The translations under genes and the position numbers were made by a program. The notes under the pieces were generated by a model. That model was given only the letters and a program-made list of their open reading frames with translations, was not told the origin of the DNA and ran no database searches. From positions 1 to 39,120 of IMG/VR virus record IMGVR_UViG_3300017917_001310: 39,120 nt of DNA. One strand, given 5' to 3'. Numbering within the stretch: the first letter of the stretch is position 1; every line of letters starts with the position of its first letter. The stretch comes from a virus. Positions 1 to 39,120 of the stretch are shown piece by piece.

Positions 1-1
1 T

Positions 2-346
2 AATACTATCAACGTAGATCAAAAAGATGCAGCAAAGACATTATTCTTTTCTCTAGACGGACGATACAATGATGTGGACATCCTACAGCAAGGCGCAGGG
101 GAATCATATATCGATTTAAATGTTGTCGGTGATGATAGCGTAATTGACATTGTTCAAGAAGGTGCAGGAGACCATGCAGCAACTATAGAACTTGAAAACG
201 CAGGAGGAGTGTGGAACTTTGATTTAACACAAAGTAGCAATACAAACTTAGTTTATAGTTTACCTCATAATTTATCAGATAACACTGTTGTTACTGGAGT
301 ATGCTATACAGGAACATGTAGTTTAGTTGTTAATCAAACAGAATAA
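2..346 (+). CDS. Curlin-repeat-like protein, C-terminal part (5' truncated by window edge)
   Basis: The frame is open from the first bases of the window, so only the C-terminal 114 residues are visible and the true start lies upstream. Two spaced repeats resemble curlin (CsgA/CsgB-type) beta-arcade units: VDILQQGAGESYIDLNVVGD and, about 22 residues later, IDIVQEGAGDHAATIEL; the I-x-Q-x-G-x-G-x-x-x-x-I/L pattern is the curlin hallmark. The tail carries a Cys-x4-Cys pair (VCYTGTCSLVV). Known curlin proteins are secreted and form amyloid fibres; here the position in front of virion-type genes suggests a phage fibre, adhesin or beta-solenoid structural protein. It is followed at once by a hairpin terminator. 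The repeat family is a fair match; the function is inferred. Confidence 0.7.
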   Translation, partial: NTINVDQKDAAKTLFFSLDGRYNDVDILQQGAGESYIDLNVVGDDSVIDIVQEGAGDHAATIELENAGGVWNFDLTQSSNTNLVYSLPHNLSDNTVVTGVCYTGTCSLVVNQTE

Positions 347-347
347 T

Positions 348-370
348 AATAGGGCCCATGCGGCCCTATT
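348..370 (+). terminator. Hairpin terminator after the curlin-like gene
   Basis: A perfect 9-bp stem, AATAGGGCC (348-356) and GGCCCTATT (362-370), closes a 5-base loop. It starts within two bases of the stop codon. There is no long T tract, so release may be inefficient or factor-aided, but the GC-rich core and position support a terminator. Confidence 0.65.
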
Positions 371-381
371 ACCATGATTAC

Positions 382-389
382 AATAAATA
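382..389 (+). promoter_or_regulatory. Late-type promoter octamer AATAAATA upstream of the cyclase gene
   Basis: AATAAATA lies 21 bases before the ATG at 411 and directly after the terminator at 348-370. It resembles the T4 late promoter TATAAATA, which sits at -10 and is read by a phage sigma factor. A clear Shine-Dalgarno (AAGGAG, about 400-405) follows. The same octamer precedes the genes at 2634, 16683 and, on the minus strand, 12977. Confidence 0.5.
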
Positions 390-410
390 TGTTACACGTA
401 AGGAGCAGCC

Positions 411-2447
411 ATGATTCGTAAAATATTGTTTAGCCCGATTTGGAGTTTTCTTGTTTTAGTATCGTTGGCGTATGTGCATATAATCAATCCTCAATTTATT
501 GAGAGTGTTAGGTTACGTTATTTCGACATGCTGATAACAAATCAGCAACCTGTAGAAAACAACATCTATACAGTTAATATAGACGAAGCAGCAATAGATG
601 CCAAAGGTCAATGGCCTTGGCCTAGAGACGAATATGCTGCACTTATTCAAGATCTTTACAATAGAGGTGCTGGTCTAGTTGTATTCAACGTGCTAATGCC
701 GGAGGCGGACAGAGCAGGACAAGATTTGATTCTGGCGGAAACAATGGGTGCATATCCTGTTATCTTAAACATACTTGGTGCGGAAGAAGGAAAAAATCAA
801 CCTAACAATCCCGGCGCCGCTGTTATCAATTCTGAATTTGTTGACACTATTGTTACTTACCCAAGTATCATAGCAAACGTGCCTATGATAGAAAATGCAG
901 CAATAGGCTCTGGCATTGTTAACACGTTTCCAGAACTAGACGGTGTTAATCGTCGCTTGCCACTTGTAATACAAAGTAACGATGTCTTATACCCTAGCGT
1001 TGTTATGGAAGTATTGCGTATAATTGCAGGTGATCCTAGTTTTCAAATTAAGTTAAGTCAATTTGGTGTAGACAAATTGCGTATACCACAATTTGGTATT
1101 ATTCCTACTGATGAGCTAGGCAGAGTATGGATTGACTGGAGTCAAAAGTCTAAGAGTGTTAGTGCAACTGATTTGCCAAAAGATTTCGGCGGCGCTGTTG
1201 TATTAGTTGCACCCACTGCCGCTGGTATAAACAACCCAGTGTCAACTGCAATTGGTCCGGTGTATCCGCACGAATTACATGCCGCTGTTATAGGAACAGT
1301 GTTTAATCAAAGCAACATAGAACGACCTGCGTGGGCAACACAAGCAGAACTATTATACTTTGTATTAGCTTCGTTGTTATTGATCGTTTTATCACGATGG
1401 ACATATTTAGGTATAGGTGTGTTTGTTGTTCTTATTGGTAGCAGTATCGGCGGCAGTGTATACATGTTTACTGCCTATCATTGGTTAATAGACGGTGTTA
1501 TTATTTCTGCTAGTTTATTACTAGTAGGGCTTGTAAGATACGTGATTAAATTCATTGACGAATTTTTACAAAAACAAAAAGTTAAAAAACAATTCGGAGG
1601 ATATGTGTCTCCTAAGATTGTTGATTTGCTTGCAAAAGACCCAAGCGTTATTGAACGTGGAGTGAAGAAAAACATTAGCATTACAATGACAGATTTGCGT
1701 GGGTTTACTCCACTAGGCGAAAGTTATGGAGACGATGTAGAGGGCCTACGTCAGATAATGAACGATTATATGGAAGCAATAACACAGCCTGTGTTGCTTA
1801 ACGAAGGCACTATAATTAAGTATATCGGCGATGCTAGTTTACACATAAACGGTGCACCATTCGATCAAGACAATCACGAAGTAGTTGCAGTTAAGACCGC
1901 AATTGAAATGATAGAAGCTGTTAACGAATTTAATAAATCATTGGCTGCAAAAGGAAAACCACCTGTGGGCATGGGTGCTGGTATTAATACTGGCCCTACT
2001 GTCATTGGCAATATTGGCAGTTACAAGCGTTACGGGTATGATGTGCTAGGTGATAGTGTTAGCACCGCTGCTCGTCTCGAAGGGCAAACTAAGCCGTATG
2101 GTGTTTTGTTGATACTTGGTCCAGAAACTGCAAAAGTAGCAAAAAACTTTTACCATGTTGTGGAACTAGATTGGCTAGCAGTTAAAGGTAAAACACAAGC
2201 ACTTACAATCTATACAGTAGTATGGAAAGAAACACCTACTAACGAGTTTTGGGTTAACCATGAGCAATTCTTAAAAGAATACAGAGCAGGCAACTGGAAT
2301 GAAGCTACAGTTCTGTCGAACTGGCTAATCGACCATGGTCCAAGAACACTTAGCAAGTATTACGAAATGATGAACGACAGAATCGACGAGTTAGCCGAAG
2401 CAAACATCCAAAACTTTGACGGCGTTTATCGGGCAACTTCAAAGTAA
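411..2447 (+). CDS. CHASE2-domain transmembrane class III adenylate/guanylate cyclase
   Basis: The 678-residue protein has the layout of bacterial CHASE2 cyclases: an N-terminal membrane segment (about 8-25), an extracytoplasmic CHASE2 sensor (about 30-300; note the I-D-E-A-A-I-D and WPWPR signatures near 57-70), three membrane helices (about 312-380), then a cytoplasmic class III cyclase domain (about 393-610) beginning at FGGYVSPKIVDLL. Both metal-binding aspartates are present (D428 in MTDLRGFT, D474 in KYIGDA), as are the adenine-selecting pair K470 and D544 and the transition-state arginine R555. The usual catalytic asparagine (VN in GDxVNxAAR) is serine 551, so activity may be low or altered. 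Expected product is cAMP from ATP at the inner membrane. ATG with AAGGAG; late-type promoter upstream. A full-length cyclase among virion genes of a phage is unusual. Confidence 0.9.
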   Translation: MIRKILFSPIWSFLVLVSLAYVHIINPQFIESVRLRYFDMLITNQQPVENNIYTVNIDEAAIDAKGQWPWPRDEYAALIQDLYNRGAGLVVFNVLMPEADRAGQDLILAETMGAYPVILNILGAEEGKNQPNNPGAAVINSEFVDTIVTYPSIIANVPMIENAAIGSGIVNTFPELDGVNRRLPLVIQSNDVLYPSVVMEVLRIIAGDPSFQIKLSQFGVDKLRIPQFGIIPTDELGRVWIDWSQKSKSVSATDLPKDFGGAVVLVAPTAAGINNPVSTAIGPVYPHELHAAVIGTVFNQSNIERPAWATQAELLYFVLASLLLIVLSRWTYLGIGVFVVLIGSSIGGSVYMFTAYHWLIDGVIISASLLLVGLVRYVIKFIDEFLQKQKVKKQFGGYVSPKIVDLLAKDPSVIERGVKKNISITMTDLRGFTPLGESYGDDVEGLRQIMNDYMEAITQPVLLNEGTIIKYIGDASLHINGAPFDQDNHEVVAVKTAIEMIEAVNEFNKSLAAKGKPPVGMGAGINTGPTVIGNIGSYKRYGYDVLGDSVSTAARLEGQTKPYGVLLILGPETAKVAKNFYHVVELDWLAVKGKTQALTIYTVVWKETPTNEFWVNHEQFLKEYRAGNWNEATVLSNWLIDHGPRTLSKYYEMMNDRIDELAEANIQNFDGVYRATSK

Positions 2448-2461
2448 CAAAGGAAGAAATA

Positions 2462-2599
2462 ATGGATCTATTTAGACAGCTAACACTAATGCATATGCAA
2501 GCATATGAAACATGGTTTCAAACAACAGTATTCCCACTAATGATGTATCAAAGCAAAGAGTGGAACAAAATAAAATATAGCTTAATGACTTTAAAGTAA
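2462..2599 (+). CDS. Small hypothetical protein (45 aa)
   Basis: ATG at 2462 follows an AAGGAAG Shine-Dalgarno 14 bases after the cyclase stop, so it is probably co-transcribed with the cyclase. The product begins MDLFRQLTLMHMQAYETW and is rich in Met and aromatic residues with a basic C-terminus (KEWNKIKYS). It has no recognisable domain. It may be a short amphipathic peptide; being real is supported by spacing and ribosome-binding site only. Confidence 0.55.
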   Translation: MDLFRQLTLMHMQAYETWFQTTVFPLMMYQSKEWNKIKYSLMTLK

Positions 2600-2620
2600 C
2601 ATAAAAATGTAACTGAATTC

Positions 2621-2649
2621 AATAAATACTAGTATGGCAACACTAGTAT
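2621..2649 (+). promoter_or_regulatory. Late-type promoter merged with a start-codon hairpin
   Basis: AATAAATA (2621-2628) is followed after five bases by the ATG at 2634. An 8-bp perfect inverted repeat, ATACTAGT (2626-2633) and ACTAGTAT (2642-2649), has an 8-base loop whose first three bases are the ATG. By analogy with T4 late promoters, initiation about six bases past the octamer would give a message starting at or next to the ATG and lacking the left arm; read-through RNA would carry the whole hairpin. The same arrangement recurs at 16670-16700. Confidence 0.55.
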
Positions 2650-2852
2650 CACCTTATATACCTAACCAACCAGTGACACCTAAAGATGCGAATGGCATTG
2701 CACACAGTAGTCCTAAAGTAGACAGGACTGCAGTTAAAGCAGCATGGGCAACATGGGTAGCGGATTGGAAAGCATATAACGTTAATGGCATTGGTAGTGA
2801 CCCAGGCTTGTTTGATTACACTGGCTTTACATATGCAGATGAAGGACCATAA
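2634..2852 (+). CDS. Hypothetical protein (72 aa), probably virion-associated
   Basis: The protein starts MATLVSPYIPNQPVTP and is unrecognised; it has a Trp-rich middle (AWATWVADWKAYN). No Shine-Dalgarno precedes the ATG. Instead a late-type promoter octamer ends five bases before it, which points to a leaderless or near-leaderless late message. It ends two bases before the 430-aa virion-type gene, so the two should be translated from one transcript. A small late structural or assembly protein is the best guess. Confidence 0.7.
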   Translation: MATLVSPYIPNQPVTPKDANGIAHSSPKVDRTAVKAAWATWVADWKAYNVNGIGSDPGLFDYTGFTYADEGP

Positions 2853-2854
2853 TT

Positions 2855-4147
2855 ATGGGCGTCCAAAACCCAAATAGCACAAACTACATTCACCCAGATG
2901 AACCTAATATTCTCAACCTCCATAAGGCAATGGAGTATAACGCATTGGGACAACCTATTATTAGGACTGTATCTGGCAGCGGCGCTGGAGGGGTTGATGC
3001 ATTCGGTCGTATGCAAGTAGGACAGCCTTATACATTGTTCGATAGCCAGCATCGTTATGCAATGAATGACAAATTTTTTACTACTACAACAGGAAGCGGC
3101 AGCACAACATATAATGCTAATGCAAGTTTGGTAAACATGATAACAACAACTGCGAGCGGAGACAAAGTAGTTAGAGAAACTGACCGTGTATTCCCATATC
3201 AGCCAGGTAAAGCACTAGAAATTTTTAACACATTTGCGATGGCTCCGGGTGTACCAGGTTTGCGTCAACGTGTGGGTTATTTTAGCACACAAAACGGTGT
3301 GTTCTTAGAACAAAACGACGGCGAACTATATGTTGTTCTTCGTAGTTATAGCAGCGGCAGTTTAGTTGAAAATCGAATCGCACAATCTAATTGGAATACA
3401 GATACGTTAGATGGTAACGGACTTAGCGGTATTACAATTGATGTTACAAAAGCACAAATTCAATTTATTGATATTGAATGGTTAGGCGTAGGCACAGTTA
3501 GAATCGGTTTTGTTATCAACGGAGCTCTTATTGTTGCACATAAGTTTCATCATGCAAATATTGTGTCTAGCACATACATGACTACAGCAACATTACCGGT
3601 TCGTTATGAAATTGAAAATACAGGTGCAATTGGTGCTAGTGCAACCTTAAAGCACATTTGTAATACTGTTATTAGCAACGGGGGATATACTCCGATCGGT
3701 CGCAGTTCAACTGTCGGGCGTGGTTTAACTTATTACAATTTAACCACAAGCGGAACATTTTATCATTTAGTTAGTATACGATTAACTAGCACCAGACTAG
3801 ATGACGTTGTTATACCAACTAATATAAATGTTATGACATCGAGTAACAGTAATATGCAATTTAAGCTAGTTAAAAACGCAACGTTTGGCACATCACTTTC
3901 ATACTCAACTACTGGTAGTATAGATTATAGTATAACAGACAGTGCGGTGTCAACTGAAGGCACAGTATTGCTTGGTGGATATATTGTCAATAAAGGCGAG
4001 CCACGTGGGTTTGATTTATCTGAACTATTACGTTACCAATTAACAAGAACATCAACTGCAGATGTATATAGCCTTATAGCAACATCAGACACAAACAATA
4101 CAAATGCTACAGGTAATATTAGTTGGATGGAACCATTGAGGGGTTAA
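2855..4147 (+). CDS. Virion structural protein (430 aa, marine-phage type)
   Basis: A Ser/Thr/Gly-rich beta-type protein without signal peptide or membrane segments. It opens MGVQNPNSTNYIHPDEPNIL and contains the block TVRIGFVINGALIVAHKFHH (about residues 213-232) followed by STYMTTATLPVRYEIENTG, which I recognise as a block recurring in putative structural proteins of marine myoviruses. No catalytic motif is visible. The order after a small late gene under a late-type promoter supports a virion role such as a fibre, baseplate or head-decoration protein; which one cannot be decided from the sequence. ATG starts three bases after the upstream stop. Confidence 0.75.
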   Translation: MGVQNPNSTNYIHPDEPNILNLHKAMEYNALGQPIIRTVSGSGAGGVDAFGRMQVGQPYTLFDSQHRYAMNDKFFTTTTGSGSTTYNANASLVNMITTTASGDKVVRETDRVFPYQPGKALEIFNTFAMAPGVPGLRQRVGYFSTQNGVFLEQNDGELYVVLRSYSSGSLVENRIAQSNWNTDTLDGNGLSGITIDVTKAQIQFIDIEWLGVGTVRIGFVINGALIVAHKFHHANIVSSTYMTTATLPVRYEIENTGAIGASATLKHICNTVISNGGYTPIGRSSTVGRGLTYYNLTTSGTFYHLVSIRLTSTRLDDVVIPTNINVMTSSNSNMQFKLVKNATFGTSLSYSTTGSIDYSITDSAVSTEGTVLLGGYIVNKGEPRGFDLSELLRYQLTRTSTADVYSLIATSDTNNTNATGNISWMEPLRG

Positions 4148-4148
4148 C

Positions 4149-4427
4149 ATGGATTTTTTAACACTTGTTAGTGAAGTAGGGTTTCCGATTGCAGGTGCTC
4201 TGGCTGCTGGCTATTTTGTATTTCTTACATTGAGATTTATTTTAGCAGGAGTTACCGGAAGCGTAACAACACTAAAAAATATAATTTCACAGTTAGATAA
4301 TCGTGTCCAGACTATGAATAATGATCTTGTTAAAATAGACGCATTGCTAAGTTATGCACTAGGTATTAAACCTAATATAGACCGTGTTGCAGCTAACGAA
4401 GGCAAAAATGATGCTAGGAGAGATTGA
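4149..4427 (+). CDS. Small membrane protein, first of a paralogous pair (holin-like?)
   Basis: The 92-residue product has one N-terminal membrane helix (about 8-35; VGFPIAGALAAGYFVFLTLR) followed by an amphipathic, probably coiled-coil tail containing LDNRVQTMNNDLVKIDALL. The next gene repeats this plan (FGFPIIAAMGMGYFIFFIWK then VDRVRMLDNDMIRMN), so the pair arose by duplication. The GFPI-helix-heptad pattern resembles YvrJ-type and holin-like phage proteins. It starts one base after the structural-gene stop. A lysis or envelope role is inferred from topology and location only. Confidence 0.7.
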   Translation: MDFLTLVSEVGFPIAGALAAGYFVFLTLRFILAGVTGSVTTLKNIISQLDNRVQTMNNDLVKIDALLSYALGIKPNIDRVAANEGKNDARRD

Positions 4428-4786
4428 TGGAATTTGACATCGCACAAGTAATCAAAGATTTCGGATTTCCAATAATAGCAGCAATGGGTATGGGCTATTT
4501 CATATTCTTCATATGGAAGTGGGTAACCGAAGTGATTGATCCGGTTATAGGCGAAAGTATGGTCACGCTCATTAAATTAGTGGATCGTGTTAGGATGCTA
4601 GACAACGACATGATCCGTATGAATATGAAATTAGCAATGGTTCTCGAACACAAAACTATAATAGATGCTAAGTTAAGCAAAGAACAAGTCGACGAGTTAG
4701 ATGCTATAATAAACAAATACCAAACTCGTAGCAAAGTGTTCGACTCGACAGGTCAAGTCAAAAAAGAAGAACCAAAAAAAAATTAA
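4427..4786 (+). CDS. Small membrane protein, second of a paralogous pair (holin-like?)
   Basis: The ATG at 4427 is chosen over a TTG three bases earlier because it has a TAGGAGAG ribosome-binding site and overlaps the previous stop by one base (TGATG). The 119 residues comprise an N-terminal membrane helix (about 10-33), a coiled-coil-like stretch (about 45-75) and a Lys/Glu-rich tail. Similarity to its upstream neighbour is clear in the GFPI motif and in the spacing of R and D residues after the helix. Two tandem single-helix proteins of this kind could act as holin and antiholin or as a complex in the inner membrane. Confidence 0.7.
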   Translation: MEFDIAQVIKDFGFPIIAAMGMGYFIFFIWKWVTEVIDPVIGESMVTLIKLVDRVRMLDNDMIRMNMKLAMVLEHKTIIDAKLSKEQVDELDAIINKYQTRSKVFDSTGQVKKEEPKKN

Positions 4787-4809
4787 CTAAGCCAAGCAAA
4801 GTTAAAAAA

Positions 4810-4899
4810 ATGTTTATTTTTTTGAAAAAGAATAAAATAGCAATTACACTTGTAATTGGTGTAATTGCGAATGTAATTGTATTCAGTGCCTGTTTTTAG
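4810..4899 (+). CDS. Tiny membrane peptide (29 aa), possible lipoprotein-like
   Basis: Reads MFIFLKKNKIAITLVIGVIA, then NVIVFSACF: a positively charged start, one hydrophobic helix and a near-terminal Cys in a loose lipobox context (FSAC). It lies 23 bases after the second small membrane gene and before the terminator at 4932. There is no strong ribosome-binding site, so expression is uncertain. Position and topology fit a third member of an envelope or lysis group. Confidence 0.4.
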   Translation: MFIFLKKNKIAITLVIGVIANVIVFSACF

Positions 4900-4931
4900 T
4901 GTTTAGACACTACATCAAGTAGTAGATAATA

Positions 4932-4968
4932 AAAGGCACAAGAGATTTTAACTACATCTTGTGCCTTT
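4932..4968. terminator. Bidirectional hairpin terminator between convergent genes
   Basis: A perfect 12-bp stem AAAGGCACAAGA (4932-4943) and TCTTGTGCCTTT (4957-4968) encloses 13 bases. A-rich and T-rich flanks allow it to act in both directions. It separates the plus-strand late block from the minus-strand gene ending at 4974. Confidence 0.8.
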
Positions 4969-4973
4969 AATCA

Positions 4974-5213
4974 TTACTTGCCGTCGCCCTTATAGAGGTT
5001 TTTAAATACGTCCTTGCCCGGAACACGGATAAACTTTTTATCGGTTTGTTCCTTGTTAGGGTTTTCGATGGTGACCATAGTCTTTTTACCAGCCCGGTGC
5101 GCTTTAAGCTGATTCATCAAACGTTCTGCGGGATCATTGCTAGCAGTCTTCATTGACGACTGGCGAAGACCTTGAGAAATAAAACCTTTAGACTTTCCAC
5201 CCTTTTTTGCCAT
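4974..5213 (-). CDS. Small basic hypothetical protein (79 aa)
   Basis: The start is set at 5213 (MAKKGGKSKGFISQGLRQSS) because AGGAGAG lies just upstream on the minus strand; a longer in-frame extension to 5255 overlaps the promoter. The protein is Lys/Arg-rich without Cys or membrane helix, and ends VPGKDVFKNLYKGDGK. It could bind nucleic acid, but no family is recognised. It has its own consensus sigma-70 promoter, so early expression is likely. Confidence 0.7.
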   Translation of the reverse strand: MAKKGGKSKGFISQGLRQSSMKTASNDPAERLMNQLKAHRAGKKTMVTIENPNKEQTDKKFIRVPGKDVFKNLYKGDGK

Positions 5214-5253
5214 TGTAACTCTCCTATTGGCTGTGTTGTGTTTACGTTCAATC

Positions 5254-5282
5254 AATATAGCAATGGCAAGTTATTTTGTCAA
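5254..5282 (-). promoter_or_regulatory. Sigma-70 promoter for the minus-strand basic-protein gene
   Basis: On the minus strand TTGACA (complement of 5277-5282) and TATATT (complement of 5254-5259) are separated by exactly 17 bp. The start codon at 5213 lies about 40 bases downstream of the -10. Confidence 0.75.
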
Positions 5283-5287
5283 TGACA

Positions 5288-5473
5288 TTATTTGAACATC
5301 GCTACTAAATTTGGACCAAACGAACTTGCTGCCCACCCAATAGCAACAATCGCTGCAATGCCTACTGCTAACCACTTCATCTTAAAGTCGTCGACAGACA
5401 TTTTGAACGCTATGAGTTCGTTACCTAAGACCCTAATTGAAATTTCTAAATTACCTTTATCATCGTTATCCAT
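5288..5473 (-). CDS. Single-pass membrane protein (61 aa)
   Basis: The start at 5473 (MDNDDKGNLEISIRVLGNEL) is preceded by AAGGAAAC on the minus strand. A cytoplasmic acidic N-terminus is followed by one membrane helix (about 34-52; WLAVGIAAIVAIGWAASSFG). The pattern GxLEISIRVLGNExxxFK followed by a membrane helix resembles a small protein I recall from several marine myoviruses; its function is unknown. A plus-strand frame over the same bases is considered a shadow. Confidence 0.7.
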   Translation of the reverse strand: MDNDDKGNLEISIRVLGNELIAFKMSVDDFKMKWLAVGIAAIVAIGWAASSFGPNLVAMFK

Positions 5474-5542
5474 TTTGTTTCCTTGACTATTACGCATAAA
5501 CTGCTATTGTTATTTACGTAAAATCTTTGTAAATATTAAATT

Positions 5543-5758
5543 ATGAGTAAGAAGTATGCGATAAAAGTAATGTTTCCTGATGAGGATAAATGGGTATATG
5601 TATTAGAACACCCTACGCTTTTATATCCGGAAGAACATGTATTGACGTTTAACACATATAACGGCGCAGCCGAATACATTAAGGAACATGACTTAGTGGA
5701 CATTGCGATGATTGTGTTTGTGACACAAGAGCATGAAACTTGGTATGAAATAGATTGA
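5543..5758 (+). CDS. Hypothetical protein (71 aa)
   Basis: An acidic, aromatic-rich protein (MSKKYAIKVMFPDEDKWVYV) with two parts, the second near YNGAAEYIKEHDLVDIAMIV, suggesting a small alpha/beta fold. No domain recognised. There is no Shine-Dalgarno; a TGTAAATA sequence 8 bases upstream may be a divergent late-type octamer like those at 2621 and 16670. Confidence 0.6.
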   Translation: MSKKYAIKVMFPDEDKWVYVLEHPTLLYPEEHVLTFNTYNGAAEYIKEHDLVDIAMIVFVTQEHETWYEID

Positions 5759-5810
5759 CATATAAAAACTTTGTCGTAAGTTAAATATGTGGTAATATGG
5801 AGATACAATT

Positions 5811-6308
5811 ATGAAACCTTTGAAAAATTTGCTAGTAACACTTGCACTGATTGTTGCTGCAACATCTGCGTTTGCACAAGAAAGTAGAAGTTTCGAAGTA
5901 TGGGGTCGTGTAGTAGACAAAGAGTCACTATGGATCACTACTCAACAACCTGTGCAAAATTGCTATATTGAAAACAGGTCCACTAACAACGCAGCGGGCG
6001 GTGCTCTTACTGGTATGATTATCGGCGGCTTGCTCGGCAAAGGTGTTACTGGTCAGGATGATGGTGCAATTGCAGGTGCAGTTATTGGCGGCATGGTAGG
6101 TGCAAATAACGGTGCAAATAATTCAGGCGTAAGACAAGTAGAAGTTTGTAATACAGAATATGTTGAACAAACTGTGGCAAATGAAGTTGATGTTATTTTT
6201 GATGTAATGGGCAATAGCGTTCCGATTCGCATGAATGCAACACAAGCAAACAACTATTACGTAGGACAGCGTGTCCGCCTACGTATGCGTCTTCAAGTGT
6301 TGAACTAA
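5811..6308 (+). CDS. Secreted glycine-zipper (17-kDa surface antigen-like) envelope protein
   Basis: A classic Sec signal peptide (residues 1-22, cleavage after TSAFA) is followed by a glycine zipper (about 63-105) with repeated GGxxGxxxGG spacing: GMIIGGLLGKG and GAIAGAVIGGMVGA. This matches the glycine-zipper 2TM family (Rickettsia 17-kDa antigen, SlyB). There is no lipobox cysteine. The C-terminal half is beta-rich with two cysteines. It should be exported to the periplasm or outer membrane. A host-derived or phage-adapted envelope protein is likely. A weak promoter-like TTGACA occurs at 5755-5760 but its -10 is poor. Confidence 0.85.
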   Translation: MKPLKNLLVTLALIVAATSAFAQESRSFEVWGRVVDKESLWITTQQPVQNCYIENRSTNNAAGGALTGMIIGGLLGKGVTGQDDGAIAGAVIGGMVGANNGANNSGVRQVEVCNTEYVEQTVANEVDVIFDVMGNSVPIRMNATQANNYYVGQRVRLRMRLQVLN

Positions 6309-6309
6309 A

Positions 6310-6693
6310 ATGACAATGCACCTTGTTGGTCCTCATATGACCACTACGAAGTATAATCGTAAAAAGTCGTCTAAAAAAACAGCACGACAACTCGAAGCTG
6401 AGCGTCAACACTTAGAATTTTTGAAAAAGCTAGGTGTTGACGACGACAGTCTAAAGCGAAAACTTCCACACGACAAAAAAGGACGTAGGCAAGGTATCTG
6501 CGAAATGCCTGATCTGTCTACGGGACCACGAGTAACAAGTGATCGGGTAGCAGGCAACGGAGTTGCTAAAGATCGCAAAACATACACAGGTAGCGAGCTG
6601 CTAGGTATTGCAACAATGCACAAAAGCAACGCAGTGCCTATTAGAAAAGACAGTCCTGAAGCAGCAAAAGATATTGCTGCAATGCGTAGATAA
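6310..6693 (+). CDS. Conserved phage protein (127 aa) with TGxELLGIATMHKSN motif
   Basis: A basic N-terminus (KYNRKKSSKKTARQLEAE) is followed by a conserved-looking block TYTGSELLGIATMHKSNAVP and an end reading AAKDIAAMRR. I recall similar small proteins in many tailed phages, without known function. It starts two bases after the previous stop and is closed by a perfect hairpin that overlaps its own stop codon. Confidence 0.7.
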   Translation: MTMHLVGPHMTTTKYNRKKSSKKTARQLEAERQHLEFLKKLGVDDDSLKRKLPHDKKGRRQGICEMPDLSTGPRVTSDRVAGNGVAKDRKTYTGSELLGIATMHKSNAVPIRKDSPEAAKDIAAMRR

Positions 6694-6710
6694 CTTGACA
6701 TCTACGCATT
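6681..6710 (+). terminator. Hairpin over the stop codon, overlapping the next promoter
   Basis: Perfect 11-bp stem AATGCGTAGAT (6681-6691) and ATCTACGCATT (6700-6710) with loop AACTTGAC. It lacks a T tract. The stop codon begins at 6691 and the next gene's -35 (TTGACA, 6695-6700) lies in the loop. Confidence 0.6.
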
Positions 6711-6723
6711 CATATCATATATT
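6695..6723 (+). promoter_or_regulatory. Sigma-70 promoter for the SWIM-exonuclease-clpP group
   Basis: TTGACA (6695-6700), 17 bp, TATATT (6718-6723). The next start codon is at 6750 with an AGAGG-type ribosome-binding site. Confidence 0.8.
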
Positions 6724-6749
6724 AAACATGTAATAGCTAAGAGGCTACC

Positions 6750-6962
6750 ATGAAACGATTCGCTAAACGCTACTATGCTCCTGCTGATTGGAACTTTAAA
6801 GGCAATCATTTGGTAGGGACACAGTGGACAGTGCTGGGTAGTAAGCCGGGAAGCGAGTATGCTGTAACAATGGCAGACAAAGGTTTCGAGTGCAGTTGCA
6901 CAGGCTTTAACTTTCATGGTAAATGTAAGCATGTTATTCAAGTAGTAGAGAGGTTTGATTAA
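6750..6962 (+). CDS. SWIM-type zinc-finger protein (70 aa)
   Basis: The C-terminal half carries the SWIM signature C-x-C-x(n)-C-x-H: residues FECSCTGFNFHGKCKHVIQV. The N-terminal part (KRFAKRYYAPADWNF) is basic and aromatic. SWIM fingers bind DNA or protein; free-standing short versions occur in phages, often near nucleic-acid enzymes. It heads a sigma-70 unit and its stop is directly followed by the exonuclease start, so a joint role in nucleic-acid handling is plausible but inferred. Confidence 0.8.
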   Translation: MKRFAKRYYAPADWNFKGNHLVGTQWTVLGSKPGSEYAVTMADKGFECSCTGFNFHGKCKHVIQVVERFD

Positions 6963-7499
6963 TTGGCGATTCACGCAACGCTAGACTTAGAAACGCTGGA
7001 CACAACGCCTAGCGCAACAGTATTAACAATTGGTGGTGTAAAGTTCAACCCAAACACTGTTGATGAACCGTATGATAAGTTTTATTTTAAACTTAGTATT
7101 GACGAACAAGATCGTCTAGGTCGCACAGTTGGCGACGGAACACTTAAGTGGTGGTCTGAACAAGATCCTGCAATTATGGAAGAAGCATTTGACCAAACAG
7201 ATGCAGTTGGCATCGACGAGTTTCTTAATGCACTCAATAAATGGGTAGTTGGCGTAGATATCTTTTGGGGTCAAGGATACGGGTTCGACTACAATATCCT
7301 AGAAAGCATTTATCGCAGTGTTGAACGACCTATCCCGTGGCAATTTTGGCAAGTTAGAGATAGTAGAACATTGTTTAGTTTGCTAAAAGAAGATCCACGC
7401 AAAAAAATGCAAAAAAGTTTGCACAATGCATATTATGATGCATATTACCAATCTAAAGCAATTCAAATTGCGTATAGTGATTTAGGAGTATCACGATGA
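6963..7499 (+). CDS. DEDD-family 3'-5' exonuclease (T4 DexA / Rv2179c-like)
   Basis: Begins with TTG at 6963 immediately after the previous stop, with AGAGAGG 10-15 bases upstream; the translated start [20 protein letters not shown] is exactly the Exo I motif (D8, E10). Later motifs include [24 protein letters not shown] (Exo II region) and [10 protein letters not shown] (Exo III H-x4-D, DEDDh type). The 178-residue length fits the Rv2179c-like/DexA group, which trims 3' ends of DNA or RNA. It overlaps clpP by four bases. Confidence 0.88.
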
Positions 7500-8083
7500 C
7501 ATTAGTGCCTATTGTAATCGACAAAACAAGTCAAGGCGAACGCAGCTACGACATTTACAGTCGTTTGCTGAAAGACCGTGTAGTAATGCTAAATGGTCCT
7601 GTAGAAGATTATAGTGCTAACCTAGTTGTTAGCCAACTTTTGTTTCTAGAAAGCGAAAATCCAGACAAAGATATTACGCTGTATATCAACAGTCCTGGCG
7701 GTGTTATTACTGCAGGTATGAGTATCTATGACACAATGCAATATATCAAGCCGGATGTTGCAACAGTGGTTATGGGTCAAGCATGTAGTATGGGATCATT
7801 CTTGGCGCAAGCAGGTGCTCCAGGAAAACGTTTTGTATTGCCTCACAGTAGAACAATGATTCACCAACCTAGCGGCGGCGCTCGTGGTATGCAAAGTGAC
7901 ATTGAAATTCAATACAAAGAAATCACTGCAATGAAACGTATGTTGACAGAATTATATGTTAAGCATAATACTGCAGGTAAGACCTATGAAGATTTCGAAC
8001 GTGACATGGATCGTGATTATTTTATGACAGCGCATGAAGCTGTTGCATATGGTCTTGCAGATAAAGTTATCGACAAACGATGA
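7496..8083 (+). CDS. clpP: ATP-dependent Clp protease proteolytic subunit
   Basis: A 195-residue, full-length ClpP. The catalytic triad is intact: S98 in [11 protein letters not shown]123 in SRTMIHQP, D174 in [12 protein letters not shown]; the INSPGG oxyanion loop (65-70) is also present. ClpP forms a double heptamer that degrades proteins delivered by ClpA or ClpX. No Clp ATPase is in this window, so a host unfoldase or self-assembly of phage subunits would be needed. Phage clpP genes are known in marine viruses and could redirect host proteolysis or process virion proteins. Starts by ATG overlapping the exonuclease stop. Confidence 0.95.
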
Positions 8084-8157
8084 TAAGTAATACAAGTGGA
8101 CTAGGTGTTCGACCCACTATAAACATTCCGCACACTCCGTATTGCAAAGGAGTATAA
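8080..8157 (+). CDS. Possible 25-aa coupling peptide between clpP and the QueD-like gene
   Basis: ATG at 8080 overlaps the clpP stop (ATGA) and reads [20 protein letters not shown] then YCKGV, ending one base before the next ATG at 8159. The next gene's ribosome-binding site lies inside it, and ACTCC (about 8134-8138) can pair with that GGAGT. It may be a translated leader that opens the site, or a chance frame. Confidence 0.35.
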
Positions 8158-8158
8158 A

Positions 8159-8635
8159 ATGGCAAAAAAATACGTATCGACTAAAACTTACAGACAAATC
8201 GCACCTTGTGCATACCGTCAGTGGAGAGCTGGCAGTCACTGCAATCAAATACATGGTTATGCATTTAGCTTTCATTTTGAATTCGAAACTGATGAACTAG
8301 ATGCTAGAAATTGGGCTATGGATTACGGCGGTCTAAAACCGCTAAAAGGTTTACTAGAAGATTGGTTTGACCATACGCTGCTAGTAGCCGAAGATGATCC
8401 GATGAAGGATGAATTGTTGCGCCTAGGCGAACTAGGACTTGCTAAGATTACAATGGTAAGTAAAACCGGTTGCGAAGGCATCGCAGAGTTTCTCTACGAA
8501 TATATCAATACGATTTTCTTACCAAGCTATGGCGAAGGTAATCGCTTGTGGTGCTCACGTGTAGAAGTGCGTGAAACTGATAGCAATATGGCTTATCGCC
8601 AAGGACATCGTGAAGATGGGGAATTTGCCTCTTAA
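8159..8635 (+). CDS. 6-pyruvoyl-tetrahydropterin synthase / QueD-like protein
   Basis: The 158 residues follow the QueD/PTPS fold: SHCNQIHGYAFSFHFEFE (27-44), a DYGGLKPLKGLLEDWFDHTL block (about 55-75), the TGCEGIAEFLYEYI helix and the C-terminal VRETDSNMAYRQ. In typical QueD the zinc ligands are the His of an AAHR segment and the two His of HGH. Here those positions read AYR and HGY, so two ligands look replaced by Tyr, while C28 and the E of RET are kept. Such HGY variants are known in marine phages. It may make a modified pterin or 7-deazaguanine precursor, or have changed chemistry. No QueC, QueE or QueF is in this window. AAAGGAG precedes the ATG. Confidence 0.8.
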   Translation: MAKKYVSTKTYRQIAPCAYRQWRAGSHCNQIHGYAFSFHFEFETDELDARNWAMDYGGLKPLKGLLEDWFDHTLLVAEDDPMKDELLRLGELGLAKITMVSKTGCEGIAEFLYEYINTIFLPSYGEGNRLWCSRVEVRETDSNMAYRQGHREDGEFAS

Positions 8636-8882
8636 TTTAGAGTGGTGTGCTAATTGGCAGCAAGACGACAAGTTTTACTGCACAATGTTTATCAAAGAAA
8701 ATTATTTTAATAGGACAGCCTTCGTAAAATTACTAAACAGTCAGTTTGGTGAAAATTACGGAGGCTGGCGCTATGACCATCAGAGACACGGGATAGAAGT
8801 ATGGTTCAGGGAATACGAAAATATGCTGACATTCAAAATGTTAACACAGACCACAGACTTGGACGAATTGTCGAAAATTTAA
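8616..8882 (+). CDS. Small protein of the FKLxW paralogue family
   Basis: ATG at 8616 overlaps the previous gene by 20 bases. The product (MGNLPLNLEWCANWQQDDKF) ends its globular part in VWFREYENMLTFKMLTQTTD, resembling a C-terminal motif (aromatic-x-x-x-E/D-x-x-x-x-F-K-h) shared with the genes at 34891, 35319, 35534, 36022 and 36523. Function unknown. The overlapping DUF59 gene starts inside it by 82 bases. Confidence 0.6.
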   Translation: MGNLPLNLEWCANWQQDDKFYCTMFIKENYFNRTAFVKLLNSQFGENYGGWRYDHQRHGIEVWFREYENMLTFKMLTQTTDLDELSKI

Positions 8883-9148
8883 AAGAAGTGTATGATCCGG
8901 AAATCAGTGTTAACATTTACGATCTCGGGTTAATTTACAATATTAAGATTTTCGAAGATAAGTGTTATATTTTGATGAGCCTTACTAGTCCGTTTTGCCC
9001 TAGTGCAGATGAAATCGTAATGGATGTAAGGCATGCTGCACTGTCTGTAGATACTATTATCGATGCAGATGTGGAAATAACATTTACCCCGGAATGGGGT
9101 CCGGACAAAATGAGCGAAGATGCTAAACTAATTTTAGGTATAGATTGA
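8801..9148 (+). CDS. DUF59/MIP18 (SufT-like) iron-sulfur assembly protein
   Basis: The core LKEVYDPEISVNIYDLGLIY (28-47) is the diagnostic MIP18/SufT signature, followed by CPSADEIVMDVRHAAL and the C-terminal FTPEWGPDKMSEDAK, all matching stand-alone DUF59 proteins of about 100 residues. SufT/MIP18 proteins help mature Fe-S proteins. A ferredoxin and an IscA-type carrier lie within 1.5 kb, so a phage-encoded Fe-S package is likely. The first 15-20 residues overlap the previous gene and the exact start is uncertain; no ATG lies nearer the domain. Confidence 0.88.
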   Translation: MVQGIRKYADIQNVNTDHRLGRIVENLKEVYDPEISVNIYDLGLIYNIKIFEDKCYILMSLTSPFCPSADEIVMDVRHAALSVDTIIDADVEITFTPEWGPDKMSEDAKLILGID

Positions 9149-9160
9149 TAGGAAAGTATT

Positions 9161-9484
9161 ATGGGGTTATTTGATAGTATAAAAAAAATGTTCGGAATAA
9201 ACGAGCAAAGCAAACACGAAGGCGTAGTTAACGATACGCTAATTCTTACAGCAAAAGAGCGTGTGCTTAACAATGAAAATACAGTTGCAACTGAGCCGTT
9301 AATTATAAAGCCAACTACTAAAAAAAGTAATACAACTGATTTGTTTACGCAATCCGATTTACAAAAATTATCTAAACAACAACTTGTTGAACTTGGTAAT
9401 GAAAAATTTGGAATTGAAATGAGTATGAGACGCAAAAAAGAAGATCTGATCGAAGAATTCTTGATTGCACAACAAAAGGTATAA
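9161..9484 (+). CDS. Rho-N / SAP-like small protein (107 aa)
   Basis: A short amphipathic start ([16 protein letters not shown]), a variable linker, then a C-terminal helical domain (about 66-105) reading [20 protein letters not shown] and [13 protein letters not shown]. This fits the Rho N-terminal/SAP-like fold, which binds nucleic acid; as a 40-residue end domain it is often attached to phage proteins. It sits between DUF59 and ferredoxin genes with short gaps. Role unknown; domain call is moderate. Confidence 0.7.
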
Positions 9485-9486
9485 TA

Positions 9487-9831
9487 ATGACATACATAGT
9501 TGATGATGCATGTATTAAATGCAAATACACAGATTGCGTAGCAGTATGTCCAGTTGATTGCTTTTACGAAGGCGAAAACATGTTGGTCATTAATCCAGAC
9601 GAGTGTATTGATTGCGGCGTATGCGAGCCTGAATGTCCTGCAGGCGCAATTAAACCAGATACAGAGCCCAGTGCTAAAGAATGGATCGAGTTTAATAAAA
9701 AGTATAGTGATCTGTGGCCTAACATTACTCAGCAAAAGGATTCACTTCCAGATGCTAAAGAATGGGACCCGACCAAAGGTTACGAAGGCGGCAGTAAACT
9801 ACACTTGTTAAGCGAGAACCCGGGTAGTTAA
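9487..9831 (+). CDS. fdxA: 7Fe-8S ferredoxin (FdxA type)
   Basis: All the cluster cysteines of Azotobacter FdI-type 7Fe ferredoxins are present: C9, C17 and C21 in [17 protein letters not shown], then C40, C43, C46 and C50 in [11 protein letters not shown]. The usual [18 protein letters not shown] core and a C-terminal extension are intact (114 residues). It should carry one [3Fe-4S] and one [4Fe-4S] cluster and act as a low-potential electron carrier in the cytoplasm. Partner in the phage is not evident. The gene lies in a run with DUF59 and an A-type carrier. Confidence 0.95.
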
Positions 9832-9832
9832 C

Positions 9833-9860
9833 TATAAATACTTCCGAGAGGGAGTATTTA
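9833..9860 (+). promoter_or_regulatory. Late-type promoter overlapping a ribosome-binding-site hairpin
   Basis: TATAAATA (9833-9840), the exact T4 late octamer, overlaps the left arm of an 11-bp stem: 9835-9845 pairs with 9850-9860 (one T-G wobble) around a GAGA tetraloop of the GNRA class. The loop and right arm contain the GAGGGAG ribosome-binding site for the ATG at 9864. Read-through RNA should hide the site; a late transcript starting about six bases past the octamer would lose most of the left arm. Confidence 0.65.
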
Positions 9861-9863
9861 GAC

Positions 9864-10286
9864 ATGACAACACCATCATTATACAGTTACCGTGTGAAAT
9901 CAGTTGAGCGAGTAGTAGACGGAGATACATTCGATTGCATTTTAGATTTAGGATTTAACGTTTTGTTAGCAGCTAGAGTTAGAATGGCAGGGGTTGATAC
10001 ACCAGAAAGTAGAACCGCAGATGACGAGGAAAAAGTTTTCGGTTTACTATCAAAAGAATGGCTTAAAAATAACTTACACGGCACTGTTATTATTACTACA
10101 CAAGTTGAAAAAGAAAATGAAAAATTTGGTAGAGTATTAGGAACAGTTTATGCAAACGGAAAGAATCTTAATCAAGCAATGATTCAAGAAAATATGGCAG
10201 TTGCGTATTCTGGTCAAAACAAGGATGATGTTCAAGCAGAGCATCATAAAAACAGAGTAATATTAAAAGAAAAAGGCTTAGTATGA
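9864..10286 (+). CDS. Thermonuclease (staphylococcal nuclease-like)
   Basis: The SNase fold is clear over the whole 140 residues: VERVVDGDTFDCIL (14-27) with the calcium-binding Asp, ARVRMAGVDTPESR (36-49) with catalytic Arg and Asp-x-x-Glu, and KFGRVLGTVY with the second Arg. No signal peptide is present, so it should act in the cytoplasm, cleaving DNA or RNA to nucleotides, perhaps host DNA late in infection or as part of recycling. A TATAAATA late-type promoter and RBS-masking hairpin precede it, implying delayed expression of a potentially toxic nuclease. Confidence 0.93.
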   Translation: MTTPSLYSYRVKSVERVVDGDTFDCILDLGFNVLLAARVRMAGVDTPESRTADDEEKVFGLLSKEWLKNNLHGTVIITTQVEKENEKFGRVLGTVYANGKNLNQAMIQENMAVAYSGQNKDDVQAEHHKNRVILKEKGLV

Positions 10287-10591
10287 TTTTAAATATTACA
10301 CCTAGCGCCCGTGATTACTTGTCTAAGATGACACTTGACAACGGGCGCAAGTATGTATACTTAAATGTCAGAGGAGGCGGTTGTAGTGGTTTCAAATACG
10401 AATGGAATTTCACTGACGATACTTCCAAAGGCACAGTCATTGATAACTTGTTAGTGTTAGATGCAATGGCTGAAATGTTTGTTTTTGGTTGCACTGTAGA
10501 TTATGTTCGTGAATTAGGCGGTAGTTATCTAACAGTAAAAAATCCAAACGCCACAGCGCAATGTGGTTGTGGTGAAAGTTTTGCCGTCTGA
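10283..10591 (+). CDS. A-type iron-sulfur carrier (IscA/HesB/ErpA family)
   Basis: The 102-residue protein has the three A-type cysteines: C35 in GGGCSGFKYEW and C97/C99 in AQCGCGESF. The start MILNITPSARDYLSKM matches the family N-terminus. A-type carriers hold and hand on [2Fe-2S] or [4Fe-4S] clusters to apoproteins. Homologues are known in several marine phages. ATGA overlap with the nuclease means it is co-translated from the same late transcript. Confidence 0.93.
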   Translation: MILNITPSARDYLSKMTLDNGRKYVYLNVRGGGCSGFKYEWNFTDDTSKGTVIDNLLVLDAMAEMFVFGCTVDYVRELGGSYLTVKNPNATAQCGCGESFAV

Positions 10592-10602
10592 GGAGTAAAT
10601 TC

Positions 10603-10785
10603 ATGGCATTGAACAGTATCGAAATGAATACACTAGCTAATTTAGAGAGCGAATTATCTCATTTTAAATTAGTCAATGGACACGCTAAAGAACGATACGG
10701 AATTAATGATAATGAATCTTCCATAGTTTTAAAATATATGGAAAATAGAATAAAAGAACTAAAAGCAAAAAAAGAACAAAGATGA
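10603..10785 (+). CDS. Small helical hypothetical protein (60 aa)
   Basis: MALNSIEMNTLANLESELSH and a basic end (NRIKELKAKKEQR) suggest a coiled-coil pair of helices. GAGGAG precedes the ATG. Next gene follows after seven bases. No domain recognised. Confidence 0.7.
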   Translation: MALNSIEMNTLANLESELSHFKLVNGHAKERYGINDNESSIVLKYMENRIKELKAKKEQR

Positions 10786-10792
10786 GGAAACA

Positions 10793-11200
10793 ATGACAAA
10801 AAAAGTAGATCTAAATGCATACACTGACTTTGTAAAAGCAGTAACAAGTGATGCAAGCAATGATCTAGAAGCACTGATTGTGCGACTACGTGAACTAAAT
10901 GAAACTGTAAACATTGCACTATTGATGACAGGTGGCACTGGGCTTGCTAGCGAAGGCGGCGAGTTTAACGAAATTATTAAAAAGTGTGTATTTCAAGGTA
11001 AGCCTATGAACGATGAAACAATCTTTCATATGAAGCGTGAACTCGGGGACATTGCTTGGTATTTTGTAAGTGCATGTCGTGCAATCGGTGAAGACCCGAA
11101 CGAAGTATTAGCAGAAAATGTTCGTAAACTCGAATCACGATATCCAGGAGGATCGTTTGATGTTTACTATTCAGAAAACCGTAAGGAAGGGGATCTATGA
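10793..11200 (+). CDS. MazG-like nucleotide pyrophosphohydrolase
   Basis: The EExx(12-28)ExxD core of the all-alpha NTP-PPase superfamily is seen as GLASEGGEFNEIIKKC (43-58) and KRELGDIAWYFVSAC (about 79-93), followed by the typical NVRKLESRYPGG tail. Such enzymes cut (d)NTPs to NMP and pyrophosphate. Phage MazG proteins of about 135 residues are common in marine myoviruses and may trim host nucleotide pools for phage DNA synthesis. AGGAAACA precedes the ATG; overlaps the next gene by four bases. Confidence 0.92.
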   Translation: MTKKVDLNAYTDFVKAVTSDASNDLEALIVRLRELNETVNIALLMTGGTGLASEGGEFNEIIKKCVFQGKPMNDETIFHMKRELGDIAWYFVSACRAIGEDPNEVLAENVRKLESRYPGGSFDVYYSENRKEGDL

Positions 11201-11880
11201 ACACTCGTGTTATGACTGGTGCAGTCTACGATGATGCACTAAGAACTTTTATGCTTGCTCTTTATAACTACACTGCCGCAGGCTTGGCTATTAGTGGTGC
11301 AGTTGCATATATTACATTTGCTAGCGGTGCATTAGCAAGTATGGGCGCATTGCTATGGCTTTTTGTATTTGCTCCGCTTGGTATGATTCTATACTATAGT
11401 TTTGCAGGACGCAATTGGAGTTTTGCAACTACAAGACTGTTTTACTATGCGTTCACTGCTGTAATGGGCGTAAGCCTTAGCACTATTTTTGCTATCTATA
11501 CTGCCGCAAGTATTGCTCAAGTATTTTTTATTACTGCAGCAACCTTTGCAAGTGCTAGCTTGTATGGATACACTACTAAGAAGGATCTTTCCGGTTGGGG
11601 AAGTTTTCTTATCATAGGACTTGTTGGTATTATTATTGCAAGCCTGGTTAACATTTTCTTACAGTCAAGTGCATTGCAATTTGCTGTAAGTATTATTGGT
11701 GTCATCATCTTTACTGGTTTTACTGCTTATGATACGCAGACAGCCAAAACAGTGTTTATCCGTGGTAGAATGAGCGCAGAAGAAACTGCTAAGTTTGCAA
11801 TTGAAATGGCACTCAATCTATATCTCAATTTCATTAACTTGTTCCAAATGCTATTGAGTCTGCTTGGGAACAGAGAATAA
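11197..11880 (+). CDS. Bax inhibitor-1 / YccA family integral membrane protein
   Basis: Seven hydrophobic helices span the 227 residues. Recognised features are the N-terminal MLALYNYTAAGLAISGAVAY, the central FYYAFTAVMGVSLSTIF and the C-terminal FTAYDTQTAK motif with acidic residues that form the di-aspartyl pH sensor in BsYetJ. Bacterial BI-1 (YccA, YbhL) proteins are calcium-leak channels or modulators of the FtsH protease. A phage copy could protect FtsH targets or change membrane ion flow; that is inference. It overlaps mazG by four bases. Confidence 0.9.
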   Translation: MNTRVMTGAVYDDALRTFMLALYNYTAAGLAISGAVAYITFASGALASMGALLWLFVFAPLGMILYYSFAGRNWSFATTRLFYYAFTAVMGVSLSTIFAIYTAASIAQVFFITAATFASASLYGYTTKKDLSGWGSFLIIGLVGIIIASLVNIFLQSSALQFAVSIIGVIIFTGFTAYDTQTAKTVFIRGRMSAEETAKFAIEMALNLYLNFINLFQMLLSLLGNRE

Positions 11881-11888
11881 GGTATATT

Positions 11889-12155
11889 ATGGATCCGATT
11901 ATAGGACAAATTATCGAAACAGCGTTTAGCTGGGAAATGCAAGACTGGGCGTTGTGCGACGGCAGACTGATGCAGATCAACCAATATCAAGCACTTTACT
12001 CATTGTTAGGAATTCGTTATGGTGGCGACGGACACACTACATTTGCGTTGCCAGATGAAAGACCAAAAGACGCAACCGGTAAACCGATTCCTTGGGACCC
12101 GAATAAACCAGTAAAGCAAATAGCGTTGCTTGGTTATTATCCAATGCGTCCATAA
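11889..12155 (+). CDS. Short phage tail-collar domain protein (88 aa)
   Basis: The sequence has the tail-collar/MdpB signature: PIIGQIIETAFSWEMQDWAL, CDGRLMQINQYQALYSLLG and RYGGDGHTTFALPDERP. Full-length relatives are 150-200 residues; this one retains little beyond the collar domain and ends soon after. It is probably a minor receptor-binding or fibre-tip component. It is located in a metabolic stretch, eight bases after the BI-1 gene, and is closed by a strong terminator. Confidence 0.9.
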   Translation: MDPIIGQIIETAFSWEMQDWALCDGRLMQINQYQALYSLLGIRYGGDGHTTFALPDERPKDATGKPIPWDPNKPVKQIALLGYYPMRP

Positions 12156-12158
12156 GAG

Positions 12159-12191
12159 AAATTATCACGCATCTAAGATGCGTGATAATTT
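12159..12191. terminator. Bidirectional intrinsic terminator
   Basis: A perfect 15-bp stem AAATTATCACGCATC (12159-12173) and GATGCGTGATAATTT (12177-12191) with a 3-base TAA loop. It separates the convergent tail-collar and lipase genes; flanking A/T runs give polarity in both directions. Confidence 0.9.
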
Positions 12192-12197
12192 TATGAC

Positions 12198-12977
12198 TTA
12201 ATACTGAATATGCTCCATACCTTTAGCATATACTTCTAAATAGGTAACATAATTTTTCATACTATGATCGCTAAAATTGTCGATCTTACCTTGTTTAATA
12301 CCCATTAGTATGCCACGTATACGATCTTTAAATCGCTGCCATGTAGTGTGTTGTCTTACATTGCCAAATGCATTTAAGTAATGTTCTTCGCCGTCATGTA
12401 TGTATCCTAAAAAGGCTGGCGGCACTTGCGTTACAATATCGTTGTTGTTGACCCAGCGATGGTGCTTAACAGTCAAACTATTAACAAATGTTCTCCACCC
12501 TACACGGGGCGATCCGTAAGTATATAATTCTTCTACTGTTGGCATGATCGGATCGTTTTCACAACGGCTTGCCATAATAGTTGCCATTGCTGCACCTAAA
12601 CTATGACCACAGAACCATGCTTTTCTTGTTTTACCGACTTCGTGTAAATCTTCTTTTATTAACGGCCATAAGTCATCCACTTCACGTTTAAATCCTTTGT
12701 GAACTCGGCCGAATGTTTCTGATCTAACAGGTGCTGCTCGTAAGTCTGCTTTAAGATCATTCCATTGTGTTGGTTGTGTTCCTCTACATGCAATTACAAT
12801 ATCTGTGTCGTTCATAAAACGGTATGCTTGGGCACCGTCTACATTATAAAATTCGACTGTTGTGAATCCTAGTTTATTTGCTTCTGTTACTACAGTTTCT
12901 TGATCGTCGTCGTAAGCTATACTCGCTAGTCTAGCGAATAATAGACTTCGACTAGCGAAATCTAGTTCATTAATCAT
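12198..12977 (-). CDS. Class 3 lipase (alpha/beta hydrolase)
   Basis: The 259-residue product has the lipase GxSxG elbow WFCGHSLGAA with nucleophile S126, the downstream TYGSPRVGW strand, NNNDIVTQVPP (catalytic Asp) and DHSMKNYVTYLE (catalytic His), in the order of the class 3 (triacylglycerol) lipases. No signal peptide. The start at 12977 is chosen because AGGAG lies eight bases upstream; a GTG three codons earlier is possible. A phage lipase may attack host membrane lipid at lysis or act on stored lipid. A late-type octamer and an RBS hairpin precede it, similar to the pattern at the thermonuclease gene. Confidence 0.9.
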   Translation of the reverse strand: MINELDFASRSLLFARLASIAYDDDQETVVTEANKLGFTTVEFYNVDGAQAYRFMNDTDIVIACRGTQPTQWNDLKADLRAAPVRSETFGRVHKGFKREVDDLWPLIKEDLHEVGKTRKAWFCGHSLGAAMATIMASRCENDPIMPTVEELYTYGSPRVGWRTFVNSLTVKHHRWVNNNDIVTQVPPAFLGYIHDGEEHYLNAFGNVRQHTTWQRFKDRIRGILMGIKQGKIDNFSDHSMKNYVTYLEVYAKGMEHIQY

Positions 12978-13016
12978 GGTTGTCACTCCTACTCAAAAAT
13001 ATTTATTGACAACCAT
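12976..13016 (-). promoter_or_regulatory. Late-type promoter inside a hairpin that masks the lipase start
   Basis: Read on the minus strand, a perfect 10-bp repeat ATGGTTGTCA (13016-13007) pairs with TGACAACCAT (12985-12976), which includes the first two bases of the lipase ATG. The 21-base loop holds the end of AATAAATA (complement of 13000-13007) and the AGGAG site. A late transcript begun downstream of the octamer lacks the first arm and so leaves the start free; transcripts from further upstream would be masked. Confidence 0.6.
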
Positions 13017-13034
13017 ATAAAAACACCATATATT
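13006..13034 (+). promoter_or_regulatory. Sigma-70 promoter for the sugar-dehydrogenase group
   Basis: TTGACA (13006-13011), 17 bp, TATATT (13029-13034). It diverges from, and its -35 overlaps, the lipase control hairpin, so early and late transcription from this intergenic stretch may interfere. Confidence 0.75.
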
Positions 13035-13054
13035 AAAGTATAAGAGGTAGCCGT

Positions 13055-13810
13055 ATGAATATAACTATTGCAGGTATTGGCTCGGTAGGTTTAGCACACC
13101 AGGCTGTATTAACTGATTTTTTTAAAGTAAACATGTATGATCCCTATAAAGGTTTTAACGACATCGGCAACCCCGATGGTGTTATTATTTGTGTTAGCAC
13201 TCCTTCGAATGATGATGGATCATGCAATTATCAAAATGTGATAGATGTTATTGCAAAAGTTAAGGAAACAACGCCTGTTCTCATCAAAAGCACAATTAGT
13301 ATAGAAGGTTGGCAAGACATACGACAGCGTTTCGCTTCTCATCTGTTAGCATTTAGCCCAGAGTTTCTAAGATCCAACACTGCAACAGAGGATCTACAAA
13401 ACACTAGACATATGTATATTGCAGGTGACCAACCTGGTTTCTGGCATGCCGTTTTTAGGCTAGCACATGATGATCCTTCATTTGTTACAGAAGTTGCAAT
13501 AGCAGAAGAATTAATTCTTGCTAAGTATTTTCGTAATAGTTTTTTAGCAACAAAAGTAACATTCTTTAACCAAATGTTTGATTTGTGCAATGCTATGGGT
13601 ATAGATTATAATGTAGTTTCGCATTTGGTATCTGCCGACAACCGAATCGGAAACAGTCATACTAGAGTTACCGAAGAGCGTGGATACGGCGGGCATTGTT
13701 TTCCTAAAGATACTGCAGCCATTGTAAACACTGCAAAATCAGTTGGTGTTGAATTAGAGCTAATTAATAGTAGTATTAAATACAACGAACGCATTAGGAA
13801 ACAACAATAA
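13055..13810 (+). CDS. Compact UDP-glucose/GDP-mannose dehydrogenase-like protein
   Basis: An N-terminal Rossmann fold (ITIAGIGSVGLAHQAVL, 3-19), the substrate loop VIICVSTPSNDDGS (about 43-56), SPEFLRSNTATEDL and the catalytic cysteine loop GYGGHCFPKD (about 211-220) are all present. Host enzymes are 390-450 residues with a second Rossmann C-terminal domain; this one stops at 251 and lacks that domain. It may still oxidise a UDP-sugar with a second subunit or serve in glycosylation of capsule or phage DNA/virion. AGAGGTAG precedes the ATG. Confidence 0.88.
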   Translation: MNITIAGIGSVGLAHQAVLTDFFKVNMYDPYKGFNDIGNPDGVIICVSTPSNDDGSCNYQNVIDVIAKVKETTPVLIKSTISIEGWQDIRQRFASHLLAFSPEFLRSNTATEDLQNTRHMYIAGDQPGFWHAVFRLAHDDPSFVTEVAIAEELILAKYFRNSFLATKVTFFNQMFDLCNAMGIDYNVVSHLVSADNRIGNSHTRVTEERGYGGHCFPKDTAAIVNTAKSVGVELELINSSIKYNERIRKQQ

Positions 13811-14049
13811 TGTTTTTAAACCTCGAAGACTTAAATGTAGAACAACTGTTACAAAAGCAAATTGAAATCAGACAGCGTATGTCACAAGCACGTGGTATGA
13901 GCGGTCAAGTAATGTATCAATTGCAAAACATGTTGGAATATGTTAATGTCGAATTACAAACACGTATTGCACAAGAGCAAGTCAAATCAGAACGTGAGAA
14001 ACTTATCTCCGAAGGTAAGAATCCAGATAGTTCGTTTGAAATTGGATGA
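13810..14049 (+). CDS. Small helical hypothetical protein (79 aa)
   Basis: A Gln/Glu-rich helical protein with alternating MSQARGMSGQVMYQLQNMLE and LQTRIAQEQVKSEREKL; a coiled coil is likely. It starts in a TAATG overlap with the dehydrogenase and ends by ATGA overlap with the DnaE-like gene, implying co-translation with the replication genes downstream. No family recognised. Confidence 0.7.
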   Translation: MFLNLEDLNVEQLLQKQIEIRQRMSQARGMSGQVMYQLQNMLEYVNVELQTRIAQEQVKSEREKLISEGKNPDSSFEIG

Positions 14050-14597
14050 ATAAACTGAACGCAGCTAACGAATTAGTTGTTAATGAAAACGACCTTGTAG
14101 AAATGTTTTTACAAGGTAATAGACCTGACATGGTTACAATGCAAAGCACTGCAGTTATAGAAAAATATAATCAATTTTGTAATTTATTTTTGTTTGATGG
14201 TAACATTGATGTAGAACTATCAGACTCTACTACAGATAAGTATATGGCAACAATAATTGATAACTGGTGGTTGCCCGCAGAATACAAAGACATGAATCTT
14301 TACAATCATCTGAGCGACTGTTTAGAAAAACATCTAAATTGTAATGCAGATGGTGATCGCATGTATGGGACCGACGAATGGAAAAGAGTATGCGAAGAAA
14401 TGGACGTATACACAGAACGTGGGTTGTTACCTGTTCTTAAATTTATGGTATACTTAGTAAACACTATGCGGGCTAACAATATTGTCTGGGGTGTTGGTCG
14501 TGGATCAAGCGTTTCTAGCTATGTGTTATTTCTTATTGGTGTTCATAGGATAGATAGTATGAAATATAATTTAGATTACAAGGAGTTTTTACGGTGA
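14046..14597 (+). CDS. Fragment resembling DNA polymerase III alpha (DnaE), palm-entry region
   Basis: The last 40 residues read IVWGVGRGSSVSSYVLFLIG followed by VHRIDSMKYNLDYKEFL, an unmistakable match to the DnaE/PolC palm segment (GxGRGSxxxSxVxYxLxIxxxDPLxxxLxFxRFL) just before the catalytic aspartates. The catalytic PDIDxDF block itself is absent: the frame ends with that conserved FLR. The first 140 residues are not similar to DnaE. Related short DnaE-like genes occur in marine T4-like phages. It cannot polymerise alone and might be a decoy, a regulator of host Pol III or a fold reused for DNA binding. Confidence 0.8.
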   Translation: MNKLNAANELVVNENDLVEMFLQGNRPDMVTMQSTAVIEKYNQFCNLFLFDGNIDVELSDSTTDKYMATIIDNWWLPAEYKDMNLYNHLSDCLEKHLNCNADGDRMYGTDEWKRVCEEMDVYTERGLLPVLKFMVYLVNTMRANNIVWGVGRGSSVSSYVLFLIGVHRIDSMKYNLDYKEFLR

Positions 14598-14977
14598 GAC
14601 AAATCAAAACTGCCAGAGGCGCTATTATTGACATGGGTGTCTTATCTGCAAAACACGAAAAGACAAAAGCTGTAGGTAATATATTAATGAATGCCCGTGG
14701 AGACAGACTGAATCCGGACGGAAGTATTAAACTAACGGCAGAGCAAATGGCACGTATGGATCAAGACCGTAAGTCTACTCCTCAAACTACGCCAGTCAGT
14801 GACCCTAGACCGGTTGCAGCAACAATACAGCCTACCCAAACTGTAAATGTGCCTGACGTAGAGTTGGATCCGGAACCTGTTAGTAAAATCACTCGGACAC
14901 GAGATGACGGAACAAAGTATGTTGAAATCGAATACGACGACGGCACTATAGAAACAATAGAACTAAAAGAGGAATAA
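14594..14977 (+). CDS. Hypothetical protein (127 aa), Pro/Thr linker with acidic end
   Basis: GTG at 14594 overlaps the DnaE-like stop (GTGA). Three parts can be seen: a helical N-terminus RQIKTARGAIIDMGVLSAKH, a Pro/Thr/Gln linker (about 58-90) and an acidic beta-rich end DDGTKYVEIEYDDGTIETIE. I recall similar proteins in T4-like marine phages but no function. The acidic tail may mimic DNA or bind a clamp or chaperonin. Confidence 0.65.
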   Translation: MRQIKTARGAIIDMGVLSAKHEKTKAVGNILMNARGDRLNPDGSIKLTAEQMARMDQDRKSTPQTTPVSDPRPVAATIQPTQTVNVPDVELDPEPVSKITRTRDDGTKYVEIEYDDGTIETIELKEE

Positions 14978-14978
14978 A

Positions 14979-15302
14979 ATGATTAACGTTAAAGCAACTA
15001 GGACAAGTGTTTTAGGTTTCTTTATCAATCCGCCAGGAGAAACAGTATCAAAGGGCGGACTTATTGTATTAAACGACGATGGCAATGCACGGGGTATTAA
15101 AACTAGATTTTTCCGTGTGCATGATGTTGGTGTAGACAGCGGTGTATATCATGACATTAAACCTGGCGATATTGTTGCAGTCCCGCATGGTCGCTGGACT
15201 CGTGGGTTCGACATTGACCATCCTGAAGGTAAATTGCTATACGGCATTGATGCTAAAGATATACTTGGCACTTACGAAGGCAACGAAGAAGACATTGCAT
15301 AA
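14979..15302 (+). CDS. GroES-like co-chaperonin (T4 gp31-type)
   Basis: The fold is a short beta-barrel with GroES-like landmarks: an N-terminal strand, a mobile-loop region (PPGETVSKGGLIVLNDDG, about 17-34), the H-D-V-G-V-D strand, and IKPGDIVAVPHG (about 59-70), the counterpart of VKVGDxVxF. Sequence identity to GroES is low, as in T4 gp31. A GroES replacement helps GroEL fold the large phage capsid protein. It sits before the clamp loader. The call is by pattern and needs a fold check. Confidence 0.72.
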   Translation: MINVKATRTSVLGFFINPPGETVSKGGLIVLNDDGNARGIKTRFFRVHDVGVDSGVYHDIKPGDIVAVPHGRWTRGFDIDHPEGKLLYGIDAKDILGTYEGNEEDIA

Positions 15303-15307
15303 CTTAC

Positions 15308-15475
15308 ATGAAAAAAGTTTGGCGTATTTGGGCTAAAAGCCTAGGCGAAAAAGTTGGCGAAACAGATGCACAAGCTGATGCAGTTGCAATAGTAAGAACC
15401 TTTTGGTGGGTCACGCATATAGTAACATGTGGATTTATTATCGCTAACAATGGACACAATTTAGGGTTATGGTAA
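15308..15475 (+). CDS. Small single-pass membrane protein (55 aa)
   Basis: Reads MKKVWRIWAKSLGEKVGETD, then a helix (IVRTFWWVTHIVTCGFIIA) and NNGHNLGLW. A similar short protein occurs in marine T4-like phages near replication genes. It begins five bases after the GroES-like stop and ends in a TAATG overlap with the next. Confidence 0.7.
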   Translation: MKKVWRIWAKSLGEKVGETDAQADAVAIVRTFWWVTHIVTCGFIIANNGHNLGLW

Positions 15476-15639
15476 TGACTTTTAAGAATAAAGAAGACTT
15501 GACCGAATGGGCATACGATCAATTCAATAAGTTTGGTGTTAAACTTCCAGAGACATATAGTGAACAAGAATTGATTGACTTAAACCCAGGTGTGCCTGTA
15601 TATTTTATAAAATCACATATAAAAAATGGCAAGAATTAA
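15475..15639 (+). CDS. Small hypothetical protein (54 aa)
   Basis: Starts TAATG at the upstream stop. Sequence MTFKNKEDLTEWAYDQFNKF and DLNPGVPVYFIKSHIKNGKN: acidic-aromatic helix then a basic tail. No domain recognised; retained for its tight overlap on both sides. Confidence 0.6.
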   Translation: MTFKNKEDLTEWAYDQFNKFGVKLPETYSEQELIDLNPGVPVYFIKSHIKNGKN

Positions 15640-15757
15640 ATTATTTTTAGAGTGGTATAAACTATTACGCTCACGGAAATATTCTAAAATGCTATGTATT
15701 GGTAGTGCATGGTATAACAGCAAGTTTTACACAACAGACGGGAAGTATCGTAAATGA
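15626..15757 (+). CDS. Small basic hypothetical protein (43 aa)
   Basis: ATG at 15626 overlaps the previous gene by 14 bases; the stop overlaps the clamp-loader ATG (ATGA). Sequence starts MARIKLFLEWYKLLRSRKYS and is basic and aromatic. It probably serves translational coupling to the clamp loader at least. Confidence 0.55.
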   Translation: MARIKLFLEWYKLLRSRKYSKMLCIGSAWYNSKFYTTDGKYRK

Positions 15758-16671
15758 AAGAAATTTGGACAGAAAAGTATCGACCTAAAACAGTAGGCGA
15801 GTATGTGTTCAAAGATGCAGCACAAAAAGAACAAGTGTTGCAGTGGGTTAAGAGCGGAACAATTCCGCACTTGTTGTTTAGTGGTAGCCCTGGCACAGGC
15901 AAGACTACACTTGCAAAAGTATTAATCAATGACCTCGGGGTTCAAGATGCTGATGTATTGCTAATTAACGCAAGCCGTGACAACGGTGTTGATCTGATTC
16001 GTCGCAAAATCACTAACTTTAGTGAAACTATGCCGTGGGGAGATGTTAAGGTTATTCTATTAGACGAAGCTGACCACATTTCAGCAGAAGGGCAAGCTGC
16101 ATTGCGTGGAGTTATGGAACAATACGCAAGCACTGTTCGATTTATTCTAACTTGTAACTATCCAAACAAGATTATCCCTGCTATTCATAGTCGCTGCCAA
16201 GGGTTTCATATTACTAGTTTGGACCAAACGGACTTCACAGTTCGCATTGCGGAAATTCTAGTTGAAAACAATGTCCAATTTGAAATTGAAACACTGGATA
16301 GTTTCGTTCGTGCAACGTATCCAGACTTGCGTAAAACTATCAACAATGTGCAAGCTGCTTGTGTTAACGGACAATTGCGTCAAGCAGAATCGTCAGACCA
16401 AGATACCGGCTGGCGTATTAAAATGGTGGAGTTGTTTAAAGCGAAGAAAATCAGAGAAGCACGACAACTAATTATTGCTAATGCTCGTGCAGACGAGTAT
16501 GAAGATATATTCCGCTGGCTATATCGAAATATTACAATGTTCGGAAGCAACGAAGATCAACAAGACGAAGCAGTTATTGTTATCCGTAATGGTATGGTAA
16601 AACATACCCAAGTTGCTGACCCAGAAATCAATCTAAGTGCCACGTTGATTGAATTACAACAGCTCGGCTAA
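15754..16671 (+). CDS. Sliding-clamp loader ATPase (T4 gp44 / RFC small-subunit type)
   Basis: A 305-residue AAA+ protein starting MKEIWTEKYRPKTVGEYVFK, the usual clamp-loader RFC box. Walker A is GSPGTGKTTLAKVL (about 44-57), Walker B is ILLDEADHI (about 100-108), sensor 1 lies in ILTCNYPNKI and the SRC motif in HSRCQGF. It forms the ATPase ring that opens the gp45 clamp and loads it on primed DNA. The gp45 and gp62 partners are not recognised in the window. The small unknown genes upstream are translationally coupled to it. Confidence 0.96.
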   Translation: MKEIWTEKYRPKTVGEYVFKDAAQKEQVLQWVKSGTIPHLLFSGSPGTGKTTLAKVLINDLGVQDADVLLINASRDNGVDLIRRKITNFSETMPWGDVKVILLDEADHISAEGQAALRGVMEQYASTVRFILTCNYPNKIIPAIHSRCQGFHITSLDQTDFTVRIAEILVENNVQFEIETLDSFVRATYPDLRKTINNVQAACVNGQLRQAESSDQDTGWRIKMVELFKAKKIREARQLIIANARADEYEDIFRWLYRNITMFGSNEDQQDEAVIVIRNGMVKHTQVADPEINLSATLIELQQLG

Positions 16672-16700
16672 TAAATACTTGCATGTTGAAACAGCAAGTA
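16670..16700 (+). promoter_or_regulatory. Late-type promoter merged with a start-codon hairpin
   Basis: AATAAATA (16670-16677) overlaps the clamp-loader stop and is followed after five bases by the ATG at 16683. TACTTGC (16676-16682) and GCAAGTA (16694-16700) form a 7-bp stem; the ATG opens the 11-base loop. The layout, AATAAATACT-nnn-ATG with the left arm ending directly before the ATG, is identical to that at 2621-2649. Confidence 0.55.
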
Positions 16701-17084
16701 ATTTTAGAAAAAAACATCAAGGTTAACAATAAAGACACTAAGTCTAATAAAACCAATTGCACTAAAAAATCAAACGGCGAAGAAAGAACTAATACGTTAT
16801 ATCATCGACATCAAGCTAGATTTGAATCGGAAGATGCAACAACTAAATTAAATCAACTTGATCTGTTAATACAGGATTGGGTAGTCGGCTATGATGATAT
16901 GGTCGTGGTGTATTCTTCTGTAAAGATGCAACCTGCGTTACAAGTTCAGTTAATTAATCCTAGATTTAAACCTGTTCGTAGTAGTAATTATAAAGAAATA
17001 AGACAAGACCCATTAAGTAATTTGGGTATAACTGTTACTAGAGATATCAATACTAAAACGTATTACTATCACATACCACTATAA
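16683..17084 (+). CDS. Hypothetical protein (133 aa), probably late
   Basis: The N-terminal third is very Lys/Asn/Thr-rich (NNKDTKSNKTNCTKKSN), suggesting a disordered basic tail; the rest is a beta-type domain (MVVVYSSVKMQPALQVQLIN) ending TRDINTKTYYYHIPL. No Shine-Dalgarno; a late-type octamer ends five bases before ATG. It may be a small virion or DNA-binding protein. It is not recognisable as gp62, although it occupies the place where T4 has that gene. Confidence 0.65.
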   Translation: MLKQQVILEKNIKVNNKDTKSNKTNCTKKSNGEERTNTLYHRHQARFESEDATTKLNQLDLLIQDWVVGYDDMVVVYSSVKMQPALQVQLINPRFKPVRSSNYKEIRQDPLSNLGITVTRDINTKTYYYHIPL

Positions 17085-17092
17085 GGCATAAA

Positions 17093-17656
17093 ATGAGTAA
17101 ACTAATAGTAGTTGCACTACCACCTGAGTTTCAGCGTGAATATGTGCCATCGGGATTCAATGTTTTGTATACTGGAATTGGCAAAATTAATGCCGCCATG
17201 CAACTAACAAAATATTTAACAATAAACCCGCACACTGAGTTTGTTATTAACTATGGAACTGCAGGTGCAGCAGAAGATCATTACAAAGGTCAACTACTAA
17301 GTGTTAGTGCAGTATTAGAACGAGATATGGATTTAAGTCCTCTCGGGTTGCCGTTATACGTTACTAACATTAATCAACGTCCGTTAATTTATACTTCAAA
17401 CAAAGACCCAGGTGTAGTATGTGGAACTGGAGATAGTTTTGCTCGCCCTCAAGAAGGTTACGACATTGTAGACATGGAAGCATATGCACTAGCTGCAACT
17501 GCACAAATGTTTAACGTTCCGTTTTATAGTTACAAATACATCAGCGATGTTGATAGTGATGAAGATCACGGTAAAGAATGGGAAAACAATGTTAGCAAGG
17601 GTGCTAAATTGTTTTTAGAACAAATTTTTTACGAAAACCGTTACTTCCGAGGTTGA
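17093..17656 (+). CDS. MTA/SAH nucleosidase-like protein (PNP/UDP phosphorylase family)
   Basis: Matches bacterial 5'-methylthioadenosine/S-adenosylhomocysteine nucleosidases in shortened form (187 versus about 230 residues): YTGIGKINAAMQLTKYL (26-42), NYGTAGA, VVCGTGDSF (about 103-111), VDMEAYALAATA with the substrate-binding Met-Glu, and YISDVDSDED with the catalytic Asp. It should cleave the glycosidic bond of MTA or SAH, relieving methyltransferase product inhibition. Phage copies are known. It ends inside the -35 of the next promoter. Confidence 0.88.
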   Translation: MSKLIVVALPPEFQREYVPSGFNVLYTGIGKINAAMQLTKYLTINPHTEFVINYGTAGAAEDHYKGQLLSVSAVLERDMDLSPLGLPLYVTNINQRPLIYTSNKDPGVVCGTGDSFARPQEGYDIVDMEAYALAATAQMFNVPFYSYKYISDVDSDEDHGKEWENNVSKGAKLFLEQIFYENRYFRG

Positions 17657-17690
17657 CATCCAAGACGTCTTACACTATATTTAATGTGTA
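17653..17690 (+). promoter_or_regulatory. Early sigma-70 promoter with -10 palindrome
   Basis: TTGACA (17653-17658), 17 bp, TATATT (17676-17681). TACAC (17671-17675) and GTGTA (17686-17690) bracket the -10. Shares the TCCAAGACGTCTTACA block with the promoter at 18521. Confidence 0.85.
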
Positions 17691-17708
17691 GGAAGAAGGA
17701 CAACACCA

Positions 17709-17957
17709 ATGCGTGAAGAAGTTGGAATTTGTCGTCGACACGAAGGAATTGCGTGTGAGGATGGTTCTTGCGGGTGGTGCTTGCATGAAAAAACTGTTAC
17801 TATGACGACATGGGAAGTTCGATTCGTTGGACGCACATCGACGTGGCTTGTAAAGGCTGAAACCTTTCTCGAAGCTGTCGAGGAAGCAAAAGATGTTGCG
17901 AAAGAAAATAAAATTCCCTTTGCCGACATTCGAGCTGTTGAATATGTGATGTATTAA
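17709..17957 (+). CDS. Hypothetical protein (82 aa), Cys-rich start plus small alpha/beta domain
   Basis: Four Cys in the first 24 residues (C8, C16, C21, C24 around ACEDGSCGWCLHE) could hold one zinc. The second part begins MTTWEVRFVGRTSTWLVKAE (32-51) and has a beta-beta-alpha look (FLEAVEEAKDVAKENK); an internal start at residue 32 without the Cys part cannot be excluded. It is the first gene of the sigma-70 unit at 17653. No known family. Confidence 0.65.
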   Translation: MREEVGICRRHEGIACEDGSCGWCLHEKTVTMTTWEVRFVGRTSTWLVKAETFLEAVEEAKDVAKENKIPFADIRAVEYVMY

Positions 17958-17967
17958 GGAGGCATAA

Positions 17968-18156
17968 ATGAACGCCGAAGCTATTATAGCACTGATACGA
18001 GCAGAAGTCCGGCCAGATATCTACGGCGATCTTTACGGCGTCGATGGTGTTGCAGAATACCTTGCAGACGAGATTCGTCGTGCCGAAAACCGTGGATACT
18101 TCCGAGCAATGGAAGATATTCGCTCGGGTGAACTTGAACGTATTAATAACCTCTGA
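17968..18156 (+). CDS. Hypothetical protein (62 aa)
   Basis: AAGGAGG lies eight bases before the ATG. The product MNAEAIIALIRAEVRPDIYG and VAEYLADEIRRAENRGYF is acidic and helical. It resembles short phage host-takeover proteins in style only; no function is proposed. Confidence 0.7.
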   Translation: MNAEAIIALIRAEVRPDIYGDLYGVDGVAEYLADEIRRAENRGYFRAMEDIRSGELERINNL

Positions 18157-18163
18157 GGAAATC

Positions 18164-18517
18164 ATGACCGAGACTACTTTCCGTTTCACCCAAGGACCTA
18201 AAGGTATGACCGTTGATGTCTCCTACGACACCGGGTGGAATGAAGGCCTCCAGATCGATGGCGAAGGCGGTTGGCTGGACGAGGTCGCACTCAACGACGA
18301 CGATGCTGCCATCTTCCGTATCCGCAACATCAAGACCCGCAAGCGTCTGAGCATCTGTGGTGTGCGTTACTGGCGGGGCATGACTTTCTCTGTAGTGTGT
18401 CTGGATGACAACGCAGAAGGGTTTGAGATCACTGAAGACGGGCAGGGTGTGACCGTTGTGTGCAAGGGCGGCAGTTCACTGGAATATGACCCTGCAGAAC
18501 CGCCTCCTGTCAAATAG
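18164..18517 (+). CDS. Hypothetical acidic beta-rich protein (117 aa)
   Basis: The start at 18164 (MTETTFRFTQGPKGMTVDVS) follows a GAGG site; an upstream in-frame extension overlaps the previous gene and is rejected. Sequence is beta-type (LSICGVRYWRGMTFSVVCLD, FEITEDGQGVTVVCKGGS) and acidic, ending Pro-rich. Base composition is distinctly richer in GC than in the 5-17 kb genes. No family recognised. Confidence 0.7.
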   Translation: MTETTFRFTQGPKGMTVDVSYDTGWNEGLQIDGEGGWLDEVALNDDDAAIFRIRNIKTRKRLSICGVRYWRGMTFSVVCLDDNAEGFEITEDGQGVTVVCKGGSSLEYDPAEPPPVK

Positions 18518-18520
18518 AGG

Positions 18521-18558
18521 TTGACATCCAAGACGTCTTACATTATATATAACATGTA
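18521..18558 (+). promoter_or_regulatory. Early sigma-70 promoter with -10 palindrome
   Basis: TTGACA (18521-18526), 17 bp, TATATA (18544-18549). TACAT (18539-18543) and ATGTA (18554-18558) bracket the -10; relative to 17653 both arms changed together (C to T, G to A). Confidence 0.85.
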
Positions 18559-18575
18559 GGCAACGGAGAGTTGAT

Positions 18576-18860
18576 ATGAACACTGCTACTATTATCCGAG
18601 ACCAGATTCGTGCGATGGACCGGTTTGCGTTCGGTGCGTGGGGCACCAAGGATATGGTTAACATGGGTGACGGTCTTAAGTTTAAGACTTCGGGTATGAC
18701 CCGTTGGAAAGGCCATGTGTATGTCAAGTATGATGAAGGTCGTGACCTTTATAACGTAGACTTCTTCCGTATCCGTAACGCAGAAGTTAAGTATGACAAG
18801 CGTGTAGAAGGTGTGTTTGCTGAAGATCTGGTCACTGTAATTGACGCCCAGGTCGGCTAA
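18576..18860 (+). CDS. Hypothetical protein (94 aa)
   Basis: An N-terminal helix (MNTATIIRDQIRAMDRFAFG) then a beta-rich part (GHVYVKYDEGRDLYNVDFFR). The GAWGTKDMVNMGDGLKFKT stretch is like small phage proteins seen in some jumbo and T4-like phages, of unknown role. GGAGAG precedes the ATG; TAATG overlap with the deaminase gene. Confidence 0.7.
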   Translation: MNTATIIRDQIRAMDRFAFGAWGTKDMVNMGDGLKFKTSGMTRWKGHVYVKYDEGRDLYNVDFFRIRNAEVKYDKRVEGVFAEDLVTVIDAQVG

Positions 18861-19171
18861 TGTCTAAAGCACGATTTGATATTACGGCTATCATTTACGA
18901 CAAACGTGGTAAGGTGTTGTCGGTAGGTAAAAATTCCTACTGCAAGACCCATCCGCTACAATGCAAACACGCCGAAAAGGTCGGCCTGCCCGATAAGATT
19001 TTCCTTCATGCTGAGATTCATGCAATCGCTCTTTGCAAGCGACTTGATAAAGCACACAAAATTGTAGTTATGCGTTTCGACAAAAGTGGTAAGCCGGGCA
19101 ATGCTAAACCTTGTCCTGTGTGTCGTAGTGCTATTGAAGCAACGGGTATTAAAATCGTAGAGCATACGTAA
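18860..19171 (+). CDS. Cytidine/deoxycytidylate deaminase-fold protein
   Basis: The zinc signature is complete: HAEIHAIAL (about 51-59) with the catalytic Glu and KPCPVCRSAI (about 83-92) with Pro-Cys-x-x-Cys. The N-terminal strand pair (FDITAIIYDKRGKVLSVGKN) matches the CDA fold. With 103 residues it is shorter than T4 dCMP deaminase (193) and lacks its second zinc site, so a minimal CDA-like or RNA-editing-like deaminase acting on free nucleotides is likely. Overlaps both neighbours. Confidence 0.88.
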   Translation: MSKARFDITAIIYDKRGKVLSVGKNSYCKTHPLQCKHAEKVGLPDKIFLHAEIHAIALCKRLDKAHKIVVMRFDKSGKPGNAKPCPVCRSAIEATGIKIVEHT

Positions 19172-19482
19172 TGACTAACCCGCTGTTACCATTGACAACA
19201 GGGCTTCAAAACGGTAGTATTACTGTTATTATGAGTAGTAGAAAAGCCGGAAAAAGTGTAGTCCTAGAAGGGATGAAGTTAGAAAGCCAGTGGCACAAAG
19301 AGCTACTGGCTAAAGGGTGGCATCCTGTAATGGGAACAAAATATTTTCATTTAAACTGGGCGCAGTGTCATCGAGAATGTAAAGAAATCTTCGGCGAAGA
19401 AAACTATACGTGGACAGGTAGTGTGTTTTGGTTTAAAAATAAAGAAGACATCTTGGTCTATAAATTGACATTTAGTCGTTGA
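19171..19482 (+). CDS. Hypothetical protein (103 aa) with degenerate P-loop and FKLxW-type end
   Basis: N-terminal ITVIMSSRKAGKSVVLEGMK resembles a Walker A segment without its first Gly; the middle has WHKELLAKGWHPVMGTKYFH; the end is SVFWFKNKEDILVYKLTFSR, similar to the FKLxW paralogue family around 35 kb. Starts TAATG at the deaminase stop. It may bind nucleotides, but the motif is imperfect. Confidence 0.65.
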   Translation: MTNPLLPLTTGLQNGSITVIMSSRKAGKSVVLEGMKLESQWHKELLAKGWHPVMGTKYFHLNWAQCHRECKEIFGEENYTWTGSVFWFKNKEDILVYKLTFSR

Positions 19483-19518
19483 CATTCGATACGTCTTACT
19501 TTATTGTATATTTGTAAG
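19479..19518 (+). promoter_or_regulatory. Early sigma-70 promoter with -10 palindrome
   Basis: TTGACA (19479-19484), 17 bp, TATTGT (19502-19507). CTTAC (19495-19499) and GTAAG (19514-19518) bracket the -10. It overlaps the end of the previous gene. Confidence 0.75.
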
Positions 19519-19538
19519 CGAAAAAGAGGAAAGACACG

Positions 19539-19676
19539 ATGAACAAGATTGCCATGCTGAAAGCTGTTCTTGCTAAGATTGAAGCGGAAACGAAACTTGC
19601 TGCAGAAGTTAAGGCAGAAAAAATTAAGGCAGTTGAGGCAGAGATTGAGCGTGAACTGTTTGTTGTGGATCTGTGA
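19539..19676 (+). CDS. Small Ala/Glu/Lys-rich helical protein (45 aa)
   Basis: ATG 19539 follows AAAGAGGAAAG. The sequence MNKIAMLKAVLAKIEAETKL and AEKIKAVEAEIERELFVV is a single long amphipathic helix, likely a coiled coil. Stop lies 11 bases before the phosphatase ATG. Confidence 0.65.
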   Translation: MNKIAMLKAVLAKIEAETKLAAEVKAEKIKAVEAEIERELFVVDL

Positions 19677-19687
19677 GGAGAGAAGTA

Positions 19688-20137
19688 ATGCTAATTGTTT
19701 TTGATATCGACGGAACACTGGCTAATTGCGAACACCGTCTGGATTTTGTTCGTAGCAAGCCTAAAAACTGGCCTGCGTTTGATGCTGGTATTCCAAACGA
19801 TAAAGTAAATCCGCACGTTGCGGAAGTGTTCCATAGTCTGCGTGATGCTGGCCACGACATTGTTTTTGCAACTGGTCGTAGCGAGCGCACTCGAGATGCT
19901 ACTGTAGCGTGGCTCAAAGAAAACGGGTTCTGGCTGATTAGTTCTCATCTCTACATGCGTAAAGACGGCGACTTCCGTGGCGATGACATTGTCAAGCAAG
20001 AAATCCTTGACCAAATGACTCGTGCTTGGGGTCGTAAGCCAGACATGGTGTTCGACGATCGTCCACGTGTAGTTAAGATGTGGCGTGACAACGGCATCTT
20101 CGTGTTCAACGTATACCAGGGCGAGGAGGACTTCTGA
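19688..20137 (+). CDS. HAD-family polynucleotide 3'-phosphatase (T4 Pnkp phosphatase-domain type)
   Basis: ATG 19688 is chosen because GAGGAGAG precedes it and the protein then begins at the catalytic loop VFDIDGTLANCEHRLDFV (HAD motif I, DxDGT). Later motifs are VFATGRSERTRDATVAWL (motif II and the T4 Pnkp-like helix), the conserved MRKDGDFRGDDIVKQE and MVFDDRPRVVKMWR (motif IV, DDR). This is the layout of the C-terminal domain of T4 polynucleotide kinase-phosphatase, here a free-standing 149-residue protein. It should remove 3'-phosphate or 2',3'-cyclic phosphate from broken RNA. The kinase half is encoded separately at 21758. Confidence 0.92.
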   Translation: MLIVFDIDGTLANCEHRLDFVRSKPKNWPAFDAGIPNDKVNPHVAEVFHSLRDAGHDIVFATGRSERTRDATVAWLKENGFWLISSHLYMRKDGDFRGDDIVKQEILDQMTRAWGRKPDMVFDDRPRVVKMWRDNGIFVFNVYQGEEDF

Positions 20138-20412
20138 TGATTACCGCAAAAGAAGCAAGAGAGTTAGCTGGACCTACTTTTGAAGAAATAGTAAAAGAGC
20201 AACTTGAGTTTGCGTATGAACGTATCAAACTTGCTGCCGAAAACAAGCATCGTAGTGTTAATCTTACTAACGAATTTTGGTCTCGTGGTGGGTATGGCGG
20301 AACAGACGAATACAAGGCCGCTGTAAAACAACTCAAAGTGCTCGGGTTTGGAGTAGATTTTTTCTACGAAGAACTTCAGTTTGTGAACATGTATACCATC
20401 GTAAAGTGGTAG
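20137..20412 (+). CDS. Hypothetical protein (91 aa)
   Basis: N-terminal helix MITAKEARELAGPTFEEIVK, then a segment ending FYEELQFVNMYTIVKW whose W-terminal strand loosely resembles the FKLxW family. TGATG overlap with the phosphatase. Conserved-looking small phage protein of unknown role. Confidence 0.65.
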   Translation: MITAKEARELAGPTFEEIVKEQLEFAYERIKLAAENKHRSVNLTNEFWSRGGYGGTDEYKAAVKQLKVLGFGVDFFYEELQFVNMYTIVKW

Positions 20413-20420
20413 GATTTTCA

Positions 20421-20621
20421 ATGATTCCTTATATCGTAAAAGGCACTGTGTCAGTTACGCCCTATATGGGCGACACCTACGAAGTGGACGACATCCGCAT
20501 TGTAGTGGCTACGGATACTGCAGAAGCCTATACCAAATACCAGGACTACTGGCAACGCAAAACCGAAGAATACAGCATCTACTATCATGCTGATTGTGAA
20601 GTAATGGAGACACTCTTCTAA
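20421..20621 (+). CDS. Hypothetical protein (66 aa)
   Basis: ATG 20421 (MIPYIVKGTVSVTPYMGDTY) with weak AGGA site. Small beta-rich domain followed by a helix (TAEAYTKYQDYWQRK). Ends in TAATG overlap. No family recognised. Confidence 0.6.
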   Translation: MIPYIVKGTVSVTPYMGDTYEVDDIRIVVATDTAEAYTKYQDYWQRKTEEYSIYYHADCEVMETLF

Positions 20622-20755
20622 TGGAAAAACTTTTCACTGATCTAGTTAACATTGGCATTGCAATCGGTGTTGTATACCTTATTGCGTGGGCGCTTAATAT
20701 GGATCCAAATCTAGTAGTTGGGTGGGCAGCTCTTGGTATGGCAGCAACACGATGA
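20621..20755 (+). CDS. Single-pass membrane peptide (44 aa)
   Basis: TAATG start at 20621. MEKLFTDLVNIGIAIGVVYL followed by IAWALNMDPNLVVGWAALG: one long hydrophobic helix and a second weaker one. The stop overlaps the next ATG (ATGA). Likely inner membrane; role unknown. Confidence 0.6.
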   Translation: MEKLFTDLVNIGIAIGVVYLIAWALNMDPNLVVGWAALGMAATR

Positions 20756-20913
20756 AAGTAGAAAATCTGCACAAACTTGTTTTCTTTCTGCTATGGGCAG
20801 AAAAGCATGATCCTAAAATGATGTGGGGAGGACATACTATTAGCGAAGCGATTGAAGCGGTTGCTGATCTAATGGGTATTTCTGCTGATGTATTAAGAAA
20901 GGAACTCATTTAA
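20752..20913 (+). CDS. Small hypothetical protein (53 aa)
   Basis: ATG 20752 overlaps the previous stop; a longer GTG start at 20722 is rejected because it runs into the membrane-peptide gene. Sequence KVENLHKLVFFLLWAEKHDP and ISEAIEAVADLMGISADVLR is helical and looks like a short helix-turn-helix-type or protein-binding fold. Confidence 0.6.
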   Translation: MKVENLHKLVFFLLWAEKHDPKMMWGGHTISEAIEAVADLMGISADVLRKELI

Positions 20914-21302
20914 TGCAAAAACACTTTGTAACATTCTATTCGCCTGGAACATTTGTTTCCGAAACCACTACAAAAGAAATTGATGCGTGGAGCATCGATC
21001 TTGCTGTTCGAATGGCAAAAGAGATTGTAGAGCGACATAGAGCTACTCCATATGGTTTTAGTTTTAAAACGCAAGAGAGCGATGGCTGGGAACCTAAAAA
21101 TGTAAAAGAATCTGGAATGTATTTCTTGGGTGGTAAACTATTAACACTAGACGACATTCCCGATGTTTCGGAAAATCGTATATTGCGTAGTAATATGCGT
21201 AATAACGGTTATGATACTGTAATTGAAAATACTAACAGTTGGAAAGTTACACTACCGTTTAATAAAGAAAAAGATACACTCCTGGAGTGGAATTCTAATT
21301 AA
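20913..21302 (+). CDS. Conserved phage protein (129 aa), FYSPGTFVSET family
   Basis: N-terminal HFVTFYSPGTFVSETTTKEI, central RATPYGFSFKT, GMYFLGGKLLTLDDIP and ILRSNMRNNGYDTVIENTNS recall a family present in many large phages. It has no catalytic signature I can name. TAATG overlap with the previous gene. It precedes the promoter at 21308. Confidence 0.7.
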   Translation: MQKHFVTFYSPGTFVSETTTKEIDAWSIDLAVRMAKEIVERHRATPYGFSFKTQESDGWEPKNVKESGMYFLGGKLLTLDDIPDVSENRILRSNMRNNGYDTVIENTNSWKVTLPFNKEKDTLLEWNSN

Positions 21303-21307
21303 ATGAG

Positions 21308-21345
21308 TTGACAAGTAAGATGTCTTACACTATATTATAAGTGTA
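21308..21345 (+). promoter_or_regulatory. Early sigma-70 promoter with extended -10 palindrome
   Basis: TTGACA (21308-21313), 17 bp, TATATT (21331-21336). TACACT (21326-21331) and AGTGTA (21340-21345) bracket the -10, and with one bulged T the stem extends by GTC/GAC on the outside. Confidence 0.85.
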
Positions 21346-21366
21346 GACAGCGAAAGAGGTGATGGA

Positions 21367-21756
21367 ATGGCTATGGCTCGGAAAAATAAAGATGGCGAAT
21401 GGGTAGTGAGTGCCGAGATTGGAGTTAGCCGCTATGATCTTGAAGGCACCGTCGACGAAATCAAAGCCGCACTGGATGTAATGCGTAACAGCGCCGTTGC
21501 AATGGGGATGGTCGGCGAAGGTCGTGTTGATATCAGCACTGAGCGTGGTTACTACAGCGACGACTACGAAGTAAAGATAACCTATTACTTCGATCGTTAC
21601 GAGTATCCTGCCGAAAAAGAAAAGCGGGAAGCTATGGAAGCTAAACTTAAAGCTGACGCTAAAGCCAAGCGCAAAGCTACTGCTGAAAAGAAAAAGCTGA
21701 AGAACGATCCTGAATATGCCGAGTTCGAACGGCTCAAAGCTAAATTTGGAGGTTAA
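21367..21756 (+). CDS. Hypothetical protein (129 aa) with charged coiled-coil tail
   Basis: A globular part (MAMARKNKDGEWVVSAEIGV, YDLEGTVDEIKAALDVM, ITYYFDRYEYPAEKEK) followed by a Lys/Ala/Glu-rich helix (about 85-120) with AKAKRKATAEKKKLKN. GAGGTGATGG precedes the ATG. First gene of the unit that also carries the 5'-kinase. No domain recognised. Confidence 0.7.
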   Translation: MAMARKNKDGEWVVSAEIGVSRYDLEGTVDEIKAALDVMRNSAVAMGMVGEGRVDISTERGYYSDDYEVKITYYFDRYEYPAEKEKREAMEAKLKADAKAKRKATAEKKKLKNDPEYAEFERLKAKFGG

Positions 21757-21757
21757 T

Positions 21758-22267
21758 ATGTCTAATCCTACTTGCATTGTAATGGTCGGGTTGCCGGCTT
21801 GCGGTAAAAGCACTCGGGTTCGTGAACTTACTACCATGAACCCAGATGCTTTTGTTTATAGCACTGATAACCTGCTCGAAGCATGGGCCGCCGATGACGG
21901 TAAGACCTACAACGAAGTGTTTAACGATTTGGTGGACAAAGCAACTAACGAAATGAACCGCTTGCTGGATACTGCTATTCGAGAAGGCATGGACATTATC
22001 TGGGATCAAACTAACCTTAGCGTCAAAAAGCGAGCTAAGATTATTCGTCGAATGAAGAACGCCGGTTATGAAGTCGAATGCGAATGTATTGTGTTTCCGC
22101 AGGGCGATAGCCAGTGGGAAGATTGGCGTCACCGTGTAACTAATCGTCCTGGCAAAACTATTCCTGTTCATGTTGTTGAATCGATGATGGACAGTTTTGT
22201 TATGCCTACTGAAGACGAAGGCTTCGATGCTGTTTATTGCTTCGACATGTATGGCAATCGAGAATAA
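21758..22267 (+). CDS. Polynucleotide 5'-kinase, P-loop (T4 Pnkp kinase-domain type)
   Basis: ATG 21758 follows TTTGGAGG. The 169 residues contain Walker A GLPACGKST (11-19), the following STDN motif (catalytic Asp), WDQTNLSVKKRAKIIRRM and an R-rich lid with WEDWRHRVTNRPGKTIP. This matches the N-terminal kinase domain of T4 polynucleotide kinase, which transfers the ATP gamma-phosphate to a 5'-OH. The phosphatase half is a separate gene about 1.6 kb upstream. RNA ligase Rnl1 follows under its own promoter, completing a T4-like tRNA repair route. Confidence 0.92.
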   Translation: MSNPTCIVMVGLPACGKSTRVRELTTMNPDAFVYSTDNLLEAWAADDGKTYNEVFNDLVDKATNEMNRLLDTAIREGMDIIWDQTNLSVKKRAKIIRRMKNAGYEVECECIVFPQGDSQWEDWRHRVTNRPGKTIPVHVVESMMDSFVMPTEDEGFDAVYCFDMYGNRE

Positions 22268-22270
22268 TCG

Positions 22271-22310
22271 TTGACCTTTGTCTACTCTTGTGCTATGTAT
22301 AAGAGTAGAC
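22271..22310 (+). promoter_or_regulatory. Early sigma-70 promoter inside a perfect 10-bp palindrome
   Basis: TTGACC (22271-22276), 17 bp, TATGTA (22294-22299) with an extended TGC before it. GTCTACTCTT (22280-22289) and AAGAGTAGAC (22301-22310) are perfectly complementary around an 11-base loop that contains the -10. Confidence 0.7.
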
Positions 22311-22331
22311 AGTATTAACAAGGATGCAGCA

Positions 22332-23510
22332 ATGAACTACGAATTTCCAGTAATACGCACTATCCAAGATGTTCTTCCTCATATCGAAGGACGTGACGAA
22401 TTTGTCGTGGCAGAGCGTGATGGTTACACTGTAATTAACTATGCTGTTGCCATGGAAGATACTTTCCCTCCGGTAAAGGTTGCCGGCGGTAGCGCAAAGA
22501 TGCGGGCCGAACGAGCTCTTACTAACGCTATGCGTCGTGAGTGCCGTGGTTTGATCTTTGGACCTGACGGTGCTCTTATGAGCCGTCCGTTTCATAAGTT
22601 CTTTAACGTGAACGAACGTGAAGAAACTCAGATGAACAAAATTGATCTGAGCCAACCTCACGTAATCATGGAAAAGATGGACGGTTCTATGATTCGTCCG
22701 ATTATCGTGAACGGCTGTTTGCGTCTTGCTACCAAGATGGGTGTAACTGAAGTTGCTATGGCTGCTGAAGCGTATCTTGCTTCTCGCAAAGATAGTGGTG
22801 AGATCCTGAACTGGATGCAACGCTGTGTTCAAATCGGAGTTACTCCGATCTTTGAATTCGTAGCACCGACCAACCAAATCGTGCTGAGCTATAGCGAGCC
22901 CGACTTGGTGTTGTTAGCTATCCGTCACAACGAGACTGGTAACTATCTTGTTGAGCAAAACTCGACTCCGTCGGGACTTACTCGTGTTCCGGTTTATGGT
23001 AGTGTAGAAGGTAGCCTTGCCGACTACATTGCTCGGGCTCGCTTGCAAGAGGGACGTGAAGGTGACATTATCCGTTTTGCAGATGGTCATATGCTAAAGA
23101 TCAAAAACGATTGGTATGTGCGTATCCACAAAACTATGGATAAGATCCGTTACGACCGACACATTGTTGAGTTGATTCTACACGAAGAAGTCGACGATGC
23201 AGTTCCAATGTTGCCGCAGCACGAAGCAGACCGTGTTCGTGAATTCGAACGTCGATTTGCAGAACGGCTACATGCACTGGTTGAAAGCTACGAACGTTAC
23301 TACAAGACTGTAGTTGCTTCGGGTCTAGACCGTAAGCGTTACGCTCAGGAATGGATGCCTACGATCAAAGATAACGACTCGTTTGCTCCTAACTATGTGT
23401 TTGGTCGATTTGGTGATCGTGATGGTCGTAAGATGATTATTGACCATATCGAGAAGCATACTTCTACTAACACTCGTTGGGAAGAATGTGCTCGTTGGAT
23501 GGGCATGTAA
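22332..23510 (+). CDS. rnlA: RNA ligase 1 (T4 RnlA family)
   Basis: ATG 22332 is chosen (MNYEFPVIRTIQDVLPHIEG); an upstream extension overlaps the promoter. The 392 residues carry the nucleotidyl-transferase motifs of the T4 Rnl1 family: motif I HVIMEKMDGSM with adenylated Lys K115, motif IIIa VLLAIRH, motif IV FEFVAPTNQIVLSY and motif V EGDIIRFADGHMLKIKNDWY. It seals 3'-OH to 5'-phosphate ends, typically to mend cleaved tRNA anticodon loops. It is alone under the promoter at 22271 and closed by an intrinsic terminator. Confidence 0.96.
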   Translation: MNYEFPVIRTIQDVLPHIEGRDEFVVAERDGYTVINYAVAMEDTFPPVKVAGGSAKMRAERALTNAMRRECRGLIFGPDGALMSRPFHKFFNVNEREETQMNKIDLSQPHVIMEKMDGSMIRPIIVNGCLRLATKMGVTEVAMAAEAYLASRKDSGEILNWMQRCVQIGVTPIFEFVAPTNQIVLSYSEPDLVLLAIRHNETGNYLVEQNSTPSGLTRVPVYGSVEGSLADYIARARLQEGREGDIIRFADGHMLKIKNDWYVRIHKTMDKIRYDRHIVELILHEEVDDAVPMLPQHEADRVREFERRFAERLHALVESYERYYKTVVASGLDRKRYAQEWMPTIKDNDSFAPNYVFGRFGDRDGRKMIIDHIEKHTSTNTRWEECARWMGM

Positions 23511-23527
23511 CATCAAAATAAATTAAA

Positions 23528-23557
23528 GAAAAAAGGCGGCTTAGGTCGCCTTTTTTT
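23528..23557 (+). terminator. Intrinsic terminator after rnlA
   Basis: GGCGGC (23535-23540) pairs with GTCGCC (23545-23550; one G-T) around TTAG, flanked by A6 before and T7 after. This is a classic rho-independent terminator, directly followed by the promoter at 23559. Confidence 0.93.
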
Positions 23558-23598
23558 GTTGACATATCAAGAGTTCTTACTTATATTATACTTGTAAG
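23558..23598 (+). repeat. 41-bp direct repeat, copy 1 (contains an early promoter)
   Basis: Identical to 23814-23854. The repeat is the entire promoter from GTTGACATATC to CTTGTAAG. The two copies flank the 63-aa membrane gene, so a recent promoter duplication or recombination site is likely. Confidence 0.9.
23559..23598 (+). promoter_or_regulatory. Early sigma-70 promoter with -10 palindrome
   Basis: TTGACA (23559-23564), 17 bp, TATATT (23582-23587). CTTAC (23576-23580) and GTAAG (23594-23598) bracket the -10. Confidence 0.88.
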
Positions 23599-23613
23599 AA
23601 ACGGGAGATACCG

Positions 23614-23805
23614 ATGATAACTGTCATTGCTTGGATCGTGTTCGTATTCGCTACCCTTTGGAACATTTTGTTCTGGACTATCGGCGCTTGGATTACTTTG
23701 AAAGGAGAACCTAAGAACGTTAAGATGAAACGCACCATTGTCGAAATGGTCTTTACTCTTGCGATTTGGTTTATCCCCGGCGTGTATCTTTTTGGTTGGT
23801 TCTAA
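23614..23805 (+). CDS. Two-helix membrane protein (63 aa)
   Basis: MITVIAWIVFVFATLWNILF forms the first helix and FTLAIWFIPGVYLFGWF the second, with a short basic loop (KGEPKNVKMKR) between, giving a hairpin with both ends on one side. CGGGAGA precedes the ATG. It is the only gene in its unit before an identical promoter copy. Possibly an early superinfection or membrane modifier; unknown. Confidence 0.75.
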   Translation: MITVIAWIVFVFATLWNILFWTIGAWITLKGEPKNVKMKRTIVEMVFTLAIWFIPGVYLFGWF

Positions 23806-23813
23806 CTTTTCTA

Positions 23814-23854
23814 GTTGACATATCAAGAGTTCTTACTTATATTATACTTGTAAG
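23814..23854 (+). repeat. 41-bp direct repeat, copy 2 (contains an early promoter)
   Basis: Same 41 bases as 23558-23598, 256 bp downstream. Confidence 0.9.
23815..23854 (+). promoter_or_regulatory. Early sigma-70 promoter with -10 palindrome
   Basis: TTGACA (23815-23820), 17 bp, TATATT (23838-23843), CTTAC (23832-23836) and GTAAG (23850-23854). Confidence 0.88.
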
Positions 23855-23868
23855 GACGGAGAGCTGTA

Positions 23869-24066
23869 ATGACCACCAAGGTTATCACCAACGTTGAATA
23901 CACTGTTTACGAAACGCAGATGACCACTTACGATCCGTTCAAAGGTCTGAAGATGCTGGGTCATCCGGTTGCTCACTACGACAACTACAACGATATGATT
24001 CATGATTGGCTCGACGACTTTTTTGCCGGGACTCACAACTTCTTCGTTCAACAGAAGGACACCTAA
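23869..24066 (+). CDS. Hypothetical protein (65 aa)
   Basis: MTTKVITNVEYTVYETQMTT then HPVAHYDNYNDMIHDWLDDF: acidic and aromatic, one likely helix at the end. CGGAGAG precedes the ATG. First gene of the long transcription unit 23.9-25.7 kb. Confidence 0.65.
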   Translation: MTTKVITNVEYTVYETQMTTYDPFKGLKMLGHPVAHYDNYNDMIHDWLDDFFAGTHNFFVQQKDT

Positions 24067-24067
24067 A

Positions 24068-24433
24068 ATGGACTACGATCTCGATTACTACGGCGGGCGG
24101 GACCTTGTGTATCCTAAGACGCCGATTAAGCCCAGGCTGGATCCTAAGGCCAACTCCGAAGCGGCTTTGACCTACGCACGAGACTTGGCTGTGTATGAAA
24201 AGGAGATGGTTACTTACCGTGAACTGACTGGCGAATACTGCCGCCTGAGCAACCAGCGGATGGACGAACTGCGTGATCGTCTGCGTGACGATTACGACCT
24301 CACGCAGGCACAGTTTGACCTCCTGTGGCACAAGGCTTGGGAAGATGGTCACGCTAGTGGTCTCCACGAGGTTCTCTACCATTTCGAGGATCTATACGAA
24401 CTGGCTGCAAAATTTGCTGAACTGGAGGGATAA
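24068..24433 (+). CDS. Hypothetical helical protein (121 aa)
   Basis: Start 24068 (MDYDLDYYGGRDLVYPKTPI) one base after the previous stop. The rest is strongly helical and charged (TYARDLAVYEKEMVTYRELT, RMDELRDRLRDDYDLTQAQF). Ends with FEDLYELAAKFAELEG. A coiled-coil or DNA-mimic-like acidic protein is possible; no family recognised. Confidence 0.7.
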   Translation: MDYDLDYYGGRDLVYPKTPIKPRLDPKANSEAALTYARDLAVYEKEMVTYRELTGEYCRLSNQRMDELRDRLRDDYDLTQAQFDLLWHKAWEDGHASGLHEVLYHFEDLYELAAKFAELEG

Positions 24434-24434
24434 G

Positions 24435-24641
24435 ATGACTGATCGTGTCGCTGAATATCCGACGAGTTTTGAAGTTTCGAATCGCTTTGCTACTGTCGAG
24501 TTTTATATCTACGAAAGCCAGGACCTGCTGGTCAAGGTAGAAGAAGGCGGGAGCGATTGGAACAGTCAGTATGCTAGTTTCAACCTGACTTCCGAAGAAG
24601 CAACTCGTCTGAAAGAATTTCTGATCGCTAAAGGATACTAA
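24435..24641 (+). CDS. Hypothetical protein (68 aa)
   Basis: TGGAGGGATAAG precedes the ATG at 24435. The product MTDRVAEYPTSFEVSNRFAT and LLVKVEEGGSDWNSQYASFN ends in SEEATRLKEFLIAKGY, a beta-beta-alpha pattern. No domain recognised. Confidence 0.65.
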   Translation: MTDRVAEYPTSFEVSNRFATVEFYIYESQDLLVKVEEGGSDWNSQYASFNLTSEEATRLKEFLIAKGY

Positions 24642-24642
24642 A

Positions 24643-24864
24643 ATGACTGACATTCTACAAGACATGGCTGGGCTGCTTGCCAAGATGGAAGATGGCGATC
24701 CACAAGACCTTACACAGAAAGAACTTTATCTTCTGTTGTCACGTGCTGTCGGTGAGATCGATCGACTTCGTCGAGTAAATTCTGATATGGGCTGGCGCCT
24801 AAACCCAGATCGTATGGGCGGCCAGTTCACCGATGATGAAAAAAATAACACAGGATGGCTATGA
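24643..24864 (+). CDS. Hypothetical protein (73 aa)
   Basis: MTDILQDMAGLLAKMEDGDP followed by LTQKELYLLLSRAVGEIDRL: two acidic amphipathic helices. It starts one base after the previous stop and overlaps the next start (ATGA). Confidence 0.65.
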   Translation: MTDILQDMAGLLAKMEDGDPQDLTQKELYLLLSRAVGEIDRLRRVNSDMGWRLNPDRMGGQFTDDEKNNTGWL

Positions 24865-25175
24865 AAACTCTCGCAATTATACTTGCATCGTTTGTTACCG
24901 GAGTAGTAGGAACCGCTGCAATCACATATGACGAACCAAAAACTCCATGTATCTATAACTTTTCAGACAGTTGGCTTTGGTATATGGAACAAGGTGAACT
25001 TAACGATATTGACGACACTGAAGCTGAAAAACAGTTTCACGATATGATTGTCGGAGTTGTTACCGAACAAAAAAGTTTGTATACAAGTAAAACTGGAATT
25101 CAATATGTTGTTCCGAGTTATTGCTATGTAGAAGATACTGGATTTTTTGTTAAACTATGGCGTAAGGACGAATAA
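24861..25175 (+). CDS. Secreted or membrane-anchored small protein (104 aa)
   Basis: MKTLAIILASFVTGVVGTAA is a signal peptide or membrane anchor (possible cleavage after about residue 20); the rest is acidic and exported (CIYNFSDSWLWYMEQGELND) with two Cys that could form a disulfide (C28 and C93 region, PSYCYVEDTG). The start at 24861 gives the cleanest signal sequence. An envelope role is inferred. Confidence 0.7.
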   Translation: MKTLAIILASFVTGVVGTAAITYDEPKTPCIYNFSDSWLWYMEQGELNDIDDTEAEKQFHDMIVGVVTEQKSLYTSKTGIQYVVPSYCYVEDTGFFVKLWRKDE

Positions 25176-25176
25176 G

Positions 25177-25560
25177 TTGATCGAGTTTATTTTTCGTATT
25201 AAGAACCCTTGGCCCAGTAATCGTAAACAAGTGGACTACGTTTACCGGGACAAGCGTCTTAGCAAAAACTGGGCTGCTGAACTACAGATCAGTCGCTGGG
25301 CTATGAACTACTTTGTAGAATTGTGGATTGATACAGCATGGACCGGGGAAGATCACGCAGGACCTCGTTTGCACATCGAACTGTTTGGTTACATGTTTGC
25401 TGTCAAAATCTACAACATTAACCACTGGAACTGGAAAGCGGGTCGTTTCTATACCGAAGAGGAAGCACGGGCTGAATACGAGGAAGATCAGCAGTGGCGT
25501 AAAGATAACAACATCGATCAAGATCCTGACGACAAGTATGCAAAGTGGGCAGAGAAATGA
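25177..25560 (+). CDS. Hypothetical aromatic-rich protein (127 aa), TTG start
   Basis: TTG at 25177 is chosen because AAGGA lies eight bases upstream and it begins one base after the previous stop; no ATG is nearby. The protein is Trp/Tyr-rich (IFRIKNPWPSNRKQVDYVYR, ISRWAMNYFVELWIDTAWTG, HIELFGYMFAVKIYNINHWN) and ends in an acidic helix. Its HxGPxxxxELFGY segment is typical of phage cytosolic proteins of unknown function. Confidence 0.7.
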   Translation: MIEFIFRIKNPWPSNRKQVDYVYRDKRLSKNWAAELQISRWAMNYFVELWIDTAWTGEDHAGPRLHIELFGYMFAVKIYNINHWNWKAGRFYTEEEARAEYEEDQQWRKDNNIDQDPDDKYAKWAEK

Positions 25561-25712
25561 CTTTTGAAGAATGGTTTGAAAAAAATCGTGACGAGCTAGC
25601 GCAACTGCTTCGTAACGATGCAGAAGAAGCACTGTGGCGAGCGTGGTTTGCTGGTATGGAACACGGCATGAATGGGTTGGCCGAAACTTTTAAAGAAATA
25701 TGGGCACCATAG
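25557..25712 (+). CDS. Small acidic hypothetical protein (51 aa)
   Basis: ATG 25557 overlaps the previous stop (ATGA). Product MTFEEWFEKNRDELAQLLRN then AEEALWRAWFAGMEHGMNGL, an amphipathic helix pair. Ends four bases before the next -35. Confidence 0.65.
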   Translation: MTFEEWFEKNRDELAQLLRNDAEEALWRAWFAGMEHGMNGLAETFKEIWAP

Positions 25713-25716
25713 TAAC

Positions 25717-25755
25717 TTGACATCCAAGAACTCTTACACTATATTATTAGTGTAA
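25717..25755 (+). promoter_or_regulatory. Early sigma-70 promoter with 8-bp -10 palindrome
   Basis: TTGACA (25717-25722), 17 bp, TATATT (25740-25745). TTACACTA (25734-25741) and TAGTGTAA (25748-25755) form a perfect 8-bp repeat with loop TATTAT. Confidence 0.88.
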
Positions 25756-25769
25756 TAAGAGGGTTAAAA

Positions 25770-26132
25770 ATGAACTGGACACTGTTTCTCGATGATCTCC
25801 GTTTTCCCGCCGATGTGCGCTACGATTACGGTCCTTATAAGGATCTGATTATTTGCCGCAGCATGGATGACGCAGTTTGGGCAGTGAAGCAATATGGCTT
25901 GCCAAAGTTCATTAGCTTTGACCATGACCTTGCAGACATCCATTACATCATCGGAGACGGCGAAAAGACTGGCTTCACTTTTGCCAAATGGTTCTGCGAT
26001 TATATCATGGATAATGAACTGGAAATTCCGGATGGATTTGGGTTTCATGTTCACAGCGCCAATCCTGTTGGTGCAGAAAATATCCGTGCTTACATGAACA
26101 ACTTCCTTAAAAACTGGAACGACGATGTTTAA
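25770..26132 (+). CDS. Cyclic-phosphate-processing receiver-domain protein (cREC)
   Basis: The 120-residue protein has the motif pattern of the cREC family: FLDDLRFP (5-12), KFISFDHDLAD (about 47-57), the TGFTFAKWFCDYIMDN helix and FHVHSANPVGAENI (about 90-103). cREC is a receiver-fold domain described from comparative genomics in RNA repair systems, proposed to act on 2',3'-cyclic phosphate ends. Here it lies directly before a DraRnl-type RNA ligase and 3 kb after RNA ligase 1, kinase and phosphatase genes, which supports that role. It has its own promoter and a terminator-like hairpin. Confidence 0.88.
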   Translation: MNWTLFLDDLRFPADVRYDYGPYKDLIICRSMDDAVWAVKQYGLPKFISFDHDLADIHYIIGDGEKTGFTFAKWFCDYIMDNELEIPDGFGFHVHSANPVGAENIRAYMNNFLKNWNDDV

Positions 26133-26153
26133 ATAATTGACAGCATCGTCGTT
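26118..26153 (+). terminator. Hairpin terminator overlapping the next promoter
   Basis: AACGACGATG (26118-26127) pairs perfectly with CATCGTCGTT (26144-26153), followed by TTAT. The stop codon (26130-26132) and the next -35 (26137-26142) are both in the loop. Confidence 0.7.
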
Positions 26154-26165
26154 TTATGCTACTTT
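26137..26165 (+). promoter_or_regulatory. Sigma-70-like promoter for the DraRnl-type ligase
   Basis: TTGACA (26137-26142), 17 bp, TACTTT (26160-26165), a weaker -10 than the other early promoters and without the palindrome. CTTTGT and ACAAAG further down may form a small hairpin before the ribosome-binding site. Confidence 0.6.
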
Positions 26166-26195
26166 AACTTTGTAACGAAACAAAGAGGTATAAAG

Positions 26196-27311
26196 ATGCG
26201 TAAACTTGCTTCGATCCGACGCATTGCTGACATTCTGCCCATCGAGGGTGCAGACGCTATTGAAGTAGCAGTTGTTGACGGCTGGAAAGTTGTCATTAAA
26301 AAAGGCGAATTCGCTGTTGGTGATAGTGCTATCTATCTTGAAATTGATAGCTGGGTCCCACATGATATTGCTCCGTTCCTTAGCAAGGGCCACGAGCCCC
26401 GTGAATACAACGGTGTGAAAGGCGAGCGTCTTCGCACTATCAAGCTTCGTGGACAAGTTTCGCAAGGTTTACTTCTGAACTACTGGGATTTTCCAGAAGT
26501 TGTTACTGCATTTCACAAGACCCGTGTAGTTGATCCTACTGATACTGACAGTAACTTTGACGTCACTGATATCCTTGGTATCCAAAAGTGGGAAGCTGAA
26601 ATCCCTGCTCAGTTGCAAGGGCAAGCTGCAGGCATGTTCCCAACTTCGTTGATTCCTAAAACGGATCAAGAACGGATTCAAAACTGCTTTGGCGAGATTC
26701 AAAAGCGGGCAAAGCGGTTTGTCACTGAAAAGGTCTGGAACACGGAAACACAAACTCTTGAAGAGCGTCCTGTTGTTGTGCCGGCAGATTTCAAGGAACC
26801 GACTTACGAAGTCACTATGAAGCTGGATGGATCAAGCTGCACAATCTTCCGCTGGGAAGGTGAACTTCGTGTTTGCAGTCGGAACCTTGAACTCAAAATC
26901 AACGAAGAGAACAAAGACAACACCTTTGTCGCTATGGCGCTCAAACTTGGCGAGCGCATCCCAAATGGTGTAGCTGTTCAAGGTGAACTGATGGGGCCGG
27001 GTATTCAAGGTAACCGTGAGGGGTTTACTGAGCATAAATTCTTTGTGTTCGACATCTTTGATATCGATCGACATACCTACATCAATACTCTTGATCGTAG
27101 GGTGGCGTGTAAGTCTTGGGGTTTTGACCATGTCCCGGTTATCACCACCGATGCCAACGCACCTGGCAGCGTCGAAGAAGGTCTTGCTTTTGCCGAAGGT
27201 CCAAGCATCAATCACAAGATCCGTGAAGGTCTTGTTTGGAAGTGCAATGAAGACCCGAGCTTCAGCTTCAAGACTATCAGCAACCAGTTCCTGCTAAAAG
27301 GCGGGGACTGA
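26196..27311 (+). CDS. RNA ligase, DraRnl (DRB0094/Rnl5) family
   Basis: The 371 residues include an N-terminal OB-type domain (LASIRRIADILPIEGADAIE, GDSAIYLEIDSWVP) characteristic of Deinococcus DraRnl, then a ligase core with motif I VTMKLDGSS (K209), motif Ia RVCSRNLELK, VQGELMGPGIQ (motif III-like), KFFVFDIFDIDRH and motif V EGLVWKCNEDPSFSFKTIS. DraRnl seals nicked duplex RNA, including 3'-OH RNA on a DNA or RNA template. With Rnl1 this gives the phage two RNA ligases of different families. It follows the cREC gene. Confidence 0.94.
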   Translation: MRKLASIRRIADILPIEGADAIEVAVVDGWKVVIKKGEFAVGDSAIYLEIDSWVPHDIAPFLSKGHEPREYNGVKGERLRTIKLRGQVSQGLLLNYWDFPEVVTAFHKTRVVDPTDTDSNFDVTDILGIQKWEAEIPAQLQGQAAGMFPTSLIPKTDQERIQNCFGEIQKRAKRFVTEKVWNTETQTLEERPVVVPADFKEPTYEVTMKLDGSSCTIFRWEGELRVCSRNLELKINEENKDNTFVAMALKLGERIPNGVAVQGELMGPGIQGNREGFTEHKFFVFDIFDIDRHTYINTLDRRVACKSWGFDHVPVITTDANAPGSVEEGLAFAEGPSINHKIREGLVWKCNEDPSFSFKTISNQFLLKGGD

Positions 27312-27341
27312 TTATGAATCGTGAACTTAAAAGGAAATTCC

Positions 27342-27542
27342 GTGAGCCGAACAGAAATACACTATTGTAAAAAGTGCCGGTGTGATCGTCGTCACAAAGT
27401 GTTTAAAGATGGTCTTGAAACTGGCGAACCGGTTGACGGTTTTGAACGAGCATTTTTTGGTATTTTCACATTGGGCATGAGCGAGTTGATCACCGATTGG
27501 TGGCGCAAGTGTCAAGCCTGTGACACCAAAACAAAACTGTGA
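27342..27542 (+). CDS. Zinc-ribbon protein (66 aa), GTG start
   Basis: GTG 27342 is chosen because AAGGA lies six bases upstream; the product then begins MSRTEIHYCKKCRCDRRHKV. Two pairs of Cys (CKKC near the start, CQAC near the end) form a zinc ribbon around a membrane-like stretch AFFGIFTLGMSELI. Similar short proteins with split ribbons are common in bacteria and phages; function unknown. Confidence 0.7.
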   Translation: MSRTEIHYCKKCRCDRRHKVFKDGLETGEPVDGFERAFFGIFTLGMSELITDWWRKCQACDTKTKL

Positions 27543-27555
27543 GTGGTATAGATCA

Positions 27556-27957
27556 ATGGCGAAACTAATAGAAAAACTCAAACACTGGATAAAATACAGC
27601 AAGTGTGTTTGTCCAAATTGCCAAGAGTTGGTCGAACGTTCACAAGTAGACTATTCAATTTTTTGTGAAAGATGCGAACGTGTAATTAGAAGCGAGAACA
27701 GAAAAGTGCAAAAGGTAGCAGAAATTCTTAGTCAATATGCAACCCGTTTTCAAATTGCCGAAGACATTGTAATTGAAAAGCGTGGGGAAGGAAAGTGGTG
27801 TGTCCAAGTGTTTGGAGGCACAGTGCTTGACCGTGATCTGAATCGTCACTACGAGCCTATGCCTAGTAGCAGAACTGAAGAGTTTATTGCTGCCACACGC
27901 TTCACACTCGAAGATGCGTATACTATTGCTAAAAGGTATGAAGAAAATGGATTATGA
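27556..27957 (+). CDS. Zinc-ribbon protein (133 aa)
   Basis: ATG 27556 (MAKLIEKLKHWIKYSKCVCP). The zinc ribbon is CVCPNC ... IFCERCERVI (about 17-45), after which comes an alpha/beta part (EDIVIEKRGEGKWCVQVFGG). Next to another ribbon protein; both may bind nucleic acid or RNA polymerase. No specific family recognised. Confidence 0.7.
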   Translation: MAKLIEKLKHWIKYSKCVCPNCQELVERSQVDYSIFCERCERVIRSENRKVQKVAEILSQYATRFQIAEDIVIEKRGEGKWCVQVFGGTVLDRDLNRHYEPMPSSRTEEFIAATRFTLEDAYTIAKRYEENGL

Positions 27958-28009
27958 TGATTGGCGATCTGCTCACGGGGTTGCTGAACCCTCACAAGGA
28001 GTTAAAACA

Positions 28010-28486
28010 ATGAAACTTGGCGACAAACTAAAACAAACGTTGGACGAACTTGACCGTGCTCGTATCCAAGGACTCGAAGCACAAGCTGCAGCCGATATGG
28101 AAAAGATCCGTCGTGAGCGTGAACTCTTAGCGGAATGGTTAGAAAATATTAGGCTAGATTTTGTTGATGCCATCAATGCCGGCAAAGTGCCACTCAAAAA
28201 AATCAAAGCATACGACCGTCAGGCATGGCTCAAGAAAGCAATTTCGGGAAAAGCAGAACACCAAGACATTTGGACACTGTTTACTAAGTTTTGGGCAGGC
28301 GAAGGTCTAGACGTTGCAGTGTTAGAAGGTCACGATGGTGTAGGTCAAGAATCATGGATTAACCTTACACTAAAGATCATGCCTACGAGACCACGAACTG
28401 TTAATACAGGACAACACTCTGTTGTTCCTAGTTCTGAAACTCACGGATTAAAGTTTGATCTTGATGTGGGGGAATATCGAGGTTAA
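28010..28486 (+). CDS. Hypothetical helical protein (158 aa)
   Basis: ATG 28010 (MKLGDKLKQTLDELDRARIQ) has an optimal AAGGAG eight bases upstream; an alternative in-frame ATG at 27947 would add 21 residues and overlap the previous gene. N-terminal coiled coil (about 1-45) then WLKKAISGKAEHQDIWTLFT and an alpha/beta end LDVAVLEGHDGVGQESWINL. No family recognised. Confidence 0.7.
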   Translation: MKLGDKLKQTLDELDRARIQGLEAQAAADMEKIRRERELLAEWLENIRLDFVDAINAGKVPLKKIKAYDRQAWLKKAISGKAEHQDIWTLFTKFWAGEGLDVAVLEGHDGVGQESWINLTLKIMPTRPRTVNTGQHSVVPSSETHGLKFDLDVGEYRG

Positions 28487-28488
28487 CT

Positions 28489-28731
28489 GTGAGTGACTTA
28501 ATTAAAAATGCAAGGTTACATGCTTCTAATTTAGGCAAGAGCGAACTTAAAGCTGTTGCTACTAATGAAAACTTGCAAGAACTGTTTAAACAAAAACAAG
28601 CACTAACTGCAGAAATGAATCAAGCAAAACGAATTGCTGCAGAGGAAGCTGCAAAGCCTTACTTAGAAGCAATATATGAAGTAGACCAAACATACTCCAT
28701 GTTGCTTAAAATCATATCATCCACAAACTAA
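28489..28731 (+). CDS. Helical hypothetical protein (80 aa), GTG start
   Basis: GTG 28489 two bases after the previous stop. Sequence MSDLIKNARLHASNLGKSEL and LTAEMNQAKRIAAEEAAKPY: a long Ala/Lys/Glu helix, likely coiled coil. Unknown. Confidence 0.65.
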   Translation: MSDLIKNARLHASNLGKSELKAVATNENLQELFKQKQALTAEMNQAKRIAAEEAAKPYLEAIYEVDQTYSMLLKIISSTN

Positions 28732-28740
28732 GGTAATCAA

Positions 28741-29949
28741 ATGTCAAATATCAAGATCCCAGCAAAGCACTACGTAGGTATGGTCAAGCGGTCAACGGAA
28801 AAGATTCCACTAGGGTTTATCACTCCATGGGGTGAAGATGCTGCCGCTAAAAAACGTATGACAACTGTAGACAATTGGTCACGTCAGGGGCGTAACACTA
28901 AATCTCTAGAACCGATGATTATCGAGAATGTTCCGATGAACGGTTTTAAAATGACTACCGACATTCGTAGTAGTAGCTATGGCGGATCTGATAAATGGCG
29001 TATTGAAGATCCACGTGGATTTGAACTCGAAATCACTAGTCCTAATCTTGCACAACTTCTTACTGTTGGTATGATTGATCGTGGCGAAATTATGGATACT
29101 TGTGTCTGGGCTCGTGAGGGTCAACAAAACGTATTGCTCAGCACTTCGACTGAAGAATACAAAGCGGCAGTAAAAAACACCGAAGTCGCTGCTATGACTG
29201 CTGATTGGAGAAATGTCAAGATTGGCAATACTGTTCTGCTACAAAATAATGTTACTGGTATTTGGCTAGGACGCATGTTTGGTGTGAAAGTCGAAACATA
29301 TTATCGTGACGAGCAACACCGCAAAAAGAATAGCATTACAATTACTGACAAGTCTATGCATGTGATTTATATCGATCAAGCGGATAAAAATTACAAGCAT
29401 AAACTATTGTTAATTAATTCACCAAAACTTGCTGCTATTACAGATACATCAACTAAGACTGAAACCGAAGCCGAAACACTAGTTAACAAACTTCTTACTG
29501 ATAGCACTTGTAATGTAGAAGGCAATGGTTATCGTCATTACATTGCACTAACTATCGGTGCTCCTAAGATCGGCGAAACTGCTAAACTATCTCTAAAGCC
29601 AGTGCAAGTATCTAGTGCAGAGGTCCTTGAAACATTGACTTCTTACCGAAACCGTCATCAAGTTTACATGAAAGGCGGCAGTCAACATCTATACAAAGTT
29701 ACTGCTAGTAAAAATTATCATAAAAATACTACATCATTTACTTGTAGTGCATATTCTATGCCGCAGTTCGAAGATCATCAGCTTATTCCAATTGGTGGTA
29801 TGAAGAGCAACAATAACTATTGGAATCGTTACGAGGTTTGGGAACAAAGTTCACACGAATATGTCTTTAAAGCAACAGACGAATTTTTTGCAGCGGTTCT
29901 AACTATCAACACTAAGTCTGGTAGCACAATCGAAACGTATATAAGGTAA
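28741..29949 (+). CDS. Conserved large-phage protein (402 aa) of unknown function
   Basis: Starts MSNIKIPAKHYVGMVKRSTE, with GTAATCAA upstream. Recognisable segments are GFITPWGEDAAAKKRMTTVD near the start, LEPMIIENVPMNGFKMTTDI, and WRIEDPRGFELEITSPNLAQ, which I associate with a protein seen in several large myoviruses. It has no membrane segment or signal peptide and is mostly beta-strand. No catalytic motif can be identified. It is by far the largest gene in the small-gene block. Confidence 0.75.
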   Translation: MSNIKIPAKHYVGMVKRSTEKIPLGFITPWGEDAAAKKRMTTVDNWSRQGRNTKSLEPMIIENVPMNGFKMTTDIRSSSYGGSDKWRIEDPRGFELEITSPNLAQLLTVGMIDRGEIMDTCVWAREGQQNVLLSTSTEEYKAAVKNTEVAAMTADWRNVKIGNTVLLQNNVTGIWLGRMFGVKVETYYRDEQHRKKNSITITDKSMHVIYIDQADKNYKHKLLLINSPKLAAITDTSTKTETEAETLVNKLLTDSTCNVEGNGYRHYIALTIGAPKIGETAKLSLKPVQVSSAEVLETLTSYRNRHQVYMKGGSQHLYKVTASKNYHKNTTSFTCSAYSMPQFEDHQLIPIGGMKSNNNYWNRYEVWEQSSHEYVFKATDEFFAAVLTINTKSGSTIETYIR

Positions 29950-29954
29950 TTGAT

Positions 29955-30368
29955 ATGATCGAATGTTTAATTTTAGGTGACAGTATTGCAGTTGGCATTG
30001 GTCAAATGCGCCCCGAGTGTGTCGTAGAAGCAAAGTCAGGAATCAATTCTGAAGACTATGCGAATGGTCTATTCCGTCACTTTGAAATTGTAAATTCTAA
30101 AAAGACTATTATCAGTCTTGGATCGAACGATGCTTATGTGGAGTCGTTTGGGCCTATGCTTGCATTGCGTGAACTAATTAAAGGCGAAGTTATTTGGATT
30201 CTAAGTTCGAACAACGAAGAGTCGAGATTTGCTGCACTTACTATTGCTAAACAGTTCGGTGATAGTGTTGTGGATACTAGAGCTTATCCAATGAGCAAAG
30301 ATAAAGTGCATCCTACTACTAGTGGCTATAAACAAATTGCTGCAGCGGCACTCGATCCCCAACTATAA
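29955..30368 (+). CDS. SGNH/GDSL hydrolase (137 aa)
   Basis: All four blocks are present in a compact fold: block I LILGDSIAVG (nucleophile Ser), the block II Gly in KSGIN, block III IISLGSNDAYV (Asn) and block V DKVHPTTSGYKQ (catalytic Asp-x-x-His). No signal peptide. Members hydrolyse esters or deacetylate polysaccharides; in phages they act on cell-wall sugars or as structural-protein domains. Substrate unknown. ATG with AAGGTAAT upstream. Confidence 0.9.
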   Translation: MIECLILGDSIAVGIGQMRPECVVEAKSGINSEDYANGLFRHFEIVNSKKTIISLGSNDAYVESFGPMLALRELIKGEVIWILSSNNEESRFAALTIAKQFGDSVVDTRAYPMSKDKVHPTTSGYKQIAAAALDPQL

Positions 30369-30679
30369 TGGAATCTATAATGAATTTTACTTGTTACAAG
30401 GATGCCGCAGATTATCAACTGCGAGAATGGGCAGAAGGTCGTCCTTGGCATAACCCGTGGTCTCCGGGTGCAACTGAGCCGGACTACAGCACATATGGCG
30501 GCGAATGTTGCCCAGACTTTTCTTGTTGTGCGCCTGCAATGATTTGGGCCAAAGAAAGACGTTATGCATTTGTCGCTGCAGATGATGAAAAGCGAGAAGG
30601 TATGTTGTTTGGATCACTGTCTGCTCTTGCTGCGGATCACAACGCATATGTAATTGGAGATAAAAATGAATTGGAATGA
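30368..30679 (+). CDS. Cys/Trp-rich hypothetical protein (103 aa)
   Basis: TAATG start at 30368 (an internal ATG at 30380 is possible). Sequence MESIMNFTCYKDAADYQLRE, then WAEGRPWHNPWSPGATEPDY and GGECCPDFSCCAP: a dense Cys cluster (two CC pairs) that may bind zinc or a cluster. Unknown family, but the WH-NPWSPG-CCPDFSCC order looks conserved in style. Confidence 0.7.
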   Translation: MESIMNFTCYKDAADYQLREWAEGRPWHNPWSPGATEPDYSTYGGECCPDFSCCAPAMIWAKERRYAFVAADDEKREGMLFGSLSALAADHNAYVIGDKNELE

Positions 30680-30854
30680 GTGGCTAGCAGTGCATCACAT
30701 GGATATCGACACAGGTGACGATACCCTTGATAATATGAAAAAGGCATATATTGCAGGTCTTCAACAAGCATATGATTTAGTATACATGAATGAGGACGGC
30801 GACATTGATTTTATCTTATGGCGATTGAAAAACTTAATTAAGGAAAGTAAATGA
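30666..30854 (+). CDS. Small acidic hypothetical protein (62 aa)
   Basis: ATG 30666 with GGAGA upstream; overlaps the previous gene by 14 bases. Sequence MNWNEWLAVHHMDIDTGDDT and MKKAYIAGLQQAYDLVYMNE. Helical, acidic. Unknown. Confidence 0.65.
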   Translation: MNWNEWLAVHHMDIDTGDDTLDNMKKAYIAGLQQAYDLVYMNEDGDIDFILWRLKNLIKESK

Positions 30855-31222
30855 AACTTTATATTGCTGTATTAGACGACTGTCCAGATCATATGGTGCC
30901 AACTGTGGTTGCTCACGCTGTTCTTGGTGCTCATTTAAAGTTTTCTGCCGAACAGCCTGATACTTATTGGGGCGGAACAGAACCAGCACATCCACAGTAT
31001 CACAGTTGGCTCAAAGACAGTTTCAAAAAAGTTGTTGTAAGAGTCAATCAAAAAGAGTTTGACAAGATTGCTGCACTTCCAAATGTATATATTGGACACG
31101 AGAAGAAAACTCTTGACGGGCGTGATAGTTGCGTGGTAGTATGTCCATATGCAGATAGTGAAACTTTGCCAAATGTGTTGAAGTTTGCTAAACTATGGAA
31201 ACCAAAGAATGACCAAAATTAA
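30851..31222 (+). CDS. Peptidyl-tRNA hydrolase 2 (Pth2)-like protein
   Basis: The pattern resembles Pth2: an opening beta-strand MKLYIAVLDDCPDHMVPTVV, AHAVLGAHLKF (the A-H-A helix matching the CAHAAVGA segment), FKKVVVRVNQKEFDKIAALP (the KVVVKV-x-x-x-E-L segment) and a C-terminal VVVCPYADSETLPNVLKFAK (the GPxxxxxVxxVTxxLK segment). Pth2 frees tRNA from stalled peptidyl-tRNA. Catalytic residues are only partly aligned by eye, so this is a fold-level proposal; a Pth2-fold regulator is also possible. ATGA overlap with the previous gene. Confidence 0.6.
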   Translation: MKLYIAVLDDCPDHMVPTVVAHAVLGAHLKFSAEQPDTYWGGTEPAHPQYHSWLKDSFKKVVVRVNQKEFDKIAALPNVYIGHEKKTLDGRDSCVVVCPYADSETLPNVLKFAKLWKPKNDQN

Positions 31223-31454
31223 CTGGCTACACTATCCTAAACATACGCCAAAGAAAAGTGGTTACTATTATACACGATATTTCAATACGCAGTATATGGA
31301 TTTTTTATATAAATCATTGTGGTATTCGTGTGAAACTGATGAATGGATGTATCGAATAAAGCCACACGTAGCATGTTATATTGAAGAAACTTACAATCAA
31401 TATTATATCCCAAGTGAAGAACTTGCAGTGGAATTGTTTAAAAATGTCAACTGA
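31209..31454 (+). CDS. Hypothetical aromatic-rich protein (81 aa)
   Basis: ATG 31209 (MTKINWLHYPKHTPKKSGYY) overlaps the previous gene by 14 bases. Contains W-x-x-Y-P-x(6)-G-Y-Y, a start like small phage proteins of the DUF551 style, and ends YIPSEELAVELFKNVN. Unknown. Confidence 0.65.
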   Translation: MTKINWLHYPKHTPKKSGYYYTRYFNTQYMDFLYKSLWYSCETDEWMYRIKPHVACYIEETYNQYYIPSEELAVELFKNVN

Positions 31455-31611
31455 ATTAGGCAATATAAACAGAGAGATAAAAGCTGCTATGAGACGCTTC
31501 ATCAATAACGAAGATGAAGCGTCTATTTCTGATATTATAAAGCTGGCAAAAGAACGTGAGCGAATTATGATACATCGTCCGTTTAGAAGGAAACAAGATG
31601 ACGAAAGATGA
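31444..31611 (+). CDS. Hypothetical protein (55 aa)
   Basis: ATG 31444 (MSTELGNINREIKAAMRRFI) overlaps the previous gene by 11 bases; the longer upstream frame is rejected. Helical and charged, ends HRPFRRKQDDER. An inverted repeat (AGACGCTTCATC / GATGAAGCGTCT, about 31491-31525) occurs inside this gene. Confidence 0.55.
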   Translation: MSTELGNINREIKAAMRRFINNEDEASISDIIKLAKERERIMIHRPFRRKQDDER

Positions 31612-31801
31612 CCTGTTAGTAAATCTTGAATTCTGGGCAAGCTGTTTGGAGAACCCAACCTACAATTCACTTGAAGTTGGGTTTCGTCACACACCTCTTA
31701 CCAAAGACGAAATCATTGACCGCTATAAACAAGAATGCAATATGACTCGTCATGCTATACTGCGAGTTATGGAAATCATCAACGAGGAAGGTATAGAATG
31801 A
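31598..31801 (+). CDS. Hypothetical helical protein (67 aa)
   Basis: ATG 31598 (MTKDDLLVNLEFWASCLENP), AAGGAAAC upstream, overlaps both neighbours. Contains RHTPLTKDEIIDRYKQECNM and ends in an acidic helix. Unknown. Confidence 0.65.
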   Translation: MTKDDLLVNLEFWASCLENPTYNSLEVGFRHTPLTKDEIIDRYKQECNMTRHAILRVMEIINEEGIE

Positions 31802-32037
31802 TACATCAAGTTATATTTCATTACAAAGATCATACTAACTTAGTTGAGCCAAGTTCAAAGCCAGGCGAGTGGATACTAACACAAGATGTAAAAAGCTGGT
31901 TGGCGACAAACAACATCAAAGTGTTTATGAAATACACACCGGATGATTCGCCCACAATCACTATGGATTTCCCTTCACAAGCAGATGCAAATTACTTTAT
32001 TGAAACTTGGGGTAAAAATGAAAACAATCTGTCCTAA
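31798..32037 (+). CDS. Hypothetical protein (79 aa), possible distant FKLxW-family member
   Basis: ATGA overlap at 31798 (MIHQVIFHYKDHTNLVEPSS). Ends in TITMDFPSQADANYFIETWG, where the F-x-x-x-x-D-A-x-x-F-x-x-x-W spacing is like the C-terminal motif of the paralogue family at 34.9-36.7 kb. Unknown function. Confidence 0.6.
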   Translation: MIHQVIFHYKDHTNLVEPSSKPGEWILTQDVKSWLATNNIKVFMKYTPDDSPTITMDFPSQADANYFIETWGKNENNLS

Positions 32038-32107
32038 CAATTTTGCTCACGTTGGTGCAAGTTGCGGCCCACGTTGCACTTGCTTTCCAAAGAAAGATAA
32101 AAAATGA
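32018..32107 (+). CDS. Cys-rich micro-protein (29 aa)
   Basis: ATG 32018 overlaps the end of the previous gene by 20 bases. Sequence MKTICPNNFAHVGASCGPRC then TCFPKKDKK: four Cys in C-x10-C-x3-C-x-C spacing with no other domain, consistent with a tiny zinc or disulfide knuckle. Stop overlaps the next start (AATGA). Confidence 0.5.
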   Translation: MKTICPNNFAHVGASCGPRCTCFPKKDKK

Positions 32108-32241
32108 GCAACAATTGGATTAACTGGCGGTTTGGCTGCTGGCACTTACACATTGGTCCAGACGAACGTTTTTGGATCAGTTTTAGAAAAAACCAGTATT
32201 GGGTAGATAACAAGCCTGAACGTTGGTTTGAAAGGTATTAA
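32104..32241 (+). CDS. Trp-rich hypothetical protein (45 aa)
   Basis: ATG 32104 (MSNNWINWRFGCWHLHIGPD) overlaps the Cys-rich gene stop. Six Trp in 45 residues, with HLHIGPDERFWISFRKNQYW. It resembles the short HxGP beta-hairpin proteins of phages. Unknown. Confidence 0.6.
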   Translation: MSNNWINWRFGCWHLHIGPDERFWISFRKNQYWVDNKPERWFERY

Positions 32242-32242
32242 A

Positions 32243-32611
32243 ATGATTGAATTAACTGAACTTAATTTTGGCGATGTAGTATATGTTGTCCACGAAACAA
32301 ATAACAGTTTCGTTAAACAAAAAATTAGCATGATCGATGCTGACGGCGTAGAATGGCATCGCTATGATCGTGATCATTGGGAGTATCGCATTGAAGAATA
32401 TACTTACTGCGGTAAAGTTACCTGGGTAGAAGAAGGCAACGTTCGCTTTGACGAAGATCGTTTAGACGAATACCATTTTAAACACCCAAACGGCCAAATA
32501 TACCCAGAAACAGAACCAGCATGGCCAGAAGATTTTAAAGATTGGTTTTATACAAGGGAAGAAGCCGAAAAGTATATTCAAAATCTAAAAGAATCACGAG
32601 TGTATGATTAA
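32243..32611 (+). CDS. Hypothetical protein (122 aa)
   Basis: ATG 32243 (MIELTELNFGDVVYVVHETN), AAAGG upstream. First half is a small beta-barrel-like segment (FGDVVYVV, KISMIDADGVEWHRYDRDHW), the second half acidic with DWFYTREEAEKYIQNLKESR. Unknown; the C-terminal FYTREEAEKYI looks like a common phage helix motif. Confidence 0.65.
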   Translation: MIELTELNFGDVVYVVHETNNSFVKQKISMIDADGVEWHRYDRDHWEYRIEEYTYCGKVTWVEEGNVRFDEDRLDEYHFKHPNGQIYPETEPAWPEDFKDWFYTREEAEKYIQNLKESRVYD

Positions 32612-33024
32612 TGTATGTAGAAAACCCGCTCCGTGATTTACACGATGCTATGGCCCATGCTCAGTATGTAGGCTTTAGCGACATTGAATATGAAAAGCGT
32701 GATTGGGAAGAGTATCGCAATACTAAAAAAGATATACGCATCCCTGCTGTAAGACGCCCTACAGAGCGTGATTTCTGGGTCTACGCTATGTTTCCACAAA
32801 CTTGGGGCAGCACTGCACTAGGACACGGTGGTATGGGTGGCGCTGCAATGACCACTGCTTATACTATTGTGCTGGAATGTTATACTACGCAAGAGTTTTT
32901 GGTTTACTTTGGCGGGCAGCACTGCTATAGTGTAAGTAGACGCAGCAAGAATCTTGAAGTGTTTATCGAAGACTGTAAGAACCATAATTTAGCAAGCAAG
33001 CGTGATAGCGGAAAGTATAACTAA
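32611..33024 (+). CDS. Conserved phage protein (137 aa)
   Basis: TAATG start at 32611. MYVENPLRDLHDAMAHAQYV, RDFWVYAMFPQTWGSTALGH, GGMGGAAMTTAYTIVLEC and EFLVYFGGQHCYSV look like a compact beta-rich fold with a Gly-Met loop, similar to a protein I recall from several large phages. No catalytic motif recognised. Confidence 0.7.
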   Translation: MYVENPLRDLHDAMAHAQYVGFSDIEYEKRDWEEYRNTKKDIRIPAVRRPTERDFWVYAMFPQTWGSTALGHGGMGGAAMTTAYTIVLECYTTQEFLVYFGGQHCYSVSRRSKNLEVFIEDCKNHNLASKRDSGKYN

Positions 33025-33377
33025 TGGAAGACACCGATTGGAGACCTAGCGCCTGTCCTGTCTGCGGCTTTAGTCGATCGGCAGCAAGACATCCTGTTTG
33101 TAATAACCCCCATTGCGCCGCCTTTGAAGGAAACGAAAGAACTATGACACTTAAAGAACACAAACGTTATGTGTGGATTCGTGCTGATGGCGAAGCAAAG
33201 ATCATTGACACTGACATTGTTGAGCTGTGGCAAGGTCCTTACTTTGACAAGGACAAAGATCGCATTTACGAACTTGGCACTGAAGTAGAAATCAAAGTCA
33301 CTGTTGCTGTTAAAAACAAACCCGTGTATCGTGAAAACGCAAGCGGATATCGCACACCTTTTGAAAATAGAGATTGA
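33024..33377 (+). CDS. Zinc-ribbon-tipped hypothetical protein (117 aa)
   Basis: TAATG start. An N-terminal treble/ribbon CPVCGFSRSAARHPVCNNPH followed by C (C-x2-C-x11-C-x4-C) and then a beta domain (KRYVWIRADGEAKIIDTDIV, YELGTEVEIKVTVAVKNKPV). An internal ATG at 33144 would yield the beta domain alone. Unknown. Confidence 0.65.
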   Translation: MEDTDWRPSACPVCGFSRSAARHPVCNNPHCAAFEGNERTMTLKEHKRYVWIRADGEAKIIDTDIVELWQGPYFDKDKDRIYELGTEVEIKVTVAVKNKPVYRENASGYRTPFENRD

Positions 33378-33379
33378 CA

Positions 33380-33793
33380 ATGACCAGCAAAGTATTTTTG
33401 TTTGACGAGGACAGTTGGCTATACTGCTCTGATGTCACTTTCAAAGATGGCATCTGGCGAGGCTGGGTTGAGAATGGTGCTTGGCATCTAGTTTACAATA
33501 CTGTGGATAAAAGTCTCAAAGCATACAATGGCTCAACAGAAAAAGGCGAACCAGTCACTGAAAGCAATGCTACACTTACTTGGATGTGTGACCCTCAAGG
33601 CCTCGGATACAACGAAGTGATTGCGATTGCTAGGGTGCGTTACATAGCAAAAGAATCTGCTAATTTTGAGATTGGCCCAGATAAAAACTTTGCACTGTAT
33701 CAAAAGCTAAAAGCCAAATACGAAAACGACGACGAGTATGACTTGTATTTGGAACTGCGAGAAAAATATGAAGACGATGAGATACCGTTTTGA
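33380..33793 (+). CDS. Hypothetical beta-rich protein (137 aa)
   Basis: ATG 33380 (MTSKVFLFDEDSWLYCSDVT), two bases after the previous stop. The ending YLELREKYEDDEIPF and KYENDDEYDLY are strongly acidic. No domain recognised. Confidence 0.65.
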   Translation: MTSKVFLFDEDSWLYCSDVTFKDGIWRGWVENGAWHLVYNTVDKSLKAYNGSTEKGEPVTESNATLTWMCDPQGLGYNEVIAIARVRYIAKESANFEIGPDKNFALYQKLKAKYENDDEYDLYLELREKYEDDEIPF

Positions 33794-34053
33794 CTGAAGC
33801 ACCATATAAACCTGTAGTGGATGGCAGAGCCAGCATCTGCACTTGGGAGTTAGAATTTTACTTCTTTGATGAAGATCAGGTTCGTAATTTCATTAAACTG
33901 CTCACCGACCAAGAAATACTGTTTGATTTCGAATTTGAAAAAGTTCTTGATGAAACTAGAACACGGCATTATATTACAATCAAAGGCTCGTGGGCAAACA
34001 ACCTTGTTCGTGTTGCACAACTGGCAGAAAAGGTAGATTACAAATGGGAATAA
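33790..34053 (+). CDS. Hypothetical protein (87 aa), TTG start
   Basis: TTG 33790 overlaps the previous stop (TTGA). MTEAPYKPVVDGRASICTWE then FYFFDEDQVRNFIKLLTDQE: a small ferredoxin-like alpha/beta fold is plausible. Unknown. Confidence 0.6.
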   Translation: MTEAPYKPVVDGRASICTWELEFYFFDEDQVRNFIKLLTDQEILFDFEFEKVLDETRTRHYITIKGSWANNLVRVAQLAEKVDYKWE

Positions 34054-34400
34054 ATGTTCATTGCTATAGTTACTGGGGTGTTCGCACTGAGTGGAACGAC
34101 GACGTCAATGAACGTTGGAACGAGCTCGACTCCGAACACGACATTGCTCCGGCAGATGACGTAGAAATTCTTATGGATGGTATGAGCGGCGAGTATATGG
34201 TTTTTGGTGTAAGGCTGTATGACAGTGGCGATGCTCGTTGGGGTGAAATGGTTAACAGCAACGAAGTTGAAATTAACGGTGATATTCTTGAACAGATGAG
34301 ATCAGAGTATATGAGTAATTTTAAGACTCTGTATCCCGAGCAATACGAATGGCTTGCTTCTAAACCGTGGCGTCTTGTAAATCTTGTGCATTACTCATGA
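34044..34400 (+). CDS. Hypothetical protein (118 aa)
   Basis: ATG 34044 (MGINVHCYSYWGVRTEWNDD) overlaps the previous gene by 10 bases; the longer upstream frame is rejected. Acidic, aromatic; ends PEQYEWLASKPWRLVNLVHY. It resembles small phage proteins starting MGIxVxYYxxxGVK of unknown role. Confidence 0.65.
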   Translation: MGINVHCYSYWGVRTEWNDDVNERWNELDSEHDIAPADDVEILMDGMSGEYMVFGVRLYDSGDARWGEMVNSNEVEINGDILEQMRSEYMSNFKTLYPEQYEWLASKPWRLVNLVHYS

Positions 34401-34714
34401 GCCTGTTTATCGAATACTACGAAGTGTATAACAAGTCTAGCGACAGCTACGATTATTATTTCATGCCTGTAGATAAGGACGCTATTAATAAAGAAAACTT
34501 TGATAGAGATAGCACTCGTATCTGGAAAGTAAATAAAAAAACAAACCGTGTTGCTGTAATTAAAGACAGACGTAAAGATAATCCTCCTGTAATGACTGCA
34601 GAAGAGCTGTTTGCTATTTTGTTTACAGGTAAGCCAGTCCCATACAGCGAATATTATCTGCGGCTACAATGGGCTCAAGGAATTATTGAAGATGGCAAAG
34701 AAACAAGCACCTAA
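34397..34714 (+). CDS. Hypothetical protein (105 aa)
   Basis: ATGA overlap at 34397 (MSLFIEYYEVYNKSSDSYDY). A mixed basic/acidic protein ending PYSEYYLRLQWAQGIIEDGK. Unknown. Confidence 0.6.
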   Translation: MSLFIEYYEVYNKSSDSYDYYFMPVDKDAINKENFDRDSTRIWKVNKKTNRVAVIKDRRKDNPPVMTAEELFAILFTGKPVPYSEYYLRLQWAQGIIEDGKETST

Positions 34715-34931
34715 ATACGAAGTAGATTTCAAGCAACGCTTAAAGCAACGTAAGAATCCATACGGCCATGAAGAAGGTTTTTTTGCATCACGTGGCAGAC
34801 GCAAGTGTTACTTAATTACAAGCCCACAAGGTAAGCACAATATTAAACATTTAACCCACACTGAAATGGTTCAACTTAAACTACAGGGATATGATCTTGG
34901 GACTCTTGAATGGGCTGACGACGAAGATTAA
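34692..34931 (+). CDS. Hypothetical protein (79 aa), QLKLQG paralogue A
   Basis: ATG 34692 (MAKKQAPKYEVDFKQRLKQR) overlaps the previous gene by 23 bases. The C-terminal block LTHTEMVQLKLQGYDLGTL is shared with the gene at 36699 (LTYDEMIQLKLQGWEVVL), and both start MAK- and have a basic FxxRLKQR helix, so they are paralogues 2 kb apart. Function unknown. Confidence 0.7.
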   Translation: MAKKQAPKYEVDFKQRLKQRKNPYGHEEGFFASRGRRKCYLITSPQGKHNIKHLTHTEMVQLKLQGYDLGTLEWADDED

Positions 34932-35322
34932 GTATACATACCTCGAATGGAAATGGGATCGAATTCTTAAAAAGAGCGGTCACCATAGTTGGGAAAGTTA
35001 TCTACGCTACAATGATCCCGACTACTATGCTCCGGGCTACACTATAAAAGATCAACTGTGCGGATATCCCTATATTGCTGTGGTGCCTTATCGATACCTT
35101 GACTGTAATGTCGATCCTATGTGGGGCCCACTATGGAGTGGATCATCCGTTGAAGACTGGTGCAAAAAAAATTGTCGGTCTAAGTATCGTTGGCATTGGG
35201 AACGGGTTGTAATGGATCACGCAGGACAATACTTGCCCAACGGTATCGGCGGCACAGACGAGTTGTTTTTTGGTTTTAAAGATTACGAAGATTACATAAC
35301 ATTCAAAATACGATGGCCATGA
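34891..35322 (+). CDS. FKLxW-family protein (143 aa)
   Basis: The start (ATG 34891, or a TTG at 34906) is uncertain because the N-terminus overlaps the previous gene by about 40 bases. Basic N-terminus, Trp/Tyr-rich middle (VDPMWGPLWSGSSVEDWCKK) and a C-terminal FFGFKDYEDYITFKIRWP, the paralogue-family motif. Unknown. Confidence 0.65.
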   Translation: MILGLLNGLTTKIKYTYLEWKWDRILKKSGHHSWESYLRYNDPDYYAPGYTIKDQLCGYPYIAVVPYRYLDCNVDPMWGPLWSGSSVEDWCKKNCRSKYRWHWERVVMDHAGQYLPNGIGGTDELFFGFKDYEDYITFKIRWP

Positions 35323-35537
35323 TTTATAAAGTAAGTATAGGAGATGCAGTAGAATGGCAAGATCCTTTTGCTGTGTTTACACATATGCATGAGTGGGCAA
35401 CTGAATGTTGCGCTAGTTACTTAGACTTCACTATTGCTGATACATCAGATGTGAGTGGTTATGATTATGTTGCGACATATTCTTTTAAAGACGTAGAAGA
35501 TAGTTTAGCGTTTAAACTAAATTGGAAACGGCAATGA
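35319..35537 (+). CDS. FKLxW-family protein (72 aa)
   Basis: ATGA overlap at 35319 (MIYKVSIGDAVEWQDPFAVF). Ends TYSFKDVEDSLAFKLNWKRQ. Its VEWQDPFAVFTHMHEWATEC part looks like a small helix-bearing core. It is the cleanest short version of the family. Confidence 0.7.
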   Translation: MIYKVSIGDAVEWQDPFAVFTHMHEWATECCASYLDFTIADTSDVSGYDYVATYSFKDVEDSLAFKLNWKRQ

Positions 35538-35785
35538 ACGGTCAGAATCTTGTTATAGAACCGGATGAGTTAGATAAGATATTTCATAGATGGAAATATC
35601 GAGATCGTCTCGACGAACGCAAGTATCCCATGCGCTACCAAAAAACTTACAGAGATCAACGATTCGAGGACTGGTTGTGGGACCATGGTGGTTCCGTTGT
35701 GCAGAAAAACGGAAAGCGATATCTAGTATTTTCTGAATATGATCGTGGAATTGAATTCAAACTAACAACATTATATGGAGTATAA
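35534..35785 (+). CDS. FKLxW-family protein (83 aa)
   Basis: ATGA overlap at 35534 (MNGQNLVIEPDELDKIFHRW). C-terminal GKRYLVFSEYDRGIEFKLTT is the family motif. Basic helix in the middle. Third consecutive family member. Confidence 0.7.
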   Translation: MNGQNLVIEPDELDKIFHRWKYRDRLDERKYPMRYQKTYRDQRFEDWLWDHGGSVVQKNGKRYLVFSEYDRGIEFKLTTLYGV

Positions 35786-35786
35786 C

Positions 35787-36047
35787 ATGCTACTAACTAA
35801 ACAAGAACTATCAGAACAACTGCTAACAGGCGTCTATAATGTTACGTTTACTAAAGTAGACGGCACAGAAAGAACAATGCCTTGCACATTAAAGGAAGAT
35901 TTGCTGCCGCCTGCTAAACTAGAAGACCCTCTTTCACAAAAGAAAGTTCGTGCTATCAACGACGAAGTAATGGTAGTGTTTTGCACCGATAAGCAAGAAT
36001 GGAGATCATTTAGAGTGGCCAATGTTAAAGCCATTAATCACATCTGA
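35787..36047 (+). CDS. WYL_2 (DUF2693) Sm-like SH3-fold protein
   Basis: ATG 35787 with TGGAG upstream. The product MLLTKQELSEQLLTGVYNVT, TFTKVDGTERTMPCTLKEDL, and EVMVVFCTDKQEWRSFRVAN matches the DUF2693/WYL_2 family of T4-like phages: a helix then an Sm/SH3-like barrel. Members are thought to sense or bind nucleic acid or ligand; T4 versions are uncharacterised. 86 residues, the normal size. Confidence 0.85.
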   Translation: MLLTKQELSEQLLTGVYNVTFTKVDGTERTMPCTLKEDLLPPAKLEDPLSQKKVRAINDEVMVVFCTDKQEWRSFRVANVKAINHI

Positions 36048-36243
36048 CACGTTTGTTTATCAACCACACATACGCACTTTTTTTTGGGCAGATCATCAGT
36101 TTTATCTTATGCACAAAGAAGAACTAATAGCATGGACCGAGTTTTACAATTGTAAAATGCCGTCTGATTTATATGGTTGGGTCACTTGTCCAGATGATGA
36201 TACAGCTATAGCATTTAAGCTACGATGGGGAGGTCAAATATGA
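36022..36243 (+). CDS. FKLxW-family protein (73 aa)
   Basis: ATG 36022 (MLKPLITSDTFVYQPHIRTF) overlaps the previous gene by 26 bases. Ends GWVTCPDDDTAIAFKLRWGG, the best match to the family motif. Aromatic core FFWADHQFYLMHKEEL. Unknown. Confidence 0.7.
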   Translation: MLKPLITSDTFVYQPHIRTFFWADHQFYLMHKEELIAWTEFYNCKMPSDLYGWVTCPDDDTAIAFKLRWGGQI

Positions 36244-36551
36244 ACAATAAGAGTTTAGCGCAAGCATTACGAGAACGTGCAGAGTTTCTTAATGCTCGAG
36301 AATCCAATTCGTATTTAGAATACGGTTGGGGAGATAAAAACAACGTAATTGCTGCACTGCTCGAATTTGCAGATGTAGTTGATGGCTGGAGTGGTGAGTA
36401 TCTCTCAAAAGAACTAACCTACGAAGAAAATCAACGTAGGCGTTGGCAGCAGCAATGGGATGAGCCTGTGCAATCTCCAATGACAATGGAAGAAAGAATC
36501 GCTGCAGCTAGAAAGATGCATTATGATAGTAAAATTAACGAAACCGGTTGA
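36240..36551 (+). CDS. Hypothetical helical protein (103 aa)
   Basis: ATG 36240 follows GGGGAGG. MNNKSLAQALRERAEFLNAR then helices LEFADVVDGWSGEYLSKELT and TMEERIAAARKMHYDSKINE. Acidic. Unknown. Confidence 0.65.
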   Translation: MNNKSLAQALRERAEFLNARESNSYLEYGWGDKNNVIAALLEFADVVDGWSGEYLSKELTYEENQRRRWQQQWDEPVQSPMTMEERIAAARKMHYDSKINETG

Positions 36552-36699
36552 CCAGGATAATTTCTGTAGTATGATATCTTGGCTGTTCGCTACATTTGGT
36601 GGGCCGCCTAATAAGTGGCGATTACATCAATTGGATTCTATATATTTTGAAAATCAAGAAGATGGTGTATACTTTAAGTTAGTGTGGAGTCAACTATAA
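36523..36699 (+). CDS. FKLxW-family protein (58 aa)
   Basis: ATG 36523 (MIVKLTKPVDQDNFCSMISW) overlaps the previous gene by 29 bases. Its end DSIYFENQEDGVYFKLVWSQ carries the family motif, and the whole protein looks like a minimal form. TAATG overlap with the next gene. Confidence 0.65.
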   Translation: MIVKLTKPVDQDNFCSMISWLFATFGGPPNKWRLHQLDSIYFENQEDGVYFKLVWSQL

Positions 36700-36974
36700 T
36701 GGCAAAATGGGATAAACATAGCCGTAACTGGGAGCCTTCCTTTACATCACGGCTAAAGCAACGTGACGCAGATATGCTCAAACAACAAGGCAAAAAACGC
36801 TATGTTGTGACTAAACCGCTATCTAGCATTATGAACGAAAATAAGCCATGGAAAGAAGTGTTAGTTAACATGTTGTTGCGTGAACACTTTCCTAACTACA
36901 AATACCTGACATATGATGAAATGATACAACTAAAACTGCAGGGTTGGGAAGTAGTGTTAGCCAAAGATGAATAA
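36699..36974 (+). CDS. Hypothetical protein (91 aa), QLKLQG paralogue B
   Basis: TAATG start at 36699 (MAKWDKHSRNWEPSFTSRLK). Shares the SRLKQR helix and the KYLTYDEMIQLKLQGWEVVL end with the gene at 34692. Insertion of KPWKEVLVNMLLREHFP relative to that copy. Unknown. Confidence 0.7.
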   Translation: MAKWDKHSRNWEPSFTSRLKQRDADMLKQQGKKRYVVTKPLSSIMNENKPWKEVLVNMLLREHFPNYKYLTYDEMIQLKLQGWEVVLAKDE

Positions 36975-36980
36975 TACCGG

Positions 36981-37018
36981 TTGACATTCAAGAACTCATA
37001 CACTATATTATAACTGTA
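36981..37018 (+). promoter_or_regulatory. Early sigma-70 promoter
   Basis: TTGACA (36981-36986), 17 bp, TATATT (37004-37009). A weaker version of the bracketing repeat, TACA (36999-37002) and TGTA (37015-37018). Confidence 0.88.
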
Positions 37019-37035
37019 GGCAAAAGGAGATCAGC

Positions 37036-37386
37036 ATGTCGATGGAAACTGTGACTTACTGGAGCAATGAGCGTGAACGGCTCGGCTACGAAACTACTTG
37101 GAGCATTTGGGAGGTCCCGGGGCTCGATACTAAGATGCTTACAGACCGTCCCCGGCTTGTTACCTACAAAATTTACGCTGCGGATACGTCAGTCGAAGAA
37201 TTGATGGACGGCACTGCTACCGAGATTGTGCTAAAAACGATTGCAAAAAGCGGGACGGTTCGTGACCTGTGGGAAGCTGCTGAAACTGTTTACAAAAAAG
37301 CAAAAGCACTGGGCGACTGGCATACGTTTGTCGAAGACTTCCATATGGAAGACGACGGTTCGCTTAAACTTTGCATGGGGTCGTAA
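37036..37386 (+). CDS. Conserved phage protein (116 aa)
   Basis: AAAAGGAG precedes the ATG. MSMETVTYWSNERERLGYET, VTYKIYAADTSVEELMDGTA and TIAKSGTVRDLWEAAETVYK suggest an alpha/beta protein of a family seen in several large phages. First gene of the last sigma-70 unit. Confidence 0.7.
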   Translation: MSMETVTYWSNERERLGYETTWSIWEVPGLDTKMLTDRPRLVTYKIYAADTSVEELMDGTATEIVLKTIAKSGTVRDLWEAAETVYKKAKALGDWHTFVEDFHMEDDGSLKLCMGS

Positions 37387-37388
37387 CT

Positions 37389-37778
37389 ATGACATATAGG
37401 TTTAGTGACAGGATTACTACCCTTGCACTTGATTTTATTCGCACCGCACGAGAAGAAGCAGGTGATCTCGGTGCCGAACGTGTTTATGCAATGATGGATG
37501 CATTTGATCCCGAACTCCGTGATGAACTGATGTTTCGTCTGATCACCGGAGAAATGTCTGGTAATATCAGAATTCGACGGGACACAAGCGGAAATTACGA
37601 CATCATTCGGGCTATCAAGTCGATAAGATATATGTCCGGATTCGGTCTTAAAGAATCAAAGGATGTCGCCGATGCTGCATGTGCTGGCGGTGACGGCATT
37701 ATTAAAGGTAATTGGACACTAGAACAACGTAATTCTCTTGCCAAAGACCTAATAGGAACAGGATTTATGGTAGTATGA
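37389..37778 (+). CDS. Protein with ribosomal L7/L12 C-terminal-like domain (129 aa)
   Basis: ATG 37389 (MTYRFSDRITTLALDFIRTA). The C-terminal part IIRAIKSIRYMSGFGLKESK, DVADAACAGGDGIIKGNWTL and RNSLAKDLIGTGFMVV follows the L7/L12 CTD (VIKxVRxxTGLGLKEAKDLVD ... EEAxxIKKxLExAGAxVxL) through both helices and the last strand. In ribosomes this domain recruits translation GTPases. The N-terminal 60 residues are unrelated to the L7/L12 dimer domain. A phage mimic that binds elongation factors is inferred. Confidence 0.8.
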   Translation: MTYRFSDRITTLALDFIRTAREEAGDLGAERVYAMMDAFDPELRDELMFRLITGEMSGNIRIRRDTSGNYDIIRAIKSIRYMSGFGLKESKDVADAACAGGDGIIKGNWTLEQRNSLAKDLIGTGFMVV

Positions 37779-38014
37779 CAATTCAAATACCAGGATTAAC
37801 ACCACAAGATGTTAAACTATTAGACTATATGTGGAATCTCGACACAGACGAAGAGCTGCACAGGTGGATCAATAAACAAACTCCAGATGTAAAAAATCGC
37901 TGTTTGACCCTTATAAGGTTAGCACTAATGGCATCAGTTGAAGATGAAGAAGATGCTAGCATGGACACTACAGTTGCAAAAATAATGCTAGCTAGTATCG
38001 GCGTTAAGTGTTAA
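37775..38014 (+). CDS. Acidic helical protein (79 aa)
   Basis: ATGA overlap at 37775. MTIQIPGLTPQDVKLLDYMW, NLDTDEELHRWINKQTPDVK and LIRLALMASVEDEEDASMD resemble small acidic proteins found in marine phages. Unknown. Confidence 0.7.
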   Translation: MTIQIPGLTPQDVKLLDYMWNLDTDEELHRWINKQTPDVKNRCLTLIRLALMASVEDEEDASMDTTVAKIMLASIGVKC

Positions 38015-38277
38015 TGCCTAAAACACTAAAGCTAGGTTCTTTACTTTATATGTGTCCGCCTGTGTGGTATAACTTTATTAAAGAACTAAGAAACCAAGGT
38101 GTAGCAGAAGAGAATAACGATGGGTTTAGTGTAGAAACACTTAACCGAGAATTGTCTGCATTTGATGCACACTATTATTACATAGGTAACACCGGTTACG
38201 TTGATTTTCAGACCGAGTCATCGTATGTTGCTTTCTTACTAACTTATGGATCGACTGTAAATGATAAAACTTCCTAA
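38014..38277 (+). CDS. Hypothetical protein (87 aa), distant FKLxW-family member
   Basis: TAATG start at 38014 (MPKTLKLGSLLYMCPPVWYN). Ends TGYVDFQTESSYVAFLLTYG, whose F-x-x-x-x-x-x-x-A-F-x-L-x-Y order fits the family motif with L replacing K. Unknown. Confidence 0.65.
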   Translation: MPKTLKLGSLLYMCPPVWYNFIKELRNQGVAEENNDGFSVETLNRELSAFDAHYYYIGNTGYVDFQTESSYVAFLLTYGSTVNDKTS

Positions 38278-38557
38278 GCACTCGACATTTTATTATGCAT
38301 TGCCTGAATATGTTGGCATGTTGCTAGGAATGAATTATTTCAGATCCACTGGGCTCGGATATATTGTAAATATCTGTAGCTTGTGTGATCGTGTTTGGGA
38401 ACAGCGCCCAGACGGTAAAGTTGTTATACACAAAGATCGACGTGGTCGTCACGAATACGACCCCGAAGAGTTTCAAAGTGTAAAAATTTCAAGCACACCT
38501 ATTACACACGAAATGTATTACTACATTGCAGAAAAACTAGGAGAAGTTGTTGAGTAA
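38261..38557 (+). CDS. Hypothetical protein (98 aa)
   Basis: ATG 38261 (MIKLPKHSTFYYALPEYVGM) overlaps the previous gene by 17 bases. One Cys pair (C39, C42 in NICSLCDRVW) and a basic strand (GKVVIHKDRRGRHEYDPEEF). Unknown. Confidence 0.65.
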   Translation: MIKLPKHSTFYYALPEYVGMLLGMNYFRSTGLGYIVNICSLCDRVWEQRPDGKVVIHKDRRGRHEYDPEEFQSVKISSTPITHEMYYYIAEKLGEVVE

Positions 38558-38798
38558 AATTAAAACTATCGACATTTCTCTTTATTACAACGACGGCATT
38601 CAGGACCCGTATAGTGCATTACAGGACTGGATGTCATACGACGAGCAAGGAAGATTTCTTAAGGAATGTAACGCTCAATTGGTGTATTTGGATAAGGACG
38701 ATACGGACACCAATTATATGAATTACTTACATGCACAGTTTGTTCTGCCAGCGGAACATTTTGTAGCACATAAGTTTCGATTTCAATCCATCAAATGA
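38550..38798 (+). CDS. Hypothetical protein (82 aa), TTG start, distant FKLxW-family member
   Basis: TTG 38550 is chosen over a TTG three bases earlier because AGGAG then has six-base spacing. MSKIKTIDISLYYNDGIQDP and the end AQFVLPAEHFVAHKFRFQSI, which weakly fits the family motif. ATGA overlap with the next gene. Confidence 0.6.
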   Translation: MSKIKTIDISLYYNDGIQDPYSALQDWMSYDEQGRFLKECNAQLVYLDKDDTDTNYMNYLHAQFVLPAEHFVAHKFRFQSIK

Positions 38799-39118
38799 TG
38801 TATGATGATTTTGCACAAAAAATAATCGATGCTAATCCAAATATGTTGGTGCCGTGGTATCTGATGGCATCTTATGCGTATTACGTCAATGACGACCCTA
38901 TCTTAAGTGATGGGTTCTATGATAACATGTCTAAGCAATTATTAGAAAAGTTTGATAGTATAACACACTATCACAAACATTTACTGTCAAGAGACATGTT
39001 AGAAGCAGGAAGTTATCTAGGAGAATATCCTAGCATTATTCCTGGTGCTATACGGGCAATTGATCCTAGTAGAGAAGTTGTAGCACCAGTAACTGGAAAA
39101 GATTTGTTTGAATGGTAA
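38795..39118 (+). CDS. NAD-dependent DNA ligase domain Ia-like protein (107 aa)
   Basis: LMASYAYYVNDDPILSDGFY then DNMSKQLLEKFDSI (about residues 22-55) matches the Ia domain of LigA (YxYYVxDxPxxSDAxYDxLxxELxxLE), the part that binds the nicotinamide of NAD+. No adenylation KxDG motif follows, so it cannot ligate. Small Ia-like proteins are found in T4-like and other large phages, with unknown role; NAD binding is a testable inference. ATG 38795 or 38798. Confidence 0.75.
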   Translation: MMYDDFAQKIIDANPNMLVPWYLMASYAYYVNDDPILSDGFYDNMSKQLLEKFDSITHYHKHLLSRDMLEAGSYLGEYPSIIPGAIRAIDPSREVVAPVTGKDLFEW

Positions 39119-39120
39119 AA

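Follow-up and report, generated by a model that had tools for sequence, protein, structure and literature searches.

What does a phage do with a membrane-bound nucleotide cyclase whose active site lacks a textbook catalytic residue? The question is raised by a gene near the left edge of a 39,120-nucleotide stretch of viral DNA (IMG/VR record IMGVR_UViG_3300017917_001310, positions 1 to 39,120; hereafter, the window). The original prediction, made from the letters alone, described a phage-encoded, full-length CHASE2 transmembrane cyclase with Ser551 at the position of the transition-state Asn. Three roles were offered for it: to raise cAMP, to make another cyclic nucleotide, or to act as an inactive nucleotide-binding membrane protein that interferes with cyclic-nucleotide immunity.

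The open reading frame runs uninterrupted from ATG to TAA, and the parts of its product are collected in Table 1. Both domains score far above their curated Pfam cut-offs (131.4 bits against 26.3 for CHASE2 and 62.1 bits against 21.9 for the class III cyclase domain), and a match to PHROG 35576 spans the whole protein (E 1e-197). The full-length architecture predicted for this phage gene was therefore confirmed by the intact ORF, the Pfam domains, and the phage relatives described below. An AlphaFold2 model built from a 49-sequence alignment (mean pLDDT 89.7) places helices at residues 309–327, 331–356, and 363–395, and Foldseek matched the modeled catalytic domain to the solved class III cyclases Cya2, CyaB, and CyaC with a target-normalized TMt of 0.84–0.88. 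Judging from ORF lengths, the C-terminal tail is absent or shorter in many HTVC008M-type relatives. The metal-binding (D428 and D474), adenine-selecting (K470 and D548), and transition-state Arg (R555) residues are all kept, as had been read from the sequence, and residue 551 is indeed Ser, where class III cyclases have a transition-state Asn as a usual but not strictly defining trait (PMC4215837).

Table 1 Features of the cyclase gene and of its upstream flank in the window.
Feature	Position	Strand	Evidence
CHASE2-class III adenylate cyclase (predicted), Ser551 type, 678 aa	411..2447	+	Pfam, PHROG, full-length relatives
N-terminal transmembrane helix of the cyclase, residues 7–25			AlphaFold2 model, hydropathy
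Periplasmic CHASE2 sensor domain, residues 21–325	471..1385	+	Pfam PF05226, E 5.5e-38
Three C-terminal transmembrane helices leading into the signaling helix, residues 309–395	1335..1595	+	AlphaFold2 helices and hydropathy peaks
Class III nucleotide cyclase domain, residues 419–599	1665..2207	+	Guanylate_cyc PF00211, E 6.9e-17
Ser551 codon AGC, replacing the transition-state Asn	2061..2063	+	Alignment/sequence
C-terminal helical tail, residues 606–678	2226..2444	+	Model helices 611–663
C-terminus of the second curlin-repeat protein (phage T8SS module), cut off where the contig begins	2..346	+	BLAST/tblastn
Intergenic GC-rich 10-bp hairpin, curlin gene to cyclase gene, may end a transcript	347..371	+	Energy z-score only -1.68
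ATAAATA, likely T4-type late promoter core, 28 nt 5′ of the cyclase ATG	383..389	+	Motif scan

The cyclase gene is genuinely phage-borne. In one scan, at least 599 IMG/VR contigs encoded relatives, jumbo-sized contigs of 229–358 kb among them, and full-length or near-full-length versions are present in two cultured phages, Methylophilales phage Melnitz and Pelagibacter phage HTVC008M (39% and 35% identity to the window protein over the aligned length, respectively). The gene is single-copy in each of the 22 phage records searched. In the CHASE2 tree, from which the divergent HTVC008M row is omitted, the phage versions form one clade (support 100) separate from bacteria. The family is probably bacterial in origin, and probably alphaproteobacterial, as bacterial homologs exist (PMC9599517), and the window is a 39-kb fragment with no defined ends, which might suggest a host–phage chimera or a newly captured host gene without a phage function. 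This is hardly credible, however, given the separate phage clade, the breadth of viral contigs with complete isolate genomes among them, the low dN/dS, and the T4-type late promoter likely to precede the gene; the genomes of HTVC008M and Melnitz already refute a chimera or a host gene. A pseudogene is likewise ruled out by the intact ORFs of relatives and by the dN/dS. Hence, neither of the two findings named beforehand as fatal to the prediction, a chimeric contig or a gene disrupted in all relatives, was made.

The window phage had no DNA-level match in the phage collection. Its sliding-clamp loader (15754-16671, + strand) is closest to those of PA5oct-like Pseudomonas jumbo phages (54% identity), suggesting that the contig derives from part of a jumbo phage genome. 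The window also encodes a Bax inhibitor-1 family membrane protein (11197-11880, + strand; PF01027, E 2.3e-55) and two different RNA ligases, one of the RnlA/tail-fiber-attachment type and one of a second family (22278-23510 and 26196-27311, + strand). One database entry was rejected: CAKLQH020000011, labeled Acinetobacter phage MD-2021a, carries mfd and an isc cluster and looks like a bacterial chromosome. CAKLQF020000009 bears the same label, CAKLQH020000011 being the contig examined.

The gene had been placed in a virion-gene neighborhood, which holds for the genes that follow it; the curli (type VIII secretion, T8SS) module that precedes it had been missed. The left contig edge cuts this module, so that the window keeps only the C-terminus of the final curlin-repeat protein. 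This truncated ORF is 55% identical to L007:3696-5345 of a related contig, 87 of its 92 BLAST matches have a cyclase at most 2.5 kb downstream, and tblastn also matched it to HTVC008M and Melnitz; with the Pfam curlin repeat alone it falls below the cut-off. The complete module is visible in relatives, including L007 (72% identical), where it reads csgF-csgG-curlin-fecR-curlin-repeat gene-cyclase, with the cyclase last. Where 5.9 kb or more of upstream sequence was available (100 loci), the same-strand upstream genes encode FecR (94 loci), curlin (93), CsgG (91), and CsgF (89), and each module gene was found in 49 of 51 Melnitz-type loci and in 20–21 of 21 HTVC008M-type loci; these tallies start from the cyclase and give the frequency of the module per cyclase, not that of the cyclase per module. 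Judged by this gene order, the window cyclase is the terminal gene of a phage curli/T8SS module. Curlin repeats suspected by eye in the FecR tail were not found by Pfam, and a curlin HMM matched 0 of 117. Two small separate ORFs also match the cyclase model, L049:2025-2348 (36 bits) and L142:4511-4918 (56 bits), the former lying near the module and resembling the end of the catalytic domain with the C-terminal tail.

The association of the cyclase with curli genes is already known, since Wittmers et al. 2022 (PMC9599517) reported a phage T8SS module with FecR and an adenylate cyclase among its parts; CsgGF had been noted earlier in pelagimyophages (PMC7029224), and a curli module was also reported alongside Melnitz (PMC9004378). 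The window cyclase has the same architecture as those of HTVC008M and Melnitz, the same CsgF, CsgG, curlin, and FecR partners, and the same module order ending in the cyclase. It differs from them in having its own late promoter and in belonging to a phage with a PA5oct-like jumbo clamp loader, and its Ser551 sets it apart from the HTVC008M-type pelagimyophages, which carry Asn-type cyclases; the Melnitz cyclase is of the Ser type.

The late-type promoter of the original prediction was recovered as an ATAAATA motif shortly before the start codon. The motif occurs at five sites in the window, where 12.4 would be expected by chance, each of them just upstream of an ORF start and on the strand of that ORF, and among 156 relatives, 30 have it no more than 90 nt before the cyclase, compared to 1.5% of random windows. 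This scarcity, this placement, and the enrichment in relatives make a T4-type late promoter likely for the window cyclase, though it is not universal among relatives. The hairpin that separates the curlin and cyclase genes might mark a transcript end and shows no U-tract on the + strand. A class 3 lipase gene in the window (12198-12986, − strand; PF01764, E 3.1e-21) has its own ATAAATA late-type promoter (13000-13006).

Is Ser551, then, damage or a variant? The conservation check proposed with the original prediction gave only two states across 232 distinct phage catalytic domains, Ser (138 domains) and Asn (94), while D428, K470, D474, D548, and R555 are invariant in all of them. One pattern of the 599-contig scan demanded S or N at position 551; scans without it show the same two states, and an unbiased subset counted 31 S and 17 N distinct domains. 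An earlier tally of 124 “viral” sequences took in four loci from genome bins, and Ser is found in genome bins on three phage-like contigs with the curli module (L082-L084). The bacterial CHASE2 cyclases sampled, in contrast, lie outside curli operons and have Asn in 57 of 57 cases, apart from one SAR116 locus. This Ser-type single-cell contig (L085/L171) is bacterial-looking, with the cyclase followed by FecR and no curli genes. Its CHASE2 domain is very divergent, while in the catalytic domain it belongs to the phage Ser clade; a phage-to-host domain transfer is possible.

The phylogeny against bacterial CHASE2 cyclases that had been called for added a Ser catalytic clade to the phage CHASE2 clade, with support 100 for each. 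In two catalytic-domain trees (93 and 118 rows) from which column 551 was left out, a single change accounts for Ser (support 100). In an earlier catalytic-domain tree the Ser group was nested within the main phage clade, on a long branch (1.17 substitutions per column, support 100). On these trees, Ser551 arose once, within the phage clade, along with about a dozen further substitutions in the catalytic domain. Purifying selection on the Ser-type catalytic domain is strong (median dN/dS 0.066 over 110 pairs).

Loss of the canonical Asn could still mean a dead pseudocyclase, which would bind ATP or a cyclic nucleotide and serve either as a structural sensor or as a sponge that counters cyclic-nucleotide immunity, and the catalytic domain does resemble Pycsar PycC models, though through ordinary class III homology. 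Yan et al. are said to have found in 1997 that mutating the transition-state Asn of a mammalian adenylyl cyclase strongly cuts its activity. Ma1120 of Mycobacterium avium belongs to a lineage different from that of the window cyclase and has no CHASE2 domain. Both enzymes lack the transition-state Asn, with Ala in Ma1120 and Ser in the window cyclase, and both keep the Arg, Lys, and Asp, yet Ma1120 is an active class III cyclase, and restoring the Asn (A164N) makes it less active (PMC4215837). Moreover, the metal-binding Asps and Arg555 are invariant in the phage family, Asn-type homologs with a complete active site fill the same gene position, and the conserved neighbors are curli genes, with no defense or anti-defense gene among them.

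The profile match to PycC is weak (E 6.7e-12) and far below the match to CHASE2 cyclases. The two share the class III catalytic fold, but the window cyclase keeps the adenine-selecting Lys and Asp and has a CHASE2 sensor; no Pycsar effector was seen beside it, its neighbors being curli and virion genes, and it does not belong to PycC. A literature search on a Pycsar/CBASS link returned nothing relevant, and this link was rejected as generic catalytic homology with no such neighbors. We consider a catalytically dead protein, whether structural sensor or anti-immunity sponge, very unlikely, and nothing in the neighborhood points to interference with cyclic-nucleotide immunity. The invariance of the five other residues, the low dN/dS, and the activity of Ma1120 argue that Ser551 is no sign of inactivity. 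It is a conserved and selected variant of the active site and not damage.

Ser- and Asn-type catalytic halves have also been swapped beneath related CHASE2 sensors. On the CHASE2 tree, the Ser/Asn label needs seven changes among the phage rows. L034 (Asn) and L053 (Ser) have 82% in common in CHASE2 but 47% in the cyclase domain, whereas the window protein and L002 share 65% in CHASE2 and 96% in the cyclase domain, the CHASE2 of L002 being closer to that of L012 (84%). Between the window and L002, synonymous sites have reached saturation, so this exchange is old. Neither the Ser variant of single origin nor the exchange of catalytic halves is described in the literature searched, a search that covered papers without their supplementary files.

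The N-to-S change does not stand alone: 14 columns, its own included, are nearly fixed within each phage type and differ between Ser and Asn. Differing columns beside catalytic residues include 469, 476, 478–480, 544, and 552, among them D469I, A478H, F479I, W480H, and S/T544D in the Ser lineage. Together with the single origin on a long branch, these changes could indicate a pocket remodeled upon the Asn-to-Ser change and a neofunctionalized lineage, still catalytic, whose product is another cyclic nucleotide or whose rate is very different. We regard this as unlikely, because the adenine-selecting K470 and D548 are invariant in 232 of 232 domains and because, within one and the same module, closely related sensors carry either a Ser or an Asn half, pointing to a shared output.

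The best reading, which we hold to be reasonably probable, is an active adenylate cyclase that senses a periplasmic FecR/curli signal and forms the terminal signaling part of the phage T8SS module. Late in infection, the protein would be inserted into the host inner membrane, where its periplasmic CHASE2 domain would read a periplasmic signal, most likely its partner FecR and/or the state of curlin secretion. Via the three transmembrane helices and the signaling helix, the signal would reach the class III catalytic domain, a homodimer that would convert ATP to cAMP. As no CNB-domain effector (PF00027) was found in the 22 phage records, the cAMP would act via host effectors; searching the literature for a cAMP receptor of SAR11 hosts yielded nothing of use. 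Counted against this adenylate cyclase reading are the activity loss ascribed to Asn mutation in the mammalian enzyme and the changes at D469, A478, F479, and W480 beside the substrate-selecting Lys in the Ser lineage; owing to these changes, the product or the rate could differ.

FecR is often adjacent to the cyclase in the bacterial homologs examined as well. At 20 loci from alphaproteobacteria and other Pseudomonadota, it is the neighboring gene in seven, against 0.08 expected; no curli genes were found near the cyclase at these loci, and csgG is present in only two of the same 20 genomes. From this adjacency without nearby curli genes, we infer that FecR and the CHASE2-cyclase already formed a periplasmic sensing pair before the phage module joined them to curli secretion. 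Gene adjacency would also be consistent with a contact between FecR and CHASE2. The Sinorhizobium cyclases CyaD1, CyaD2, and CyaK have a CHASE2 sensor and a class III cyclase domain in common with the window protein, and they offer a precedent for such sensing, as CHASE2 cyclases of Sinorhizobium raise cAMP when a protein signal arrives by way of an outer-membrane barrel (PMC13001267). Another parallel is a Burkholderia operon with a CHASE2 kinase and FecR, which controls biofilm (PMC5192318).

Phage curli modules are abundant in the ocean, and sibling capture, lysis timing, and macromolecule uptake have been published as guesses on their purpose. A conserved periplasmic sensor-cyclase closes nearly every module examined (all of them found via the cyclase), which implies that the second-messenger state of the infected cell is coupled to curli/FecR status. 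In a broader and tentative scenario, somewhat unlikely as a whole, phages would once have evolved a remodeled class III cyclase, with Asn-to-Ser and coordinated changes near the substrate-selecting Lys, that spread by catalytic-half swaps beneath curli-module CHASE2 sensors and gives infected cells a second-messenger output, possibly of unusual product or regime, tied to phage amyloid secretion. In the Ser/Asn split, nature provides two enzyme variants that can be tested directly against each other. If the Ser type is active, a cyclase can lose the textbook transition-state Asn and still work.
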